Shown: piece after piece, positions 1-64,000 of the stretch
Layout of the letters: every line of letters starts with the position of its first letter
Numbering within the stretch: the first letter of the stretch is position 1
DNA from: Epilithonimonas sp. JDS
GTDB lineage: Bacteria; Bacteroidota; Bacteroidia; Flavobacteriales; Weeksellaceae
DNA: 64,000 nucleotides
Direction of reading: 5' to 3'
Assembly: GCF_021261315.1 (NCBI RefSeq)
Contig: NZ_JAJSAX010000001.1
Location: 806,001-870,000 of the forward strand
Program-made: the position numbers and the translations under genes
Notes under the pieces: model-generated
The model's input: only the letters and a program-made list of their open reading frames with translations
Told to the model about the DNA's origin: nothing
Databases searched by the model: none

Positions 1-1468
1 AGTCTGCTGTGTTAGAAGATCTGATTCCATTGGTAAAAGTCAGTGCAACATTATTTGCTCTTGCCTGTACAAGGAAGCCTTGACCCACTTTTGTAAAACC
101 TAGTGGTCGTAGAGAAGGTTCCTCAATATTTCCAGAGACATAAGAAGGACCAACACCTCCCACACCGGAAACAAAAGTGGCGTAGTTGTTACCAGCATAA
201 TTAGATCCCTGCTGTGTTTTCACATCATTTAAAGTTGTCCAGAACCATTGCTTGTTGAATATCGCTGATCTGTTGCTTCCGTAATTGTAAAGTGTTGCGA
301 AATTGATATTAGACGGATATGGATTTCCTACCAAATTATAACCTTTATCTGCACCAGCACTTCTCTGCAGATTGACTGTTATATTTCCATTGTGATCTAA
401 TCCTTCGAATGTGAACATCTCTGTGATCTGTGATGTTGGGGAATATGAATCTTTTCCTCTGATGGCATATCCGATGCCAGAAGCAAATGTAGATGATGCG
501 CTGAGACCAGTTCTTTTGAATGTATCAGTAGGTTCATCATACACGGTGAAATAGTTAGTTGGTGTGCCTGTAGAAAAAGCAAAAAGATTCTGACCACTTA
601 CCGGGCTGCTCCAGTAATTATAATCATTTTTCTTTAGGTTGGCTTCTCTTTTTACCGTCACTTTTCCAGTACCAGTTCTTGTAGAACCATCTACCAGTAG
701 GTAAGTTGCATTGTTGTTAACAAGGATTGTCCCGTTGTTCACAACGTTTCCATTTACTTTAAAAGATCTGTCTGACTGAAGTGATAAAGTAACACCTGAG
801 TTAATTGTAATATTGTTTACAGACAAACTTTCCCCTGTCATATTGTAATTAGCAGCGAAAATAGCATTGGATTGCAAAGCCGGTTTTCCATAGTTCCAAG
901 CGGTTCCGTTCCAGGTAGTATCTGGCACTAGTGCGAAAGTTGCTTTGTAATTTGCACCCGCATTATTAAGTAAAACAGCTCCTGAAGAAGTTGTTACCGA
1001 ATAATACATTTCCAAGGTATAGTTGCCAGTCGTAAAATTTGTTGCTAATGATGTTCCATCGCCACTGTAAGACACAGCCCAAGTCTCGTCTGTACCGCCA
1101 CATGAATTAGCAGTAGTTGCGCCTTTGACAAGCGGTATTGCGGTAAAAGCAGTTGCGCCAGGACCAGCAGCTGTAGAGTAAGCTCTGTAGTAAACTGTAA
1201 CAGCAGTTGCCGTTTGACCGGAACATCTGTTAACTCTAGTCTGCACACCACTCAATCTCAAGACATTACCACCTGTTACAAATGTTCCCAAATTAGCTCC
1301 CTGATAGGCAGCATTAGTCCCACAACCGCCGCCATTGTTTACACAATATGTGGTGATTGGAGCTTCGAACCTTTTTTTAAAACTTGGGTAAGCATACTGA
1401 ATGGACTGTGCCTGAAACACTGTAAAACCGAACAGCGTCAGGACAAAAAATATTAGACTTTTTTTCAT
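1..1468 (-). CDS. Secreted surface protein, 3' end outside window
   Basis: The gene starts at 1468 and runs off the left edge, so about 489 residues are visible. The N-terminus is a signal peptide (MKKSLIFFVLTLFGFTVFQA, then Q). The body is rich in Gly, Thr and Asn and contains two motifs I know from Bacteroidota T9SS surface proteins: NYWSSPVSGQNLF (near 580-620) and GYNLVGNPYPSNI (near 315-350). The expected C-terminal T9SS sorting domain would lie outside the window, so that route is inferred only. A Cys-rich N-terminal part (YCVNNGGGCG) follows the signal peptide. The exact role (adhesin or structural surface protein) cannot be stated. A Bacteroidota -7 box lies 22 nt upstream of the start. 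Confidence 0.8.
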   Translation of the reverse strand, partial: MKKSLIFFVLTLFGFTVFQAQSIQYAYPSFKKRFEAPITTYCVNNGGGCGTNAAYQGANLGTFVTGGNVLRLSGVQTRVNRCSGQTATAVTVYYRAYSTAAGPGATAFTAIPLVKGATTANSCGGTDETWAVSYSGDGTSLATNFTTGNYTLEMYYSVTTSSGAVLLNNAGANYKATFALVPDTTWNGTAWNYGKPALQSNAIFAANYNMTGESLSVNNITINSGVTLSLQSDRSFKVNGNVVNNGTILVNNNATYLLVDGSTRTGTGKVTVKREANLKKNDYNYWSSPVSGQNLFAFSTGTPTNYFTVYDEPTDTFKRTGLSASSTFASGIGYAIRGKDSYSPTSQITEMFTFEGLDHNGNITVNLQRSAGADKGYNLVGNPYPSNINFATLYNYGSNRSAIFNKQWFWTTLNDVKTQQGSNYAGNNYATFVSGVGGVGPSYVSGNIEEPSLRPLGFTKVGQGFLVQARANNVALTFTNGIRSSNTAD

Positions 1469-1489
1469 AACCGATAAATTTTCTAATTG

Positions 1490-1497
1490 CAAAATTA
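1490..1497 (-). promoter_or_regulatory. Candidate -7 promoter box for the surface protein gene
   Basis: On the minus strand this reads TAATTTTG, which fits the Bacteroidota -7 consensus TAnnTTTG. It lies 22 nt before the ATG at 1468. I see no convincing -33 TTG at the usual distance, so support is moderate. Confidence 0.4.
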
Positions 1498-1596
1498 AAA
1501 AAAATAATCGTCATTAAATATTAAAAAATTAACATAATCACCAATTAAACATACTAATGATAATGTTAAATTTTTATGAATGATTATAATGGAAGG

Positions 1597-2745
1597 TTAC
1601 GAAATCATAAGTTTATCATAATTTTCTTTTAATAATTCCCAAATGACTTCCTGTCTGTAGATCATAATACTGGATCTTGAAACTGCCTGAATATCATTGT
1701 AAAGATCATTTTTCAGAATTTTTTCCATCGAATCAAGAAGAGAAGATTCATCTTTTGGAGGAAAAATCAAGCCGTTATAATTTTCTTTTACAATTTCATT
1801 ACAGCCATTGATATTGGAAACCAGGGCTGGAATTCCCATGGCCAACGCCTGCAAAACTACATTGGGAAAACCTTCTCTGTAACTTGGAAATGCCAGACAA
1901 TTGCTGATTGCAAAATACGGCCTTACATCTTTTTGAAAACCGACAGAAATGATGTTTTCGTTCTTTTCAATTTCATCCAAAACATCCTGTGACAACGGAT
2001 CCAAATCCTGCTCCAACGGACCAAGCAAAAGGAGTTTGAGAGGTTGAGGATTTGAAAGCTGCAATGTTTTAAAAGCATTAATCAACTCATTGATTCCCTT
2101 ATCTTTGACCAATCTGCCGACAAACACAAAGACAAAATCATCTTTGGAAATACCTAATTGCTGTTTCAAAGTCTGATTAGCTTCATCGGAGAACAAAGCC
2201 GGATCGAAATGGCTGACATCAATTCCATTGCTGCTGCCGTTACCAATCACTTCAATTTTCTCGGGTTTTCCTAATTTTTCTTTCAGAATGAAATCGTACA
2301 AGCCTTGAGAATTGGGATAAACTTTTGTGGCACAGCCGTAAGTCAGTTTTTCTACGAAGTTCAGAACTTTCCTTTTATTTCCTGTAGCTTCCATCAGCGG
2401 TAAGCCGGCGACAGTATGCAGTCTGATTTTTACGCCCGCTAATTTTGCTGCCATCATTCCTATTAGTCCAGCTTTTGGCGTATGTGTATGGACGATTTCC
2501 GGTTTTTCTCCTTTGAAATAAGAATACATTTCCCAAAGCGATCTCAGATCCTGAATTGGTGTTATCTTACGTGTCATCTCGATTGTATGCGTTTTGACAC
2601 CCAACTCTTTCCCCACCCTTTCCAGATATTCCTGATCGGCAGAAATGGCTGTGACATCAAAAAACTGATTCATAAAAGTCAGCTGTTTTCCCAGTAGTTT
2701 TTCTACAGAAATAGGAACGGTTGTAACACGGAAGAGCTTTGCCAT
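1597..2745 (-). CDS. GT4-family glycosyltransferase
   Basis: This 382-residue protein is a GT-B fold glycosyltransferase of family 4. The N-terminal domain has the motif HTHTPKAGLIG (about residues 85-95), typical of CapM/PglA-like enzymes. The C-terminal domain has the donor-site pattern SYREGFPNVVLQALAMGIP, with the EGFPN segment expected to bind the nucleotide sugar. It should add one sugar to the polysaccharide repeat unit on the cytoplasmic face of the membrane. It is the last gene of the polysaccharide locus and has its own good promoter just upstream (2762-2789), so it can be expressed apart from the genes before it. Donor and acceptor sugars are unknown. Confidence 0.9.
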   Translation of the reverse strand: MAKLFRVTTVPISVEKLLGKQLTFMNQFFDVTAISADQEYLERVGKELGVKTHTIEMTRKITPIQDLRSLWEMYSYFKGEKPEIVHTHTPKAGLIGMMAAKLAGVKIRLHTVAGLPLMEATGNKRKVLNFVEKLTYGCATKVYPNSQGLYDFILKEKLGKPEKIEVIGNGSSNGIDVSHFDPALFSDEANQTLKQQLGISKDDFVFVFVGRLVKDKGINELINAFKTLQLSNPQPLKLLLLGPLEQDLDPLSQDVLDEIEKNENIISVGFQKDVRPYFAISNCLAFPSYREGFPNVVLQALAMGIPALVSNINGCNEIVKENYNGLIFPPKDESSLLDSMEKILKNDLYNDIQAVSRSSIMIYRQEVIWELLKENYDKLMIS

Positions 2746-2761
2746 CGGAAAATAATTTTTG

Positions 2762-2789
2762 CAAATATAGGGAAAACAGAGCTCGACAA
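2762..2789 (-). promoter_or_regulatory. Promoter for the distal glycosyltransferase
   Basis: On the minus strand TTG (2787-2789) is followed after 17 nt by TATATTTG (2762-2769), a good match to the Bacteroidota sigma-A promoter TTG-N17-20-TAnnTTTG. The expected transcript start is near 2755, about 10 nt before the ATG at 2745. This internal promoter lies inside an otherwise co-directional locus. Confidence 0.6.
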
Positions 2790-2832
2790 TATTTCATTCA
2801 ATTCGTCGAAATCAATATTTTTTTAGTAAAAA

Positions 2833-3897
2833 CTATGAGTTGGCTTTGTTTGAAGCAGATTTGAATGAAGTGACGATTTTAACTGCCAATATCAATACAA
2901 ATGGCAGATACATTATTTTCGTTCTTACAAAAATGCCTAAACACGAATAACGCTGGATAAAAAACAATGAAGAAATGATGAAAAACAATAGTACAATACG
3001 AGCGAAAAGATCAAACTTAATTATCCTGTAACGAAGAATATAAATTAATAAAGCCATTACGAGTAGAATTAAAACCAGCAAATTTTCCACACTCAAAACA
3101 AAAGAATACAGTGAAACCGAATCTGCAAAAAGCGGACGAAAATTGAGTGCGAAAAATCTTTCAAAAATATTATAATTGATCATTGGCACGTAAGAATCTG
3201 CCCGTTTGAAAGCCAATAATGAAGCATCATTTCTCTCCAAAATATAAGCGATATCAAATGGATTTCGATTTAGCAGATGCATTGTCATCAGATATAATCC
3301 TGACGACAAAATAAAGGACGAAATTACAATCCATATTTTCTTTTTGGAAAAGCCATTATCACTAATAATTAGTGCGAAAGAAATAGCGAGCAACAGGAAC
3401 ATTGCGACGTGCGGTCGAATTAACATCAATAAAATCCAGCCAAAAATGTACTGAAACGTCAAATATTTGGCTTTGGCCTGATTAATTATTATCCAAGTAA
3501 TTGCCAGGAAAACAACAGGCTCTTTTCCAATGATAGAAGTCCAGAAATGAAGATTAGGCAACAAAAAAATAGACATCAAAAGATAACTGCTCCAACTAGT
3601 ATTTGGTTTAATGTAATCTTTTGCAAAATGATATAGCTTATTAATTGAGTAATAACCAATCAAACTGTAAGATAGAAAGCCAAACCAAAAAGGCAATTGC
3701 AGTATTTTCGAAAATGGATAATTGATAAGCTTTATGACATCTGTTCCAACTTTAAAATAAGTTGTCCAGGATTCTGTCAAATGCCAATATCTGTAAGCAT
3801 CGCTGGGATTTTTCAAATTATACTGCCAAGCTATCAAAGCAAAGCTCAGATGGTATATCAGAAGAAAAACGGGAAATCCCAACCACTTCTTGTACAT
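2833..3897 (-). CDS. Polytopic membrane protein, Wzy-like, paralogue A
   Basis: A 354-residue, very hydrophobic protein with roughly nine to ten membrane segments. It is clearly related to the next gene upstream (3899-5068): both carry the motif LPNLxFWxxxxGK (here LPNLHFWTSIIGKE) followed by a hydrophobic stretch, and a conserved RPH at the start of a later helix (IRPHVAMFLLL here, VRPHITLFLMV there). Position in a polysaccharide locus, topology and length suggest a Wzy/EpsG-like polymerase or a membrane glycosyltransferase. No specific catalytic motif proves this. It starts 1 nt after the stop of the upstream paralogue, so the two are translationally close. Confidence 0.75.
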   Translation of the reverse strand: MYKKWLGFPVFLLIYHLSFALIAWQYNLKNPSDAYRYWHLTESWTTYFKVGTDVIKLINYPFSKILQLPFWFGFLSYSLIGYYSINKLYHFAKDYIKPNTSWSSYLLMSIFLLPNLHFWTSIIGKEPVVFLAITWIIINQAKAKYLTFQYIFGWILLMLIRPHVAMFLLLAISFALIISDNGFSKKKIWIVISSFILSSGLYLMTMHLLNRNPFDIAYILERNDASLLAFKRADSYVPMINYNIFERFFALNFRPLFADSVSLYSFVLSVENLLVLILLVMALLIYILRYRIIKFDLFARIVLLFFIISSLFFIQRYSCLGIFVRTKIMYLPFVLILAVKIVTSFKSASNKANS

Positions 3898-3898
3898 G

Positions 3899-5068
3899 CT
3901 ATTTTTTCAGCTGTTTTCTTTGGCTTCTTATCGTATATTCCTGATACGAAAATACCCACATCATAAAAATAATCAATCCTGGCAGAAACATATTTCGCAT
4001 CCTGATCATAATCCCCAGATTACCCAGCGATTGTGAAAATGCCAAAGTCCCAACAATGACAAAAAAGACCAATCCTTTCACTACAAAGGGCGCTGCCTTG
4101 AATGCTCTTAATGGATTGCTTCTCATTGCTTTTATAAAGATAATCAGTAGAATTAAATTCTCAGCTGATGCAATAAGGCCATTGATATTCCGGGCATCAA
4201 AAAATAAAGGTCTGAACCAAAATGTAATTACTTTCAACGGAAAAGGATATGAAGAGATATCAATCGCAGATCCAGTAGTTCCACGGCTGAGAACCGCCGC
4301 CTTGCTAGTTGCAAATTTATCAAAACCTTCTGCTGACGCCTCCTCAATCTTTGCAAACTGCATTACACTTGGAAGGATCGCAATCCCAATTCCTATCATC
4401 ACTGCAGAAAACAAAAATCTCTGAAAAGGAGACACTTTACCCCCTAAAATATAAGCCAAACCAAATCCAACCATCAAAAATAAAGTGATATGTGGACGTA
4501 CTGCCATTGACATCAGTACTGCAAAGGCTAATAGCGGAATTCTTTGAAAGGGCTTCATCAGTCCGTAAACAAACATTCCGATACAGAGAAACAATAACGT
4601 ATCCTTTCCTACACCGGCACTCCAAAAATTGAGGTTTGGGAGAAAGAAAATTAAAGGAAACAAAACGTACCCATTAATAATTTTGTTAAACTGGACATTT
4701 TTAATCGCAACAATGTAGAAAAACGTCAATCCCATAAATCCAAACAAAGAATACAGCAATGTATTTGCTAAATAAGACATGTTCAAAAGATTGGAGAACA
4801 GAAAATTAAATGCATACATAAACATAGTACCTTCGCCATTGAACAATCCTTTTTTAAATGTTTCAAAAGTATATGTTTGCGGAACTTTCCAATATCCAAC
4901 TGCATCACCCAATATGAAGAAGCAAAAATAAGCGCCCATCAATAAATGAAAGAAAAGAAGTCGCTTGAGCATCAATTCATCATATGCAGAAATTTCATTT
5001 CGGAAAAGATTAATAAAACCTAGACCCAAAGCTATAATTATAGGTATGTAAATGATATCAAGAAACAT
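3899..5068 (-). CDS. Polytopic membrane protein, Wzy-like, paralogue B
   Basis: About 389 residues from the chosen start, with ten or so membrane segments. It shares LPNLNFWSAGVGKD and VRPHITLF with the downstream paralogue. I choose the ATG at 5068 (MFLDIIYIP) because it overlaps the upstream acyltransferase gene by only 11 nt. An upstream ATG at 5113 would add 15 residues (MKRKSLQLLKTKLIF) and a 56-nt overlap, and is possible because its positive residues could precede the first helix. Probable role: polymerisation of polysaccharide repeat units or a related membrane step; this is inference from context. Confidence 0.75.
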   Translation of the reverse strand: MFLDIIYIPIIIALGLGFINLFRNEISAYDELMLKRLLFFHLLMGAYFCFFILGDAVGYWKVPQTYTFETFKKGLFNGEGTMFMYAFNFLFSNLLNMSYLANTLLYSLFGFMGLTFFYIVAIKNVQFNKIINGYVLFPLIFFLPNLNFWSAGVGKDTLLFLCIGMFVYGLMKPFQRIPLLAFAVLMSMAVRPHITLFLMVGFGLAYILGGKVSPFQRFLFSAVMIGIGIAILPSVMQFAKIEEASAEGFDKFATSKAAVLSRGTTGSAIDISSYPFPLKVITFWFRPLFFDARNINGLIASAENLILLIIFIKAMRSNPLRAFKAAPFVVKGLVFFVIVGTLAFSQSLGNLGIMIRMRNMFLPGLIIFMMWVFSYQEYTIRSQRKQLKK

Positions 5069-6092
5069 AAATATCAACTTTGTTTTTAATAATTGCAATG
5101 ATTTTCTTTTCAAAAATCATATAATAAATGTAACTGATAATTACGATAATCATTATCACGATAAGAAATTCTAAAAATATAAAGTATTGCAAATCACTTT
5201 TGGGGAAAATTCTAACCAAAATACTCTGCAGAGGATTATGCAGCAAATATAAAGAATAGCTAGAATTACCAGCCATCATAAATAGATTGCGTGTACTGAT
5301 TCTTTTATTCCAATAAGACACTCCTAAATAAACAAATAAGAAGGCAGAGAATGCAAATATTAGATTTTGAAAAAACGGAAATAAATTAATATCCAAATAC
5401 TTTACTACAAGAAATGCAAACAGTGCTAATATAGATGCCGAAAAAAGATAAGCATATTTGATCCTGATCTTATATTGAATCAGATACGCAATGAGAACTC
5501 CAATAATAAATTCGAGGTTATACAGACTGAATATCAACTTCAATACTGGATGACTAAGATCCATCTTGATAATTGCAGCTGTAATAATTCCGACGATCCA
5601 GATACCAAGAAAGTAGAACCATCCTTTTCGTGAAAAGAAATTGATTGAAAAAACGAAGTAAAAAAACATCTCAAACACCAATGTCCAAGCCACCGATAAG
5701 GCCGGATTGCCGTGTGGTAAAAGGGTGAGAGAAGTCAGTAAACTCATCGAGCGGTCTGAGGCACTGAGACTTGGCAATAAATAATATAGTGCTAACATTG
5801 CCAGCGAAATAGGCAAATACGGAATATACACTCTAATAATCCTGTTAAACGCATACTTTTTAAAGTAACTGCTGTCACCTCTATATTTAAAAGTGGTATA
5901 AGTAATGATAAAACCCGATAGAATAAAGAAAAAATCTACACCGAGCTTTCCTATTTTCGCAATGAAAGCCAATGCAGGAATGTCGAAATGGTTGAAGTGA
6001 GCAAAAGACGTGTAAGTATGATGTATCACAACCAACAATGCAGCAATTCCCCTGTAAATCTGTAGAATATCAAAGTATTTTTTCTGCTCCAT
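5058..6092 (-). CDS. Acyltransferase family 3 membrane protein
   Basis: An integral membrane acyltransferase of the OafA/NodX type (Acyl_transf_3). The N-terminal helix has ILQIYRGIAALLVVIHHT, with the conserved R and HH, followed by GVDFFFILSGFII, both signatures of the family. About ten membrane segments follow. The family transfers acyl groups, often acetyl, to sugars of surface polysaccharides. The start is taken as 6092 (MEQKKYFDIL), 2 nt after the stop of the upstream glycosyltransferase. An ATG at 6119 would overlap that gene by 25 nt. Confidence 0.88.
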   Translation of the reverse strand: MEQKKYFDILQIYRGIAALLVVIHHTYTSFAHFNHFDIPALAFIAKIGKLGVDFFFILSGFIITYTTFKYRGDSSYFKKYAFNRIIRVYIPYLPISLAMLALYYLLPSLSASDRSMSLLTSLTLLPHGNPALSVAWTLVFEMFFYFVFSINFFSRKGWFYFLGIWIVGIITAAIIKMDLSHPVLKLIFSLYNLEFIIGVLIAYLIQYKIRIKYAYLFSASILALFAFLVVKYLDINLFPFFQNLIFAFSAFLFVYLGVSYWNKRISTRNLFMMAGNSSYSLYLLHNPLQSILVRIFPKSDLQYFIFLEFLIVIMIIVIISYIYYMIFEKKIIAIIKNKVDIYVS

Positions 6093-6094
6093 TA

Positions 6095-7150
6095 TTATTT
6101 TGTTAATATGTCTTTCCAACGCTCCGCAGTCACCTGAATACAGAATGTGTTCTCAACCAGCTTTCTGGCGTTGTGTCCCATTTCGATTCTTTTCTGAGAG
6201 TTATTTTTTAAGAATAGAATTTCTTCCATCCATTCTTCATTACTTTTCGCAATAAATCCTGTTTCATTATCGATGCAAACTTCTTTATTCATCCCTACAT
6301 CGGATGCCACTCCGGGAATCCCGCAGGCTGCATACTGAATCAATTTGTAGGCACATTTTCCTTTCTCCCATTCAGAATCCTGAAGCGGCATTATTCCGAC
6401 ATCCATTTTAAGGATTTCAGGAACTTCTGTATTTTCTGTCCACGGGATGTACTTTACATTGCTGCCAAGATCCATTTCCTCGGTAATCCCGACAATATTG
6501 AAATGAATATTTGGATCTTGTTTCTGTAATGCTTTGATCCAATCTTTGCAAGGCAAAAGGTGCTTTTCGAAAGTGGTTTTTGTTCCGATCCACCCTACTG
6601 TAAATTTTTCGGGATCCGAATTTTCTTTTACCGGATAGCGGTTCAAATCAATTACAGTTGGAATAATTTCTATGTTTCTCGCACCAGATTTAGAAGCATA
6701 TTCTGCCAAATATTGATTGCCTGCCACAACAGTTCCGCTGTATTTCATCACTTTTGCAATCTTGCTACCCAATAATTTTTTAATTACAGGATTGGAGCTT
6801 TGATCATAATTATGAAAAATAGCATCGTCGTAATCTGCAATGTATTTGACATTTAAAATATTCAACAGCCATTCTGCAATAGCCGGAAGAAATGGGAAAA
6901 TCTCTTTTTCTACAACGACTTTATCATATTTCGAAACTGTAAACAGAACAAAAAACCGTCTCAAGTATGATTTAACAACTGCTGCGATATTTTTTTTCCC
7001 GGCATAAAAGTCTTTGAGATAAGCTTCATCAAAAAAAGGTTTTACCGTCACTTTCATCCCTGCTTTTTCCAAATAAGGAAAATACTGGTAGCTCCGCATT
7101 CTACTGCTGCCGGCCATTCTTGTGTATTTGGTGAGATAAAGGATTTTCAT
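6095..7150 (-). CDS. GT4-like glycosyltransferase
   Basis: A 351-residue GT-B protein. The N-terminus (MKILYLTKYTRMAGSSRMR) has the loop typical of a Rossmann-type first strand. The C-terminal domain contains KCAYKLIQYAACGIPGVAS, matching the K-x-x-x-Y-x-A-x-G-x-P donor-site pattern of GT4 enzymes. It should act in the cytoplasm on a lipid-linked repeat unit. Its start codon overlaps the stop region of the preceding gene (7150), so the two are likely coupled. Confidence 0.85.
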   Translation of the reverse strand: MKILYLTKYTRMAGSSRMRSYQYFPYLEKAGMKVTVKPFFDEAYLKDFYAGKKNIAAVVKSYLRRFFVLFTVSKYDKVVVEKEIFPFLPAIAEWLLNILNVKYIADYDDAIFHNYDQSSNPVIKKLLGSKIAKVMKYSGTVVAGNQYLAEYASKSGARNIEIIPTVIDLNRYPVKENSDPEKFTVGWIGTKTTFEKHLLPCKDWIKALQKQDPNIHFNIVGITEEMDLGSNVKYIPWTENTEVPEILKMDVGIMPLQDSEWEKGKCAYKLIQYAACGIPGVASDVGMNKEVCIDNETGFIAKSNEEWMEEILFLKNNSQKRIEMGHNARKLVENTFCIQVTAERWKDILTK

Positions 7151-8346
7151 TAATTGATTTTCTTGATGGCTTTGATGTAAGATTCTGCTGCTGCTTCCAG
7201 GGAAAAATAGTCTCTTGCTTTTTCCGAAATATGGTTTCTGTCGGCAAATATAGACTTTTCTAAAAAGTTTGTGATAAGTTCTTTCTGAGATTCCGAACTG
7301 ACGGCGTGATCATAAAGATAACATTCTTCAAAATTTTCCAAAATATCATCCGTATCGCCAATTCCTTTGCTTGCAATCACCGGCAAACCGCACAGAAGAT
7401 ACTCGCCCAATTTAATTGGAGCGACGCCTTGCATACTAAAAGTTGGTTTTCTTAAAGCAAAAGCCAGATCTGCCGCATTGAGGTAGAATGGAACTTCATC
7501 TGACTTTACAGATTTCAAAATTATATTTGATTTTAATTCTGCCGGAATATTTTGTTCTGCAAATTCTGTATTACCAGTCAGAATAAGAAATTTGGATTTA
7601 TTTTTTAATAAGTGCGTTTTAAAGATTTCCAGCATCTCCGGCAAACAATATTGCGGACCTAATGAACCTGCATAAACAAAAAGGAATTCGTCTTTCAATC
7701 CCAATTCTTTCCGGGCTTCAGTTCTAGAATCAGTGTTTAATTTAAAGAGATTTTTGTCTCTTCCATTCAAGACTACGGAAAATTTGTTTATGTTATCTTC
7801 GCCAATATTACTGATGTGAACATCAATTGCTTTTTCAGATCTTGTAATAACAGCATCTGCATTTTTCAGCATTTTGGTTTCAGCAGATTTCATCAGTTTG
7901 TATTGAAAAGAATCTGTTTTGAGACCTGCAAAATCTATTCGCTCTTCAATAGGTAAACCGTCTGCATCGAAGATGAGCTTGAAGTTTCTATCTTTAATTT
8001 GATTGATCATCATTGCCGGAAAAGTACTTCTTGGCATTACGATGTCAATATTATTTTCTTTGATGTATTTTTTGATTTTGCCGGATGATGTAAAAACTGT
8101 CAGCAAACTTCCTACAGAAACATTTGGTTTTCTGATGATTGGCAAAGCAGAATACTTAATTCCCATTTTTTCAGCTACATTTTTGGTGTGGCTTACCTTT
8201 ATTTCATCTGCCCAGGTGAACTGCAACACGTGAAATTTCACATCGTCCAACTTTGTGATTTCTTGAAAAATAGGCATAAACAAACCTTCCATGTAAGAAG
8301 TCTGCGGGCCGTCCCAAGTGATGAAGAGGATGTTTGTTTGTTTCAT
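7150..8346 (-). CDS. GT4-like glycosyltransferase
   Basis: A 398-residue GT-B family protein. It begins TNILFITWDGPQTSYMEG, a pattern seen in polysaccharide-locus glycosyltransferases. The C-terminal domain has APIKLGEYLLCGLPVIAS followed by GIGDTDDI, fitting the donor nucleotide-sugar site. It is the first gene after a 479-nt gap that separates it from the upstream group of glycosyltransferases, so a separate promoter is likely, though I see no clear TAnnTTTG in the first 80 nt upstream. Confidence 0.85.
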   Translation of the reverse strand: MKQTNILFITWDGPQTSYMEGLFMPIFQEITKLDDVKFHVLQFTWADEIKVSHTKNVAEKMGIKYSALPIIRKPNVSVGSLLTVFTSSGKIKKYIKENNIDIVMPRSTFPAMMINQIKDRNFKLIFDADGLPIEERIDFAGLKTDSFQYKLMKSAETKMLKNADAVITRSEKAIDVHISNIGEDNINKFSVVLNGRDKNLFKLNTDSRTEARKELGLKDEFLFVYAGSLGPQYCLPEMLEIFKTHLLKNKSKFLILTGNTEFAEQNIPAELKSNIILKSVKSDEVPFYLNAADLAFALRKPTFSMQGVAPIKLGEYLLCGLPVIASKGIGDTDDILENFEECYLYDHAVSSESQKELITNFLEKSIFADRNHISEKARDYFSLEAAAESYIKAIKKIN

Positions 8347-8825
8347 ATTACGTCTAGCATCATTAAACTGATATTTTCAGTTATATTATAATTACTAATA
8401 TTACATTTTTTTTACCAAATTAATAAAAACTACAAATCTTGAGTTTGTATATCCACTGTTCGTCCACCGTTCGTCCATTGTTCGTCCACAATTTATATAC
8501 TTTTTGATAATGTAATCCCTTTATAGTTGTAAATTTAATAATACAATATGTATAATCAACTATTCAATTTGCGTTACTAGCAATGACTAAAATGATGTTT
8601 CAATACACGTTGCATTGTTATGACAACTTTTACTTTCTACCACTGTAAATTTATTCTTTAACATTAGAAATCGAGATGCAAAATAAAAATAAAATCCAGG
8701 TCTTTTATTTTTACATAATTTTGTTAAACACGATTTAATAGTGATACGATTGAATACTGCTATTCGTCTTTTGAAACACATTACCTGGTGAAATCACAGA
8801 TTCTCGGAACACCTTTGACTACCTA
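8347..8825. other. 479-nt spacer inside the polysaccharide locus
   Basis: No convincing gene. A minus-strand reading frame of 64 codons (8587-8781) has no recognisable family and is surrounded by in-frame stops. The spacer is very AT-rich and holds a perfect-period tandem repeat at 8456-8488. The break in a locus whose genes otherwise abut suggests a lost gene or an old insertion; I could not identify the source. Confidence 0.5.
8456..8488. repeat. Three tandem 11-bp repeats
   Basis: Three consecutive 11-mers: CTGTTCGTCCA, CCGTTCGTCCA, TTGTTCGTCCA. The last nine bases are identical in all three. GC content is clearly higher than the surrounding DNA. Function unknown; a protein-binding site or a slippage-generated repeat are both possible. 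Confidence 0.85.
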
Positions 8826-9956
8826 TTAAACCTGAATATTTTTACTTGACAGTAATTCAATATAAAGATTTATAACATCCTTTACATATCTCTCTTCCGT
8901 GTAATTTTCTAGAGCTCTGTTGTATCCATTTTGTGCAAATTTATGACGTAATTCCGCCGATTCATACAACTTTTTAATAGCGTCGGCAATTTCTTGAGGT
9001 TGGTGAGGTTGTAGTAACACCCCAGTTTCGCCATCTACGACCACATTTTGAAGACCACCTACTTTAGTTGCAATGACTGGTAAATTGTGAAGCATTGCTT
9101 CTGCTGCAACTAATCCAAAGCCTTCTCTTTGTGAGGCGATACAAAACACATCCATCAATTTATAAAATGATGCCGAATCGTACTGATAACCGGTAAATAT
9201 CACTTTTTCCTGAACTCCCAGATCAATTGCTTTTTGTTTAATCAATTCCATATCTTTTCCATCGCCTACAATTATCAGTTTAAGATTGTTCAGTTCTTTT
9301 AAAAGATGAATAGCTTCGATAATATCGGTTACTTTTTTATGATCATTGATTAACCTTCCAACCGTTCCAATCACAAAATCATTTTCATTAATAGAATATT
9401 GACTTTTCCAATTCTGAATTTCCGAGTCCGAAACTTCCCTTGGAATTTCTACACCATTATTAATTGTGATCACTTTCTTGGATGATATTTTCGCCGTTTT
9501 AATTAGGTAATCGGAAACATTAGGCGATATCGCAACAAACTTGTCCGCAACAAGAGAAAACATTCTCAAAAGCAGATTAGCCTTCGAACTTCTATTTTGA
9601 GGATCAGAAGTCTCTTCGAGAATAATAATCGGGACTTTTTTTATAAATCCGTTTATCGCAGCCATCGTCACACCTTCATAAACAGCTCCGTGAATGATGT
9701 GAGGTTTAAAATCATCAATAATCTTCTGAACCTTCTTATGTTTTTCCCAATGGAAAATACCTTTGAATGTTTTGATTTCGAAAATTTCTACGCCTTCTTT
9801 TTCCAACCCATCTACAACACCGCCCGCTTTATGTGTGGAAACGATTTTCAGTTCATATTTAGACTTGTCCAGATATTTCGCAAGAGAAAGTCTTCTTTTT
9901 TCCACACCACCAGAAGCCACTGTTGACATCGTGTATAAAACTCTAACTTTTCCCAT
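8826..9956 (-). CDS. GT4-family glycosyltransferase
   Basis: A 376-residue GT-B enzyme. The N-terminus VLYTMSTVASGGVEKRRL has the glycine loop of GT4 enzymes. The C-terminal domain holds GTVGRL (start of domain 2), then SQREGFGLVAAEAMLHNLP with the E-x7-E donor-site pattern, followed by IATKVGGL. It should transfer a sugar from a nucleotide donor to the growing lipid-linked oligosaccharide. Its 5' end overlaps the upstream glycosyltransferase gene by 14 nt. Confidence 0.9.
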   Translation of the reverse strand: MGKVRVLYTMSTVASGGVEKRRLSLAKYLDKSKYELKIVSTHKAGGVVDGLEKEGVEIFEIKTFKGIFHWEKHKKVQKIIDDFKPHIIHGAVYEGVTMAAINGFIKKVPIIILEETSDPQNRSSKANLLLRMFSLVADKFVAISPNVSDYLIKTAKISSKKVITINNGVEIPREVSDSEIQNWKSQYSINENDFVIGTVGRLINDHKKVTDIIEAIHLLKELNNLKLIIVGDGKDMELIKQKAIDLGVQEKVIFTGYQYDSASFYKLMDVFCIASQREGFGLVAAEAMLHNLPVIATKVGGLQNVVVDGETGVLLQPHQPQEIADAIKKLYESAELRHKFAQNGYNRALENYTEERYVKDVINLYIELLSSKNIQV

Positions 9957-11016
9957 CGTAAATTTCTAATAATTGACTGATATGACTTTTTAATGTATAT
10001 TGACCGATAATACTTTGATAACCATTGACTCCTATTTTCATTAGTGTTTCAGGATCAAGATCGGTAATTTCTTTAAGTTTATTAAACAAAGCATCTTCAT
10101 TGTCTGCAGGAACTAAAAATCCGTTTTCTCCATCATTAATCAAATCTTCAGCTGCTCCAACAGTTGTGCTGAGTGAAGGTGTTTTGCTGTACATTGCCTC
10201 CAACAAAGAATTTGAAAAACCTTCGGTAAAAGAATTCAGGATATAGAGATCCGTATTAATTAAATAAGGAAAAGGATCTTTTACAAACCCAACAAAATTA
10301 ACATAATCTGCGATTTGTAATTGTTCTACTTTCTCCTTTAAAGAAGTTTCCAAAGTTCCTGAACCTAAAATGTTCAGTTTAATATTATTAATTCCAAGTT
10401 TTACAAATCTGCTGATGACATTGATGACGCCTTCAATGTTTTTGACTGGTTCGAGTCTGGAAACCATTAAAATATTAAAATAATTACTTTCGACTCTTTT
10501 CAACTTACTTAAATCATAATCAAAAGTTCCGAAATTTGGAACGACAGTTACGATGTCTGGCGATAAATTATAATTTCCTATCAAGAAATCCGCAACACTT
10601 TTGGATTCCACCAAAGTTCTATATGATTTTTTATATAAAAATCCGAATATTGATTTTGCTAACCTGGAATGATTCGGAATGCCGATTTCTTCGACAATTA
10701 TTTTTGGAACCTTCGCCAGTTTTCCGGCAAAGAAACCGAAAAAAGAGGCTTCGGCTCCGGCTGCATGGATCACATCCGGTTTTAACTCTCTGAATAATCT
10801 GGCCAGTTTTAAGATGGTTGTAAACGAAGGAATCCTGTATGGAAGATTTAAACAAATAACCTTTTTGTCGTTTGCTTTGATTTTTTCTTCAGCAACACCT
10901 CCTTTGTTAATTGCAACAAAAACCCAATCATTGTCATCTTTCCAGGAAGAAATGTTTTCTTTTTTGCGTTCTATGCCTCCAAAATCGAGAAAAGTGGTCA
11001 GATGAATAATTTTCAT
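9943..11016 (-). CDS. GT4-family glycosyltransferase
   Basis: A 357-residue GT-B enzyme. The N-terminus IIHLTTFLDFGGIERKKENI carries the GGIE loop. The C-terminal domain has MVSRLEPVKN and NSFTEGFSNSLLEAMYSKTP, the classic E-x7-E motif of family GT4. Overlaps its upstream neighbour (11013) by 4 nt and its downstream neighbour by 14 nt, so it is embedded in a tightly coupled glycosyltransferase operon. Sugar specificity unknown. Confidence 0.9.
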   Translation of the reverse strand: MKIIHLTTFLDFGGIERKKENISSWKDDNDWVFVAINKGGVAEEKIKANDKKVICLNLPYRIPSFTTILKLARLFRELKPDVIHAAGAEASFFGFFAGKLAKVPKIIVEEIGIPNHSRLAKSIFGFLYKKSYRTLVESKSVADFLIGNYNLSPDIVTVVPNFGTFDYDLSKLKRVESNYFNILMVSRLEPVKNIEGVINVISRFVKLGINNIKLNILGSGTLETSLKEKVEQLQIADYVNFVGFVKDPFPYLINTDLYILNSFTEGFSNSLLEAMYSKTPSLSTTVGAAEDLINDGENGFLVPADNEDALFNKLKEITDLDPETLMKIGVNGYQSIIGQYTLKSHISQLLEIYDGKS

Positions 11017-11954
11017 TTGTATATATATCTAAAAAGAAATTTAAAATACAGTCTTTTATATTTGTGTTTTATTATTTTTTGAAAAAAATTATGCGTCGGC
11101 ATTGCAAATAAATAGTCCGCTAGAGAAAATCTAATTTTAATTTGCTGCAAAATAGACTTTGCCTGAGAATTGGTTTTTTGGTCAAAATAATAAGGATAAA
11201 TATTAAAATAAACATATTTGCTTACAAATTCCTGAAAATCTCTGTTTCCCGATTTTGATAACAATTCTTTATATAATGTTTGAATATTCCCGACTAAAGT
11301 TCTATCCAGGTCTGTGTAAATTGATGTGATCTGATGATGATCTTCATCTGAATAATAAACCAAAGAATTTTCAATATAAAATGCTTTTCCACCATTTTCT
11401 ATGATTCTAAACCATACATCCAGGTCTTCGCCACTTTTCAGATTTGTATTAAAAGCATCATTATGATCAAAAAAATCTTTTTTCACAATCGTTGCCGATG
11501 TCAGAAAGAGTGTATTATTAATGGCTGTTTTAAAATAATTTTTAACCTCATAATATTTAATTTCTGATTCATTTTTCTGAATCAAAAGCTTGTCTCTTGT
11601 GTAGTGTGCGCCGATTATTCCTACATTCTGTTCTTTATCAATAACCGTCTTTGCACTTTCCAAATACCAGGGACTCCAATAATCATCCGCATCCAGGAAA
11701 GCAATATATCCGTACTGGCTGTTTAAGATTCCGGTATTTCTGGCAGAGGAAACGCCTCCGTTTTTTTGAGTGATAATCTTAACTCGGTCGCCAAATTTTT
11801 CCTGAACCAAATCCACGCCATCATCTTTGGAACCATCGTTTACCAGGATGATTTCAAAATTTTTATAATTCTGATCCAGAACAGAGCTGATACATCTTTC
11901 GATATATTCTTTCTTGTTGTAATAGGTTATAACTACAGAAAACATTGTGCTCAT
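11013..11954 (-). CDS. GT2-family glycosyltransferase
   Basis: A GT-A fold family 2 glycosyltransferase of about 313 residues. It begins FSVVITYYNKKEYIERCI, has LVNDGSKDDG (nucleotide binding) and the DxD-type metal site FLDADDYW. I place the start at 11954 (MSTMFSVVI) because it follows the stop of the acetyltransferase gene (11956) directly, with the stop TAA and start ATG separated by a single base; an ATG at 11969 would overlap that gene. Acts on a cytoplasmic lipid-linked acceptor. Confidence 0.88.
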   Translation of the reverse strand: MSTMFSVVITYYNKKEYIERCISSVLDQNYKNFEIILVNDGSKDDGVDLVQEKFGDRVKIITQKNGGVSSARNTGILNSQYGYIAFLDADDYWSPWYLESAKTVIDKEQNVGIIGAHYTRDKLLIQKNESEIKYYEVKNYFKTAINNTLFLTSATIVKKDFFDHNDAFNTNLKSGEDLDVWFRIIENGGKAFYIENSLVYYSDEDHHQITSIYTDLDRTLVGNIQTLYKELLSKSGNRDFQEFVSKYVYFNIYPYYFDQKTNSQAKSILQQIKIRFSLADYLFAMPTHNFFQKIIKHKYKRLYFKFLFRYIYK

Positions 11955-11955
11955 C

Positions 11956-12609
11956 TTATTTCCATTCAATATTTTCCCTGATTACTTTAGCCGAAACTCC
12001 TGCGGCCAAACAATGTTCCGGAATACTTTTAGTAACAACCGATCCGGCTGCTACAATAGCTCCGTCCCCAATCGATACACCTTTCAGAATAGTAACATTG
12101 GCTCCAATCCAGACGTGATTGCCAATCCTGATATCGCTTGATTGTATGTTTTGATTTCCGGTTGTAATTAATTCATGAGAATCATTGTCTCTGATGTAAA
12201 CATTTTCTGCAATCGCAACACCGTGTCCAATTGATATTTTATGATGACATCGGATCTGACAGTTTTTATTGATATAGCCGCTACCCAGATTTAATTCAGA
12301 ATTTTCCAAAAGCACGACATCACAACCACTGTGAATAAAAAAAGATTTATCAACATTGATTGTACTGTTCTTTCCCATTTCCAGAGATCCGGAAGTTCCG
12401 TCATTCGTTCTCAGATATCTGTTGACAGCCAGATGTCCGTCTTTAATATTAATTTTCGAAGTCTTATCAATATTAAAAGTAATTCTTCCAAAAAAAAGAA
12501 TCCTAGATGAGTTCAGTCTGTTTCCTTTTACATACATATTTGGAAGCAGGCTTTTAGGTGCTTTATAAAATGCTTTTAAGGTGCTGACAAATGTTTTTAA
12601 GGAACTCAT
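11956..12609 (-). CDS. Hexapeptide-repeat acetyltransferase (LbH/WbbJ-like)
   Basis: A 217-residue left-handed beta-helix protein. The C-terminal half has the hexapeptide pattern IRIGNHVWIGANVTILKG, VSIGDGAIVAAGSVVTKSIP, and the ending AAGVSAKVIRENIEW, typical of the CatB/WbbJ/NodL acetyltransferases. The catalytic His of this family is expected in the segment DNDSHEL. It probably O- or N-acetylates a sugar of the repeat unit using acetyl-CoA. It lies between a pyruvyl transferase gene and a GT2 gene with gaps of a few nt. Confidence 0.88.
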   Translation of the reverse strand: MSSLKTFVSTLKAFYKAPKSLLPNMYVKGNRLNSSRILFFGRITFNIDKTSKINIKDGHLAVNRYLRTNDGTSGSLEMGKNSTINVDKSFFIHSGCDVVLLENSELNLGSGYINKNCQIRCHHKISIGHGVAIAENVYIRDNDSHELITTGNQNIQSSDIRIGNHVWIGANVTILKGVSIGDGAIVAAGSVVTKSIPEHCLAAGVSAKVIRENIEWK

Positions 12610-12613
12610 AAAT

Positions 12614-13753
12614 TTACTTTTCGATATTATTAAAAAGATAAGCTAAAGAATCAGCTGTCAGTTCCTTTAATCTTGCATCAACCTTGGTATAATCAATTGG
12701 TAATGATAATTTTTCCGAAATTAAAGACTCATCATACGCATCAATTAACCGGTCTTCCAAATCTAATAAGGACAGCAGGGATTTGAAACGTGCTGCGCCT
12801 CTTTCGGAATTCACAATCGTTATAAACGGTTTGTTAAATATGATAGAAAAAATAGTTCCGTGGAAAGAATCTGTTACTATAAAATCGGCTTGATCGAAAG
12901 ATTCAATCCACCCTTCTATCGGCGGATATGCAAAGTCATTCAAATTTTTGGATGAGGATGATTTTTGGTCTTCTTTTGGCTGATTTGTTCTAACTTCTTT
13001 GCCCAGTTTTTTCTGAACAAAATTTATAATATTGGTCTTAGATTCGGATTGATCCAGAACATACGTAAATATGGATGCCGAAGACTTGTCTGATTTTTTA
13101 GTAATCAATTTCAGATAATCTTCTTTTTCCAGCAATAATGTGGGATCCAGAACAAATTGCGCATCTGTATCCAAGTTATCCTTACAAAGTTCTACAGCAC
13201 TTTTTTCCCTTACAGAAACGGCATCAAACAAGCTGATCAGATTTTTAACTTCCTTTGTCTGCTCTTCATTGTATTCCCAAGTATCAACGCCAAAAGACGC
13301 GGCGTAAGATAATTTCGTAGTTGTGGAATTATCCTTTAAAAATCCAAAAAAATAATCGTAAATATTGGGAGAATATCTTGGTCTCCACACCTGATCGCTT
13401 CCCACAATTACAACATCATAAGCATTATTTTTGAAGTGCTTTACCATTTTTTCGTCCAGATCTACAACCTCAGAAAGTGTTATATATTTTGATATAAAAC
13501 TACGTGGATTTTTCGTAATATAATTAATGTCCGAACTTGTGAAGTTTCTCTTGCTACCAAGCTGCAGTTTATTAATAATCGTATTTTTTATGTTGCTCAA
13601 AAGTAATTTGGATTTCGAAACACCGTTGTAGCGTCTGTCTATTGTAACAACATCGTAGTTTTTATTTTTCAAAACTCTCTGAAGTGCAAAGTCTTGCAAA
13701 ATCCCACCATAATTGGAGATCAATGGTTGTGTTAAAATCGCTATTTTCTTCAT
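12614..13753 (-). CDS. Polysaccharide pyruvyl transferase family protein
   Basis: A 379-residue member of the PS_pyruv_trans family (WcaK/CsaB/PssM). The N-terminus IAILTQPLISNYGGILQDFA with the NYGG loop and the later DSFHGTIFSIIFNKPF motif (Asp-Ser-Phe-His-Gly) are diagnostic. The family adds a ketal-linked pyruvate from phosphoenolpyruvate to sugars, giving a negative charge to the polymer. A second, more distant member is encoded at 17556-18671. One base separates it from the next gene upstream. Confidence 0.88.
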   Translation of the reverse strand: MKKIAILTQPLISNYGGILQDFALQRVLKNKNYDVVTIDRRYNGVSKSKLLLSNIKNTIINKLQLGSKRNFTSSDINYITKNPRSFISKYITLSEVVDLDEKMVKHFKNNAYDVVIVGSDQVWRPRYSPNIYDYFFGFLKDNSTTTKLSYAASFGVDTWEYNEEQTKEVKNLISLFDAVSVREKSAVELCKDNLDTDAQFVLDPTLLLEKEDYLKLITKKSDKSSASIFTYVLDQSESKTNIINFVQKKLGKEVRTNQPKEDQKSSSSKNLNDFAYPPIEGWIESFDQADFIVTDSFHGTIFSIIFNKPFITIVNSERGAARFKSLLSLLDLEDRLIDAYDESLISEKLSLPIDYTKVDARLKELTADSLAYLFNNIEK

Positions 13754-13754
13754 T

Positions 13755-14897
13755 CTACTTTAGTTTTGATAAGATTAATAAAAACATCCCTTGGGAAAAT
13801 TCACTTTTTCCGAAAAAATCAGAATAATCGTTGATTCCGATTGTATCTCCCGATGTCTGCATCACATATCCATCCTGCAAATAAGGCTGGAAAGTGTTTA
13901 TAAATTCTTCTTTGGTAATATTGATAATTCCCGAATCCAGGAAACAATTCAGAAGCATTACAGTTGCAGATATATCAACTTTATGGCTGCTCCCCGGAAA
14001 CTGTGAATAGATGAATGTCTTGGTTTCCGGAACAGTTTGATAGATTTTTTCAAGCTTTGGCAGATAAGATCCGTCCACTGAGTTCACTGCGTTTATTCCA
14101 AGCAAATACCATCCGAAACCTCGGCCCCAATTGACAGATCCTGTTCTTATTTTATTCTTTAACTGAAAAGCATGAGAAGGCAAATGCGTGGATTGATCTA
14201 ATCCGTATTGTTCAAAAAAGTCAATTTGTCTTTTTGCAAGGCTCAAAACTTCGTTATTTCCGGTTGTTTTGTAATAACTCACAAGGAAAGGAATTATCAT
14301 CCCCAACACATCAACATATTGGTTATCAGAAGATTTATTATAAAGCAAAACACCTTTATCATTCAGATTCTTTATGATAAACTGGTAAATGTGATCCGAA
14401 AATTTCAAATATTTTTCATCTTCATATTTTTCATAAAGACTTAGCGATGTTAATCCAAATGGAACCTGATCTGGCTTATCCATTGTGAATTTCGGATTGC
14501 CTTGATCATCCAGTATTTTATCGAATATATTTTTAAATCTTGAAATATCAGATTTGTCTGTGTTCAAAAGATAAGAAGAGAGCCCGTGATATAAAAAAGC
14601 AACTGGAAAATGAAATTTCTTAAATTCATCTGATTTTGTCCCTTTGATGTAATGGTAAAATCTTTCGGAAACATATTGCTTTTTATTCCAGGTCGTTAGT
14701 TGCTTTTCTGTTTCAACAATTTCAAAAGAAGTTTTTAGAATCTCATTTTCAATCGTTTTAAAATCCTTATTTGCTGTTGCTGTACTTTTTTTTCTCTTTT
14801 CTTTCAGAATATTTTTCAGGAAAGGAAGAAAGTCAAAGTAAAAAAACAGAATATTGACTAATGCCGAGAAAAGTAGAATGATATAAATAATGATCAT
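13755..14897 (-). CDS. Membrane-anchored GH88/GH105-like protein
   Basis: A 380-residue protein with one N-terminal membrane helix (IIIYIILLFSALVNILFFYF) and a long all-helical domain outside. The segment VDVLGMIIPFL and the motif NWGRGFGWYLLG resemble the (alpha/alpha)6 toroid of unsaturated glucuronyl or rhamnogalacturonyl hydrolases, where WARGNGWY is typical. This family assignment is by motif memory and moderate. In a biosynthesis locus such a protein might trim or edit the polymer. The gene starts 21 nt after the upstream GT2 gene and ends 1 nt before the pyruvyl transferase gene. Confidence 0.65.
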   Translation of the reverse strand: MIIIYIILLFSALVNILFFYFDFLPFLKNILKEKRKKSTATANKDFKTIENEILKTSFEIVETEKQLTTWNKKQYVSERFYHYIKGTKSDEFKKFHFPVAFLYHGLSSYLLNTDKSDISRFKNIFDKILDDQGNPKFTMDKPDQVPFGLTSLSLYEKYEDEKYLKFSDHIYQFIIKNLNDKGVLLYNKSSDNQYVDVLGMIIPFLVSYYKTTGNNEVLSLAKRQIDFFEQYGLDQSTHLPSHAFQLKNKIRTGSVNWGRGFGWYLLGINAVNSVDGSYLPKLEKIYQTVPETKTFIYSQFPGSSHKVDISATVMLLNCFLDSGIINITKEEFINTFQPYLQDGYVMQTSGDTIGINDYSDFFGKSEFSQGMFLLILSKLK

Positions 14898-14918
14898 GAA
14901 TTATATTTAATTTAAAGT

Positions 14919-15722
14919 TTATCCATTTCTTCTTTTCAACATCCAATAGGTGAAGACAGATATTTGTTTTAGAAGTTGGATCTGGACTGAGAACAATTGT
15001 GGTTTCACCAGTAAAACTTTTTTTAATAATAATAGCCTGGCATTTCTTTGATTTTTATAATAAAATGATGTCCTGATAGAACTCATCCTTTCGTTTCCTC
15101 TTCTGATTAATGTGAAGGTTTCTTTAAGATTATAAATTTCATTGCGTTTTAGTTTCAAAAAAGACAGCCCGTGCATCAGCCATTCCTGAGAATTCATCAA
15201 TCCCTCCTGGAATGGAGGCTCTGGAAAGAATGATTTTCTCCATAGCGGATCTGCAGTCTGCCATCTGATCTGATTGGTCACGTGACCGAAAAAATAATCG
15301 CTGTGATCCATATTACGAGACCATAATTCTTTTAATTCTTTGGTGTCATTATCAAAATATCGTCCGTATGACAAGCAGACTTCGATCTCCGGATTTGCAT
15401 TGAGTATAGCGTTTTGTTTTTCCAGACACTCTTCTGTAATAATATCGTCACTGTCCAGAAATTTGATATATTTTCCTTTAGAAATGGTGAAACCGAAATT
15501 ACGACAGGAATTGGCTCCTTTATGCATCTTTGCAGGCCTTTTGTAAAAACAAAATCTAGAATCCGCTTTAATATATTTTTGGACTTCAGTTTCTGTATCA
15601 TCAGTGCTGCCATCATCTACAACAATACACTCCCAGTCGTTGTAAGTTTGTTCTACTAACGACTTGAGCGTTTCCGCAATGTAATCCTGACGGTTGAAAG
15701 TTGGAACTATAATACTGATCAT
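14919..15722 (-). CDS. GT2-family glycosyltransferase
   Basis: A 267-residue GT-A enzyme. It starts ISIIVPTFNRQDYIAETLKS, has VVDDGSTDDT and the metal-binding FLDSDDIITEE. Length and motifs fit small GT2 enzymes of polysaccharide loci. It starts 1 nt after the stop of the upstream GT2 gene (15724). Specificity unknown. Confidence 0.9.
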   Translation of the reverse strand: MISIIVPTFNRQDYIAETLKSLVEQTYNDWECIVVDDGSTDDTETEVQKYIKADSRFCFYKRPAKMHKGANSCRNFGFTISKGKYIKFLDSDDIITEECLEKQNAILNANPEIEVCLSYGRYFDNDTKELKELWSRNMDHSDYFFGHVTNQIRWQTADPLWRKSFFPEPPFQEGLMNSQEWLMHGLSFLKLKRNEIYNLKETFTLIRRGNERMSSIRTSFYYKNQRNARLLLLKKVLLVKPQLFSVQIQLLKQISVFTYWMLKRRNG

Positions 15723-15723
15723 T

Positions 15724-16587
15724 TTATTTTCTTTCTGTTTTACCTGTTGCCATTATTTTAAAAGATTCAAAAAATAAGGATGGCAGCAAAGTGAAATGGA
15801 CATATGCAATTTTGAAAAAATCCTTTACTTTACCCTTTGCCAGCAAATTCAAATTAAACTTTATTCTTCTGAAAATATATTCTACTGTAAACAATAGAAA
15901 TTTTTTATTCTGCTTATTAAATTTCTCCGCATATTTGCCTCCCAGTACCCTTCTGTATTTTGTCACGATCTCACTTACTTTATTTCTGGCAGGATGATAA
16001 ACAATTACATTTTCTCCGTAAACCAATGCCAATTTCGCTGAGATCTTCTGAGACAGTTTAGTGTCTCCACCCGATTTCAAATTGCTGTCAAAACAACCAA
16101 AATCGATGAGCGTCTTTCTATAACTGAACCAATTGGCAGTTACGCAATTCCCAAAACTCACATATTCTTTGATCCGGAAAGCAGTGTATTTATCGTAAGT
16201 TTCAGCGCTGTTCAGTTTATTTTCATCGAGATAAAATAATTTCACGTTTCCTCCGACAATTCCTGCATTTTCAGTCTTTTCTAATAGCTCGACGCCATTT
16301 TTCAGCCAGTCTTTATGTGGTATGCAGTCTGCATCGGTAAAAGCTAAAATTTCGCCTTTCGCAGCTTCTATCGCTGTATTTCTGGCAGCATAAGATCCTG
16401 GTTTTGTCTCGTGCAGAAATCTTACATTCTGATAATTTCTTATATTACCGGGAATTATGCTCGTTTCTTCATTATCTACAACCAATATTTCAAAACTCCC
16501 TTCAAAACTTTGATTTTGTAAAGACTGGAGACATTTGTCTATGATGTTCCAGGATTTATATGTAGGTATTATGACTGAAATCTGCAT
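15724..16587 (-). CDS. GT2-family glycosyltransferase
   Basis: A 287-residue GT-A enzyme. Motifs: ISVIIPTYKSWNIIDKCLQS at the N-terminus, VVDNEETS, a PGSYAARNTAIEAAKG segment and FTDADCIPHKDW holding the DxD-like metal site. The pattern GSYAARNTA...FTDADCIP is common in membrane-associated GT2 enzymes acting on exopolysaccharides. A basic, amphipathic C-terminus could contact the membrane. Part of a run of three GT2 genes. Confidence 0.9.
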   Translation of the reverse strand: MQISVIIPTYKSWNIIDKCLQSLQNQSFEGSFEILVVDNEETSIIPGNIRNYQNVRFLHETKPGSYAARNTAIEAAKGEILAFTDADCIPHKDWLKNGVELLEKTENAGIVGGNVKLFYLDENKLNSAETYDKYTAFRIKEYVSFGNCVTANWFSYRKTLIDFGCFDSNLKSGGDTKLSQKISAKLALVYGENVIVYHPARNKVSEIVTKYRRVLGGKYAEKFNKQNKKFLLFTVEYIFRRIKFNLNLLAKGKVKDFFKIAYVHFTLLPSLFFESFKIMATGKTERK

Positions 16588-16611
16588 TGTTTCAAATTTT
16601 ATAGACTTTAA

Positions 16612-17484
16612 TTAGGACTTTACGAAATTTATATTTTTCTTCATTCTTTCTACAAAGCTCATTTCCAAGGGTAAAGAATTTAATAAATACAAGCTTTGAA
16701 GAGGAAAAGACTTTCTGATTTTTCTTAATTCCGCAATGATATAAGAATCAATTCTTTGACTTCTTACACTAGTCAATAGATTATTTTCCTGCAAATATTT
16801 TTTAATTTCTACTCTTAGTCTTACTCTGCTCAATATTATTTTTTTGTGTTTATGCTTGTCGGTATCTCTTGAAACAGATACTCCTATTTGATAAATATTG
16901 GTGTGGATTTCTCCTAAATATTTGATTTTGTTTTGATTTTTCATGATTCTGAACAACAGATCGTACTCCTGAGAAGAAGTCTTGCTATTGTCCCAGCCAT
17001 TGATTTCCAGAAGAGAACTTCTTCTCCACAGGTTAGCGCTTGTAATGCCTAACATGGATAATATCAATGCAATCCACAAATCTTCGTGGTAGACTTCTTT
17101 TACAAATTCATGATTCTTCGGCCGGAATATCTTTGCAGGACTCACGATAAGCGAGATTTCATCATTTATTTGAGAAACCTGATATTCTATTTTTTCTGGC
17201 AATAACTCATCATCGGCGTCAAGAAACTGTATCCATTCGCCTTTAGCCTCATATAAACCTTTATTTCTGGCAGCAGGCGCTCCTTTGGTGACTTCTTTTA
17301 AAACTGTGATCCGGTCAGGAAATTTTTTCTGATACTCATAAAGCTTTTCCGACGTATTGTCCGTAGAATTATTATCAACTAAGATCAACTCCCAATTCTG
17401 ATAGGTTTGATGAATCACAGAATCAATGGCTCTTTCAATAGTGTCTGTTGAATTGTAAGAAGGTATAATTACTGAAATTAGCAT
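16612..17484 (-). CDS. GT2-family glycosyltransferase
   Basis: A 290-residue GT-A enzyme. Motifs: ISVIIPSYNSTDTIERAIDS, LVDNNSTDNT, GAPAARNKGL and FLDADDELLPEK with the metal-binding aspartates. It is the first of three consecutive GT2 genes and lies 71 nt after the pyruvyl transferase-like gene, so a small gap in the operon is present here. Confidence 0.9.
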   Translation of the reverse strand: MLISVIIPSYNSTDTIERAIDSVIHQTYQNWELILVDNNSTDNTSEKLYEYQKKFPDRITVLKEVTKGAPAARNKGLYEAKGEWIQFLDADDELLPEKIEYQVSQINDEISLIVSPAKIFRPKNHEFVKEVYHEDLWIALILSMLGITSANLWRRSSLLEINGWDNSKTSSQEYDLLFRIMKNQNKIKYLGEIHTNIYQIGVSVSRDTDKHKHKKIILSRVRLRVEIKKYLQENNLLTSVRSQRIDSYIIAELRKIRKSFPLQSLYLLNSLPLEMSFVERMKKNINFVKS

Positions 17485-17555
17485 ATTTTCTATCTTTTAG
17501 TCGTTGATAAATATTAAAGACGTAATTGAAAAGAATCGGATTTACCCTTTTCAAT

Positions 17556-18671
17556 CTACTTTTCAAAAATTTTTTTGAAAATGTTTTCAATATTCTGGCT
17601 GTTTTTCTTTATCAAAGCTTCCAGTCTTTCGGATTCTGTTTCGTTACTCAAAATTATTTCGATCTTTTGAGTATTCTTCGAGCCGTCTCCAATTAGCAGT
17701 AGATAATCATCCAGATTATTATCTCTAAAAATATTAATGATTTTCTGATTGTGATCTTCCCTCACTAATGGAAACGCAGGAATTCCCTGAACAAGACCTA
17801 ATAATACGACATGCAATCTGTTGCTGATTAAGAATTTAGCATTTTTATATAATTCAGAAGCGGCATCAAGACTCAGTTTTTCATCAATAAATTCGACAGG
17901 TAAATTAATTTCTTTCAGGGCTTTGTATATTTCTTCCGCATCTGCTTTGTCATACAATACCTGATAAACTACCTTTATTTTGTAGTTTCCTTTCAAAGAA
18001 GAAAGAACTGCTTTAAGTTCCGATATGATGGGAATCAGATTCTTTAAAACCTGATTTTTCCCAAAACCTGCAGAACGAAAACTTATCACGATATAATTTT
18101 CTCCTTCAGCTTTTTCTTTGTTAAAAGTATATCTCCAAGCCAGATCCGGCATCAATTGAGGACGGTGGAAGAATGATTTTTTCGCCAATTCAAAAGACTT
18201 GGAATCTCTTACACCATAATATGAAAATACTCTTGTATAAAAGGCTTCTGCAATTTTATTGTAAATATCAAAAGGTCCGATGGAAAAACCAAAGCGTAGG
18301 ATTTCCAACCCTTTTCTTCTCAGTTTGAAATAATCTAATGTTCTCAAAAAACCGTGATCTGAGTATATTGACTTTCTCCAGCCTTTGCGGGATGTATGTC
18401 CGGGATGAATGACGAAATAATGTTTAATATTTTTATTATCATCCATTGACTGTTTTATCCCTTCGAAAAAACTGCCTTTGGAATAATGTGAGAATCTCTC
18501 TTTTTCCGCAACACCTAATTCTTCAAAAAACCAATCAGGAGAGCCTTTGTCGTCTATTACCACATCGCCGTACAAACGCAATTCTTCTATAAGAATTTTA
18601 TTAATAAGAACATCGCCGGTATTGTTGTACTGAACCGCTGGAAGTAGATATATTTTATTTTTGGCTGACAT
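17556..18671 (-). CDS. Polysaccharide pyruvyl transferase family protein
   Basis: A 371-residue second member of the pyruvyl transferase superfamily. The N-terminal YNNTGDVLINKILIEELRLY has the GD(x)L(I)N pattern seen in this family. The C-terminal LISNRLHVVLLGLVQGIPAF corresponds to the R-x-H substrate-binding region, followed by REDHN. It shares little sequence with the protein at 12614-13753, so the two probably modify different sugars. It begins 11 nt after the ABC transporter gene. Confidence 0.82.
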   Translation of the reverse strand: MSAKNKIYLLPAVQYNNTGDVLINKILIEELRLYGDVVIDDKGSPDWFFEELGVAEKERFSHYSKGSFFEGIKQSMDDNKNIKHYFVIHPGHTSRKGWRKSIYSDHGFLRTLDYFKLRRKGLEILRFGFSIGPFDIYNKIAEAFYTRVFSYYGVRDSKSFELAKKSFFHRPQLMPDLAWRYTFNKEKAEGENYIVISFRSAGFGKNQVLKNLIPIISELKAVLSSLKGNYKIKVVYQVLYDKADAEEIYKALKEINLPVEFIDEKLSLDAASELYKNAKFLISNRLHVVLLGLVQGIPAFPLVREDHNQKIINIFRDNNLDDYLLLIGDGSKNTQKIEIILSNETESERLEALIKKNSQNIENIFKKIFEK

Positions 18672-18682
18672 AATTTAAGTTT

Positions 18683-20497
18683 TTAATTGGCGTAATTTAA
18701 GTTTTGAAGCATTACCATTCTTCTAAATTTGTCTGACTTCTGCTGTAATTCTTCAAAGTTGCCACTTGCGACAATTTCTCCTTTTTCCATTAGGAATATC
18801 TCATCTGCATTTTTGATAGTTGAAAGGCGGTGCGCAATGATTACCATTGTACATTTCCCCTGAATATCATCTATGCTGGACTGTATAAATCTTTCTGTTT
18901 CGGAATCCAGTGCTGCGGTTGCCTCATCAAAAATGATAATATCCAATTCTTTGTAAAGCTCACGCGCAATGGAAATCCTTTGCTTTTGCCCGCCGGAAAT
19001 TAATATTCCGTTATCTCCCAATTCTGTATTTTCCTTTTCCGGTAGATTCTGTACGAAATCCCAAAGAGAAACTTGCCTAAGAACGCTTTCAAATTTTTGA
19101 ATATTCTCCGGGGTTCTTTCTTGCCAGAAAGTAATATTATTGTAGATATTATCATTGAAAACCACCGCTTCTTGTGTGATGTACCCAACTTTGCCACGGT
19201 AAGTGTCTAAGTTTAAATCATAAAGATTCTTGGAATCCAATTCGATTTTACCTTCAGACGGAGGGATAAGTCCTACAATGATATTGGCTAAAGTAGATTT
19301 CCCGGAACCGCTTTCTCCAACTAATGCTATTGTAGAATTTTTTTTGATCTTAAGGTTCACATCTTTAAGAACCACAACATCTTCTCTGTACCAGAAATTC
19401 AAATTGGTTAAAGATATATTATCGGTAAATCCTTCGTAGTTCCCTTGTCCATTAGTTGAATCCTCTGAATGACTTTGCAACAATTCATTAAAGTTATCAA
19501 TAGACTCTAAAGATCCAACGTTTTGCATAAACGTCTGCCAACCAGTTTGGAGAGTCATAAAGCCCATCATGGCTCTATAAAACAATAATAAACTAAGAAT
19601 AATTGTTCCTAATGTAGATCCCAAATAATTGACCTGTATCAAAATAACAATACACACAACAGTAATCACAATAGGTTCTCTCAAACTAAGCGTTATTGCC
19701 TGATATTTTCCAATAATTCTGTTTTGCGTTTCTATTTCTCCAATTATCTTCTTAATCCTATCGGTAAAAATGGAAAAATGAGCCGTAGATTTCAAATATT
19801 TGAAAGAGTGAGTTGCCTGTATAATATAACCACTAAAAAGATTACCTCTCTTGGAAATCCAAATAGATGTTTTCTTTACTATAGTGTTGAATTTGCTAAA
19901 AACAAAATTGGTAAGCAATACTCCTAAAATAAGTAGAAATGCAAATTGCCAGTTGGCTAAAAATGCAAGGAAAACGTAGGTTATTAATAACACTAATGCC
20001 TTCGAAGTATTCAGAAACTGAATCATTGCGCCCAGATTTTTACCAACTTCTGCAGTGATTGTATTCTGGATGATCCCGCTATCAATTTTTATAAAACCTT
20101 TGTAGCTAAGATTTCTAAGGAGATTAATTTGTTTCATTCTCAGCGACACCATATAGTTCTGGCGCAAATCTACCTGTTCTAACTGAATAATATAATTCAG
20201 AAATCCTTTGATAAAAAAGATGAGAACCATAAAAATTAGAATAGAAACAAGGGTAAGAGGAATGTCTGCTGATTGTAAAAACTCCAAGACGAAATTTAAT
20301 CCGCCCAAATCTTCATTGCCCCCAGGTTTCTTATCTCCCGCAACAAATTGCAATAGGGGAATAAACATTGCGATTCCTAAACCATCAAAAAAACCTAATA
20401 TAATGGATAGAAAAATGTTGACCAACAACTTGTTACCCATTGCATCATAGAAAAAACGAAAATATCCTATTATCGTGTGCTGTAGTTTTTTGCTCAT
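18683..20497 (-). CDS. ABC transporter, flippase-type (fused TM and ATPase)
   Basis: A half transporter of about 604 residues with a six-helix N-terminal membrane domain and a C-terminal ATPase. Walker A GESGSGKST, signature ISGGQKQRISIAREL and Walker B IIIFDEATAALDS are all present, so it should be active as a homodimer. The layout resembles MsbA and PglK. No Wzx-type flippase is seen in the locus, so this is the best candidate for moving lipid-linked units across the inner membrane. I choose the ATG at 20497 (MSKKLQHTI), whose ATGA overlaps the stop of the SGNH gene; an ATG at 20524 would overlap by 31 nt. Confidence 0.9.
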   Translation of the reverse strand: MSKKLQHTIIGYFRFFYDAMGNKLLVNIFLSIILGFFDGLGIAMFIPLLQFVAGDKKPGGNEDLGGLNFVLEFLQSADIPLTLVSILIFMVLIFFIKGFLNYIIQLEQVDLRQNYMVSLRMKQINLLRNLSYKGFIKIDSGIIQNTITAEVGKNLGAMIQFLNTSKALVLLITYVFLAFLANWQFAFLLILGVLLTNFVFSKFNTIVKKTSIWISKRGNLFSGYIIQATHSFKYLKSTAHFSIFTDRIKKIIGEIETQNRIIGKYQAITLSLREPIVITVVCIVILIQVNYLGSTLGTIILSLLLFYRAMMGFMTLQTGWQTFMQNVGSLESIDNFNELLQSHSEDSTNGQGNYEGFTDNISLTNLNFWYREDVVVLKDVNLKIKKNSTIALVGESGSGKSTLANIIVGLIPPSEGKIELDSKNLYDLNLDTYRGKVGYITQEAVVFNDNIYNNITFWQERTPENIQKFESVLRQVSLWDFVQNLPEKENTELGDNGILISGGQKQRISIARELYKELDIIIFDEATAALDSETERFIQSSIDDIQGKCTMVIIAHRLSTIKNADEIFLMEKGEIVASGNFEELQQKSDKFRRMVMLQNLNYAN

Positions 20498-21405
20498 TTT
20501 TTCTTTATTTTTTCGATTACCCATTTATTATAAACATCCACTCCTTTTTGATTAATATGACTGTCATCAAAAAAGTAATCATTTGATAAAAACCCAACAT
20601 CATTGTAATTATAATAAGGAGCGATCGACTGCATAATGCTGTCTATCTCTTTATTGTTCGTATAGCTTTTGTAGCGTGCTTCGGGAAGTGGCGATTGGAA
20701 GAGATAAACCTGAATTCCTCTCTTTTCTGCATCTGCTACTATATCTTTGAGAGCATCAATATTCTTCTCTTGTATTTTCAACACAGTTGGTTCGTATTTT
20801 TTTGATTCTGTGTTGACCTTAAAGCTGGAGATATATCCGCCTGGAATATATTCTTCGTTCTTCAGTTTTTTATTTTTTACAGCTTTTGGATTCCCGAAAA
20901 CCTGAAAATAGATTATAGAATTGAATATGTTTACATCGAAGTCTTTAAATGAATTTTTGGCAAAAGAAATCTTACTGTAAAAAAGCGGCAATACATTCAA
21001 CTCTCCCTCTTCTCCATCTTTTGTTAATAAAAATGGATATATATCTATAATTAATATTTTGGGTTTCAGTTTGTTCACATAATTATTGTAAATAAAATTG
21101 GTGAGAGTCAGCGTTTGCGCACTACTTCCTAAATTGTAGGCACCAAAACCATCTTTATTGAACAAGCGTGTATCATATCCACGGTATGCGTGAGAAGATC
21201 CTATGACCATAACATCTACAGGCTTAGCAATATCAGCATCTTTATATCTTTTATCTGACAGGTCACTTGCAGAGATTTTATTTTCAGTCAATACTTTCCG
21301 CTTCAAAAATTTAGGAAAGGTTTTTCCTGCTACCAAAACTCCAATAAAATAAAATAGAATTGTAAATATTGAAAAGAACAGTATGGAAGTTATAAATTTT
21401 TTCAT
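20494..21405 (-). CDS. SGNH-hydrolase-like O-acetylation partner
   Basis: A 303-residue protein with an N-terminal membrane anchor (ITSILFFSIFTILFYFIGV) and a periplasmic SGNH/GDSL-like domain. Block I is VMVIGSSHAYRGYD with the candidate catalytic Ser, the following Asn-Leu-Gly block is AYNLGSSAQT, and the C-terminal Asp-x-x-His block is DDSHINQKG. With the MBOAT gene 6 nt upstream this gives the two-protein module used for alginate- or DltBD-like O-acetylation: MBOAT moves the acyl group across the membrane and the SGNH protein transfers it to the polymer. Confidence 0.82.
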   Translation of the reverse strand: MKKFITSILFFSIFTILFYFIGVLVAGKTFPKFLKRKVLTENKISASDLSDKRYKDADIAKPVDVMVIGSSHAYRGYDTRLFNKDGFGAYNLGSSAQTLTLTNFIYNNYVNKLKPKILIIDIYPFLLTKDGEEGELNVLPLFYSKISFAKNSFKDFDVNIFNSIIYFQVFGNPKAVKNKKLKNEEYIPGGYISSFKVNTESKKYEPTVLKIQEKNIDALKDIVADAEKRGIQVYLFQSPLPEARYKSYTNNKEIDSIMQSIAPYYNYNDVGFLSNDYFFDDSHINQKGVDVYNKWVIEKIKKK

Positions 21406-21411
21406 AATATT

Positions 21412-22863
21412 CTAAAATTGAAAATAGATAAACTCAGCACTCTCCGAAGGCATATACATTGCGATCAGGAAGATGATAAGTGCATAAAAACCCCAACGCA
21501 GAACTCTCACATTGCCTAAACCTAATTTCTCAATGGCATAGTTGTTTCTTCTTCCCATCCACTCTATTACAATGAAAAATACAAGAAGCATAATGGTGAC
21601 AATCACTTTTTTATCTGATAATAATGCCGGTAATGATAATAAACTTTTGGAGAAAATACCGGAAATGTAATCGATAGCATGGCCTACAGATTCTGCGCGG
21701 AAAAAGATCCAGGCGAAGCAAGCCAATGCAAAAGTAATGATCATTTGAAATAACTCTCTCAAGCTAGGCAGAGCAGAGTCATTAGCCACAATTTCTATAT
21801 TGTTACGATTTGTTCGCATCAGCATTGATGGTACAATAAAAAGTGCATTAAGTGCACCCCAGACAATAAATGTCCAGTTGGAACCGTGCCAAAAACCACT
21901 CACTATAAATATAATAAACGTGTTTCTGATGCGCATCCAGTTACCACCTTTGCTGCCTCCTAATGGAATATACAGATAATCCTTAAACCAAGACGATAAT
22001 GAGATATGCCATCTTCTCCAAAACTCAGCAATGTCTCTTGAGAAGTACGGAAAGCTGAAATTCTTCAGTAGTTCTATTCCTAATAATCTAGCACTTCCCA
22101 AAGCAATATCAGAATAACCGGAGAAATCTCCATAAATCTGAAATGCAAAAAAAACCGCACCCAAAACAAGATTACTACCTGACTGGTTTGCAGAATCATT
22201 AAAAATCTGATTAGCAAAAACGGCGCAGTTATCTGCAATTACCATCTTTTTAAACAATCCCCAGAGGATCTGCCGAAGACCATCTGCTGCTCTTGAATAA
22301 TCAAAGACTCTTGGTTTTTCTATCTGAGGTAAAAGATGCGTTGCTCTTTCTATAGGTCCTGCCACCAATAATGGGAAGAAACTTACAAATAAAGTGTAAT
22401 CTACAATATTGAAAGTTGGCTTTATTCTTTTATTATAAATATCAAATACATAAGATAATCCGTGGAAGGTGTAAAAAGAGATACCTACCGGCAAAATAAT
22501 ACTCAGTGTAAAATAATGTGGTTTGAAACCAAAATTGGTAAGCATCTCCGCAAAATTCTCTATGAAAAAATTGTAGTATTTAAAAAAACCTAAGAAGCTT
22601 AAATTGATTCCGACACTCAGTATCAACCAAAACTTTTGAAGACTTTTTGTCTTAGCTTTATAGATCATTATGCCTGAATAGTAATCCAAAGCTGTAGAAA
22701 ATGCTAATAAAAATACAAATCGCCAATCCCAACAGCTGTAAAAATAATAACTAGCTGCGAGGAGAAAAATATTTTGATATTTTAGTTTTTTATTGAGTAC
22801 AAACCAATAAATCACGAATACAAAAGGTAAAAAGAGAGCGTATGCAAAAGAATTAAAAAACAT
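21412..22863 (-). CDS. MBOAT family O-acyltransferase
   Basis: A 483-residue polytopic membrane protein of the MBOAT/AlgI/DltB family. The diagnostic segments are FWRRWHISLSSWFKDYLYIP with LGGSKGG, and SGFWHGSNWTFIVWG with the invariant active-site His. It probably moves acetyl groups from the cytoplasm to the periplasm for O-acetylation of the secreted polysaccharide, with the SGNH protein encoded downstream. A 181-nt gap separates it from the Wzc-like gene and holds no clear terminator. Confidence 0.93.
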   Translation of the reverse strand: MFFNSFAYALFLPFVFVIYWFVLNKKLKYQNIFLLAASYYFYSCWDWRFVFLLAFSTALDYYSGIMIYKAKTKSLQKFWLILSVGINLSFLGFFKYYNFFIENFAEMLTNFGFKPHYFTLSIILPVGISFYTFHGLSYVFDIYNKRIKPTFNIVDYTLFVSFFPLLVAGPIERATHLLPQIEKPRVFDYSRAADGLRQILWGLFKKMVIADNCAVFANQIFNDSANQSGSNLVLGAVFFAFQIYGDFSGYSDIALGSARLLGIELLKNFSFPYFSRDIAEFWRRWHISLSSWFKDYLYIPLGGSKGGNWMRIRNTFIIFIVSGFWHGSNWTFIVWGALNALFIVPSMLMRTNRNNIEIVANDSALPSLRELFQMIITFALACFAWIFFRAESVGHAIDYISGIFSKSLLSLPALLSDKKVIVTIMLLVFFIVIEWMGRRNNYAIEKLGLGNVRVLRWGFYALIIFLIAMYMPSESAEFIYFQF

Positions 22864-23044
22864 GTATTATATATTGTAAATTTTTAAAACCTAATCACAA
22901 GAATTATATTCAAATATTCTGTAAAACTCTTCGACACCAAGATATATCAATCCTGCTACCTATATTTTTACTTTCTTAAAATCACTACGTGATTTATTCT
23001 ATAATAAATGCATATTAAATCTCCAAGCTATTTTTTCAATTATA

Positions 23045-25351
23045 TTATTTTTTTCCTTTATGTGTGTAGTAGCCATATCCATATTTACTACCGTAACGGC
23101 TGTCTTCTGGCTTTACATTATTAAGCACGAAAGAAATATTATTAACGCTGTGAGATTGTTGGAATTCATCTGCAAAATCTAGCATCGGAATATCTGTATA
23201 ATTTGATTTGATAATGTACAGAACAATATCCGATTTTTCCATTAGATGCAGTGTATCACTTACAAGCATTACTGGTGCAGAATCTAAAATAATGTATTGA
23301 TATTCATTTCTAAGCGTTTCCATCATCCATCCAAATTTTTTCATATCCAGTAAATCGTTAGGATTTGGGGCAATTGCACCACTAAACAGTACATCAAGAT
23401 TCTGGTGAAGTCCCGAAGGTACAATATATTGATCTGGATATTCGTCTTCTGAAATGAGATAATCTGTCAGCCCTTTCTTAGAATCTTTTATAAAGCGATG
23501 AAGTTGCGGATTTCTGATATCTGCGCCTATAAGCAATACTTTTGAAGATCCTGCAAGTGTAAGTGCTGTATTAACTGAGATTGTAGATTTACCCTCTCCT
23601 TTAATAGAAGAAGTTACTAGAATCACTCCTCCTTTGCTGCCATTTTCCTTAGTTCTTAAAATAAATTTGAGATTGGAACTTAGTATTCTAAATGATTCTG
23701 CAAAGACTGTAAAATCATTATTCTGTAAGAGTCCAAGGTCATTATCTTTGATTGGAATCTCGGCAATAACTGATGCATTAGGAATATGTGAAATTACTTG
23801 ATCCTTGGTATGTACCTTGTTATCTGCTGCATTTTTTGCAAATATGACCACAATAGGCAGCAGTAGCCCTGCTAGTAATGCACCTAATACGATCTGCTCC
23901 CTTTCAGGTTTCACAACACCAATTGTGTAAGCAGGATTCAGAACCTTTGCTATTGGAGCTGTTACCGCTAAGGTGATTGCATTCTCTTCCCTTTTCTGCA
24001 AAAGATACAAATATAACTGTTCTTTGAGGTTTTGCTGACGCTCTATGCCTCTGAAAATCTTTTCCTGTGTTGGGTAATTATAAATTTTTGTACGATCTGA
24101 ATTGAGTTGTGCTTGTAACTGAGCGATCTGAAGTTGTAAAGTAGCTTTTGACTCCATTAGATTCTGACGGATCAAATTCCTCATTTCATTAATATCTCTA
24201 TTTAAAATGATGATGGATGGATTTTGACTGGTTGCTTGTTTCAGAGTTTTACTCTTTGTAAGCAGCATATCATTATATTTAGCCAGATAACCTTCAGTAA
24301 CACCAGACAATCCCATATTTGAAGGCAGCAGTCTTTCAACAGAACTTGCATCATAAATTGATTTTATAAGCTCTAGTTGTGTACTGTACGCTACGATCTG
24401 TTTTGTCCCAGAATTGGTATTATTAACAGCTATATTAGCTTGAGTATCAAGATCTGTAATTTCATTTTTTCGTTTGAAGGATTCCTTTTCACCTTCAATA
24501 CCTGACAAATCTTCAGAGATAATCTCTAATCTTCCATTGATGAAATCTTGTGTATTCTGCGCTTCTGCATTACGATCTTTAACACCGTCCTCTTTGTATT
24601 GCTCAGTGATACTATTTAAAATACTTTCAGATTTCCCTGGAACAGGCCCTATTAAGCTTAATTCCATCATTAACCCCTTGTTGGGCGGCAATGTTACGGT
24701 AACAGATTTCTCAAGCGATGAGACAATACTGGGTGTACTCCTAAATATTACTTTAACTGGTTCGAAAGATTTTTTGCCTGGTTTAAGAGATAGGACAACT
24801 GTACCAAGTGGCAATTTTACAATTTCTCCAAAATTAAATGTATTTTTTCCTTTAATCAATGGTCCTTCTGAAAGTTTATAGGTATTTTTTCCCGATGGTG
24901 CTACAACATATGAAGCTGATGAAAAATTAGGATCTGATATATTTATAATATTCCCAAGTAAAGGAGAAGATGTATAAAGTTCATTTTCTTTTATAGCGCC
25001 TACACCAAAAAAACTTACATTTAGATTAAGCTGTCCTACAACTTTTGCAAGTGTTGGTTTTGAGAGAATAGCAGTAGCCTCGCCTTGGAGCTCACTATCC
25101 CCTCCCAACCCGTTGCCTAAGGTTGTTAGGTCAGTGAGGGCTACCCCTCCTTTTGTTTTGCTGTGTGGAAACTGTAATGTAGTCCGAGAAAGGTATTGTG
25201 GTGTTGTATATCGAAGATAAATCTTTGCTCCTAAATAAAACAACAACATACTTAGAAGAATCCAATACCAATATCTTAAATATTTGAAAATCTCTTTCTT
25301 GATATTTAGTTTCTTCTTTTTAACAGCCGGCTGGCTATCCATTAACTCCAT
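23045..25351 (-). CDS. wzc: Wzc-like chain-length regulator and tyrosine autokinase
   Basis: A 768-residue polysaccharide co-polymerase fused to a BY-kinase. Membrane helices lie near residues 30-48 and 480-500, flanking a large periplasmic coiled-coil part. The cytoplasmic kinase has Walker A SSIKGEGKST, Walker A' LLIGADIRNPQ (Gly where many proteobacterial kinases have Asp-Ala-Asp spacing LIDAD) and Walker B YIILDSAPVM. The C-terminal tail is a tyrosine cluster (YGSKYGYGYYTHKGKK), the expected autophosphorylation sites. It controls polymer length and export with the Wza-like protein, whose gene ends 5 nt upstream. Confidence 0.93.
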   Translation of the reverse strand: MELMDSQPAVKKKKLNIKKEIFKYLRYWYWILLSMLLFYLGAKIYLRYTTPQYLSRTTLQFPHSKTKGGVALTDLTTLGNGLGGDSELQGEATAILSKPTLAKVVGQLNLNVSFFGVGAIKENELYTSSPLLGNIINISDPNFSSASYVVAPSGKNTYKLSEGPLIKGKNTFNFGEIVKLPLGTVVLSLKPGKKSFEPVKVIFRSTPSIVSSLEKSVTVTLPPNKGLMMELSLIGPVPGKSESILNSITEQYKEDGVKDRNAEAQNTQDFINGRLEIISEDLSGIEGEKESFKRKNEITDLDTQANIAVNNTNSGTKQIVAYSTQLELIKSIYDASSVERLLPSNMGLSGVTEGYLAKYNDMLLTKSKTLKQATSQNPSIIILNRDINEMRNLIRQNLMESKATLQLQIAQLQAQLNSDRTKIYNYPTQEKIFRGIERQQNLKEQLYLYLLQKREENAITLAVTAPIAKVLNPAYTIGVVKPEREQIVLGALLAGLLLPIVVIFAKNAADNKVHTKDQVISHIPNASVIAEIPIKDNDLGLLQNNDFTVFAESFRILSSNLKFILRTKENGSKGGVILVTSSIKGEGKSTISVNTALTLAGSSKVLLIGADIRNPQLHRFIKDSKKGLTDYLISEDEYPDQYIVPSGLHQNLDVLFSGAIAPNPNDLLDMKKFGWMMETLRNEYQYIILDSAPVMLVSDTLHLMEKSDIVLYIIKSNYTDIPMLDFADEFQQSHSVNNISFVLNNVKPEDSRYGSKYGYGYYTHKGKK

Positions 25352-25356
25352 ATTGA

Positions 25357-26142
25357 TTATTTAGCTATCGCAATTACAAATGTTATTAATCCTAATACTA
25401 CCCCCAATGTTTGTATGAAAAGTGTACGATTTGGATTAGTGGTATTGGCAGCAATCTGCGCATTTTTATCAGGCTCTATATACAGAATATCATTCTGCTG
25501 CAGGTAATAATATGGTGAATTGACGATGGATGCTTCTGATAAATCAAGTTGGTATGTAAGATCTTTACCAGATTCTTCGGAGTAGCGAATAAGCTTTACA
25601 TTAGTACGATTAGCTGATGATCTCATATCCCCAGCCAAAGCTAATGCTTGAAAAATATTCAATCTTTCTGTAAGACTAGTTTTCTGACCCGGACTACCCA
25701 CATCACCTAAAACACTGATATTAAAGTTTACTAGTTGAATCGTTACTACAGGATCAACAAGATATTGTTTTAATCTCGCTTCAAACTCAACTTTAAGTTG
25801 CTGTTTTGTCATTCCCTTGCAATAGATGTTGCCCAAAGTTGGAAAAGCAATGTAACCATCAGTAGTCACCTGATACTGATTATTTCCCAGACGCATAGCT
25901 CCCGAGCCTCCTTCCTCGCCAGTCTGTACAATAGATGTTTTGTTAAAAGGTTTTACAGCCAAATCATCCATGGCAGTAATAATCACTTCTAAAACATCTC
26001 CTTCCTGAATACGAAGTCCTTCATAACGTGCCTGGGAAACTTCCTGCTCGAAGTTGTTGTTGCTCATATAAATAAAGTTTTTCTTCGGCTTGCAAGAAAA
26101 AGCTAAGAACAATAAGAGCAAAAAAAATAATGATTTTTTCAT
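25357..26142 (-). CDS. wza: Wza-like polysaccharide export lipoprotein
   Basis: A 261-residue outer-membrane polysaccharide export protein. The signal peptide ends in a lipobox (FLAFSC), so the mature protein is a lipoprotein. The Poly_export domain contains the ITAMDDLAVKPFN and YVDPVVTIQLVNFNISVLGDVGSPG segments typical of Wza and its SLBB part. A C-terminal hydrophobic helix (LFIQTLGVVLGLITFVIAIA) matches the Wza C-terminal transmembrane helix. It forms the outer-membrane exit pore and partners the Wzc-like protein. Confidence 0.93.
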   Translation of the reverse strand: MKKSLFFLLLLFLAFSCKPKKNFIYMSNNNFEQEVSQARYEGLRIQEGDVLEVIITAMDDLAVKPFNKTSIVQTGEEGGSGAMRLGNNQYQVTTDGYIAFPTLGNIYCKGMTKQQLKVEFEARLKQYLVDPVVTIQLVNFNISVLGDVGSPGQKTSLTERLNIFQALALAGDMRSSANRTNVKLIRYSEESGKDLTYQLDLSEASIVNSPYYYLQQNDILYIEPDKNAQIAANTTNPNRTLFIQTLGVVLGLITFVIAIAK

Positions 26143-26152
26143 TGGAATCCTG

Positions 26153-26160
26153 CAAAGATA
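26153..26160 (-). promoter_or_regulatory. Weak candidate -7 box before the export genes
   Basis: On the minus strand this reads TATCTTTG, fitting TAnnTTTG, 11 nt before the wza ATG. The leader would be only a few nt long and no -33 TTG is clear, so the wza-wzc genes may instead be read from the gene upstream. Confidence 0.3.
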
Positions 26161-26188
26161 ATAAATATCCTTTACAGTTTATGTAAAA

Positions 26189-26806
26189 TTAGTCTGTACT
26201 TCCTATGTAATAGTTTATACCTATACCTAGAGCTTTGTTAAATGTAGCATACTTTGTATAGTCAGGATAGATTTTTGAAAAACCTCTGTCAAAACGAATA
26301 AAAACATCCAGTTTTTCCTGCACTTTTACGCCTACGCCAACGGATACTCCGTAGCCAAATTTATTCATATTCCCCTCCTGAGCTATTGTAAGAGATGGAG
26401 GCCCTGAAACATCTTCAGATAACAAATATTCTAATCTTGGCCCTGCCATAAAATAAATATCACTTTTATAACCACGGTTTCTCATAAAATATTTTATATA
26501 TAATGGCAGACCAATGTAACTGTAATGAAATTTCTGTTTATCCATATTACGCGGTTCAGCGTTTTCACCTTGCATAGCATACTCTAATTGAGGTGTAAAA
26601 TAAAGCCACGCAGAGTCATAGATATCGTTTGTTACTAATGAAAAATCCGCAAATACACCAACACTTGGAGCAAAAATTCCCCTAGAACGGTCGTGAATAC
26701 CACCTATAGCCGTTTTATGTATGTTTCCTGTCACACCATATTTTATAGACTGTGCGTTCGCAAACCCGAAAAACAACATAGAATATATAAAAAGTAGTTT
26801 TTTCAT
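26189..26806 (-). CDS. Outer-membrane beta-barrel protein (PorT-like)
   Basis: A 205-residue protein with a signal peptide ending FGFANA-Q. Alternating hydrophobic strands (GVSVGVGVKVQEKLDVFIRF, and the C-terminal ALGIGINYYIG) fit an eight-strand barrel of the outer-membrane beta-barrel/PorT domain group. It lies 46 nt upstream of the wza gene on the same strand and may be co-transcribed. Function unknown; such proteins are common in Bacteroidota and are not by themselves evidence for a role in polysaccharide export. Confidence 0.8.
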   Translation of the reverse strand: MKKLLFIYSMLFFGFANAQSIKYGVTGNIHKTAIGGIHDRSRGIFAPSVGVFADFSLVTNDIYDSAWLYFTPQLEYAMQGENAEPRNMDKQKFHYSYIGLPLYIKYFMRNRGYKSDIYFMAGPRLEYLLSEDVSGPPSLTIAQEGNMNKFGYGVSVGVGVKVQEKLDVFIRFDRGFSKIYPDYTKYATFNKALGIGINYYIGSTD

Positions 26807-26915
26807 GAATTGTAATTGATCTAATTTGGGACGAAATTAAGAATTTTTTATTTATTTTAACAAAATAATTTCTTTTTGAGGTGTTAATTGTAATATTAAA
26901 TTAACTTAACGTTGG

Positions 26916-27383
26916 CTAATCCTCAATGTTTATAAGGTTTATGATGATTTCATATTCATAACCTTTGGATAATAAATGTTTGATTGTTTTGCTCTTTTTC
27001 TGATACTCCTGAAGCCCTTTTTGGGAAGAAAAATAATTTTGATAAAGTTTGACAACGGTTTTTTCATAATCACTTTCATCAATCTCATCCATAGAATTTG
27101 AAATCAATTTTTCATTGATGCCTTTCATCTTTAGATTCATCTTTATTTTGGTTCTTCCCCAATGCTTGATGTAAAATTTTCCCCGAATATAACTTCTCGT
27201 AAATCTTTCCTCATTGAGATAATTTTCTTTGATCAGGTAAAGAAAAATCTCATCCTTAGCTTCGGGAATCAGTAGAAAATCTCTCATTTTTTGTTCCACC
27301 TCAGCGTGACAACGGTCCTGATAAACACAGTAGTTTACAATTTTTTGCTTGATTTCGTCAAAGGTATAAGATTTTTTCTCCAT
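26916..27383 (-). CDS. recX: RecX-family regulatory protein
   Basis: A 155-residue, basic, helical protein with the RecX signature: tandem three-helix units with YCVYQDRCHAEVEQKM, LKEENY-like LIKENYLNEERFTRSYIR and KHWGRTKIKMNLKMKGI. RecX binds RecA filaments and limits recombinase activity. Length fits the family. It is downstream of glyA but separated by a hairpin terminator, so it may depend on read-through or on its own promoter. Confidence 0.9.
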   Translation of the reverse strand: MEKKSYTFDEIKQKIVNYCVYQDRCHAEVEQKMRDFLLIPEAKDEIFLYLIKENYLNEERFTRSYIRGKFYIKHWGRTKIKMNLKMKGINEKLISNSMDEIDESDYEKTVVKLYQNYFSSQKGLQEYQKKSKTIKHLLSKGYEYEIIINLINIED

Positions 27384-27398
27384 CGGTATTCAAACAAA

Positions 27399-27426
27399 AA
27401 AGAATGAACGAAGTTGTCCATTCTTT
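27399..27426 (-). terminator. Rho-independent terminator after glyA
   Basis: AAAGAATG (27399-27406) and CATTCTTT (27419-27426) form an 8-bp stem with a 12-nt loop, and the minus strand continues with a T-tract. It lies between the glyA stop (27450) and the recX start (27383). Confidence 0.65.
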
Positions 27427-27449
27427 TATTGTCAAATTTATTTATTTTA

Positions 27450-28718
27450 TTAACAGTTGAAAAGCGCGTGACCTTCCATCAATTCATTTACTTTTTTTCT
27501 TACAGAAGTCAGAACCTCCTCATTTGAAATGTTATCGACCACTTCAGAGATCAGGCCTGCGATCGTTTCCATATCATTTTCTTTCAAGCCTCTTGTCGTG
27601 ATGGCTGCTGTTCCAAGTCTGATTCCGGACGTTGTGAAAGGTGATTTATCATCAAACGGCACCATATTTTTGTTACAAGTAATATCGGCTTTTACCAATG
27701 CTTTTTCTGTTTCTTTTCCGTTCACATTCTTGTTGCGAAGGTCAATCAACATCAAGTGATTATCAGTTCCGCCACTTACAATCTCGAATCCATTATCAAC
27801 CATTGACTTTGATAACGCCTGAGCATTGGCCTTAACTTGCTTAGCATAAACCTCGAATTTAGAATCAATCGCTTCTGCAAATGCCACCGCTTTCGCTCCA
27901 ATCACGTGCTCCAAAGGACCACCTTGGATTCCCGGGAAAACGGCACTATCCAAAACAGCACTCATCAATTTGGTTTCACCTTTTGGTGTTTTGTGTCCAT
28001 AAGTATTTTCGAAATCTTTTCCTAGCATGATCATTCCACCTCTTGGACCTCTCAAGGTTTTGTGCGTTGTAGTCGTTACCACGTGGCAATGTGCAAATGG
28101 ATCATTAAGCAAACCTTTCGCTACCAAACCAGCCGGATGTGCAATATCTGCCCAAAGCGTAGCGCCGATCTCGTCCGCCACTTCTCTAAATTTTGCATAA
28201 TCCAAATCTCTAGAGTAAGCAGAGAATCCTGCAATCAGCATTTTTGGTCTTTCTCTCAAAGCCACTTCTCTCATTTGGTCATAGTCGATCAAACCAGTTT
28301 CTCTTTGCACGCCGTACGAACAAACTTCGTATTGAATTCCAGAAAAATTAACCGCAGAACCGTGCGTCAAATGTCCTCCCATAGAAAGGTCCATTCCCAT
28401 CACTTTGTCACCAGGCTTCAGGATTGAAAGATAGATCGCCGCGTTGGCCTGAGAACCAGAATGTGGCTGAACATTCACATAATCAACCCCGAAAAGTTCT
28501 TTCGCTCTGTCGATGGCCAATTGCTCCACCTGGTCCACTACTTCGCAACCGCCGTAATAACGTCTGCCAGGATAGCCTTCTGCATATTTGTTGGTTAATA
28601 CACTTCCCATCGCTTTCATCACATTTTCGGAAACAAAATTTTCCGAAGCGATCAATTCGATTCCGTGGGTTTGTCTTTCTCTTTCTTTTTCAATGAGGTC
28701 AAAGATCGGGTCTTGCAT
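27450..28718 (-). CDS. glyA: Serine hydroxymethyltransferase
   Basis: A 422-residue PLP enzyme that interconverts serine and glycine and makes 5,10-methylene-tetrahydrofolate. Clear motifs: [12 protein letters not shown] at the N-terminus, [27 protein letters not shown], and the PLP-lysine segment [15 protein letters not shown]. Full length for the family. A TAnnTTTG -7 box is present just upstream and a terminator follows. Housekeeping gene in one-carbon metabolism. Confidence 0.97.
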
Positions 28719-28735
28719 TTTAGATTTATTTTTGT

Positions 28736-28743
28736 CAAAAATA
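28736..28743 (-). promoter_or_regulatory. Candidate -7 box of the glyA promoter
   Basis: Minus strand TATTTTTG fits TAnnTTTG and ends 17 nt before the glyA ATG (28718), giving a short leader typical of Bacteroidota. The -33 element is not clear. Confidence 0.45.
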
Positions 28744-28879
28744 AGAAATTCTGAAGATATTTTTATAACTTTCGCCGATTAACATTTACTTAATATCATC
28801 GACATCTTTTGGAAATTAGAACCCAGCTTAATTAAGATGGTATAAAATTAGACCTTAAAAAACAATAAATATCTACAAT

Positions 28880-29176
28880 ATGAATTCTAAGAAAAAATAT
28901 AAAAAAGAGCTTCTGAAATCTTTAAAATATATGGAAGCGGCGGAAAGTACTTCTCTGAAAGTGATGACCAACCTAATGCTTCTAAAAGAGTTGAAGGAAA
29001 ATAACATCAGCTTCAAAAAAGGCGATGTCTTTTCTTTTGAAGACAATATCTTCGACTACAGCGAGGACAAAAACGTCCGCATTCTTGCCAAACTTCGCAA
29101 GAAGACGATGAAGGCAATGAACAAGCTGGTTGAGAATAATAATTTCAAGGATAAGGAGCTGAAGTTTTTGGCTTAG
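28880..29176 (+). CDS. Small basic hypothetical protein
   Basis: A 98-residue, Lys-rich, predicted helical protein beginning MNSKKKYKKELLKSLKYMEA. It is divergent from glyA, has an A-rich leader, and is followed by a bidirectional hairpin terminator, all of which supports a real gene. I recognise no domain. The alternating charged residues suggest coiled-coil or helical hairpin structure. No function is proposed. Confidence 0.6.
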   Translation: MNSKKKYKKELLKSLKYMEAAESTSLKVMTNLMLLKELKENNISFKKGDVFSFEDNIFDYSEDKNVRILAKLRKKTMKAMNKLVENNNFKDKELKFLA

Positions 29177-29281
29177 GCTTTTTTTGGTCTTCGAGAGCCT
29201 CAGACTGACACTAACCACCCCGACCAAAATTCTTTGAATTTTCGTCGCCCCTCCACAGGAGGGGAATTTTTGGAAAAAAAT

Positions 29282-29310
29282 AATTCCCTTCGAGCTGAAG
29301 GGAATTTTTA
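29282..29310. terminator. Bidirectional terminator
   Basis: AATTCCCTTC (29282-29291), loop GAGCT, GAAGGGAATT (29297-29306) give a perfect 10-bp stem. A T-rich run follows on the plus strand and an A-rich run precedes it, so it can serve both the small gene on the left and the DUF72 gene on the right, which converge here. Confidence 0.8.
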
Positions 29311-29326
29311 TTTTCTTTAATATCAT

Positions 29327-30214
29327 TTAAAACAAAGTCGGCTGACCATCTGCCATTACAGGAATGTGAATATCTGTTTTCCAATCTTCATTCATTTTTT
29401 GAATTAAATGGGAAGATAATAGCGGCGAAGCTTTTTCGATGTTTTGATGAACGAAGAAGTACAAATTCTGCAATCCTTCTTTTTTCCATTTGGTCAATCT
29501 CTTTAGCCAATCTTCCAATCTTTCGTAATCACTTTCTGCGTTTGCACCAACGTAACGAATGAAAGCGTTTGGCGTCGTCAATCGCATATGCAACATATCT
29601 CGTCTTCCGGCTGTATCGACAATAATGTTTGTGATGTTATTCATTTCAAACAATTCACAAACAGTGTTGAAAACCTCTCCATCCGTAAACCATTCGGTGT
29701 TTCTGAGTTCAATGGCTAAAGGCACTTCTTTTGGCCAATCTTTTACAAATTTCTCCAATCGCTCATAGTCTTTCGGCTTGAAGTTATCGTGAAGCTGCAG
29801 AAAAACCATTCCTAATTTCTCATCAAAATTCAGAACTGCTGAAGCGAATTGCGTTACCACATCTGTGATATTCAGCAATCTTCGGAAGTGGGAAACTGTG
29901 TTGGTGATCTTCGGGAAGAACTTGAAATCTTTTGGTGTTTTCTCTTTCCAGGTCTGGACTTGTTCGGCAGTTGGCATTCCGTAGAACGTCGCATTCAACT
30001 CAATCGAATTGAATTGTGTGGAATAATAGGTCAACTCATCTTTGGTTCCTTTCGGATAAAAGCCTTTGAGGTCGGTCTTGTTCCATTTAGCACAACCGAT
30101 TGAGATATTCTCAAGCCCTTTTTTATTCTGTTCGAGAATGAATTTGGTTTGAGGATGGTCTTTTGGCAATGTAAAATCTATCTGTGAAGGATCTGGGACT
30201 TGTCCGAATTTCAT
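29327..30214 (-). CDS. DUF72 (YecE-like) family protein
   Basis: A 295-residue TIM-barrel-like protein of the DUF72 family. The diagnostic start GCAKWNKTDLKGFYPKGTK, the segment FNSIELNATFYGMPT and the later FFPKITNTVSHFRRL are as expected. The biochemical role of the family is not settled. It lies alone between terminators, 90 nt downstream of the T9SS protein gene, and is probably its own unit. Confidence 0.9.
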   Translation of the reverse strand: MKFGQVPDPSQIDFTLPKDHPQTKFILEQNKKGLENISIGCAKWNKTDLKGFYPKGTKDELTYYSTQFNSIELNATFYGMPTAEQVQTWKEKTPKDFKFFPKITNTVSHFRRLLNITDVVTQFASAVLNFDEKLGMVFLQLHDNFKPKDYERLEKFVKDWPKEVPLAIELRNTEWFTDGEVFNTVCELFEMNNITNIIVDTAGRRDMLHMRLTTPNAFIRYVGANAESDYERLEDWLKRLTKWKKEGLQNLYFFVHQNIEKASPLLSSHLIQKMNEDWKTDIHIPVMADGQPTLF

Positions 30215-30250
30215 TGGAATTGAGTTTAAAGTTCGAGGTTTAAAGTTAAC

Positions 30251-30285
30251 AAAAAAACCACCTCGTTTTGCAACAAGATGGTTTT
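30251..30285 (-). terminator. Terminator of the leucine-rich T9SS gene
   Basis: On the minus strand AACCATCTTGTT pairs with AACGAGGTGGTT (with two G-U pairs) around a 4-nt loop and is followed by seven Ts. It is 20 nt after the stop of the gene at 30305. Confidence 0.75.
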
Positions 30286-30304
30286 AATTTGAAAATGTGA
30301 AAGT

Positions 30305-32242
30305 TTAGTTCTTAATAATTTTTCTGATATCATCCGACATCTCAGTTTTTATTCTCAAATAATATATTCCTTGTGGATATTGAGAGACATTAACATTAAT
30401 CTCTTTCTGTGAAGCATTTTGATTGAGAATCAATTTCCCTTGCACGTCATATATAATAATGTTTTTAATACTGTTTGCAGATTTTACGGAAACTATATCC
30501 CTTGCAGGATTAGGGTACACACTTACAGAATTCTTACCTGAATCTTGAGTTGCAAGGGTACTATCGCAATCGGAATTAACTACTGCATCAGGATACTTTC
30601 CACGTATTTCGTTTATTTGAAATTGATCCGCACATATTGTTGCTGTGGTAGTGGATGCTAATGAAACATTTTCTGCTGCACCATTTTTAATATTTAAGTC
30701 GGATAATTTTTCATTATAATCAAACATTAAATTTTCTAAATTATGGCAGTCTGAAAGATCTAATGTAGTAATTTGCGTATGTTCCAATGTCAAATTTTTC
30801 AATGAGCTGCAATCTTTAAAATTGACACTTTCCAAAACATTGAACTGATCAAAATAAGCGTTTCCAAAGGAGAAATCAGTAAGGCTACTACAATTTTCAA
30901 AATTTAATTTCTTAAGTTTTGTCTGCTGGCTGATTTCAATATCTTTTAACAAAATACAATTTTTCGCATTAATTTCCAATAGATTAGGCTCTGGCGTATA
31001 TGAATTATTGCGATACAATCCAGCTTTTAGAGTAGTCAACTTATAAAGGTCGCTAACGGTCAATGAGGTCATATTAGAAGTTGTATTAGAAACATTCACA
31101 TATTCAAGACTAAGATTATGTGCAAAACTTACATTGCTTATTTTCTGATTAAATGCTTTTAGCACTTTAAGCGAGGGTAATCCGGCTAAATTTATCGAAC
31201 CAACATCTCCAAAAATGACATCCGTATTAGGATATCCTGTATAATAGATATATCTGTTGTAATAGGCACAGTCCAGTTCCTCCAAACTTGTTAATCCTGC
31301 TGCAGAAAAATCTATTGATGGCATATTAAGCCCCTTTATTTTTTTGAGCGAAGAACAGCCATTAAGATTAGCTGAAGTAACATAAACTGCATGACTATCA
31401 TAATAATCTCCACTGCAAGAGATTTCTTGTAAAGCAGTACAATTATTGGCTATTAGCGCCACATTTTGATCATAATTGAACCCATCCTGATGATTTTTAA
31501 TAGTAATGTTTTGCAAAGAAGCCATATCCGGAACAGAAAGCTTATTTAATCCATAACAGCCATCAATGGTAATAGAACTAAAGTTTTGGTTTTCAAAATA
31601 CAATTCACTTATTAGCATGTCATTCAAAACCAGGGCGCCATTGAGTTGTGGATTATTTTTAATTCTAAAAATCGCTGAACCCATTAAATAAGGGTGATAT
31701 GCTGCACTAATATCATCAATACTAACTATACCTGGGCAATCATCTATCGTAAAATCTACAGGATAAAAGCCAGTATCATAATAATTACCATTAAAAGATT
31801 CCTCAATTTTATACCATCTTTGGTTGCAGATCACTTTTTTTATCATATTATTATTTACAAAGCTGATACTTGCATTCGAAGTATCTGTAATGTATAATTC
31901 TTCAAGATTTGTAAATAATAATGCGTCACTTATATTATCCGGAAGGTGACTGAAATAATAAGAATAATCAATTTCCATATTATCAGGGTAGTCCGTATAC
32001 TTCTTTGTTTCATCAATTTTCACATTCAGGATTGCGACATTCTGTGCTTCTGAGAGCTGGATTATACCGTCATCATTGGCATCAATAGCAATGGAATTGC
32101 CATCACTATCCTTAGCAATCTCATTGTCCAAATTGGAACTCAGCATCAAAGCCTTAAACTTTGCATCAGAAAAATTGACAGTTTGAGAATAAGCTGTAGA
32201 AAATAAGCCCATTAATAGAGCATATAAAATTTTAAATTTCAT
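30305..32242 (-). CDS. T9SS-secreted leucine-rich repeat-like protein
   Basis: A 645-residue protein with a signal peptide (FKILYALLMGLFSTAYSQ), a calcium-site-like segment near residue 45 to 65 (DSDGN, DANDDGIIQLSEA), then about 20 irregular leucine-rich units of the form LxxLxxxNCxxLxxI (for example CTALQEISCSG, CSSLKKIKGL, CSSLTDFSF). The C-terminus is a type A T9SS sorting domain starting SVYPNPARDIVSV and ending YYLRIKTEMSDDIRKIIKN. It should be exported across the outer membrane and attached or released at the surface. Ligand unknown. Confidence 0.88.
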   Translation of the reverse strand: MKFKILYALLMGLFSTAYSQTVNFSDAKFKALMLSSNLDNEIAKDSDGNSIAIDANDDGIIQLSEAQNVAILNVKIDETKKYTDYPDNMEIDYSYYFSHLPDNISDALLFTNLEELYITDTSNASISFVNNNMIKKVICNQRWYKIEESFNGNYYDTGFYPVDFTIDDCPGIVSIDDISAAYHPYLMGSAIFRIKNNPQLNGALVLNDMLISELYFENQNFSSITIDGCYGLNKLSVPDMASLQNITIKNHQDGFNYDQNVALIANNCTALQEISCSGDYYDSHAVYVTSANLNGCSSLKKIKGLNMPSIDFSAAGLTSLEELDCAYYNRYIYYTGYPNTDVIFGDVGSINLAGLPSLKVLKAFNQKISNVSFAHNLSLEYVNVSNTTSNMTSLTVSDLYKLTTLKAGLYRNNSYTPEPNLLEINAKNCILLKDIEISQQTKLKKLNFENCSSLTDFSFGNAYFDQFNVLESVNFKDCSSLKNLTLEHTQITTLDLSDCHNLENLMFDYNEKLSDLNIKNGAAENVSLASTTTATICADQFQINEIRGKYPDAVVNSDCDSTLATQDSGKNSVSVYPNPARDIVSVKSANSIKNIIIYDVQGKLILNQNASQKEINVNVSQYPQGIYYLRIKTEMSDDIRKIIKN

Positions 32243-32378
32243 TACTTGTGTTTATTATCCGTAAATATAATATTTTACCGAAAAAAATCAACTAACAAAC
32301 TAGAATTTGCGTAATATAAATTAGAGTTTGCAGTACAATTACAAACTGTATTCTCCCAAACATCTTTGCTAAAATAAT

Positions 32379-32415
32379 TAAAAAACCATCTCGCTCTACA
32401 CGAAATGGTTTTTAT
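32379..32415 (-). terminator. Terminator after nrdA
   Basis: Minus strand AACCATTTCG and CGAGATGGTT form a stem with one mismatch and a 7-nt loop, followed by a T-run (A-tract at 32379-32385 on the plus strand). It lies 30 nt after the nrdA stop. Confidence 0.65.
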
Positions 32416-32443
32416 ATTTTTATTTTTTATCTTAAATCTTTAT

Positions 32444-34102
32444 CTAAGCTTCACAAGCCGAGCAAGTCACAAAGTTCACCATCATTTCTTTTGAAACCGA
32501 TGAACTTCTTTGGTAATACAAAGTTTTCACGCCTTTCTTCCAAGCTTCGATCATCACATAATTCACATCTTTCACTGGCATTGTAGAAGGAATCTGCAAG
32601 TTAAGTGACTGCGCCTGGTCGATATATTGTTGTCTTTGAGCCGCCTGAGAAACGATTTCCATTGGAGAGATCTCTCTGAACGTTTTGAATACCGCTTTTT
32701 CCTCATCAGACAAACCTTCAAGATGTTGTACAGAACCGTGGTTCAACATAATTGTTCTCCAGGTTTCTTCGTTGTCCAAACCTTTTTCATCAAGCAATTT
32801 TGCCAAATATTTGTTCTTACGCATAAAGTTTCCTTTTGCCAGACCAGCTTTGTAATAGTTGGAAGCGAAAGGCTCGATTCCAGGAGACGTTTGTCCAAGG
32901 ATTGCAGAACTTGAAGTGGTTGGTGCGATTGCCATCAACGTCGTGTTTCTCAATCCATAACCTTTCAACATATCTGGTTCGCCGTAGATGTTCGCCAATT
33001 CTTTGGAAGCAATCTCAGACTGCTCTTTGATGTGACGGAACGCTCTCGCATTGAACTGAGTCGCCTCGAAACTTTCGAACGGGATCATATTTTTCTGCAA
33101 ATAAGAATGGTATCCTAAAACACCCAAACCTAAAGCTCGGTGACGCATTGCAAAATTTCTAGCTGAAGTCAGATAATAATTCCCTTCAGTTTTATCAATG
33201 AATTCTGATAGAACTGCATCTAAGAAATAGATTGCCAATTTCACAGCGTTTGTATCTTTCCACTCGTCGTACAATTCCAGGTTCATAGAAGACAGACAAC
33301 AGATGAACGATTCGTTAGCCGTTGAAGGCAACATGATCTCGGAACAAAGATTACTTGCGTTCACCATCAATCCGGAATCTTTGTAGACCTGCGGCTTGTT
33401 TCTGTTCACATTATCCGTGAAGAAAATGTAAGGCAAACCTTTCTGCTGACGGCTTTCCAAAACTCTTGCCCAGATCTTACGCTTGTCCGCATCACCATCG
33501 ATCATATCCTGCATCCAGTAATCCGGAACACAAATCCCTGTAAACAAGTTTTGGATCGGACTTCCAATATCTTTGATACTCAAGAATTCCTCAATATCAC
33601 CGTGGTCGATGTCAAGATACGCTGCAAACGCACCTCTTCTCACACCACCTTGCGACACCACATCCATCGCGGTGTCATATAATTTCATAAAGGAAACTGC
33701 TCCGGAAGATTTCCCGTTGTCTGTCACTGCAGTTCCTCTGTTTCTCAATTCTCCAAAATAACCGGACGTTCCACCACCGATCTTCGTCTGCATAATGACC
33801 TCTCCCAACTTGTGCGTGATGCCTTCGATATTATCCGGAACGTGAACATTGAAACAAGAGATCGGCAAACCACGTTGTGTTCCCATATTCGCCCAAACAG
33901 GAGAAGAGAAACTGATCCAGCCTTTCACGATCATTTCCTTGAAAGCCGGTTGCAATTCCGGTTTGTAAAGACGTTTTGCTGCCGCCGTTGTGATACGGTC
34001 GATTGCGCCATCTACAGTCTCACCTTTCAAAAGGTAGCCTCTGTTCAACATTTGTTCAGACTCTTCGTTGAGCCACCAGATATCTATATTTTCGTCCATC
34101 AT
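32444..34102 (-). CDS. nrdA: Ribonucleoside-diphosphate reductase, large subunit
   Basis: A 552-residue class I large subunit that reduces ribonucleotides to deoxyribonucleotides. Key cysteines are visible: LPISCFNV (first redox Cys), ASNLCSEIMLPS (radical Cys), ICCLSSMNLE (second redox Cys) and the C-terminal shuttle pair TCSACEA. There is no N-terminal ATP-cone domain, so the usual activity site is absent and dATP inhibition through it is not expected. The partner gene nrdB lies 518 nt upstream on the same strand, separated by repeats. Confidence 0.96.
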   Translation of the reverse strand: MMDENIDIWWLNEESEQMLNRGYLLKGETVDGAIDRITTAAAKRLYKPELQPAFKEMIVKGWISFSSPVWANMGTQRGLPISCFNVHVPDNIEGITHKLGEVIMQTKIGGGTSGYFGELRNRGTAVTDNGKSSGAVSFMKLYDTAMDVVSQGGVRRGAFAAYLDIDHGDIEEFLSIKDIGSPIQNLFTGICVPDYWMQDMIDGDADKRKIWARVLESRQQKGLPYIFFTDNVNRNKPQVYKDSGLMVNASNLCSEIMLPSTANESFICCLSSMNLELYDEWKDTNAVKLAIYFLDAVLSEFIDKTEGNYYLTSARNFAMRHRALGLGVLGYHSYLQKNMIPFESFEATQFNARAFRHIKEQSEIASKELANIYGEPDMLKGYGLRNTTLMAIAPTTSSSAILGQTSPGIEPFASNYYKAGLAKGNFMRKNKYLAKLLDEKGLDNEETWRTIMLNHGSVQHLEGLSDEEKAVFKTFREISPMEIVSQAAQRQQYIDQAQSLNLQIPSTMPVKDVNYVMIEAWKKGVKTLYYQRSSSVSKEMMVNFVTCSACEA

Positions 34103-34620
34103 AACTTTTATATTTTGCTTATTGTATTGGCTTATTGTTTTTTAAATCATTTTTTGGGCGCCTATTTCCGTCTTCCGTTCCCTCCCGATTTTACATCGGG
34201 ATCCACTCAAAGAGTTTATACTGAGCCTGTCGAAGTAGGGCGCGCTTCGCCACTATTGACGATTTCACATAAAAAAGAAAACTCCAAGAATTATAAATCG
34301 TTCTCAAAATTTTCTTTCTCACACCTTTCTCAGTTTGAAACTTTGAAAGGATTTGTTTATAAATTCAAGCTCATTATGTCGGTGCTTCGCACCTTAAATC
34401 TGCTGTGTTTAAATTTTCTACCAATATGTCACGACTTCGTCGCTTTCTATTTTCACTTTTGTCATTCCGTAGGAATCTCGACAGCTTTCTTCAGATTCAC
34501 ACGGAATGACAAATATTATGTTTTTCGGATCTTGAAACCCTTCGACTCCGCTCAGGATGACACGTTAATATAAAAAACGCAGATTCTTCCAGCTTCAGAC
34601 ATCCAGCTTCCTGACTTTAA
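34103..34620. repeat. Spacer between nrdB and nrdA filled with hairpin repeats
   Basis: No gene. The spacer is a mosaic of short inverted repeats: CCCGAT/ATCGGG at 34184-34201, GGTGC-TTC-GCACC at 34381-34393, GTCATTCCGT (34461-34470) with ACGGAATGAC (34501-34510), and CCTTCGACTCCGCTCAGGAT at 34539-34558. A segment ACTGAGCCTGTCGAAGTA (34220-34237) recurs in inverted orientation at 36963-36980. These look like dispersed REP/BIME-like intergenic repeats of the genome. A plus-strand open frame across the region is antisense and not a gene. Confidence 0.7.
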
Positions 34621-35595
34621 TTAAAACAAATCGTTCGCAGTAATACTTTTATCGTGTTTTGTATAATCTACCGGACGTTTTGCGAAGAAATCATCCATAG
34701 AGTTGGCGAAAACCTCTTCTTCGAACCAAACCATTGGCTTGTAATCTTCCTGGGAAACATTGTATCTTGTTTTCACACCGATTTTCTTCAAAGAGTCATC
34801 TACTCTGTATTTCATAAAATCAAGAAGGTTCTTTTTGGACACTTTCTGCAATTCACCTTGCTCGAAGATCCAGTCCAGAATGTTAGATTCCATCTCAATA
34901 GATTCTTCTACCAAGTCATAGATCGCTTCGATATCCTCATCTGTCAACAGATCAGGTTGCTCTTCACGGATCTTGTTGATCAAATAAATCCCACCATTGG
35001 CGTGGATCTGCTCATCTACAGAAGTCCAAGCGATGATGTTGGACACATTTTTCATATAACCTTGGAATCTTGTAAACGATAAAATAATCGCAAACTGACT
35101 GAACAACGAAACATTCTCAATCAAAATACTGAATAGCAATAATGAAGAAACATAAGCTTTCGGGTCTTGGGAATTGGCGTTTTTCAACATCTTTCCAAGA
35201 TATTCGATTCTGTTTTTTACAGCTGGAACATTGACCACTTCCAAGAAGTCGTCGTTGTAACCCAATACTTCCAACAATCTGGAGTAAGCTTCGGAATGAC
35301 GAAATTCGCATTCTGCGAAAGTTGCGCCTAGACCGTTAAGTTCCGGCTTCGGAAGGTGGTCATAAAGATTTCCCCAGAAGGTCTTTACGTTGACCTCGAT
35401 CTGAGCGATTGCCAGCAAAGCATTCTTCACGGCGTTTTTCTCGTGAGGCTCCAGCTGGGAATGGAAATCCTGAACATCGGCTGTGAAATCCACTTCGGAA
35501 TGCACCCAATAAGACTTGTTGATAGCCTCTACAAATTGCATCACTTCTGGATATTCAAAAGGTTTGTAGCTTATTCTTTTATCGAAAATTCCCAT
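34621..35595 (-). CDS. nrdB: Ribonucleoside-diphosphate reductase, small subunit
   Basis: A 324-residue ferritin-like radical subunit. Metal ligands and radical site are intact: SEVDFTAD, ATFAECEFRHSEAY (Glu, His and the Tyr four residues after His, equivalent to the tyrosyl-radical site) and TSVDEQIHANGG (Glu and His). It generates the radical passed to the NrdA subunit. It is transcribed first, with nrdA 518 nt downstream. Confidence 0.96.
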   Translation of the reverse strand: MGIFDKRISYKPFEYPEVMQFVEAINKSYWVHSEVDFTADVQDFHSQLEPHEKNAVKNALLAIAQIEVNVKTFWGNLYDHLPKPELNGLGATFAECEFRHSEAYSRLLEVLGYNDDFLEVVNVPAVKNRIEYLGKMLKNANSQDPKAYVSSLLLFSILIENVSLFSQFAIILSFTRFQGYMKNVSNIIAWTSVDEQIHANGGIYLINKIREEQPDLLTDEDIEAIYDLVEESIEMESNILDWIFEQGELQKVSKKNLLDFMKYRVDDSLKKIGVKTRYNVSQEDYKPMVWFEEEVFANSMDDFFAKRPVDYTKHDKSITANDLF

Positions 35596-35972
35596 TATCA
35601 GCCGTATTTATCAGTTTATTAAAAATTCTATGAAAAGATAGTGATCAGCAACAGAATATTTCCAGTTTGGAAACGCGTTACTTTTATCTTTTAAGTGAAT
35701 ACAAAAATAGAAATTGAAGTCTATAAATGAAAGGGCAAAATGCGGAAATGAGTCAAAAAACTGACAATCATCAGCAAAAGTTTTCCACATTATGTTAAAA
35801 AGCGGATGGATAGGGAATTCCTGATAAATTGCAATTGTCTAACAGCGTTAACTTGTCAGATTTAATTTAAACAATAACAACAAAATCCCTTTCGTAATAA
35901 TAAACTACAACTAAACAACAGGAATTAAAATCCCGATCCCAATGTTAACAGCCATTAATCTGGTTAAAAATA
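35596..35972. other. Intergenic region upstream of nrdB
   Basis: AT-rich DNA without a convincing gene. It should contain the nrdB promoter. I looked for paired NrdR-box-like palindromes and did not find a clear one. Confidence 0.5.
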
Positions 35973-36788
35973 TTAACCTTCGGAAACTTTCTTGGAAAAG
36001 TTGCGCGTCTTGATATATTCTGCAAACGCCTGTTTGAGCTGGGATTCAATAGCGACTTTGTTGAAATTGTTTCTGTAATTTTTGGAAAGGTCTTTCTGCT
36101 CATCTGCATAAGCAAGGAAAATATCGAAGTCATACTCGTCCAAACCATAACCTAAATAATAATCTAAATTGACAACGGCCTTCACGCGTTTGTAGAATTC
36201 CTGTTTCTCGGAATAATTGGCAGTTGTTTTCGGCGATTGAGTAGCTTTTCCGACTAGCCCTCCAATAGCTCCAGCCAATTTTACAAAATCCAATTGTCCG
36301 GCAGAAAGATTCGGCTGTTGAAAGGCTGAAGGTGTAGTCGCTTTTGGCGCAACGCTGTTTGGCGGGGTTTTCATATACAAATTCATAGCGCTGTTGAGTG
36401 CTACGACTTTTGGCGGTGGATTGAGTCTTGAGACATCTTTTTTCAGGATTCCGGTTGGGCGGAATGTGAGTTTTACTTCCTCTATTTCCTGTGGAATACT
36501 GAATAGTTTGACATCAAGGCTTTTTGAGAAACTGTCGGCATTTACAGTTAAGTTTTTTCGTTCGTAGCCTTGTCTTGCAATCCTTAATTCATCGGAAGCT
36601 TTTGCCGCAATGACGAAGTTTCCCATAAAATCCGACAATACGACTTGGTCTGTTCTGATATTGACGATGCTTGCATTCGGTAATTTGTCACCATTTTCAT
36701 TGGCGATGTTTCCCATTACATATTCTGACTGGGAAAATGCCTTAGTAAAGAAAAGAAGTATGAAGAGTGACAGTAATTTGATTTTCAT
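35973..36788 (-). CDS. CarboxypepD-regulatory-like domain protein
   Basis: A 271-residue secreted protein with signal peptide (KIKLLSLFILLFFTKAFS-Q) followed by a carboxypeptidase-regulatory-like beta-sandwich: VMGNIANENGDKLPNASIVN, a LSDFMGNFVIAAKASDELR segment and IARQGYERKNLTVN. This fold is the N-terminal plug-side domain of many TonB-dependent receptors and also occurs alone, as here. The C-terminal half is predicted helical and of unknown function. A -7 box lies 18 nt upstream of the start. Confidence 0.82.
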   Translation of the reverse strand: MKIKLLSLFILLFFTKAFSQSEYVMGNIANENGDKLPNASIVNIRTDQVVLSDFMGNFVIAAKASDELRIARQGYERKNLTVNADSFSKSLDVKLFSIPQEIEEVKLTFRPTGILKKDVSRLNPPPKVVALNSAMNLYMKTPPNSVAPKATTPSAFQQPNLSAGQLDFVKLAGAIGGLVGKATQSPKTTANYSEKQEFYKRVKAVVNLDYYLGYGLDEYDFDIFLAYADEQKDLSKNYRNNFNKVAIESQLKQAFAEYIKTRNFSKKVSEG

Positions 36789-36805
36789 GGATTGTACGTT
36801 TTGTG

Positions 36806-36813
36806 CAAAATTA
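36806..36813 (-). promoter_or_regulatory. Candidate -7 box
   Basis: Minus strand TAATTTTG fits TAnnTTTG, 18 nt upstream of the ATG at 36788. No strong -33 element seen. Confidence 0.4.
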
Positions 36814-37341
36814 ATTCTAATTGATTCAGTTATTATGTGCAGTGCATTTTTGGAATGATAGTTTAACCGACTTTAAGGAGTTTTGTGATTTTTTTAGAAA
36901 TTGTGGGTTTTGGTTTTGTTAATTTAATTTTGAAATATTTTTGAACGCAAAGTGCGCAAAGGTACTTCGACAGGCTCAGTACAAACTTCAAACTCAGCAA
37001 AGATAATCTCTCGCTGATTTGGCAGATGATGCAGATTTTTCAATTTGGGGCAAAGAAAATTCTGTAATGTTTGTTTTGTTTAAAATTTCTGAAAACTTCG
37101 ATTTATTGGGTGAAATTCCAAAATATATGGAAGTTTGAATTTTGCGAAGCCGCGTAAGGGATGGTAGTGGAAATCCTTTTTGTCTTTTTGGAATCGTGCT
37201 TTGTAGACCAATGGTGAAAGACAAAAAGATTGCAGCGGACAGCCCGACCCGAGCGGTGGGAAAGCCTGGCGAGGGATACGCCCAAATTTGGTTGGTGGTT
37301 TTTGGTTGATAGTTGATGGTGGATGGTAAATTAATTTTTTG
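36814..37341. repeat. Repeat-containing spacer before ssrA
   Basis: No gene supported. It holds an 18-bp inverted copy (36963-36980) of a segment in the nrd spacer, and a GC-richer block at 37141-37290 with a perfect 12-bp inverted repeat CTTTTTGTCTTT (37177-37188) / AAAGACAAAAAG (37218-37229). The block looks like a dispersed intergenic element; I recall similar GC-rich segments between genes in other flavobacteria. A long minus-strand frame reading through it into ssrA is spurious. Confidence 0.55.
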
Positions 37342-37349
37342 TAAATTTG
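37342..37349 (+). promoter_or_regulatory. Candidate -7 box of the ssrA promoter
   Basis: TAAATTTG fits the Bacteroidota -7 consensus and lies 19 nt before the mature 5' end of the tmRNA, leaving room for a short processed leader. Confidence 0.5.
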
Positions 37350-37367
37350 TAGTCTTATTTAAAAATT

Positions 37368-37764
37368 GGGGTTGACTGGTTTCGACAGCAAGGTCAATGG
37401 GTAAGTAAGCATGCAGAGAACCGTAGCGCGATCTCTTAAATCCCTTGCTACACACTTTTAACTGGCAACGAAGAGTTCGCTCTTGCAGCTTAATCCGAAG
37501 TTTAGTAGGATCCAGCGCTTTCCCGAAGATAGTAAGGAAGCAAGATGTCTCACAAACGCTCTGTTCTGCGGCGTTTGATCCTGGGGCATAGCAATGCAGA
37601 AATAAGTCCCGAAAAACTTCGGTTCGGGATCGAAAATTTTAGAAGATAAGGTTTAGGTTGGGTGTTTGCTCTCTGCCTGGGCTCGAAAATCAATAGCGAA
37701 ATAAGCATGTAGAAATCTTATGTATTGCTTGTTTGGACGAGGGTTCGAATCCCTCCAACTCCAC
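37368..37764 (+). ncRNA. ssrA: tmRNA (trans-translation RNA)
   Basis: The 5' end GGGGTTGACTGGTTTCGACA and the 3' end GGTTCGAATCCCTCCAACTC form the tRNA-like acceptor (GGGGTTG with CAACTCC, one G-U pair) and T-arm. CCA is not encoded. The tag reading frame ends GCT CTT GCA GCT TAA at 37479-37493; reading back to GGC (37464) gives the tag GNEEFALAA, with the standard ALAA end recognised by ClpXP-type proteases. tmRNA rescues stalled ribosomes. Its 3' end is a frequent integration site for mobile elements, and the accessory island begins right after it. Confidence 0.96.
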
Positions 37765-37767
37765 TTA

Positions 37768-37804
37768 AAACCCTGTAAATTATTCATTTACAGGGTTTTG
37801 TATT
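37768..37804 (+). terminator. ssrA terminator
   Basis: AAAACCCTGTAAA (37768-37780) and TTTACAGGGTTTT (37788-37800) form a perfect 13-bp stem with a 7-nt loop, followed by a T-rich run. Confidence 0.9.
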
Positions 37805-37880
37805 TTTAGGTGCTATTTAAGGTGCTACTTTTAACTGTATAGACCCTTCCTGACATCATTTTAAAATAAAAGTCAGAATC

Positions 37881-38192
37881 TTATTTCAAATTTTTGGCCT
37901 CTTCCTTCTGATGCTCCATAGGATTGTCAGTAGAACATCGCCACTCTGAAAACTCAGTAGTAAGAATTCTAATTACATTATTAGAGCCTGCAATTAAAAT
38001 AAATTCATCATATGCTTGTTTAGAAGTTTCGAATTCTTTCCACCAAGTTGTTTCTGGTAGGTAGCAAATAACAGCATTTCCTTCGTCATTATATCCTCTG
38101 ATAATTGAATGCCAATCATTGGATGTCAAATCTTTGATAATTTGTTGATGACCAGTATGGACATCAAATGTAATAATATACTTTTTTTTCAT
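37881..38192 (-). CDS. Hypothetical protein downstream of the ubiquitin-like operon
   Basis: About 103 residues starting MKKKYIITFDVHTGHQ at 38192. An upstream ATG at 38249 lies inside a terminator hairpin, so the downstream start is preferred. The protein is soluble and mixed alpha/beta (YIITFDV, GNAVICYLP, NNVIRIL). I recognise no family. It is the first gene of the island after ssrA and has the same direction as the ubiquitin-like operon, but a terminator separates them. Confidence 0.6.
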   Translation of the reverse strand: MKKKYIITFDVHTGHQQIIKDLTSNDWHSIIRGYNDEGNAVICYLPETTWWKEFETSKQAYDEFILIAGSNNVIRILTTEFSEWRCSTDNPMEHQKEEAKNLK

Positions 38193-38225
38193 TATAAATT
38201 TATGTTTTAGATTTATAAATTTGTT

Positions 38226-38258
38226 AAAAGACAGCTGGCTTTTCACCACCTGTCTTTG
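38226..38258 (-). terminator. Hairpin terminator
   Basis: AAAGACAG and CTGTCTTT form an 8-bp stem, extended by three inner pairs after a mismatch, and the minus strand continues TTTAAC. It closes the transcript that would contain the short frame at 38266-38388. Confidence 0.6.
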
Positions 38259-38265
38259 TGTTTAT

Positions 38266-38388
38266 TTATGCACCAGGCTTCTTTCTGTGAGGCCTCAATG
38301 TAGGATGGTCTGGCTGCTTCTCTGATGTTACGCGCCTTCTTCTATCCGGTGTGCCATCTTCTTTTTTAGGTTTTGGCCCGGGTTTGAT
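38266..38388 (-). CDS. Possible 40-residue basic, Pro-rich protein without ATG
   Basis: This minus-strand frame reads IKPGPKPKKEDGTPDRRRR, then VTSEKQPDHPTLRPHRKK, ending PGA and a stop. The composition (Pro, Lys, Arg) is unlike random AT-rich DNA. No ATG, GTG or TTG start is present: an in-frame stop lies two codons before the first Ile (ATC at 38386-38388). It could start at ATC, be a fragment of a longer gene, or be a non-coding RNA region. It sits between two terminators (38226-38258 and 38417-38459) behind the ubiquitin-like operon. Confidence 0.35.
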   Translation of the reverse strand: MKPGPKPKKEDGTPDRRRRVTSEKQPDHPTLRPHRKKPGA

Positions 38389-38416
38389 TGTTTATAATGT
38401 GTACATAGTATAAATT

Positions 38417-38459
38417 AAAAATATTACTGAAAACCTTCAGAGAAGGCTTCAGTAATATT
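38417..38459 (-). terminator. Terminator after the DUF6527-like gene
   Basis: AATATTACTGAA (38420-38431) pairs with TTCAGTAATATT (38448-38459), with a further CCTTC/GAAGG inner stem, and a T-run on the minus strand. It directly follows the stop of the gene at 38464. Confidence 0.8.
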
Positions 38460-38463
38460 GATT

Positions 38464-38775
38464 TTAAAAAAAGAAAAAATACTTTTTTCTTTTTTTCTTT
38501 TTCAATGGATTGTCCACAATATTTATGATGGTATCATTTCTTATCCAGTAATGAGACTTACATTTAAAATTCCAGTTTCCAATTGAAGGAAAAAGCGATG
38601 TACTCTCTCCGTCAAAAATTAATTTCCAATCCTTCGGTGAAAGACGAGCTACGACTTTGTTTTTACATCCGCAAGCACATAAATGAAGAGCAACTTTATA
38701 TGGTATGGATATGTATAAAATACCATTCTCAAGTTCTCCCGGAATTTCATCTAAAAATTTATGCTGGAATTTCAT
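38464..38775 (-). CDS. DUF6527-like zinc-site protein of the ubiquitin-like operon
   Basis: A 103-residue protein with Cys/His pairs that look like a zinc site: [13 protein letters not shown] and [12 protein letters not shown]. This spacing matches what I know as DUF6527, a small partner encoded with multi-ubiquitin and ThiF genes. The C-terminus is strongly basic then Phe-rich (KKKKRKK, FFFF). The gene overlaps the ThiF gene by 17 nt, so the two are probably co-translated. Its biochemical job is not known; a role as E2-like or substrate-binding partner is speculation. Confidence 0.72.
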
Positions 38776-39922
38776 CGTGAAAAATTTTTGAGTTTGACAA
38801 GATAAAATGCGATGATTGCTGATTTTTTAAACCGTCGTAGAAGCCACAATGTTGCTTCCACTTAATAACTGCTTGTACTGCATTTAGTGCGTTTAATTCA
38901 GCAATTTGAATGTTGGAGCTGTATGGATTATCTTCTATCTCGATATTATCTGAACCTACTTGTTGCTTATAGCTAATTCTTGTGGCTCCAATAAGTTTTT
39001 CACCCATAACCTCTATTCCGAGACCAACATCAATGAAGTCGACATTTTTCGATAAAAGATATTCGGTTATAAAATTTCTAACATTGTTTCTATCTATACA
39101 TACAAATACAAAATCCATAGCCTCAAGCTTAAATATGTTCAAATCCGAAATTATTTCTGAATGAGGAATTAGTCCGGAATGCATTTTTGAATAAATATTA
39201 AAAAGGTAATCTACTTTTTTTTGTCTGTTATCCAAATCTGAAATACTTGCAGCTCCAGGAGTCCTAAATGCGTTATGCGATTCAAAAACATCATCGTCAT
39301 ACAAGTGTATTTCAGATACACACGTTTTACTCACTAAATCCAAAATGTAGCTACCAGTACCTCCAAGTCCAACAATTGCTATTTTCATATCCAGAAATTT
39401 TTCATTTAAAAAATCGATTTTGGCTCTCGAAGAGTTTGAATCGAAGTATTTAAAAGGTATTTCAGCTTCAGTAATGACTATAGGTCTAGATGTCTTGGCT
39501 GTAACCGTGCCTGTTTCGTCCAATGAAATTGCTTCGTTCGAAATAATTCGAATATAACTCTTGAATTTTTCATGGAAATTTTCAAATGGGATTTGAGGCC
39601 TACTCGAAAATGAAAAATCCGCAATGAAATCATTAGAGAGCACCTGTCTTTCTTGAAGTTCTATACTTTTAATAGGTGTTCCGTCTGCATAACATGGTTT
39701 TTCTCCAACAAAGTACACCACGTGGTCATTAGGCTTAGCGACTGTGTTGGTACTCGGAATCATTTGGAAGGGAGAAAATAAAGTTCCGTATTTAATTTCT
39801 TTATTAAAATTAACGTAAGGAATATGGTGGATACTAATGTATCCACCTTTTATTTCCAATTCGTACCCATCATTAATCAAGGAACGAATGTCAGGGCTAT
39901 GACTTAACTGTTGCAGTAACAT
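38759..39922 (-). CDS. ThiF/E1-like adenylyltransferase
   Basis: A 387-residue protein. The C-terminal two thirds is a ThiF/E1 Rossmann domain: [17 protein letters not shown] (ATP-binding glycine loop, about residues 182-198), [16 protein letters not shown] and [14 protein letters not shown]. This domain adenylates the C-terminus of ubiquitin-like proteins. The N-terminal part (about residues 1-150) is a separate domain of the type found in DUF6791-ThiF proteins. The gene overlaps the ubiquitin-like gene by 26 nt. It probably activates the protein encoded at 39897-40565. I see no JAB-type deubiquitinase in the operon. Confidence 0.85.
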
Positions 39923-40565
39923 AGAAAATCATTTTGTGTTTAACTTTGACAGATTTACCTTTTGTAAGCACTCCTTCTGGTTGAGAGAAGTCACCATTTT
40001 CATATGCAACGGTATATGCTGTATCTGGAGTTTCCATATTATGTCCTGCTGCCTTGATTACTTCAATAAAGGAAATGGTTTGTGTATCCCAATAATGAAT
40101 GGTGCCGTTTATAATGATGTAAGTTTTTTCCTTAGACTTAGAAATGAATTTTTCTTTTCCTTCTCTCGCAAGGTCGACGAATTCATCATCTTCAATCAAG
40201 TCGTCTTCCCAACCTTCAGGATTATCTAAGTACACAATTTGAGTTTCAGGAATGTCTCCGTTTTTACGAATCTCACCACCCTTGATAAACTGCTTATATG
40301 AAATGAAAGTTGTTCCATTAATTGAATATTCCAATTTCTTTTTTACATAGAACTGTTCAATATCTGGTCTTGCTAGATTAACTTTAGTCTCATTTTCAAT
40401 TAGCTCATCTTCATAAGGTGTATCAATTGATAAATATAATTCTGTTGAATACGGAATCGCATTCAAATCTTTAAGTTCTTTTCCAGTTATGTACTGGTTT
40501 GTTGTGGAAAAATCTTTGCCATCGATTCTAAATAGAAGAGGCGGTTTTGTGTTGTCTGTATGCAT
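39897..40565 (-). CDS. Multi-ubiquitin-like protein (three beta-grasp repeats)
   Basis: A 222-residue protein with three ubiquitin-like repeats: about residues 9-74 (FRIDGKDFSTTNQYITGKEL), 77-142 (YSINGTTFISYKQFIKGGEI) and 145-222 (YIIINGTIHYWDTQTISFIE). The first two repeats end alike with VNLARPDIEQF and VDLAREGKEKF. This matches the multiubiquitin family described in bacterial ubiquitin-like conjugation operons. The C-terminus is FYVTATVKS, without a diglycine. It is the first gene of a tightly overlapping operon with ThiF and DUF6527-like genes. Confidence 0.85.
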   Translation of the reverse strand: MHTDNTKPPLLFRIDGKDFSTTNQYITGKELKDLNAIPYSTELYLSIDTPYEDELIENETKVNLARPDIEQFYVKKKLEYSINGTTFISYKQFIKGGEIRKNGDIPETQIVYLDNPEGWEDDLIEDDEFVDLAREGKEKFISKSKEKTYIIINGTIHYWDTQTISFIEVIKAAGHNMETPDTAYTVAYENGDFSQPEGVLTKGKSVKVKHKMIFYVTATVKS

Positions 40566-41048
40566 TTTAGCAATTTTTAATAATTTTGTAATAATTTAAT
40601 AACCTATTGTTTCTTTCTGAAACAATTCGACGTGATAACTGATTCTGTTTTTGCCGTTTCTACAGGGTTTTTGATATGTTATTACAGGCAGGCGACAACA
40701 CGTGTCGTATGTTAAAAGTGCTAAAAAGTTTGGAATGTATGTCTAAAGAATTATATATTTGAAATCTCACTAACAAATATGTCTTTGGATCGAGGCTTTG
40801 CAAGAGCTGTTAGATCGCTGACAACTAAACCAAACCGGGCCCTTTAACTGCCTGGTTTTTTTTGTTTCTTTTTATTGAATACAAATATATGACAAAAATC
40901 AAATACGTTAACCATTTTTCCTTATAAAAATGTTAGTTTGGCAAACTATTTGTATTTAACTATTTGATTTTCAATCGTAAAAATTTTAATTATTGTTTTT
41001 TTTAATTTTGAAAAATGTATTTTTTTATGACATTTTTCGCAAAATAAA
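40566..41048. other. Intergenic region with a possible small transcript
   Basis: No annotated-size gene. Notable parts are a palindromic stretch CGACAACACGTGTCG (around 40693-40707), a 17-codon frame near 40710, a 22-codon plus-strand frame starting at 40781 (MSLDRGFARAVRSLTTKPNR) and a plus-strand terminator hairpin at about 40836-40862. A small RNA or leader peptide transcript ending at that hairpin is possible. The rest is very AT-rich and includes the promoter of the XRE gene at its right end. Confidence 0.4.
40836..40862 (+). terminator. Orphan plus-strand terminator
   Basis: AAACCGGGC and GCCTGGTTT form a stem with one mismatch around a CCTTTAACT loop, followed by eight Ts. No plus-strand gene of normal size lies upstream, so it marks an unannotated short transcript. 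Confidence 0.6.
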
Positions 41049-41080
41049 TTTTGTAATTGTAAAAATTTATTATACTTTTG
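41049..41080 (+). promoter_or_regulatory. Promoter of the XRE-ImmA pair
   Basis: TTTTG (41049-41053), then 19 nt, then TACTTTTG (41073-41080): an almost ideal Bacteroidota promoter. The start of transcription should be near 41087, next to the palindrome at 41091-41104. Confidence 0.75.
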
Positions 41081-41090
41081 CACTTTAATA

Positions 41091-41104
41091 CGTACATTTG
41101 TACG
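41091..41104. promoter_or_regulatory. Palindromic operator candidate
   Basis: CGTACATTTGTACG is a perfect 5-bp inverted repeat with a 4-bp spacer, placed at the transcript start of the XRE-ImmA operon. The XRE protein is the natural candidate to bind it. Confidence 0.55.
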
Positions 41105-41120
41105 GAAATCCCTACTTAAT

Positions 41121-41438
41121 ATGGAAAATAATGAATTTTACACACTGTTAGGTAAAAACATTTCCTCTATTAGGAATAAGAAGGGTTATAAACAGGAAGA
41201 TTTGGCAAATTATCTTGGATTATCTAGACCTTCTTTAGTTAATATTGAGAAAGGAAATCAAAAACCCAGCATTTTCGTTGTGCTTTCAATTGCACAATAT
41301 CTGAATGTAAATGCTTTAGAATTATTGCCAGAGTTGCCTGAAAATAATTTTGAGAGTATTAGGATAGTTGGCTTGGATGTAGATAAGTCAATTTTATCAC
41401 GTGATAGTTCTTTGAGAGATTTTTTACAAACAATTTAA
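41121..41438 (+). CDS. XRE-family repressor
   Basis: A 105-residue regulator with an N-terminal lambda-repressor-type HTH: IRNKKGYKQEDLANYLGLSR, then PSLVNIEKGNQKPSIFVVLS. The C-terminal 35 residues are unlike known oligomerisation domains. The gene is followed after 8 nt by an ImmA/IrrE peptidase gene. In mobile elements such pairs act as repressor and anti-repressor protease, with the peptidase cleaving or inactivating the repressor after a signal. It probably represses its own promoter through the palindrome upstream. Confidence 0.85.
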   Translation: MENNEFYTLLGKNISSIRNKKGYKQEDLANYLGLSRPSLVNIEKGNQKPSIFVVLSIAQYLNVNALELLPELPENNFESIRIVGLDVDKSILSRDSSLRDFLQTI

Positions 41439-41446
41439 CAATTTAT

Positions 41447-41968
41447 ATGTCGATTTCAAAATCAGTTATTGATAGAACCAAATCATACATTGAAAGTAAT
41501 TCCCTTTTATTTGACAAATATAAAATTAACCTAGAAAAATTGCTATTAGCGGAAAATATTAAACTAAAGGAGTATCCTTTTGAAGAAAATATTTCAGGCG
41601 TGTTGAATATAAATGAGAATGGAGTTACGATTGGTTACAATAGTTCTTTAAAGAAAGAACGTAAACGATTTACTATTGCTCACGAACTTGGTCATTTCGT
41701 TTTGCATAATGACGAACCTAAGGTCTTTATGGATAAAGTCTTTTTTAGAAAAAATTCAGGTGGATATACTTCAAAGGATGAGAAAATAGAGAAAGAAGCG
41801 AACTACTTTGCTGCAAGCATCTTAATGCCTGAGAATTTTATTAGAAAAGAAATGTCTGTTTTAGAATGTGATTTGCATGATGATTCGACGATTTCGCAGA
41901 TGGCTCGTAAATTTGGAGTCAGTTCATCAGCAATGCTATATAGATTAATCAATCTAAATATCTTATAA
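41447..41968 (+). CDS. ImmA/IrrE-family metallopeptidase
   Basis: A 173-residue zinc peptidase. The HExxH motif is FTIAHELGHFVLH (about residues 75-87) and the downstream Glu ligand is in EKEANYFAASILMP. Family members cleave XRE repressors in ICEBs1-like elements and IrrE-type stress responses. Together with the XRE gene it forms a two-gene operon closed by a terminator. Whether it controls transfer of the surrounding island is inference. Confidence 0.88.
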   Translation: MSISKSVIDRTKSYIESNSLLFDKYKINLEKLLLAENIKLKEYPFEENISGVLNINENGVTIGYNSSLKKERKRFTIAHELGHFVLHNDEPKVFMDKVFFRKNSGGYTSKDEKIEKEANYFAASILMPENFIRKEMSVLECDLHDDSTISQMARKFGVSSSAMLYRLINLNIL

Positions 41969-41985
41969 TTGAAATTATATAATTC

Positions 41986-42012
41986 AAAGCTCCTATTTTA
42001 GGGGCTTTTTTT
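41986..42012 (+). terminator. Terminator of the XRE-ImmA operon
   Basis: AAAGCTCC (41986-41993) pairs with GGGGCTTT (42001-42008, one G-U pair), followed by a T-tract. Confidence 0.75.
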
Positions 42013-42122
42013 ATGATTTAATTTGTTTTCTATTCTGTAAAATGTAGTTTTACTTAGCCAGCTTGCTTGCAAGCTTTGTCAATAAGTGTACACTTGCTAT
42101 CGTACAAGCTTCATCGTAAAAC

Positions 42123-42149
42123 AAAAAAATCCCATTCTCATTAGGATTT
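42123..42149 (-). terminator. Terminator of the minus-strand XRE gene
   Basis: Minus strand AAATCC and GGGATTT form a short stem followed by a run of seven Ts. The hairpin overlaps the stop codon of the gene at 42141. Confidence 0.5.
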
Positions 42150-42449
42150 TCTCTTATTTTGATTTTTCAATTTTTCTTCAAGAAGTTTCGTCTCGCTTGT
42201 CATTGAATCAAGTTGAGACTGACTTATTCTAGAAAACAGTAGAAGTAAATCAATTTCTAAAAAATTGCAGACAGCAATAATAATCTCAATCGTTGGATTG
42301 GTTTTTCCTCTCTCTATTCTACCAATGTAATCTTTAGAAAGATCTATCTCGGTGGCAATTTGAAATTGTGATAGTCCTTTTCTTAACCGATATAGTTTAA
42401 AAACGATTCCGATTTGATGTTTTATTTCTTCCGACTTCCATTTATACAT
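42141..42449 (-). CDS. XRE-family transcriptional regulator
   Basis: A 102-residue protein with a typical HTH: LRKGLSQFQIATEIDLSKDY, then IGRIERGKTNPTIEIIIAVC. The C-terminal tail is charged (EEKLKNQNKRKS). It is encoded divergently from the sigma-dCas12f operon, 304 nt away, and could regulate that operon or itself. A GTAC-centred palindrome lies between them at 42493-42502. Confidence 0.85.
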   Translation of the reverse strand: MYKWKSEEIKHQIGIVFKLYRLRKGLSQFQIATEIDLSKDYIGRIERGKTNPTIEIIIAVCNFLEIDLLLLFSRISQSQLDSMTSETKLLEEKLKNQNKRKS

Positions 42450-42753
42450 TCAGTAAAGTTTATAAATAATTATATTTTTCATAGAGACTTATAGTACGTA
42501 CTGAATAAATATTCTTACATTTGAATAAATTACTTATTAAGGTAATTTTGCGATAGTTTATAGAAATATAGAAGCTATTACTTAGATTTTCGATTGGAAA
42601 ATTGGCACTTTTCAAAGAGCAAATAGTCATAAGTCGAGTAAGGTGTCTTTTTTTTTGCAATATGTAGTAAGATAATGTTTTGATGGTGCGAAGAATCCAT
42701 AGAAAAACCTAAGCAATTCCTTCCAGCAATAATTCAGCTAAAATACACTGCTT
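42450..42753. promoter_or_regulatory. Divergent control region, XRE gene / sigma-dCas12f operon
   Basis: 304 nt without a supported gene. It contains the palindrome AGTACGTACT (42493-42502) and a T9 run near 42649-42657. A partial promoter-like TTTTG near 42680 precedes the sigma gene but lacks a proper TAnn spacing. A 66-codon minus-strand frame (42460-42660) has no recognisable features and I do not call it. Confidence 0.4.
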
Positions 42754-43569
42754 ATGAAAAGAACAGACTCTTTGCCCCGAAAGTTGAGCAATCTTCAGTT
42801 ATACGAACTACTAAAAAAAGGCAACTCGACCGCTCTTGAACACATTCATCTGCGCTACAAAAGACTTCTTTTCTGGGTTGGAAGGCAAGTGCTTGAGGAT
42901 GATTTTGTAGTGGACACTATCGTTCAGGATACATTCCTCAAATTGTGGCTACACCGCGACACCATTGAAACTCCGAATCATATTCTTGGCTTTTTACGGT
43001 TTGTTATGAAAAGAGATTGCATATCTTATGTCACTGCTCCAAGAAATAAATTCAACCGATTGATGGCTTCTCTTGAAAGTTTTGAGAATTATCAGGATTA
43101 TCTAGCAGGTTATGACCCGCTAAAAGATAAAGAGTATCTTCTCAGTCAGGAATCCGATCAGAAAAATTTCGACGAGGTCAAAAAGATTTTACCCATTCTG
43201 GCTCCCAAAAGAAAACACCTGATTGAACTTTGCTTGGAATATGGCTTTCAGCACAAACCAATCGCAGATGCAATGGGAAGCAGTGTGAAAGACATCAGCA
43301 ATGAGTTGAGCAGAGCTATAAATGACCTTCGGAAAATTCTTAATAGAAGTTCTTTTGAACAGCCACAGGAAAAAGATCTCGATAATAAAAAGCAGTCAGA
43401 AAAACTCAGTAGTCAACAACTCAATATTTTGAAAAGAAGGTTTGAGCAGAAATCTTCATTTGCAGTGATTGCCCGAGAACTCAAATTACCTGAAAAGGAA
43501 GTACATCGGGAATTTCTGTATGCATATCAACATTTACAAAATCAAAACACTTCTGAAATACCTCTTTGA
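42754..43569 (+). CDS. ECF-like sigma factor partner of dCas12f
   Basis: A 271-residue sigma-70 family protein. Sigma region 2 covers about residues 14-93 (LYELLKKGNSTALEHIHLRY; DTIVQDTFLKLWLHRD is the core-binding helix). Region 4 covers about 143-196 (LAPKRKHLIELCLEYGF; IADAMGSSVKDISNELSRAI is the HTH). An extra segment at 219-262 (SQQLNILKRRFEQKSSFAVI, RELKLPEKEVHREFLYAY) looks like a second region-4-type HTH, which usual ECF factors (about 180-200 residues) lack. No anti-sigma factor gene is adjacent. The dCas12f gene starts 1 nt after its stop, so the two are co-translated and probably act together: sigma recruits RNA polymerase to sites chosen by the guide RNA. Confidence 0.85.
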   Translation: MKRTDSLPRKLSNLQLYELLKKGNSTALEHIHLRYKRLLFWVGRQVLEDDFVVDTIVQDTFLKLWLHRDTIETPNHILGFLRFVMKRDCISYVTAPRNKFNRLMASLESFENYQDYLAGYDPLKDKEYLLSQESDQKNFDEVKKILPILAPKRKHLIELCLEYGFQHKPIADAMGSSVKDISNELSRAINDLRKILNRSSFEQPQEKDLDNKKQSEKLSSQQLNILKRRFEQKSSFAVIARELKLPEKEVHREFLYAYQHLQNQNTSEIPL

Positions 43570-43570
43570 A

Positions 43571-44665
43571 ATGGAAAAATCCACTATTACACTTACCAGA
43601 AGAATTCAGCTGCTGATCGATCTTCCTGCAAATGAACAAAAAGAAATGTGGGAAAAACTCTACCGGTATCAGAACCGCTGTTTCCGAGCTGCTAATTTTA
43701 TCGTTTCCCATTTGTATGTTCAGGAAATGATCAAGGATTTCTTTTACCTCACAGAAGATGTCCAATACAAACTAGCAGATGTAAACAAAGATGAAATGGG
43801 AATATTCACCCGTTCGAAAACACACACAACTGCACGTATGGTTTTTGATCGCTTCAAAGGAGAAATTCCTACAGATATTCTGGGAAGCCTGAACAATACG
43901 ATTCAATCAACCTTCTCTAAAACTAAAGCCGACTATTGGCAGGGAACAAAATCATTGCGAAACTTTAAGAAAGATATCCCAATTCCACTTCCTGTTAAAT
44001 GTATCAGTAAAATGAGGTATGATCCAGAAAAGAAAGCATTTTGTTTCAATATGTTTGCTATTCCTGTTAAAACGTATTTAGGGAGAGACTTCTCTGATAA
44101 GCGAGTGATAATGGAACGCCTCTTAAAAGAAGAGATAAAGCTTTGCACATCACAGATCCAGCTGAAAGCCGGGAAAATCTTTTGGCTTGCAGTGTTTGAA
44201 TTTGAAAAGGAGGAACACGCTTTACAACCCGAAATCATTGCCGAAGCTTCTCTGTCTCTGGAACATCCTATAGTAGCAAAAGCCAACAATGTGCGAATCA
44301 ATATTGGCTCGAAAGAAGAGTTTTTATACCGCAGGTTGGCGATTCAGGCAAGTCAAAAAAGGATTCAAGCGGGCGTAGCATATGCCCGTTCCGGAAATGG
44401 AACCAAACGGAAACAAAAGGCATTGTATAAAACAGAAAATCTGGAAAGCCGTTATGTAAGCCATCGGCTTCATTTGTATAGCAGAAAGCTAATTGATTTC
44501 TGTATCCAACAGAAGGCAGGTACACTTATTCTTAAAAATCAGGAAGACAAAATAGGAATTGCAAAAGAACAGGAATTTGTGCTGCGCAACTGGAGTTATT
44601 ATGAATTGCAGACCAAAATAAAATATAAAGCGGAAAAGGCTGGCATCGAATTGATCATTGGATAG
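43571..44665 (+). CDS. Nuclease-dead Cas12f/TnpB-family RNA-guided protein
   Basis: A 364-residue protein (start ATG 43571, 1 nt after the sigma stop; an ATG at 43469 lies inside the sigma gene). Residues 1-230 match the TnpB/Cas12f recognition half, with SLRNFKKDIPIPLP at 128-141. The RuvC part is recognisable but inactive: the usual GIDLG reads RINIG (N244 for Asp), the usual VEDL reads LKNQ (K322 for Glu), and after NWSYYELQTKIKYKAEKAG the protein stops (LIIG), so the third RuvC Asp and the CxxC zinc ribbon are gone. It should bind guide RNA and DNA without cutting. No TnpA transposase gene is nearby. Together with the sigma gene this fits RNA-guided transcription. Confidence 0.88.
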   Translation: MEKSTITLTRRIQLLIDLPANEQKEMWEKLYRYQNRCFRAANFIVSHLYVQEMIKDFFYLTEDVQYKLADVNKDEMGIFTRSKTHTTARMVFDRFKGEIPTDILGSLNNTIQSTFSKTKADYWQGTKSLRNFKKDIPIPLPVKCISKMRYDPEKKAFCFNMFAIPVKTYLGRDFSDKRVIMERLLKEEIKLCTSQIQLKAGKIFWLAVFEFEKEEHALQPEIIAEASLSLEHPIVAKANNVRINIGSKEEFLYRRLAIQASQKRIQAGVAYARSGNGTKRKQKALYKTENLESRYVSHRLHLYSRKLIDFCIQQKAGTLILKNQEDKIGIAKEQEFVLRNWSYYELQTKIKYKAEKAGIELIIG

Positions 44666-44670
44666 CTAAA

Positions 44671-44766
44671 AAAATAACGAGGGGTGCTTGTAAACCCGCA
44701 GGGTGAGGTCACGAACACTCACTAAGTACTCAATAGTATATACAACGGCGTGGGCTTCTTTTTTTC
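44671..44766 (+). ncRNA. Candidate guide RNA of the sigma-dCas12f system
   Basis: The non-coding stretch right after the dCas12f stop is GC-richer than its surroundings and can fold: GGGT/ACCC (44682-44697) or ACCC-GCA-GGGT (44694-44704), GTGAG/CTCAC (44703-44722) and GTACT-CAAT-AGTAT (44726-44739). It then reads ATACAACGGCGTGGGCTTC and a T7 run (44759-44765). The ACAAC before GGCG resembles the end of Cas12f repeats, so the guide may be the 12 or more nt from 44747. TnpB/Cas12f scaffolds often overlap the 3' end of the protein gene, so the 5' end may lie inside it. Guide boundary and target are unresolved. Confidence 0.55.
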
Positions 44767-44902
44767 TCAAGAACAAGGTAAGAATAGGGAAATAAATGAT
44801 GGAGTACACAAGAAAAATTTTGAATAAATTGATAAAATCAATTACTGGGAAAATTACGGATTATTAAGGAGCAATAATTTTTACCACTCTTTAAACTCTT
44901 AT
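44767..44902. other. Spacer after the candidate guide RNA
   Basis: AT-rich, no gene. It has a small perfect inverted repeat ATTGAT-AAA-ATCAAT-like near 44827-44843. Nothing else recognised. Confidence 0.4.
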
Positions 44903-45004
44903 CTATCTGCTTTCATACTCATCCTTAAAACGTGAAAATTTCTCTGCTTCCTTTGGATTTTTTTCAAACCATTTGTTCATCAAGTCAGTTTCATTTTTAG
45001 AATT
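44903..45004 (-). pseudogene. 3' fragment of a mobilisation-module membrane protein gene
   Basis: This frame encodes NSKNETDLMNKWFEKNPKEA, EKFSRFKDEYESR and a stop. It aligns with the C-terminus of the 188-residue protein encoded at 55758-56324 (NTQVMQLWIKNNPKKAEDFL, RFKDGF). An in-frame stop lies directly upstream (45005-45007) and the membrane segment and coiled part are missing, so only the last third of the gene remains. It shows that a second mobilisation module, or an older copy, once lay here. Confidence 0.7.
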
Positions 45005-45139
45005 TTAAATTATTATTTTTAATGAATTATCAATAAGGAATATCATAACCATCAATAACTTTGATGCATAACAATAAATGCTATATTTATATGGGAATAT
45101 CACATGTTCTTCTTCTCCAAATCCTAATCTAATATAGTG

Positions 45140-45676
45140 CTAACCAGCTTTTTTTGTCAATACAACAATAGAATCTTTCTGGGTAACAATTTTAAAAGTG
45201 TTGTTAAACCATTGGTTATTTTTATCAATATTCTTTGCCAAAGCAATATAAGGTACCATTTGAAGTTCATCTGCCATCCAATCTTTATATTTATACCTAT
45301 ATATATAAATTCCTTTCCTTAGATTAGGATCATAAACTGCATAATTCTGTTCACTAAGACCCATATTTGACAATTGATAAATGTTACGTTTTAGTTCCGA
45401 AAGTTCGTTTTTAGTTAAATATTTTATACTTTGCAAAGTGTCTATTCTATAATAATTATTATCAAAATGACCATATGACAGATAGATACTTTTTTTATTT
45501 GTTGAATACTTTACCTTTAATTCTTTGTATTCCTCACTACTAGGAATTTTCCTCAATATATTTTCTGTTCTAAGGATTATAGTAGTTGAGTTTAATACAA
45601 TCTGATCTATAGCTGTTTCTTTTTGACAGCCGATAAGAAGCATTATAATAATGCTAAAATATAATATCCATTTCAT
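45140..45676 (-). CDS. Lipoprotein, probable immunity protein of the RHS toxin
   Basis: A 178-residue protein with a lipoprotein signal (ILYFSIIIMLLIGC, lipobox LLIGC). No known domain recognised. Its ATG lies 1 nt after the stop of the RHS toxin gene. In polymorphic toxin systems the gene directly downstream of the toxin encodes the immunity protein, and a lipoprotein would be placed to neutralise a toxin in the periplasm or at the outer membrane. This role is inference from position. Confidence 0.65.
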   Translation of the reverse strand: MKWILYFSIIIMLLIGCQKETAIDQIVLNSTTIILRTENILRKIPSSEEYKELKVKYSTNKKSIYLSYGHFDNNYYRIDTLQSIKYLTKNELSELKRNIYQLSNMGLSEQNYAVYDPNLRKGIYIYRYKYKDWMADELQMVPYIALAKNIDKNNQWFNNTFKIVTQKDSIVVLTKKAG

Positions 45677-45677
45677 T

Positions 45678-48600
45678 TTAATAATTTGTATTAGAATAAT
45701 TTATTCCTTGTATTACCATTTCATTATCCTTTGGATCATCACCATAGGAGTCCAGTCCTCCGACTGGAGATCCGTACTTATACCAATTTCCAATCTGATT
45801 TATTCCCGCACCCGCTTTAAGACCTACATCACTTAATCCAAATGCCTTACCTGCAACACCATAATTAAAATTGCCAAAATCATCCGATCTTAATAACTGT
45901 CCATCAAAAAATGCGTAACTGTTATAAAAGTTAGTATTTTCTTTATTTTCATATGTTCCAGTATAGAATGGGGTATTTATATTCCTCTTTAAATCAAATA
46001 CTTTATTATTGCCAACCTTTGACGCAAAAAATTTTAATCTATCCTTTAATTTTCCTATATCTCCACCACCAATTTTACTTTCTCTTGCGTCAAATTCACT
46101 GTCCCATTGTGAAAAATAGGCATTCGTCTTTGCTAGTTGAAGTTTAAAATCATTCGTTTTATCCGGTATTTGATTTTTTTGTCCTATATATGTATCAACA
46201 TTTTTACTAACTCCCATTTGATTTTGATGAGTTCTTATATAAACTTTTCCATCCTTTTTGCCATCATTAAACTCATGTTTCCCCGTAAGACTATTATAAT
46301 AATCGCCAGGCGGTTTGCCACCACCCACTTGTTTCTGTAACCTTCTAAATGCTTCTTGCGCTTCCAGTCCCTTATAAGTTTCATTTAGTGTTTCTACTGA
46401 TCTACCATCTGGGTCAATGTTAATGATTGGATTATTTACTGCGTAGTTGTAAGGTGACCATCTGGTATATTTTTCTGCAAGTGGATCCACCACACCCCAT
46501 CTTGCGATGTCCGGCATATAAAATCTTGCGCCATAATCATACATTCCGGTTTCCTGTAGTTCTTTACCGTTGTACTTGTAATTTTTATACGTAGCACTCG
46601 GGTTATAAACCTGAGCTGCACCACCTTTAGATATTGGATTGATAAAGTTTAGCCCAAAAGGATAATAATCATTTCCGTTTTCTGCAATTAATTGTCCATT
46701 TTCATTTCTTCCGTAGCTGAGTCTCGTATTACCTAAATGATCTCTATACTGGTAAATATATTTAAAATTATCATAGTCATAAAATCCTTCTGCGGTTGGG
46801 AAAAAGTTAGGTGTTGATTCCGTTTTTAAAACAGGTTCAGGATTTGCGACAATTGGCTTATCTTCTAATTCAAAAGCTTCTTTCTGTCCGGCAGTAGACA
46901 TCTCCTCAGCTGCGGCACTTGCAGTAAGCGCTTCTTGCAATCTAAGTGTATATGGTGTAGTATAAACAAAACCATCTAAATAGTCTGTGTGAATATTTTG
47001 TCCGTTTACTTCAAACAATTTATGAATTTTGGCTCCATCCGCTCTGTAAGAATATGTAACAGGCTGACCGTTTTTAATCACAACTTGAGGAAGATTCAAA
47101 AAGTTATATACAATAGGAGTAGTGATATTTTTATCTGGCATTGTCAGCAAGTTTCCATTAGCGTCATAAGTATTAATACCACCACCTCCAGGATAGCCGC
47201 TTGGATTATTAGCGGGAAAACCTTCATTATCAGTAATTCTCTGGAGTCTGTTACTTAATGCATTATTGTCATAATAATATATCAAATTATCAACTTGTGT
47301 TGCTGTTAGCCCTGTTTGAGGTCTGGCGTTTCGTTTTAATGTTTTTATATTTCCATTTAGGTCATAGCTCAATTCTTCATTAAAATATTCTGAATCGGAA
47401 GTGGTTGACCCATTCAATGATTTAAAATTAGCTTTTAACAATCTATTAAGCTGATCATAATTATATTCGTATCTGTTTATAGCATTAGAACCATAAGTCC
47501 AATCCATTTCAGCAATATTTCCATTATAGTTCTTTATATAAATATTATCAGGATTATTATATTTCAACTTATAAGAGAAAAGTTTTGTTGTATCCAGATT
47601 ACCAGACGGATTAAGATTAATTCCGGTTATCCATCCACGAATATTATAACTATACTTAATTGTCTGGAGCGCAGGTGAAACCAGTCCAAAACTTGAGTTA
47701 GAAACAGCACCTACACTTTTAGTGTCAAGTCTTCCTAAGTCATCATAAACATTTTCTGTTAAAAGTTCTTTTTCTGTTTTGCTTACTACTTCATGAAAAT
47801 GTTTTTTTAATCTATTTTGATGATCGTAAGTAAAATCTTCTAAAATTTGAACTGGGTTTTCACTTGAAATTCTGTTATGAAGAGTCTCAGCCTGTTGAAC
47901 AACTCCTGCGAAATCCAATTTTGAATTAGCAATTGTGCTTCCTCCGAGATGATTTATGCTTGTAGACCCAATCGATCGTCCCTTGGAATCAAAAAAAGTG
48001 AAATTTTTAGTCCAACTGTCATCATCAATATTCTTTACAAATGATGCCAAGGGAAATGATTTCACAGAACGCCCTAAAGAATTATAAGCATCAGTGAGGA
48101 TAGGTTCGAGTAGTATTTTATTATCATCTGGAAATGGTGTGTCGGGTGGATAAGTATCGTAATAGTTAACTGATAGATAGGTTTCCATACCGACGAAATA
48201 CGTTCTGTTATAATAAATTTGTAATCCATTCTGTAGATAGCCTGTTCCGTCCCTTTCTTCAGTAATTACCATATCCTTAAGTAGATTTTGTGCCTGTTCT
48301 CTATTACCGTAAGGGTGAAAACCAGTACAAAGAACCCTGCCAAATCTATCATATTTGGTGATAAGCCATTTGCCTTGAATTGCCAGATCTGTATCTTGTG
48401 ACATTACAAGCCTATCGCTTTTATCATACACCAAAAATTCCCATCCCTTCCCTGGGAGTTTTTTCTCTGCCAGTCTGGATTTCCCATCATACCTGTATTG
48501 ATAACATAGATTATCTAAAATATCATTTTGAATAACACCAGGATCATTAATCGTCTGGGTCGAGTTGTTCCTAAATTCTCGACTAGCTAATGGGGGGATA

Positions 48601-49382
48601 ACAAATGAAAGTTGATTATATTCGTTATAAACATAATATGTGTCCAGATACTCTGCCTGTGGAAGTGGGCGGTCTTGTTGTTGAACAACGTTTACTTCGT
48701 TTCCAAGAACCTTCCTTACCATTAACAATTGACCTTTCCCATTTTTAAATTCATAAGTAGTACCTCCATCTTCATCAGCGACTCTATTCTTATAAAGCTT
48801 TGAGGAAGCATAAAACCCATCTACCTTTAGTTGGCTGATATAGAATATGCCTTTATCTGGAAATGATGTTGCCGTAAATTTAAGAATATCGGTACTTGAA
48901 TTAATTTGGTATTTAAAATCAACAGGATGACTTTGCCAATCAGCTCCAGGTTGAATCTGCTTCTCAATTCTATCAAGAGGTGAACTCTCCAGAATCTTCT
49001 CGGCATAAGCTCTTGCTCCATAGAAGTTTGATCCGCTAGTCTCTGTAATACCAGACTGGAAGGCTTGGTTTGATGTTGCTATTGGTATTGGCAATACATC
49101 AATTCTCTGTCTTCCGTAATCATCATAAACAAAAGGGGTCACAAGATCAAATGAAGACGTTCCGCCACCTTTAATAGCTATGCTCTGTTTCGGCCTCCCC
49201 AGACCATCAAAGTAAGTTACTGCTTCGATGCCCTTTGCTGTACTGCTTGATGTTGTCACAGGCTCTAAATAAGTTTTGCTGTAAACAAAATTTTGCGCTT
49301 GACTAAGCTGGCACTTATAAAATCCAACGGTCATTAATAAGACAGCCAAATATATAGATTTGTAGTATTTTAAGTTTATCAT
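45678..49382 (-). CDS. RHS-repeat polymorphic toxin with C-terminal toxin domain
   Basis: A 1234-residue secreted protein. After a signal region (residues about 1-30) comes a DUF6443-type N-terminal domain (GIEAVTYFDGLGRPKQSIA). RHS/YD repeats follow (YDQLNRLL, YDLNGNIK, YDANGNLL), then the RHS-associated core (GKELQETGMYDYGARFYMPD, YNYAVNNPIINIDPDGRS, ending near residue 996). The last ~238 residues are a separate tip; DLKRNINTPFYTGTY and FGNFNYGVAGKAFGLSDVG resemble what I know as polymorphic toxin type 44 (Ntox44). The RHS shell should encapsulate the toxin. Export through T9SS is plausible from context, but no sorting domain is present here. Confidence 0.85.
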   Translation of the reverse strand: MINLKYYKSIYLAVLLMTVGFYKCQLSQAQNFVYSKTYLEPVTTSSSTAKGIEAVTYFDGLGRPKQSIAIKGGGTSSFDLVTPFVYDDYGRQRIDVLPIPIATSNQAFQSGITETSGSNFYGARAYAEKILESSPLDRIEKQIQPGADWQSHPVDFKYQINSSTDILKFTATSFPDKGIFYISQLKVDGFYASSKLYKNRVADEDGGTTYEFKNGKGQLLMVRKVLGNEVNVVQQQDRPLPQAEYLDTYYVYNEYNQLSFVIPPLASREFRNNSTQTINDPGVIQNDILDNLCYQYRYDGKSRLAEKKLPGKGWEFLVYDKSDRLVMSQDTDLAIQGKWLITKYDRFGRVLCTGFHPYGNREQAQNLLKDMVITEERDGTGYLQNGLQIYYNRTYFVGMETYLSVNYYDTYPPDTPFPDDNKILLEPILTDAYNSLGRSVKSFPLASFVKNIDDDSWTKNFTFFDSKGRSIGSTSINHLGGSTIANSKLDFAGVVQQAETLHNRISSENPVQILEDFTYDHQNRLKKHFHEVVSKTEKELLTENVYDDLGRLDTKSVGAVSNSSFGLVSPALQTIKYSYNIRGWITGINLNPSGNLDTTKLFSYKLKYNNPDNIYIKNYNGNIAEMDWTYGSNAINRYEYNYDQLNRLLKANFKSLNGSTTSDSEYFNEELSYDLNGNIKTLKRNARPQTGLTATQVDNLIYYYDNNALSNRLQRITDNEGFPANNPSGYPGGGGINTYDANGNLLTMPDKNITTPIVYNFLNLPQVVIKNGQPVTYSYRADGAKIHKLFEVNGQNIHTDYLDGFVYTTPYTLRLQEALTASAAAEEMSTAGQKEAFELEDKPIVANPEPVLKTESTPNFFPTAEGFYDYDNFKYIYQYRDHLGNTRLSYGRNENGQLIAENGNDYYPFGLNFINPISKGGAAQVYNPSATYKNYKYNGKELQETGMYDYGARFYMPDIARWGVVDPLAEKYTRWSPYNYAVNNPIINIDPDGRSVETLNETYKGLEAQEAFRRLQKQVGGGKPPGDYYNSLTGKHEFNDGKKDGKVYIRTHQNQMGVSKNVDTYIGQKNQIPDKTNDFKLQLAKTNAYFSQWDSEFDARESKIGGGDIGKLKDRLKFFASKVGNNKVFDLKRNINTPFYTGTYENKENTNFYNSYAFFDGQLLRSDDFGNFNYGVAGKAFGLSDVGLKAGAGINQIGNWYKYGSPVGGLDSYGDDPKDNEMVIQGINYSNTNY

Positions 49383-49416
49383 CGGTTTAGTAGTTTTCTA
49401 TGTATTATTAACATTA

Positions 49417-52400
49417 TTATATTGGATAATTGAACCTAAATACTATATGTGCTCCTGCATTAAGGGTTCCTGACAGTAACGTCATCTTACAACTTCCATT
49501 GGTTTCAATACGAACATGCCAACTACGACCTCCCTCAGAAGTGTCAAATTCTCTAATTCCAATAGGTGAACATGAGGTACCAACTGTTCCGATAATGATT
49601 CCACTACTCCAACTTTGTCCATACATTGGAGGGGCTTGAAATGACAGTTCAAATTGCACTATATTATTACTTACCGTAGTATTACTATAACTATATGATG
49701 GAGTGCCTACAACCGCCGAAAAAGTGAATGGACATGTTGTGACAGCTATACAAGACCCATTTTGATTTGTCACATTCTGACCATTCAGTGCAATATCATC
49801 TAAAGCTTTCTGATCGGCAGCAAGTTTACTGATGGTTGAAGAATAAGTATTAGCCGGAACAACATAATTGTAAGTTCCAGGTTGAGATCCAGAACCACAA
49901 TTGGTTCTAGTAAAAGTCTTACTTTTCTCTTCATTATAAAAGATGACAGATGGATCGTGCTGGTAATTATATTTGAATTCTTTAAGAATGTTCCCATTAA
50001 CATCAACAATCATTTCCAATCTGTTGGTTGTATCATACTTGTAATATTGAGTAATTCCAGAGGGAGGAGTCATACTCCTAACGCCTATTAACGGATCATA
50101 ACTGTAAGTACTTATTTTATACTTTGACAATAACGGATTTGTTCTAAATGCATTTAGTTTTGTGAGTAATTCCGTTTCTGTTTGTTGTGCTGTTTTATTA
50201 TTGGCTACAGGATCAGCATCATAATTTGAATATGATGTTATTTCGTTTGCAGTAGATCCTAATTCAGAATAGCTGGCGCCTTCAATTTTGGCAATAGGTT
50301 TTGTGTTATTATATCCCCAGACAACTGCGGTGGTAAGATTAGCTTTAGTAGTATATTGTTGTAGATTACCACTTGTATCGTATTGATTATAAGTGACCTC
50401 CGTAGTAGGTGTTGGATTCTGATTGTTTACATCATAAAGATCAATTTGGTTATACGATAGAACGGAAGTTGGCAACACTTTGTTGGATGTTAAAGCGTTT
50501 TTACTGTACACAATTTTAGTTTTTGACTGAGTTTTACCATTTTCAATCACTTCCGTTTCTAATGGAACAGTTACTAAGTTAGCTGCCAATAAATTAGCAT
50601 CACCAACTTCAGCCGCATACTTATAATTAGTTTCAGAAGTGCTAGAGTCCGGGAATAGCGTTGACTGCTTACTTACTAAATATCTATTATTGTAGGTATT
50701 ATAATTTTTGGTTTCTAAATATGCTGCTGATCCCGCTGGAAAATATTCCCTTGTTGTAGTATAGTCGAGCAAGGATTTATATAAATTAATACTGTAGGTA
50801 TGGATAAGTCCTGGCAAAGTTGCTCCATTATTATAATTGAATACGAATCCAAAGCTTGAAAGAGGTTCCAAAATCGAACCTGCAATGAAATATGTATTTA
50901 AATTGTCACTGTAATTATTTTTGTATTTAAAAGAAATTTCCTTGATAATCTTACTGCTATTATCATAAGTTATCTGCTTGATAAGATCTCCATCTCCAAT
51001 AAGTAAAGATGCTCCTTTCTGAACCATCATTAAACAAGATATCGAATAATCATTAGTAAAATAACTTTCTGTTCTGCCTTTATCAACAACTTGCTCAATT
51101 ACCTTTGTGTAGCCTACGTGATTGCCCTGCGGCAGAGTGGAATTTCCGAGACTTGATGCGCCTTCGTAAACAGATATCTTAAATGGATATGTATTTGGTG
51201 ACTGAGGTGTATTCCAATTCATAGCACAGCCTGAATTCAATCCGATCGTTTGAGTAACAGCTTCATAAGCATAACACCTATTTTCAATTTCAAAAAACTT
51301 TGGGAATTGTGCTAAATTTCCGTTAGATGTAATTTTTGTGCCATTATTTGTAACTTCATCATAGATGTAATTTTTAACAATTGGTGTTGCTCCAACTTTT
51401 TCAGTAGTAGTGATACTTTTAATTCTTATACCACCTCCTGAACTGTAATTATATTCCACACCGTCAATGATACTTTTTTCATTGACATACTTTACTACAG
51501 ATGAATTAGATGACGCATTACTTCCTCCAGACACTAATATATTTCCAGCTGTAAAGTCATTATTATATGCTGTTCCAAGTTCATAATTCCCAGTTTGTAG
51601 AATAACATCGTCTACTACATTTGTAGTGGTATAAGATCCTATATTAGGATTATATATTTTTTTAATAATTTCGCCAGTAGCCTTGTTCTTGATATATACC
51701 CAATATGAATTTTTGACCTGATCACTTCCGGATGTAAAGTAGAAGTCAAAGTAAGCAAAAATATTTACTCTGATATTACTTCCATTTACACTAAAATCAC
51801 TGGGGTTTTCTGTATGAACTAGACTTCCATTTATTCTATTGACAAGATGATTGGCATTGGCTTCGTGTTTTGTATTATCTTTTACCAATGACTGCATTGG
51901 AAAATTGGAAAATGTATTTGGCTCATAATCATATAGTGTTTTACCACCTGTGGGATAGTTAATAGCAGTGAGCATTCCCGCCAAAGAATATAATGATGTC
52001 CTTCTGTCTGATAGATAATGCTTCCCGTCCGATGAATAATTAAAATATCCTTGAGTAAGACTATTGGGATCAAATGATTGAGGAGGTGCATCTGCGTGAT
52101 ACCAGTATCCTGTCAAATCTTTGTTAAAGGAATTAACATTAAAAATAGTCTGTCCCTTAATGTATTTTTCAGGATCTGGTATAAAAGTATCACTGTTATT
52201 TTGCCCGTTATAATATCCCCAAAAATCTGATGAGAAGCTTAGTTTATTTGGCAAGTTATATGTTGTGTTGTATTCGAAAGAATATTTTTCATTGGTGACA
52301 GACTCTGTTACGCTTAGTAAGCGTAATCGATGTGTAAATACATTATTGTTTGTTAAGCCCAACCATTGTTTCATTGTACTTGTGTCCAGATTATCTGTGG

Positions 52401-53538
52401 CAATAAAATAATCATAATTGAAATCATATTGCTTAATGAGTTTGTATTTATTATAAATTTTAATCGAAGATAATTTTTTGGAATTATTAATATCGTCCCT
52501 TGAAGTCCAATTGAATTCTACCTTCCCATCGGTAAACTCTATTCTCTCAAGATAACTTTCGCCTGTTTGTTGCTTACTACAATCCGTTACCCCTTTAATG
52601 TTCATACTCCCCTGATAATAGTTATGTGGATCTGTCAGATAAGTTCTAGTAGTTTTACAGCCTGTAAGCCTTGGATTGTTTATTGGAATGGATGAATAAA
52701 AATCAATTTTATTCCCCTTTGTATCTTCTATTTTAGATAGAATCCTAGACGAACCATTAATGGTATTCCAGCCTGCCACATTTGTTGTTATTTCTTCTCT
52801 ATCAAAAGAATATTTAAGTCCGTTCTCATCGGTTATCGAAAAATTATTACCTCCTGTAGCGGAAGTTCCATTGATAAGTTTAAAATCAATATTAGGTTGT
52901 TCTGCAATTGCAAATTTAATTTCTCCATTCGGTTTTATCGTTTTTGCCATATCCAAATAGGCTTTATAGCTTTTACCCGGAAGATTAATCAAGAAAAGAT
53001 CTGGTTGATAGTCATCATTGATGGAAGTATATCCATTAGAATTAGTAGGATAAAAAATACCAGTATAAAATGCAGATGAATATGTGCTGGTATTCCAAGG
53101 CAAAGTTATACATGAGGACATACTTTGCATCCCTGTAGCATTTCGCGGGTAGATATTGCGATAACCATTTAAACTAAAATCGTTTATTCCTGAAACAATA
53201 TGAGATACTCTTCCCCCAGCATTCAGTGACCAACCAAGCCCGACAGATGATGCTTCGTCATTGACTTTAATTCCACCTGCGTGATAAGAAATTGAGATCG
53301 GAACTTCTATATCTCCTTCTTTTATAGTGTAAATAGGAATACTTATATTTGGGACACCTGTATATAATGATACAGGTGTCTCTGTATATCTAAATAATGC
53401 TGCTGCATCAGGAGATTTTGGAGCAACACTATTAACTGAATTTTGAATTAAACCTCCAGGATTTGTCTGACCACTAATTATTATTATTAATAAACTAAAT
53501 AATAAACTAAATAATAAACTTGTAATTTTCTTTCTCAT
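49417..53538 (-). CDS. Large RHS-like surface protein, partner of the toxin
   Basis: A 1373-residue secreted protein with signal peptide (ITSLLFSLLFSLLIIIISG). The N-terminal domain (TPVSLYTGVPNISIPIYTIK, ISISYHAGGIKVNDEASSVG) is the SpvB/TcdB-like start common to Bacteroidota RHS partner proteins. YD-like units occur late (YKYDTTNRLEMIVDVNGNIL). Towards the C-terminus a DUF5977-like unit is seen (YVVPANTYSSTISKLAADQK, NGQNVTNQNGSC). It lies between the T9SS protein and the RHS toxin genes with gaps of 4 and 34 nt, so the three are one operon. Probable role: carrier or shell component of the toxin complex. Confidence 0.8.
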   Translation of the reverse strand: MRKKITSLLFSLLFSLLIIIISGQTNPGGLIQNSVNSVAPKSPDAAALFRYTETPVSLYTGVPNISIPIYTIKEGDIEVPISISYHAGGIKVNDEASSVGLGWSLNAGGRVSHIVSGINDFSLNGYRNIYPRNATGMQSMSSCITLPWNTSTYSSAFYTGIFYPTNSNGYTSINDDYQPDLFLINLPGKSYKAYLDMAKTIKPNGEIKFAIAEQPNIDFKLINGTSATGGNNFSITDENGLKYSFDREEITTNVAGWNTINGSSRILSKIEDTKGNKIDFYSSIPINNPRLTGCKTTRTYLTDPHNYYQGSMNIKGVTDCSKQQTGESYLERIEFTDGKVEFNWTSRDDINNSKKLSSIKIYNKYKLIKQYDFNYDYFIATDNLDTSTMKQWLGLTNNNVFTHRLRLLSVTESVTNEKYSFEYNTTYNLPNKLSFSSDFWGYYNGQNNSDTFIPDPEKYIKGQTIFNVNSFNKDLTGYWYHADAPPQSFDPNSLTQGYFNYSSDGKHYLSDRRTSLYSLAGMLTAINYPTGGKTLYDYEPNTFSNFPMQSLVKDNTKHEANANHLVNRINGSLVHTENPSDFSVNGSNIRVNIFAYFDFYFTSGSDQVKNSYWVYIKNKATGEIIKKIYNPNIGSYTTTNVVDDVILQTGNYELGTAYNNDFTAGNILVSGGSNASSNSSVVKYVNEKSIIDGVEYNYSSGGGIRIKSITTTEKVGATPIVKNYIYDEVTNNGTKITSNGNLAQFPKFFEIENRCYAYEAVTQTIGLNSGCAMNWNTPQSPNTYPFKISVYEGASSLGNSTLPQGNHVGYTKVIEQVVDKGRTESYFTNDYSISCLMMVQKGASLLIGDGDLIKQITYDNSSKIIKEISFKYKNNYSDNLNTYFIAGSILEPLSSFGFVFNYNNGATLPGLIHTYSINLYKSLLDYTTTREYFPAGSAAYLETKNYNTYNNRYLVSKQSTLFPDSSTSETNYKYAAEVGDANLLAANLVTVPLETEVIENGKTQSKTKIVYSKNALTSNKVLPTSVLSYNQIDLYDVNNQNPTPTTEVTYNQYDTSGNLQQYTTKANLTTAVVWGYNNTKPIAKIEGASYSELGSTANEITSYSNYDADPVANNKTAQQTETELLTKLNAFRTNPLLSKYKISTYSYDPLIGVRSMTPPSGITQYYKYDTTNRLEMIVDVNGNILKEFKYNYQHDPSVIFYNEEKSKTFTRTNCGSGSQPGTYNYVVPANTYSSTISKLAADQKALDDIALNGQNVTNQNGSCIAVTTCPFTFSAVVGTPSYSYSNTTVSNNIVQFELSFQAPPMYGQSWSSGIIIGTVGTSCSPIGIREFDTSEGGRSWHVRIETNGSCKMTLLSGTLNAGAHIVFRFNYPI

Positions 53539-53542
53539 TGTG

Positions 53543-55258
53543 TTATTCTTTCACGATTTTAGTTGATAAGTTTTTGTCCTGTTGGTTTGGGATGTTGGCT
53601 TTGATGATGTAAATACCCTGCGGCAGCCTACCCGTATTTATCTTCGTCACCTTGTTCTTTGTCTGCAGCTTCTGAATGATTTTCCCTGTCATATCATAAA
53701 GATAAATGTCAGCTTGGTCGAAGTCCAGCCCTATCTCTACATAACAGTAATCCCTTACCGGATTAGGATAGATCTGAATATCCTTATTTTCGATTAGGTT
53801 CTCCACATCAGAGTCAAGAAGTTTCACAATCTTCCAATTCTCTTTCCCTAACTCCTCTGCACTCGTTCCTGCCAAAACATACGATCCGTCTCTGTTCAAA
53901 ATTGCTGACACGAGTCTTTCTTCATTCTTCTTTTCCTTTCCTTCAACATATTTCCTCCAAACTTCTTTACCATTTTTGTCGATATACAACATCCAAAAAG
54001 TCTCATCATTTTCCTGAACCTTTCCTTCACTTTGGGTATAGCCACCAATCAGAAAGCCTTTCGTTTCTGAATCGGAGTTTCTGATTGCATTTAGACTCAT
54101 CAATACATCCCTGTTTTTAAAGTTGTACGATTTCTGCCATTCTTCATTCCCATCCTGATCCAAAGACAATAGCCAAAGGTCTGTACCTTTCTCAAGTTTC
54201 GCGCTTTTGTTACCCGAAGTCTGGGATCGGCTTTCGCCTCCGATAATGTATCCGGTCTCAGTCAATGCCATTGTTCTGATATGGTCATCTTCACTGCCTC
54301 CGAAGTTTTTCTCCCATTGGACAGCGCCATTCTTATCTAATTTTACTATCCAATAATCGCCTTCTCCGTAATTTCCATAGGCTTTTCCATAGAAATTAAT
54401 ATCGTAGGATTCGGTGGCGCTCTGATTATTTGAATTTGAGTTTGAATTATTGGCAGATGATGAAGATTGGGAATTTGAGTTTGATGATGAATTGTTATTT
54501 GTTGTGCCTGTATTTTGAGATAACAGATCCTTAGAATTGATCTTCGATTTGGCTTGCCCTTCACTAACACCACTTCTGGAATAGATGCCCATCAATACAC
54601 CGCCATCATTGGTTGGGATGACTTTCTCCACTTCATCCAAACCTTTTCCACCCAAGATCAATTGATTGAGGATCTTTCCTGTTTTATCAAGCTTCACAAC
54701 CATCACATCTTTGGACCCATAACCAAGTTTAGGATGATTGGTGCTACCAACAACTACAAAACCTTTATCCATAGTTTGAGTAACAGATCTTGCCTCTTCT
54801 GAATATCGTGTCCCAATGGTTTTCTGCCACTCTTCTTCACCATTTTCATCCACCTTGATGATCCACATATCGGATGAGCCGCTGGACTTATCTTTCTTAT
54901 CAATTGCTAAAGATGAATATGAGGTTCCCGCCAATAAAAAACCACCTTCTTGCGTGGAGACGGTGGAACTTAGATAATCGTGCTGGTTGCCGGAGAAATA
55001 TTTTTCCCAAACTTTTTGACCCTGCTGGTCTAATTTTAAAATATGATAATCGTAACCTTTATTTTGATTGCTACCCGCTGTGGGATTTTGATTTTTTTGA
55101 ATAGATGATCCCGAAACAAGGAATTGCCCATCAACCGTAACTGCTAAACCAGAAAGAAAATCCTGCGCTCCGTATTCTACATTTTTCTGCCAACTTACCT
55201 TTTGGGCATAAGAGTAACTTAGGATCAGTATCCCCAAGCTTATATAGAGTTTTTTCAT
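53543..55258 (-). CDS. T9SS-secreted beta-propeller-like protein
   Basis: A 571-residue protein with signal peptide (LYISLGILILSYSYAQ). It has about eight repeats of the form W-(Q/E)-K-x-F/I-G...GGFLLAGTS-like (WEKYFSGNQHDYLSSTVST, WQKTIGTRYSEEARSV, WEKNFGGSEDDHIRTMALTE), which fit a beta-propeller. A Ser/Asn/Gln-rich low-complexity stretch (about residues 250-280) interrupts it. The C-terminus is a type A T9SS sorting domain (QIYPNPVRDYCYVEIG ending LSTKIVKE). It heads the RHS operon and may place the toxin complex at the surface. Confidence 0.83.
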   Translation of the reverse strand: MKKLYISLGILILSYSYAQKVSWQKNVEYGAQDFLSGLAVTVDGQFLVSGSSIQKNQNPTAGSNQNKGYDYHILKLDQQGQKVWEKYFSGNQHDYLSSTVSTQEGGFLLAGTSYSSLAIDKKDKSSGSSDMWIIKVDENGEEEWQKTIGTRYSEEARSVTQTMDKGFVVVGSTNHPKLGYGSKDVMVVKLDKTGKILNQLILGGKGLDEVEKVIPTNDGGVLMGIYSRSGVSEGQAKSKINSKDLLSQNTGTTNNNSSSNSNSQSSSSANNSNSNSNNQSATESYDINFYGKAYGNYGEGDYWIVKLDKNGAVQWEKNFGGSEDDHIRTMALTETGYIIGGESRSQTSGNKSAKLEKGTDLWLLSLDQDGNEEWQKSYNFKNRDVLMSLNAIRNSDSETKGFLIGGYTQSEGKVQENDETFWMLYIDKNGKEVWRKYVEGKEKKNEERLVSAILNRDGSYVLAGTSAEELGKENWKIVKLLDSDVENLIENKDIQIYPNPVRDYCYVEIGLDFDQADIYLYDMTGKIIQKLQTKNKVTKINTGRLPQGIYIIKANIPNQQDKNLSTKIVKE

Positions 55259-55757
55259 TGGTCATTTTTTAATGTTGCGAAAATAGCAATATTTTAACAC
55301 ACTTTAAAATATTATTTTTATTTTTAAGTTAAATTGATAAAAGTTAATTTAGACTAAAAGTCTTCATTCCAATATTTTCACAATTCAGCAATAAATCCAT
55401 TGCAAACTAGCGGTTCAAACTTCTTATCTTTTATTCTCATCAATACCTTAAGGTTGATACAATCATTTTTTCTCCACACCTTAATATAATAAAAGTCAAA
55501 CTATATTATTTGAATCTTTAAAGATCTCATCAATTCTGGACAAAGGGAGGTTATTTAGTTGCGTTAATTTTGTCATATTTTAAATATTAATTCCTGCTTT
55601 CTACTCTACTATATCAAATGTTCTAAAAAAAATTCCTGCACAATTATAAAAATGATGGTCAATTCAAACTGAAATCTAATGGTCAAACCTTTGATTTTTC
55701 AATACTATTAGTTCAACGCCTTAATTCAAAGTACCATCAAATTCAGAAATAATTTTC
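55259..55757. other. Spacer between RHS operon and mobilisation module
   Basis: AT-rich, no gene found. On the minus strand TATTTTCG about 25 nt before the RHS operon start is close to, but not identical with, the -7 consensus. I looked here for a match to the candidate guide RNA and saw none of useful length. Confidence 0.45.
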
Positions 55758-56324
55758 TTATTTATTTTCCTTACTAGCCTGAAAACCATCTTTAAATCTT
55801 AGAAAATCTTCCGCTTTTTTAGGGTTATTTTTAATCCACAATTGCATTACTTGAGTGTTTTCGCTCAATATTCTAATCTCATTTTCATCGTAGATTTTTT
55901 TTCCTTCGACAGCAATTTCATTTAAAATATCTTGGCGTAGTTCACTTTTGGCTTTGATACTTTCTTTGTACCAATTGGTTGCGAAAGTGATAGAAAGCAT
56001 CAAAGTGAAAATCCCTAAGATAAAAACTCCTAATCCACTCCGATTAAACTTCTCCTTCATTTTCATTTTCTTATAAAAATCCTCATAAAAATCGCTGGTT
56101 TCTTGTGAAAGGACTATTTCTATTTTGGTGGGAATTTCTTTTACGGCTTCAAAGTCTAATTGCAGTTGACGAATAGCCAATACCAGATCTTTAATATCGG
56201 CTTTCACTTCAGCATTAGATTCCTTATTCTCCAAATTTGAAGCAATATTTCTTTCATTTGATTTTACAACATTTTCCAAAATTTCCATCCCGTTACTTTT
56301 ATACTCTTGATTTTCATTTTCCAT
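55758..56324 (-). CDS. Mobilisation-module membrane protein
   Basis: A 188-residue protein. Residues 1-90 are charged, helical and probably coiled coil (MENENQEYKSNGMEILENVV, AIRQLQLDFEAVKEIPTKIE). One membrane segment follows (GVFILGIFTLMLSITFATNW, about 103-122), then a helical C-terminus (MQLWIKNNPKKAEDFLRFKD). It lies 23 nt after the relaxase gene, where Bacteroidota mobilisable elements often have such a protein. A partial copy of its 3' end occurs at 44903-45004. Confidence 0.75.
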   Translation of the reverse strand: MENENQEYKSNGMEILENVVKSNERNIASNLENKESNAEVKADIKDLVLAIRQLQLDFEAVKEIPTKIEIVLSQETSDFYEDFYKKMKMKEKFNRSGLGVFILGIFTLMLSITFATNWYKESIKAKSELRQDILNEIAVEGKKIYDENEIRILSENTQVMQLWIKNNPKKAEDFLRFKDGFQASKENK

Positions 56325-56347
56325 ATTGATCTTTTTTAAATTTCTGA

Positions 56348-57484
56348 TTATCGTCTTAATTTCCGCTTCTTTTTCCAGAGTTCATCTTCATCCTGAGAAA
56401 CATAGGTTGGTTTAAGGAAGTCTCCTAATAATCTACCTGCAATCTCTATTAAACTTTCATTTGTTTCTGATTTCAGATGATTATTTACAATATTTTGACT
56501 TACTGATTTTAGCATATCACCAAAATCAGAATCTATTGCCTGAAGAGAAAACCCGACATTTTTCCGAAAAAAGAATCCGTTTTTGTGTTGATTGCTATCA
56601 ACTTTATTTATCCATATATCTTTAATTTGATTTTTTTGACCAGCTTTAAATTCTCCATTATATTGAATCTTTACAGAAAATCCTTTCTGTTGTAAATTTT
56701 CCTGAAATACCTTTAAGTTGTCAGTATTTCTTTGTACTTCCATAACCGCTTTTTTAACTTCAAACAGAGATTTTATCTCAGAAATTTTCAATTGATTTGA
56801 GATTTCAGATAATTTGTAACCAGCTTTATAAATCCTTTCTGTATGAAAATTTTTGTCTTTTTCCATCACAATCCGCATTCCCGATATCCCGTCTTTGACA
56901 TTTGAAGACAATTGAATTTCAAAACCTCTTTTCTTCATTGCTACGATCAGATCATCAAAATTATCTTCTGACCTAATAACTTCGATTAAGCTTTTCAGCA
57001 TTTCGTCTTTTTTCTGAATTCCAATTTCAACATCAGTTAATAATCCTTTTTCTTTGCAGACTTGTCTGACAGCTTCTCCAAATCTTCTTCCGATATCGTG
57101 TGCTTTCACAGTGCACTTTCCAGAAATATCAATTCTGTTGACAACAAAATGAATATGCTTATGTTTCGTACTATTGTGAATATCCAATCGGTATTGATTT
57201 TTGTTTGTCACACCAACTTCTACAAGAGCTTCTAATGCAATTTGTTTTAATTCTTCATCCTTCAATTTTCTACCGATTTCGTCTGGTTGAGAAATATAGC
57301 CAGTCAATGCCCATTTCTTTACTTTAGGATTTCGAACAGCGACAGTTTTCATCTCGTTAAATTGACCTTCTGCTATTTCACTCAATAGATAATTTGAAGT
57401 TACCATTTCTGCTGTTCCTTTATCGTTTCCATTGTATTCTAAAGCAATTTTTGTTATCGCTCTTGTGGTTGCCGAATTATTCAT
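56348..57484 (-). CDS. Relaxase (MobA-like, MOBP-type)
   Basis: A 378-residue mobilisation nuclease. The metal-binding histidine motif is STKHKHIHFVVNRIDISGK, i.e. H-x-H-x3-N, near residues 110-120, and the candidate catalytic Tyr is in MVTSNYLLSE near residue 32. The segment VKAHDIGRRFGEAVRQVCKE follows as in Bacteroidota MobA proteins. It should nick the transfer origin and lead the DNA strand into a conjugation channel supplied by another element. It overlaps the MobC-like gene by 8 nt. Confidence 0.88.
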   Translation of the reverse strand: MNNSATTRAITKIALEYNGNDKGTAEMVTSNYLLSEIAEGQFNEMKTVAVRNPKVKKWALTGYISQPDEIGRKLKDEELKQIALEALVEVGVTNKNQYRLDIHNSTKHKHIHFVVNRIDISGKCTVKAHDIGRRFGEAVRQVCKEKGLLTDVEIGIQKKDEMLKSLIEVIRSEDNFDDLIVAMKKRGFEIQLSSNVKDGISGMRIVMEKDKNFHTERIYKAGYKLSEISNQLKISEIKSLFEVKKAVMEVQRNTDNLKVFQENLQQKGFSVKIQYNGEFKAGQKNQIKDIWINKVDSNQHKNGFFFRKNVGFSLQAIDSDFGDMLKSVSQNIVNNHLKSETNESLIEIAGRLLGDFLKPTYVSQDEDELWKKKRKLRR

Positions 57485-57926
57485 CTCTCTGAGTTTTAGA
57501 ATATAAATATTGATAAATCAAATCAACTACATTCTCAATTTTTGCTAAAATCTCTTTCTTATTTTCAAAAACATTCCATTCTCTATTTCGTAAAAGATTA
57601 GTAATTTTTTTGAAATGATTCCCATATTGAAGTAAGACTTCATCGGTCTGAAATTCATTAATTTTAAGTTCTTTTTCGAACAAGATATTTCGGATATAAG
57701 TAGAAAGTTTCAGCGGATATTTTTCTTGTTTTTGAATGAGAGTTTCATATTCAGAATTGGTCATTCGTATTGAAATAACCTTATCCAGTTTTTTATTTTC
57801 TTTGGTCTTCAAACCTCCTTTCCGACCTACTTCCTGGAAATATTTTTTTCTTTTTTCCTGAGCAATTTTGGCTTCGTTTTCTTTGGTGGCTCGGTTTATA
57901 AATTCTTGTAAAAAGTCTTTTTCCAT
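57477..57926 (-). CDS. MobC-like relaxosome accessory protein
   Basis: A 149-residue basic protein. The N-terminal part is Lys/Glu-rich and the middle has a ribbon-helix-helix-like pattern (SIRMTNSEYETLIQKQEKYP, LKLSTYIRNILFEKEL), as in plasmid mobilisation protein MobC. It would bind near oriT and help the relaxase. A candidate oriT inverted repeat lies 67 nt upstream of its start. Stop overlaps the relaxase start. Confidence 0.82.
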   Translation of the reverse strand: MEKDFLQEFINRATKENEAKIAQEKRKKYFQEVGRKGGLKTKENKKLDKVISIRMTNSEYETLIQKQEKYPLKLSTYIRNILFEKELKINEFQTDEVLLQYGNHFKKITNLLRNREWNVFENKKEILAKIENVVDLIYQYLYSKTQRDE

Positions 57927-57992
57927 TGTATTAATTTTAGCATATTTAAAAACATTTCTGACGATAGGAAGAAATCAAAAATCCCAATTTTG

Positions 57993-58014
57993 CAATCAGC
58001 GGATACGCTTATTG
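57993..58014. repeat. Inverted repeat, candidate oriT
   Basis: CAATCAGCG (57993-58001), loop GATA, CGCTTATTG (58006-58014): a 9-bp stem with one mismatch in the untranslated gap just before the MobC-like gene, the usual place of oriT in such modules. The nick site is not determined. Confidence 0.45.
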
Positions 58015-58103
58015 TAAACTTTGGGTACTTTTTGCACACTAACATACCACCATATTTTACCTGTGTTTATTTTACTCACCTTCTCCTTTGTTTCACTTGT
58101 CTT

Positions 58104-58955
58104 TCAGGTAATGGATTTTTTGTGAATCATCCAATCATTTAAGTCTTTAAAATCTGAATATAAAATCCGACAATCTTCTGCGTTTTGATTTTCATTTTTA
58201 ATAATTTCAACCGCACGATTTCCGGCTTCGTCATTGTCAAAATAAAGCTCAATATTTTCATAACTATCAAGTGATTTTTTAATGTTTGAAATCATCGAAA
58301 CGGAATTCAAAATGAGGTAATCGGCAGGCTCTTTTTCTAAAAAAACATCTACACTTTTAAAAGAAAGAAAATCGAAAAACCCCTCGAACACCCGGAGCGA
58401 GTCTGATCCATTTTTAATGGTAGAAACATCTTTTTTGCCCAAACAAATTTTTGAATATTTATTGCGGATTTCATAACCATTAGAATCGTTCTTAAAACCA
58501 ATTCCGAAATACTTTTTATCTTTCATCCGATAATGAATTTCGTTTAAGAACTGAGTTTGGTTTCCAACTTTTCTTTCTCTTAAATATTCCAAAAGTGCAG
58601 GATGCTGAACGTTTTTAATTTCAATGATCTCATATTGTTTAGATAAATTTTCTACTTTCTGATTTGAAATACTTTGCTGTTGAAAAGAAGAAAAACTCTG
58701 CTTCTCAACCCACGCTAAAACTTCATTGACCGAAGCGTTCAGGTATTTCTTTACAAAGTCGGTATTCGTACCACCGATTCCTTCTGAAAATAAATACCAA
58801 TAGTTTAGACTTTTATTGATTTTAAAAGAGGCTTGGGATTCGTTGGCAAAAGGGTTGAGATACCAAGCTTCTTTTTCATTTTGTTTCGTTGGAAGGTGTC
58901 CGAGAGAAAGGAGGACTTCTTCCAACGATATGCTATTAAATTGTTTGCAGTTCAT
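58104..58955 (-). CDS. Toprim-domain primase-like protein
   Basis: A 283-residue protein. The N-terminus (NPFANESQASFKINKSLNYW) resembles the CHC2 zinc-finger domain of primases but the Cys/His ligands are degenerate. The Toprim domain has SLRVFEGFFDFLSF with the catalytic Glu and IELYFDNDEAGNRAVEII with the D-x-D. Such proteins work with the DUF5906-like helicase in the replication module of Bacteroidota mobilisable elements. It begins right next to an iteron-like repeat cluster. Confidence 0.82.
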   Translation of the reverse strand: MNCKQFNSISLEEVLLSLGHLPTKQNEKEAWYLNPFANESQASFKINKSLNYWYLFSEGIGGTNTDFVKKYLNASVNEVLAWVEKQSFSSFQQQSISNQKVENLSKQYEIIEIKNVQHPALLEYLRERKVGNQTQFLNEIHYRMKDKKYFGIGFKNDSNGYEIRNKYSKICLGKKDVSTIKNGSDSLRVFEGFFDFLSFKSVDVFLEKEPADYLILNSVSMISNIKKSLDSYENIELYFDNDEAGNRAVEIIKNENQNAEDCRILYSDFKDLNDWMIHKKSIT

Positions 58956-59044
58956 TTTGTAATTTTTAATGTTTTTTGGTTATAAATAATAGGTGTACTG
59001 TCGGTTCAAGCGGATAGGTTTGGTTTTGACTAATTTTTGATGAA

Positions 59045-59240
59045 TTGATGAGAAAACCTTGTATTTATTTGAATGATAATATTTTACATTCTCATCAAAC
59101 TCTCATCATCTCATCAAACTTGAAATATTCTTCTCATCATCCTCTCATCAAAAACCAAGGTTGAAAAATTTGATGAGGTTTTTGATGAGATGTAACTAAT
59201 TGATTTTATTTTCATTATCAATTAATTCATCATTTCATCA
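59045..59240. repeat. Iteron-like cluster of CTCATCA repeats
   Basis: Five direct copies of CTCATCA(A/T) lie at 59091, 59102, 59110, 59133 and 59144, with inverted copies TTTGATGAG at 59169 and 59181 and TTGATGAG at 59045. A further TTCATCA pair reaches into the end of the helicase gene (59227-59239). Position between the primase and helicase genes suggests a replication origin or a binding site for a replication protein of the element. Confidence 0.55.
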
Positions 59241-60460
59241 AATCTTTGAAGAATAAAATTCCTTTCTATTGTAAAATAACGCCCTGTTTTGTTCTGTTGG
59301 AAAAAACTTAAACCATAATCGAGGTCGTATTTGATATAGGACAAAGAATTACTTTGAGGTTCGAGTTTCCAGTTTTCTTTCAAGATTTTTCGGACATCAT
59401 TTACCGTCCAATATTGTTTGCTGAACATCTTACCGAGCATATTGAAAATATCCTGAGGAATACAATGGATCTTGCAGTCTTCATTACTTTCGAAAAACTC
59501 ATATAAAAGCTCGATGATCTTGGATTCCAGTTTATTGTTGTTCTTCCAAACCAATCTTTGAAGAGCCTTTGTTCTGATCTGTGAATCCGTGAACCACATC
59601 CTTGTCTGCTTACGACTGTGGAAAGGTCTTTGAATTAAGTATCGAAGAAAATAAGGAATCTCTCTGTTGAGATTTTTTAGAAATTCGGTGTTTTCGATTT
59701 TAATCGATTTTACTTTGATGATCCAGAATCGGATCTCATTTTCATCAATCTGAATGAAGTTATCTTCATTATTGGAACAGAGAATGAATTTTCCAAAAAA
59801 TTCCACTTCTTCACGATCTTTTCCTTTTGCCTCCTTCTTGTCTTTATCAGTCGTTGAAAGATATTTTAATCGTTCAGTAATTTCTTTTTTATCAAAGAAT
59901 ACTTCATCAATAGCAACGATTAGCATTGATGTCCAATCCGAATTGAACTGACTGCTGAAAGAATCTCCTTTTATGTAGGTCATATTAAGTCCAAAAATGG
60001 ATTTCAGCCATTTTATGAAAGTGGATTTTCCGGTAGATCTTTCCTTGCTTACAAGACAAAGAATCGGAAGTATCTGTGTTGGATATTGCAGTAAGATCTT
60101 GATATAATCCAATCCTAATTCCAACTGTTCTGCGAAAATATGCTCCATAAATCTAAGTGAAAATGGAATCTTTTCTTTTAGGCTTGTTTGCTTCGGTGTT
60201 TCTTTAATCGGCTGATAAGGAATCTCATTGTAAACATTATAGAATCCTTGGATAATTTGTTGGTATTGCAAATGGGAAGGAATACAACAGAAGCCGTCAT
60301 ACTTGGGAACTTTTGAGACGTATATCTTTCCGTGATCGCTGATAATGGTTTCACGATTCCATCGAGTTAGTATTGAGATCTTATCTCCTGAAATTAACGG
60401 TTTCTCAATAGTTTTATAGTAGGTGGTTCCTACTCTTAGATAAGGGATTTTTTCGCTCAT
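59222..60460 (-). CDS. DUF5906/D5-like helicase of the element
   Basis: A 412-residue P-loop protein. Walker A is SKERSTGKSTFIKW and Walker B is SMLIVAIDEVFF. The C-terminal part (VEFFGKFILCSNNEDNFIQI and later) fits superfamily 3 or D5-like primase-helicases, as found in mobile elements and phages. It would unwind the element's origin during replication or transfer, with the primase encoded downstream. Confidence 0.83.
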   Translation of the reverse strand: MSEKIPYLRVGTTYYKTIEKPLISGDKISILTRWNRETIISDHGKIYVSKVPKYDGFCCIPSHLQYQQIIQGFYNVYNEIPYQPIKETPKQTSLKEKIPFSLRFMEHIFAEQLELGLDYIKILLQYPTQILPILCLVSKERSTGKSTFIKWLKSIFGLNMTYIKGDSFSSQFNSDWTSMLIVAIDEVFFDKKEITERLKYLSTTDKDKKEAKGKDREEVEFFGKFILCSNNEDNFIQIDENEIRFWIIKVKSIKIENTEFLKNLNREIPYFLRYLIQRPFHSRKQTRMWFTDSQIRTKALQRLVWKNNNKLESKIIELLYEFFESNEDCKIHCIPQDIFNMLGKMFSKQYWTVNDVRKILKENWKLEPQSNSLSYIKYDLDYGLSFFQQNKTGRYFTIERNFILQRFDEMMN

Positions 60461-60533
60461 ATTTTAAAGGTTTGATTCTGTACAGGAAATACAGAAGGGT
60501 GAATTGGAATGCTTGATAAATAAAAGTCTCTAT

Positions 60534-60812
60534 CTATCTCCTATACTTAAGCGACTTGACTTCGTTTAAAGCATCCATAAGATCAAAATGGTTGACTCTG
60601 TAGAATCTTCCAATTTGTTCCGCCTTAATGTTACCTTTTAAAATATGTGAGCGTACGGTTTGATAATCGAGTTTTAGAATTTCTGAACACTCTTTGATAG
60701 AGTATAGTTTCTTTTTCAACTCAATTTCAGGTTCTTTTTTGAGAGAGTAGAGTAAGTCTTTCACTTCCCCTAGTTCGTCAAGAATTGTTTGGAATGGATT
60801 TGTTGTCTGCAT
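60534..60812 (-). CDS. Excisionase-like HTH protein
   Basis: A 92-residue protein with a MerR/excisionase-type winged HTH (LYSIKECSEILKLDYQTVRS, HILKGNIKAEQIGRFYRVNH). In Bacteroidota mobilisable elements such a protein sits upstream of the helicase gene and helps excision or controls the module. 73 nt separate it from the helicase start. Confidence 0.83.
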   Translation of the reverse strand: MQTTNPFQTILDELGEVKDLLYSLKKEPEIELKKKLYSIKECSEILKLDYQTVRSHILKGNIKAEQIGRFYRVNHFDLMDALNEVKSLKYRR

Positions 60813-61008
60813 AATCTGTGATATTTATTTGCAGACAAAATTGTGTTATTGGAATATCTAATTATGCAATTTTACTCAATTGTGTTAAGTTTAATAATTG
60901 ATATCCAGCCGTTTATAAATTACCGGAGTAGACATATCATTCTTTGGTAATCTAAAGACAACAAAGAATTTTTCCAATTTTTTAAATTAATATAAGCCGA
61001 TGTGTTAA

Positions 61009-62259
61009 TTATTGAATATGATAAAGTTGAATAGCTAATCTAATCTCTCTATTTTTATCACCATTTATATGAAATCTATAATTAAACCAATTTTCATCAC
61101 TTTTTGACACAAATCCTATATAATTAGGATGTTTAGAAGTAGTTGTCTCTACTTTTGACAAAATAGTTGTAAAATCTTTTTGTTTAACAAAGATAATTAC
61201 TGAACCCTTTGTATCTCTCCAAGTTAAATAATTGATTAATTGTGTTATTGTATCAAGATAACCTTTTTCACCTGTCCAAAATTTACATTCTGCAATGAAG
61301 ATTACGGAGCTGTCATATCTAAGTTGAATATCAGTTTTTCCTGTTTTATTAAATGTTTCACCAGAAGCAGAACCAAATTCAAAGTTTGGATCTAAAGTCA
61401 TAAGTATATGATCTCTTAAATCCTCTTCACCTTTGCCTTTATAAACACTTGGCATTCTTTCAAAGTTTTTTCCTACATCATTTATGAGTTTTAAAATTTG
61501 ATTATAAATATCTAAATCTATTGTAGGTTCTGGTTTAAAAGGTTGGGTACCTGCTTCAGGCTTACTCACTTTTATTTTAGTTCGTAATGTTGGTCTTGGA
61601 ACAGAAAAAGTTTCAGGTGTATTTTTACTTTTTCTCATTGGAACACCTAAAGAATTCATAAATTCATTTTGTGACAAAAACTTATTTTTTCTTTTTCTTA
61701 TTTCTCCAATAATCCAGCTTTTGAGAGAATTATTAAATTCATCAATATTCTGATGTAATTCACTTAATTTGCGTTGTGTAATAACAACATTTTCATCGTA
61801 TTTTGATCTAATAATTTTTGCATCATTGTAAAAATCAATTATCTCAAGTTTCAATTTATCGAATTCAACTTCGAAATCAGAGCTTCCTCCACCTATTGTT
61901 ATTCTGTTAATTCCAGGCGTATATTTTAATAATTCAGAATTTCCTGTGATAGGTACAAAAAATTGAATTACTTCTCTAGGATAAGACTCTCGATCCCTTA
62001 TGTGGAATGACATTGGAAAATATTCTGCAGGAATGTTTTTTTCAAAATTATCAGCATAAACATCTTCAAATTGAATAATAGGTTTTTCTATTTGGTATTT
62101 TTCTAATAAATAGTCTGTAAATTGTTCTTCACTCACATTTAGAATGTAAGATTCAATAGTAGAGTTTATTTCAGTTTCTAAACTACTTGTTTGAGATTTA
62201 AAGTATTCTCCAATTGAACCTTTTCCTCCAAATATTCTATTTGACGAATTTCTGTACAT
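61009..62259 (-). CDS. PD-(D/E)xK nuclease-like protein
   Basis: A 416-residue protein. The C-terminal part fits a restriction-type nuclease core: LRDHILMTLDPNFEF, then TGKTDIQLRYDSSVIFIAEC, then KFWTGEKGYLDTITQL, with Asp near residue 310 and E-x-K near 323-325. The first two thirds have no recognised domain and mixed alpha/beta content. No methyltransferase gene is adjacent. It occupies a cargo slot between the HTH gene and the integrase, where defence genes are often found. A defence role is inference. Confidence 0.72.
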   Translation of the reverse strand: MYRNSSNRIFGGKGSIGEYFKSQTSSLETEINSTIESYILNVSEEQFTDYLLEKYQIEKPIIQFEDVYADNFEKNIPAEYFPMSFHIRDRESYPREVIQFFVPITGNSELLKYTPGINRITIGGGSSDFEVEFDKLKLEIIDFYNDAKIIRSKYDENVVITQRKLSELHQNIDEFNNSLKSWIIGEIRKRKNKFLSQNEFMNSLGVPMRKSKNTPETFSVPRPTLRTKIKVSKPEAGTQPFKPEPTIDLDIYNQILKLINDVGKNFERMPSVYKGKGEEDLRDHILMTLDPNFEFGSASGETFNKTGKTDIQLRYDSSVIFIAECKFWTGEKGYLDTITQLINYLTWRDTKGSVIIFVKQKDFTTILSKVETTTSKHPNYIGFVSKSDENWFNYRFHINGDKNREIRLAIQLYHIQ

Positions 62260-62404
62260 TATGTTGGTATAATATTTCTGTTAATGGTTTGCATCTTGGA
62301 GAAGTGGCGGACATCGAAGCACAAATGTTCAGTTTTGAACAAAAGTTCAATCGAAGAACTGCCGTTAAATTTAGCACTAAATCTACCATTTTGACAAACT
62401 GCTG
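62260..62404. repeat. Cassette-like spacer
   Basis: This 145-nt spacer begins TGTTGGTATAATATTTC and ends TTTGACAAACTGCTGTTAG, immediately at the stop of the next gene. I recall spacers with such a TGTTGG start and a CTGTTAG end recurring between small orphan genes of Bacteroidota. The shared ends suggest a dispersed repeat family. From memory, not verified. Confidence 0.35.
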
Positions 62405-62980
62405 TTAGGAAATGCTTTTTTTAATTGGATATTCAAAATCAGGATATATCTTATCAAATAATTCTAATTCCTCTTCGTCATATTTTTTTTCACACCATCC
62501 TGTTGATATATTTATCTCTCCAAAACCAAAATAAAACATATCATTTTCATAATATCTGATTTTGTTTTCAGAAAAATATTCCAGAGTTGTTTCAAGAGAA
62601 GACCCTTTGTCATTCAATAGTTTTTCACGGTTTAACCAAAACAGTGTATTGTCACCATAAATACCACCAATTTTAATTTGTGCTGTTTCGAAATCCAAGT
62701 TTTTCAAAATATCCTCAAATTCCAAAATAAAATTATATAATTCATTTGTGTCATATAAGAAATATTTTGCGCTACGTCCAAAAGTAATAAATACATTGTC
62801 GTAGCAATATGGTTTCTCTTCTGTTCCAACTGAAAAAATTGCAGGATGAAAATAATAATAGTTTTTAGTGATTAATTCATTTTGAATAAACCTAATTGCT
62901 TCTTTATGATTTCTTGTTTCGTTTCTTGCGTAATCCATATCTAGCATTAAAACACCATAAAAATAGTTCCATTCATACAT
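62405..62980 (-). CDS. Hypothetical cargo protein
   Basis: A 191-residue acidic soluble protein without a recognised domain. Aromatic-rich segments (YYYFHPAIFS, FYFGFGEINIS) and a mixed alpha/beta pattern are visible. No signal peptide or membrane segment. It lies between a nuclease-like gene and an unknown gene, probably as accessory cargo of the element. Confidence 0.6.
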   Translation of the reverse strand: MYEWNYFYGVLMLDMDYARNETRNHKEAIRFIQNELITKNYYYFHPAIFSVGTEEKPYCYDNVFITFGRSAKYFLYDTNELYNFILEFEDILKNLDFETAQIKIGGIYGDNTLFWLNREKLLNDKGSSLETTLEYFSENKIRYYENDMFYFGFGEINISTGWCEKKYDEEELELFDKIYPDFEYPIKKSIS

Positions 62981-63118
62981 ATATTATTTATTTTTTATTG
63001 AAGATTCTACTAAATATGAAATTGTTATTTTATCGTTGCACTTAAAATCGCCTAACGTCCAAATATACGTAATTTACTGGTAGCGAAAATTTTCTCAACT
63101 CTACCAACCATATAAAAT

Positions 63119-63853
63119 TCAATACTTTATATTAAGCAACTTTGATAATTCTTGGTAGATATTTTCTTCAAAGTCATTTGGTTTGACTGTGATTGCTCTT
63201 GAAAATGTTCCTTTATCAAAGTTGGTATTATATTCATTTTCCATAGCCTCAATTATTGTTGTATCTTGGAAATCTGGGTTTATGATGTGATTATCCTTTA
63301 GAAAACGGTGAATTCTTATAAATGAAGATTTCTGATCTACTAGCAGATTGTGATTTTCATCGATGAATTTTTTATCTTTTAAAAAAGCGAGGAAAATTTT
63401 TGAACTGTTATCACCGATCATAATATCTGATAAACTAATTTCTCTATTTGTTTTGTGTTTTAAGGCGAAATATAGAAAAAGTGTAGTTTCGGCACCTTTT
63501 AAAAAATTTCCCTGCAATTTCATCAGATTACTTGAACTTAACAGTCTGTTTGATTCTTTTTTATATTGATCCAAACAGTATTGGATTTTTTCCTCAAAAT
63601 TGTGATTTCTTGATTCATCAATATCTTTGAAATGAAAACTGAAAAAATTGTCTAACTTTTCATATTTGATCAGAAACTCATCCTTTATTTTTTCATTAAG
63701 AACAATTTTAGAGGATTTTTGTTGGGCTTTTTTAACTCTCCTTTGTAATAGCTTCTGAATCTTTTCTCCCTTTATCCAATAATAAATCATCATAGGATAG
63801 CCTACAAATTCTTCCCAAAGATTCCATTGTCCGTAAAGCTTTTTTTGATCCAT
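63119..63853 (-). CDS. Hypothetical protein next to the integrase
   Basis: A 244-residue basic, mainly helical protein (WNLWEEFVGYPMMIYYWIKG at the start, then KSSKIVLNEKIKDEFLIKYE). A possible winged-helix-like end (FLKDNHIINPDFQDTT, then FSRAITVKPNDFEEN) is suggestive only. It begins 15 nt after the integrase stop, a typical place for an integrase-linked accessory gene. No known family recognised. Confidence 0.65.
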   Translation of the reverse strand: MDQKKLYGQWNLWEEFVGYPMMIYYWIKGEKIQKLLQRRVKKAQQKSSKIVLNEKIKDEFLIKYEKLDNFFSFHFKDIDESRNHNFEEKIQYCLDQYKKESNRLLSSSNLMKLQGNFLKGAETTLFLYFALKHKTNREISLSDIMIGDNSSKIFLAFLKDKKFIDENHNLLVDQKSSFIRIHRFLKDNHIINPDFQDTTIIEAMENEYNTNFDKGTFSRAITVKPNDFEENIYQELSKLLNIKY

Positions 63854-63868
63854 AATCTAAATTAATGA

Positions 63869-64000
63869 TTATTTGAAAACCTCATTCATATAATTGATTT
63901 TATCTTCTTCGCTAGGTCGATAATAGGCATTGAAAACCTCCAAACTTGTATGACCTGTATAACTCATTATCACTTTATCAGGAACTCGTTTGTTTTTCAT
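63869..64000 (-). CDS. Tyrosine recombinase integrase, C-terminal end only
   Basis: The last 43 residues of a lambda-type integrase, with the rest beyond the right edge. The motif GHTSLEVFNAYYRPSE shows the G-H box and the catalytic Tyr (in NAYYRP). The Met at the edge is only internal. It would catalyse integration of the element; the tmRNA gene 26 kb to the left is the likely target. Confidence 0.85.
   Translation of the reverse strand: MKNKRVPDKVIMSYTGHTSLEVFNAYYRPSEEDKINYMNEVFK

Follow-up and report, generated by a model that had tools for sequence, protein, structure and literature searches.

A sigma factor and a nuclease-dead Cas12f on a predicted mobilisable element of Epilithonimonas, with a guide RNA that may aim them at a leader attenuator

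Introduction

The closest described counterpart of the locus reported here is the dCas12f-sigmaE system of PDB entries 9n9c, 9n9m, 9n9o and 9n9q (the last of which presumably also holds RNA polymerase), in which the genes of a sigma factor and a dead Cas12f are likewise adjacent and the guide RNA (gRNA) lies beside dCas12f, as in our locus. Sigma-E/dCas12f pairs of Bacteroidota reportedly have a minimal G as target-adjacent motif, and transcription in the known system is said to start about 46 bases from that motif. To our knowledge, what dCas12f-sigma systems target in nature, and to what end, is an open question; a search of the literature available to us returned no paper on such pairs.

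Two further groups of proteins are related. TldR proteins usually have no sigma partner. The TldR of flagellin-remodelling prophages is also a nuclease-dead TnpB-family protein with a guide RNA on mobile DNA, and it is aimed at a host surface-protein gene, as we predict here for SusC-SusD; it represses, however, and the term "sigma factor" has no occurrence in the text of the article (PMC13418256), whereas our dCas12f has a sigma gene one base upstream. The Cas12f/TnpB nucleases of PDB entries 9nzo, 9nzr, 9nzq and 8hr5 are homologous to our dCas12f (E 1e-38 to 2e-16); 9nzo and 9nzr keep the RuvC-I Asp, the RuvC-II Glu and a longer C-terminus, all three of which our protein lacks.

The locus lies in a 64,000-nucleotide stretch of the genome of Epilithonimonas sp. 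JDS (hereafter the window). Judged from its sequence, it adds one more member to the known dCas12f-sigma kind, with RNA-guided transcription as its predicted function. The first-pass annotation had proposed this kind, and the homology to 9n9q, the gene order, the dead RuvC and the downstream gRNA all fit. Both proteins are homologous to the known pair over nearly their full length, and the truncated dCas12f proteins are near-equal in length (364 and 365 aa). The window locus differs in its predicted integrative element at the tmRNA gene and its clade-wide guide; it may differ also in the tandem gRNAs of some of its relatives and in its predicted targets, which are an attenuator-like leader and the relatives' own operon. 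The system being known, it is the shared guide, the leader targets and the mobile setting that are worth following.

The sigma factor and dCas12f

The operon encodes two proteins:

42754..43569, + strand: ECF-type sigma factor, 271 aa, carrying regions 2 and 4 and, towards the C-terminus, a second region-4-like match
43571..44665, + strand: nuclease-dead Cas12f (dCas12f), 364 aa, with S227 and K322 and its C-terminus missing

Both genes are intact and lie on the same strand; the TGA stop of sigma (43567-43569) and the ATG of dCas12f (43571) are one nucleotide apart, as first annotated. Sigma regions 2 and 4 had been read in the first protein, and Pfam agrees, with Sigma70_r2 (E 1.3e-5), Sigma70_r4_2 at residues 141-189 (E 5.7e-7) and Sigma70_r4 at residues 217-252 (E 6.4e-8), all above gathering scores. 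A search against known sigma-E/dCas12f proteins, which the first-pass annotation had suggested as a check, matches both proteins to chains of 9n9q: residues 17-262 of sigma match chain C, "RpoE" (E 1.7e-80), and residues 1-364 of dCas12f are covered by the "Nuclease-deactivated Cas12f" of 9n9c (E 4.1e-161), the same sequence being present in 9n9q. The domain collections give sub-threshold matches for dCas12f, namely a Cas12f1-like family as the sole Pfam match, and guided_TnpB of NCBIfam at E 1.9e-15 (57 bits, against a cut-off of 100).

Aligned to the 506-aa Cas12f of 9nzo, dCas12f has S227 in place of the RuvC-I Asp and K322 in place of the RuvC-II Glu. The alignment stops at 9nzo residue 414, and so the last ~90 residues are missing, a stretch that in Cas12f nucleases carries the zinc finger and the third of the acidic residues. 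The earlier reading of a Cas12f/TnpB homologue with no intact RuvC is thus borne out. One scan of genome contigs yielded 58 related loci, mostly from Chryseobacterium and its neighbours, of which 55 share 83-95% identity over their best segment. Among the 56 relatives translated, the 50 of 364 aa have neither D at 227 nor E at 322. Against the window copy, dCas12f has a median dN/dS of 0.067 over 49 comparisons and sigma one of 0.147 over 35, the comparisons in each set being non-independent; the dN/dS and residue comparisons leave out L051, L058 and L059 as well as loci whose length differs. Both values indicate purifying selection, and dCas12f is therefore not a decayed nuclease.

A divergent regulator gene precedes the operon:

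42141..42449, - strand: HTH_3 (XRE-type) regulator

A small divergent ORF occupies its place in 36 of 55 loci; it is XRE-type-like in several of them, and its sequence family changes from locus to locus.

The guide RNA

Downstream of dCas12f lie two predicted RNA segments:

44679..44746, + strand: guide-RNA scaffold, ending ATATACAAC, with two hairpins in the consensus fold and a third in the single-sequence fold
44747..44764, + strand: predicted guide GGCGTGGGCTTCTTTTTT, its 5' register uncertain by one base and its 3' end not fixed

The scaffold, GAGGGTGCTTGTACACCC...CACTCACTAAATACT...AGTATATACAAC, was modelled from 54 of 59 alignment rows (L004, L005, L006, L022 and L026 were dropped). All 64 sources match the model (54 of them had served to train it), and so do all 22 Flavobacteriaceae loci, which played no part in training and five of which are also among the 64. 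It is this conservation that makes the structured RNA-like segment noted by the first annotators real; the scaffold shows a weak covariation signal, in 1 of its 12 pairs, and the folding energy of the gRNA is no better than that of shuffles (z 0.10). Rfam returned no relevant family at the gRNA, and a scaffold search of the rest of the genome found no further gRNA below E 8.

The locus had been expected to be a member "with its own guide". This expectation did not hold, as the guide is nearly invariant: 57 of the 63 gRNAs of the first (family) set begin GGCGTGGG, which matches a conserved leader. Beyond the T-run, by eye, the sequence differs between gRNAs, unlike this common start. Guides of Flavobacteriaceae are more varied, with 11 of 31 gRNAs beginning GCGTGGG or GGCGTGGG, nine having GCGTG followed by other bases, and 11 having neither and no GCGTG within the first seven bases. 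Scaffolds stand in tandem in several loci (four in L232, three each in L018, L027 and L233, two each in L230, L231 and L277), and L270 has an additional scaffold immediately upstream of dCas12f.

Some gRNAs depart from this pattern. Another guide class, GCGTGAGT(G/A)AA..., recurs in L273, L274 and L051 and in a single guide of L232, and a search for target leaders of this class found none. The guides of L269, L270, L275, L276 and L233 are unrelated to GCGTGGG, with CCTTCCC common to L275 and L233. In L026 (7107-7217) the scaffold can be followed intact as far as the third hairpin, after which comes unrelated sequence that includes the guide region, with about 200 bases of contig left, as if this were the end point of a rearrangement.

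The leader RNA

When the window's own genome was searched with the guide, two sites turned up, each about 435 bp ahead of one of two paralogous SusC genes, and from these we arrived at a leader RNA that also precedes the sigma gene:

42516..42523, + strand: TACATTTG, sigma-A type -7 box (TAnnTTTG), predicted promoter of the operon
42533..42617, + strand: 5' part of the leader RNA, kept (nhmmer, 64.4 bits)
42629..42756, + strand: 3' part of the leader and start of sigma (nhmmer)

The region before the window sigma gene and that before a susC target are identical at 90 of 118 aligned positions. The window copy lacks model positions 102-182 by nhmmer, about 80 positions that form the hairpin with the guide target, and reaches just 16.9 bits with the covariance model (E 0.078); this remnant is the sole match of the leader model within the window. 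By a tolerant pattern, the leader stands before the sigma gene in 42 of the 58 related loci, and its fold has 32 pairs, of which 11 are changed on both sides (35 of 44 sequences used, after L003, L005, L006, L013, L015, L038, L042, L052 and L054 were dropped from the alignment). Much of the apical hairpin is lost in L042 and L054, and six of the 22 Flavobacteriaceae loci have no leader match. The box TANNTTTG (TAnnTTTG) occurs in the 50 bases upstream of the leader in 40 of the 40 regions (of 52) in which the leader 5' hairpin was found. PMC9723704 gives TAnnTTTG as the -7 box consensus and reports 64 structured 5' regions for F. psychrophilum.

In the genus, the leader model has 58 matches in 21 of 23 genomes, of which 12 are at the sigma-dCas12f operon. 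Forty-two of the 46 others were examined, four weak ones being left out, and 19 of the 42 are directly followed by a SusC homologue (blastp to the own SusC); several more precede ORFs with secretion-signal-like starts (by eye). The system itself is present in 11 of the 23 genomes, with 15 dCas12f matches (one partial) beside 15 scaffold matches. Ten of the 21 leader-bearing genomes are without dCas12f, so the leaders must have another primary role, and the element looks like a general cis-regulatory leader. The window's own genome has three copies, two of them before SusC-SusD genes, the identity of which rests on Pfam for L156 and, for L157, on 82% identity to SusC and inspection by eye. Rfam gave no match inside the leader at E up to 1 in eight leader loci (two listed matches lay outside the leaders), and a literature search on the leader RNA found nothing.

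Correspondence of guide and leader

The guide corresponds to the 3' strand of the apical hairpin of the leader. The sequence GGCGTGGGYYNY occurs at 10 places in the window's own genome, the guide and nine others. Six of the nine lie inside mechanical ORFs; the three intergenic sites are exactly the three leader-model matches, and each of them is followed by a gene on that strand. Counted by hand, the guide is identical to the two susC leaders at 14 and 13 of 18 positions and to the third leader at 12 of 18, and pairing is imperfect past the first 8-10 bases. In one register the base before the target is G (G, then GCGTGGG) at all three leaders; in the other register it is A.

Of 55 related loci, 27 have their longest guide match anywhere in the locus within the leader of the operon itself, where it is unique and 8-12 nt long (the coding strand was required; L026 was excluded, as were L051 and L058, which lack upstream sequence). 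In the other 28 the best match lies outside the operon's own leader, and three of these (L007, L011 and L042) have a 7-nt top match on the opposite strand of the leader. Matches in Flavobacteriaceae are longer, 16 of 16 in L267 and 15 of 16 in L229, L263, L265 and L266, with G preceding.

The pairing of individual guides with individual leaders is loose. Over 16 loci, own and swapped leaders do not differ significantly, either in the length of the matching prefix (7.0 vs 6.56; 2132 of 10000 shuffles reach it) or in matches of 16 (11.25 vs 10.74; 705 of 10000 shuffles), and guides of other genomes often fit a leader as well or better. Because guides fit swapped leaders nearly as well, the guide seems adapted to the leaders as a family rather than to any single one. 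The same result could also be read as a sign that the true targets lie elsewhere, on phages, plasmids or other elements, and that the match to the leader reflects shared ancestry or conservation of the leader and the gRNA tail; the leaders in genomes without dCas12f and the mobile setting are in keeping with this. Given the matches of 16 and 15 of 16 bases in five Flavobacteriaceae loci, and intergenic seed sites in the own genome that are leaders only (the guide aside), we consider such an explanation quite unlikely, and retain the leader family as the predicted target.

Genome-wide counts of approximate guide matches in the window's own genome are as follows. With up to three mismatches over 16 nt there is no excess over the reversed control (20+16 vs 20+18 sites), and over 12 nt with one mismatch there are 28 sites against 18 in the control. 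None of these 28 sites looked by eye like a tRNA T-arm, which had been considered as a target. In genome G365, the leader L252 stands before a SusC-like gene (by eye) and contains GCGTGACAT, with which one of the four G365 guides begins; this guide matches the leader over 9 nt, guides of other genomes over at most 6. In L233, which has no leader match, the upstream DNA and the guides share GCCTTCCC (3 differences in 16), and one other site in the locus is as close to the guide.

Attenuator layout and proposed mechanism

The target strand has two alternative pairing partners, the 5' hairpin arm and AGTTCCACGCC, which lies some 64-75 bases downstream (15 leaders listed). Duplexes of the target strand with this 3' arm average -18.3 kcal/mol in own combinations and -16.1 kcal/mol in swapped ones (sd 0.22, 0 of 5000 swaps), as computed from 58 distinct pairs with relatedness not removed, and in 69 of 75 leaders a TTTT comes after the 3' arm, as compared with 229 of 1575 background windows (the weak extra match L253b was dropped from the swap test and from the TTTT and two-fold comparisons). 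Two exclusive folds lie within 2 kcal/mol of each other in three of the eight leaders folded (L156, L241 and L246). In the other five the terminator form is less stable by 4 to 23 kcal/mol: by 4-6 in L236 and L252, and by 8-23 in L235, L157 (-35.7 vs -46.3) and L227 (-35.5 vs -58.8, with poor placement of the arms). By its sequence, the two-fold leader with its T-run has the layout of a transcription attenuator.

In the mechanism that we propose, the guide RNA would direct dCas12f to the switching strand of the attenuator leader (G, then GCGTGGGYTC...), and the sigma factor would bring RNA polymerase to the dCas12f-bound leader. Transcription would start a few dozen bases downstream of the target on the same strand. 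A start at about 46 bases, as is reported for the known system, would fall between both terminator arms, so that the transcript could not form the terminator: it would be without the 5' arm, and the attenuator would be bypassed. For the window's own genome this predicts three targets, the leaders of two SusC-SusD operons and a third leader. The same leader stands before the sigma-dCas12f operon of many relatives, where it may create a positive feedback. The window copy has lost the target along with the missing ~80 positions, and its operon should therefore escape both the attenuator and the feedback.

The position of the target allows an opposite outcome, in which the complex sits on the leader about 130 bp past a housekeeping-type promoter, stops elongation and represses SusC-SusD (and, in relatives, itself). 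In L128 a promoter-like TAnnTTTG box indeed precedes the target, and TldR, as a nuclease-dead TnpB relative on mobile DNA, is described as an RNA-guided repressor (PMC13418256). A plain repressor would need no sigma, however, and here sigma is encoded with dCas12f and both match one solved entry; we find such a road-block unlikely. The guide also copies the leader strand that is able to pair with the 3' arm, and one might speculate that the 3' end of the gRNA acts as an RNA-level antiterminator, pairing with AGTTCCACGCC and preventing the terminator with no DNA target. This we hold to be very unlikely, since a dedicated dCas12f-sigma pair would then be superfluous and, where the coding strand and the complement of the 3' arm differ (GGGC vs GGAAC), guides by eye follow the coding strand. 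We think it reasonably likely, then, that a dCas12f-sigma system on a mobilisable element starts transcription inside a leader attenuator and so bypasses it.

Mobile element and distribution

The sigma-dCas12f operon is, from the sequence features below, cargo of an integrative mobilisable element of about 27.5 kb at the tmRNA gene, with predicted ends:

37368..37764, + strand: tmRNA gene, its 3' end being the predicted left end of the element
56348..57484, - strand: MobA/VirD2-type relaxase of the element (PF03432, E 7.2e-21)

A copy of the tmRNA end was sought in the window and 60 kb beyond; the right end is a copy of the last 24 tmRNA bases with 3 differences, just outside the window (G000:C1:871240-871263), and it is adjoined by a tyrosine integrase gene (C1:869872-871110; PF00589, E 2.3e-12). 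A Toprim protein and a VapE-like protein are also encoded in the element.

Two other operons of the element are of interest in their own right. At its left end (38464-40565, - strand), genes for Multiubiquitin, ThiF with DUF6791, and DUF6527 make up a bacterial ubiquitin-like operon. An operon that we label Rhs-like (45678-55258, - strand) has three genes on one strand, encoding a T9SS-sorted protein, a protein of 1373 aa with DUF5977 and one of 1234 aa with DUF6443 and an Ntox44 C-terminus; no leader was seen by eye upstream of 55258.

Twenty-three of 395 genomes match in an order-wide sample and 18 of 397 in a Flavobacteriaceae sample, five of the 18 being already in the order-wide sample. 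By eye, a mobile-looking gene cluster lies within 6 kb of the system in 24 of 59 loci. The patchy spread and the several copies per genome are consistent with mobility. Five very similar loci (L002-L006) stand beside a metal-transport-like cluster (by eye) in five Chryseobacterium genomes, and their likeness suggests recent transfer.

Biological significance

A broader interpretation is possible, and we put it forward tentatively, as somewhat doubtful: the clade-wide guide may aim a mobile start factor at a whole family of attenuators, turning on SusC-SusD along with, in roughly half the relatives, the operon that encodes it, so that the system would be self-reinforcing and could work in any host that bears the leader. 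In two bacterial families one can name from sequence the guide, the strand it targets, the genes that follow and a possible feedback loop, which makes the question of the purpose of dCas12f-sigma systems directly testable. If the proposal is true, RNA-guided transcription would be joined to transcription attenuation, and a mobile element would rewire the outer-membrane receptors of its host, as an activating counterpart of the TldR prophages.
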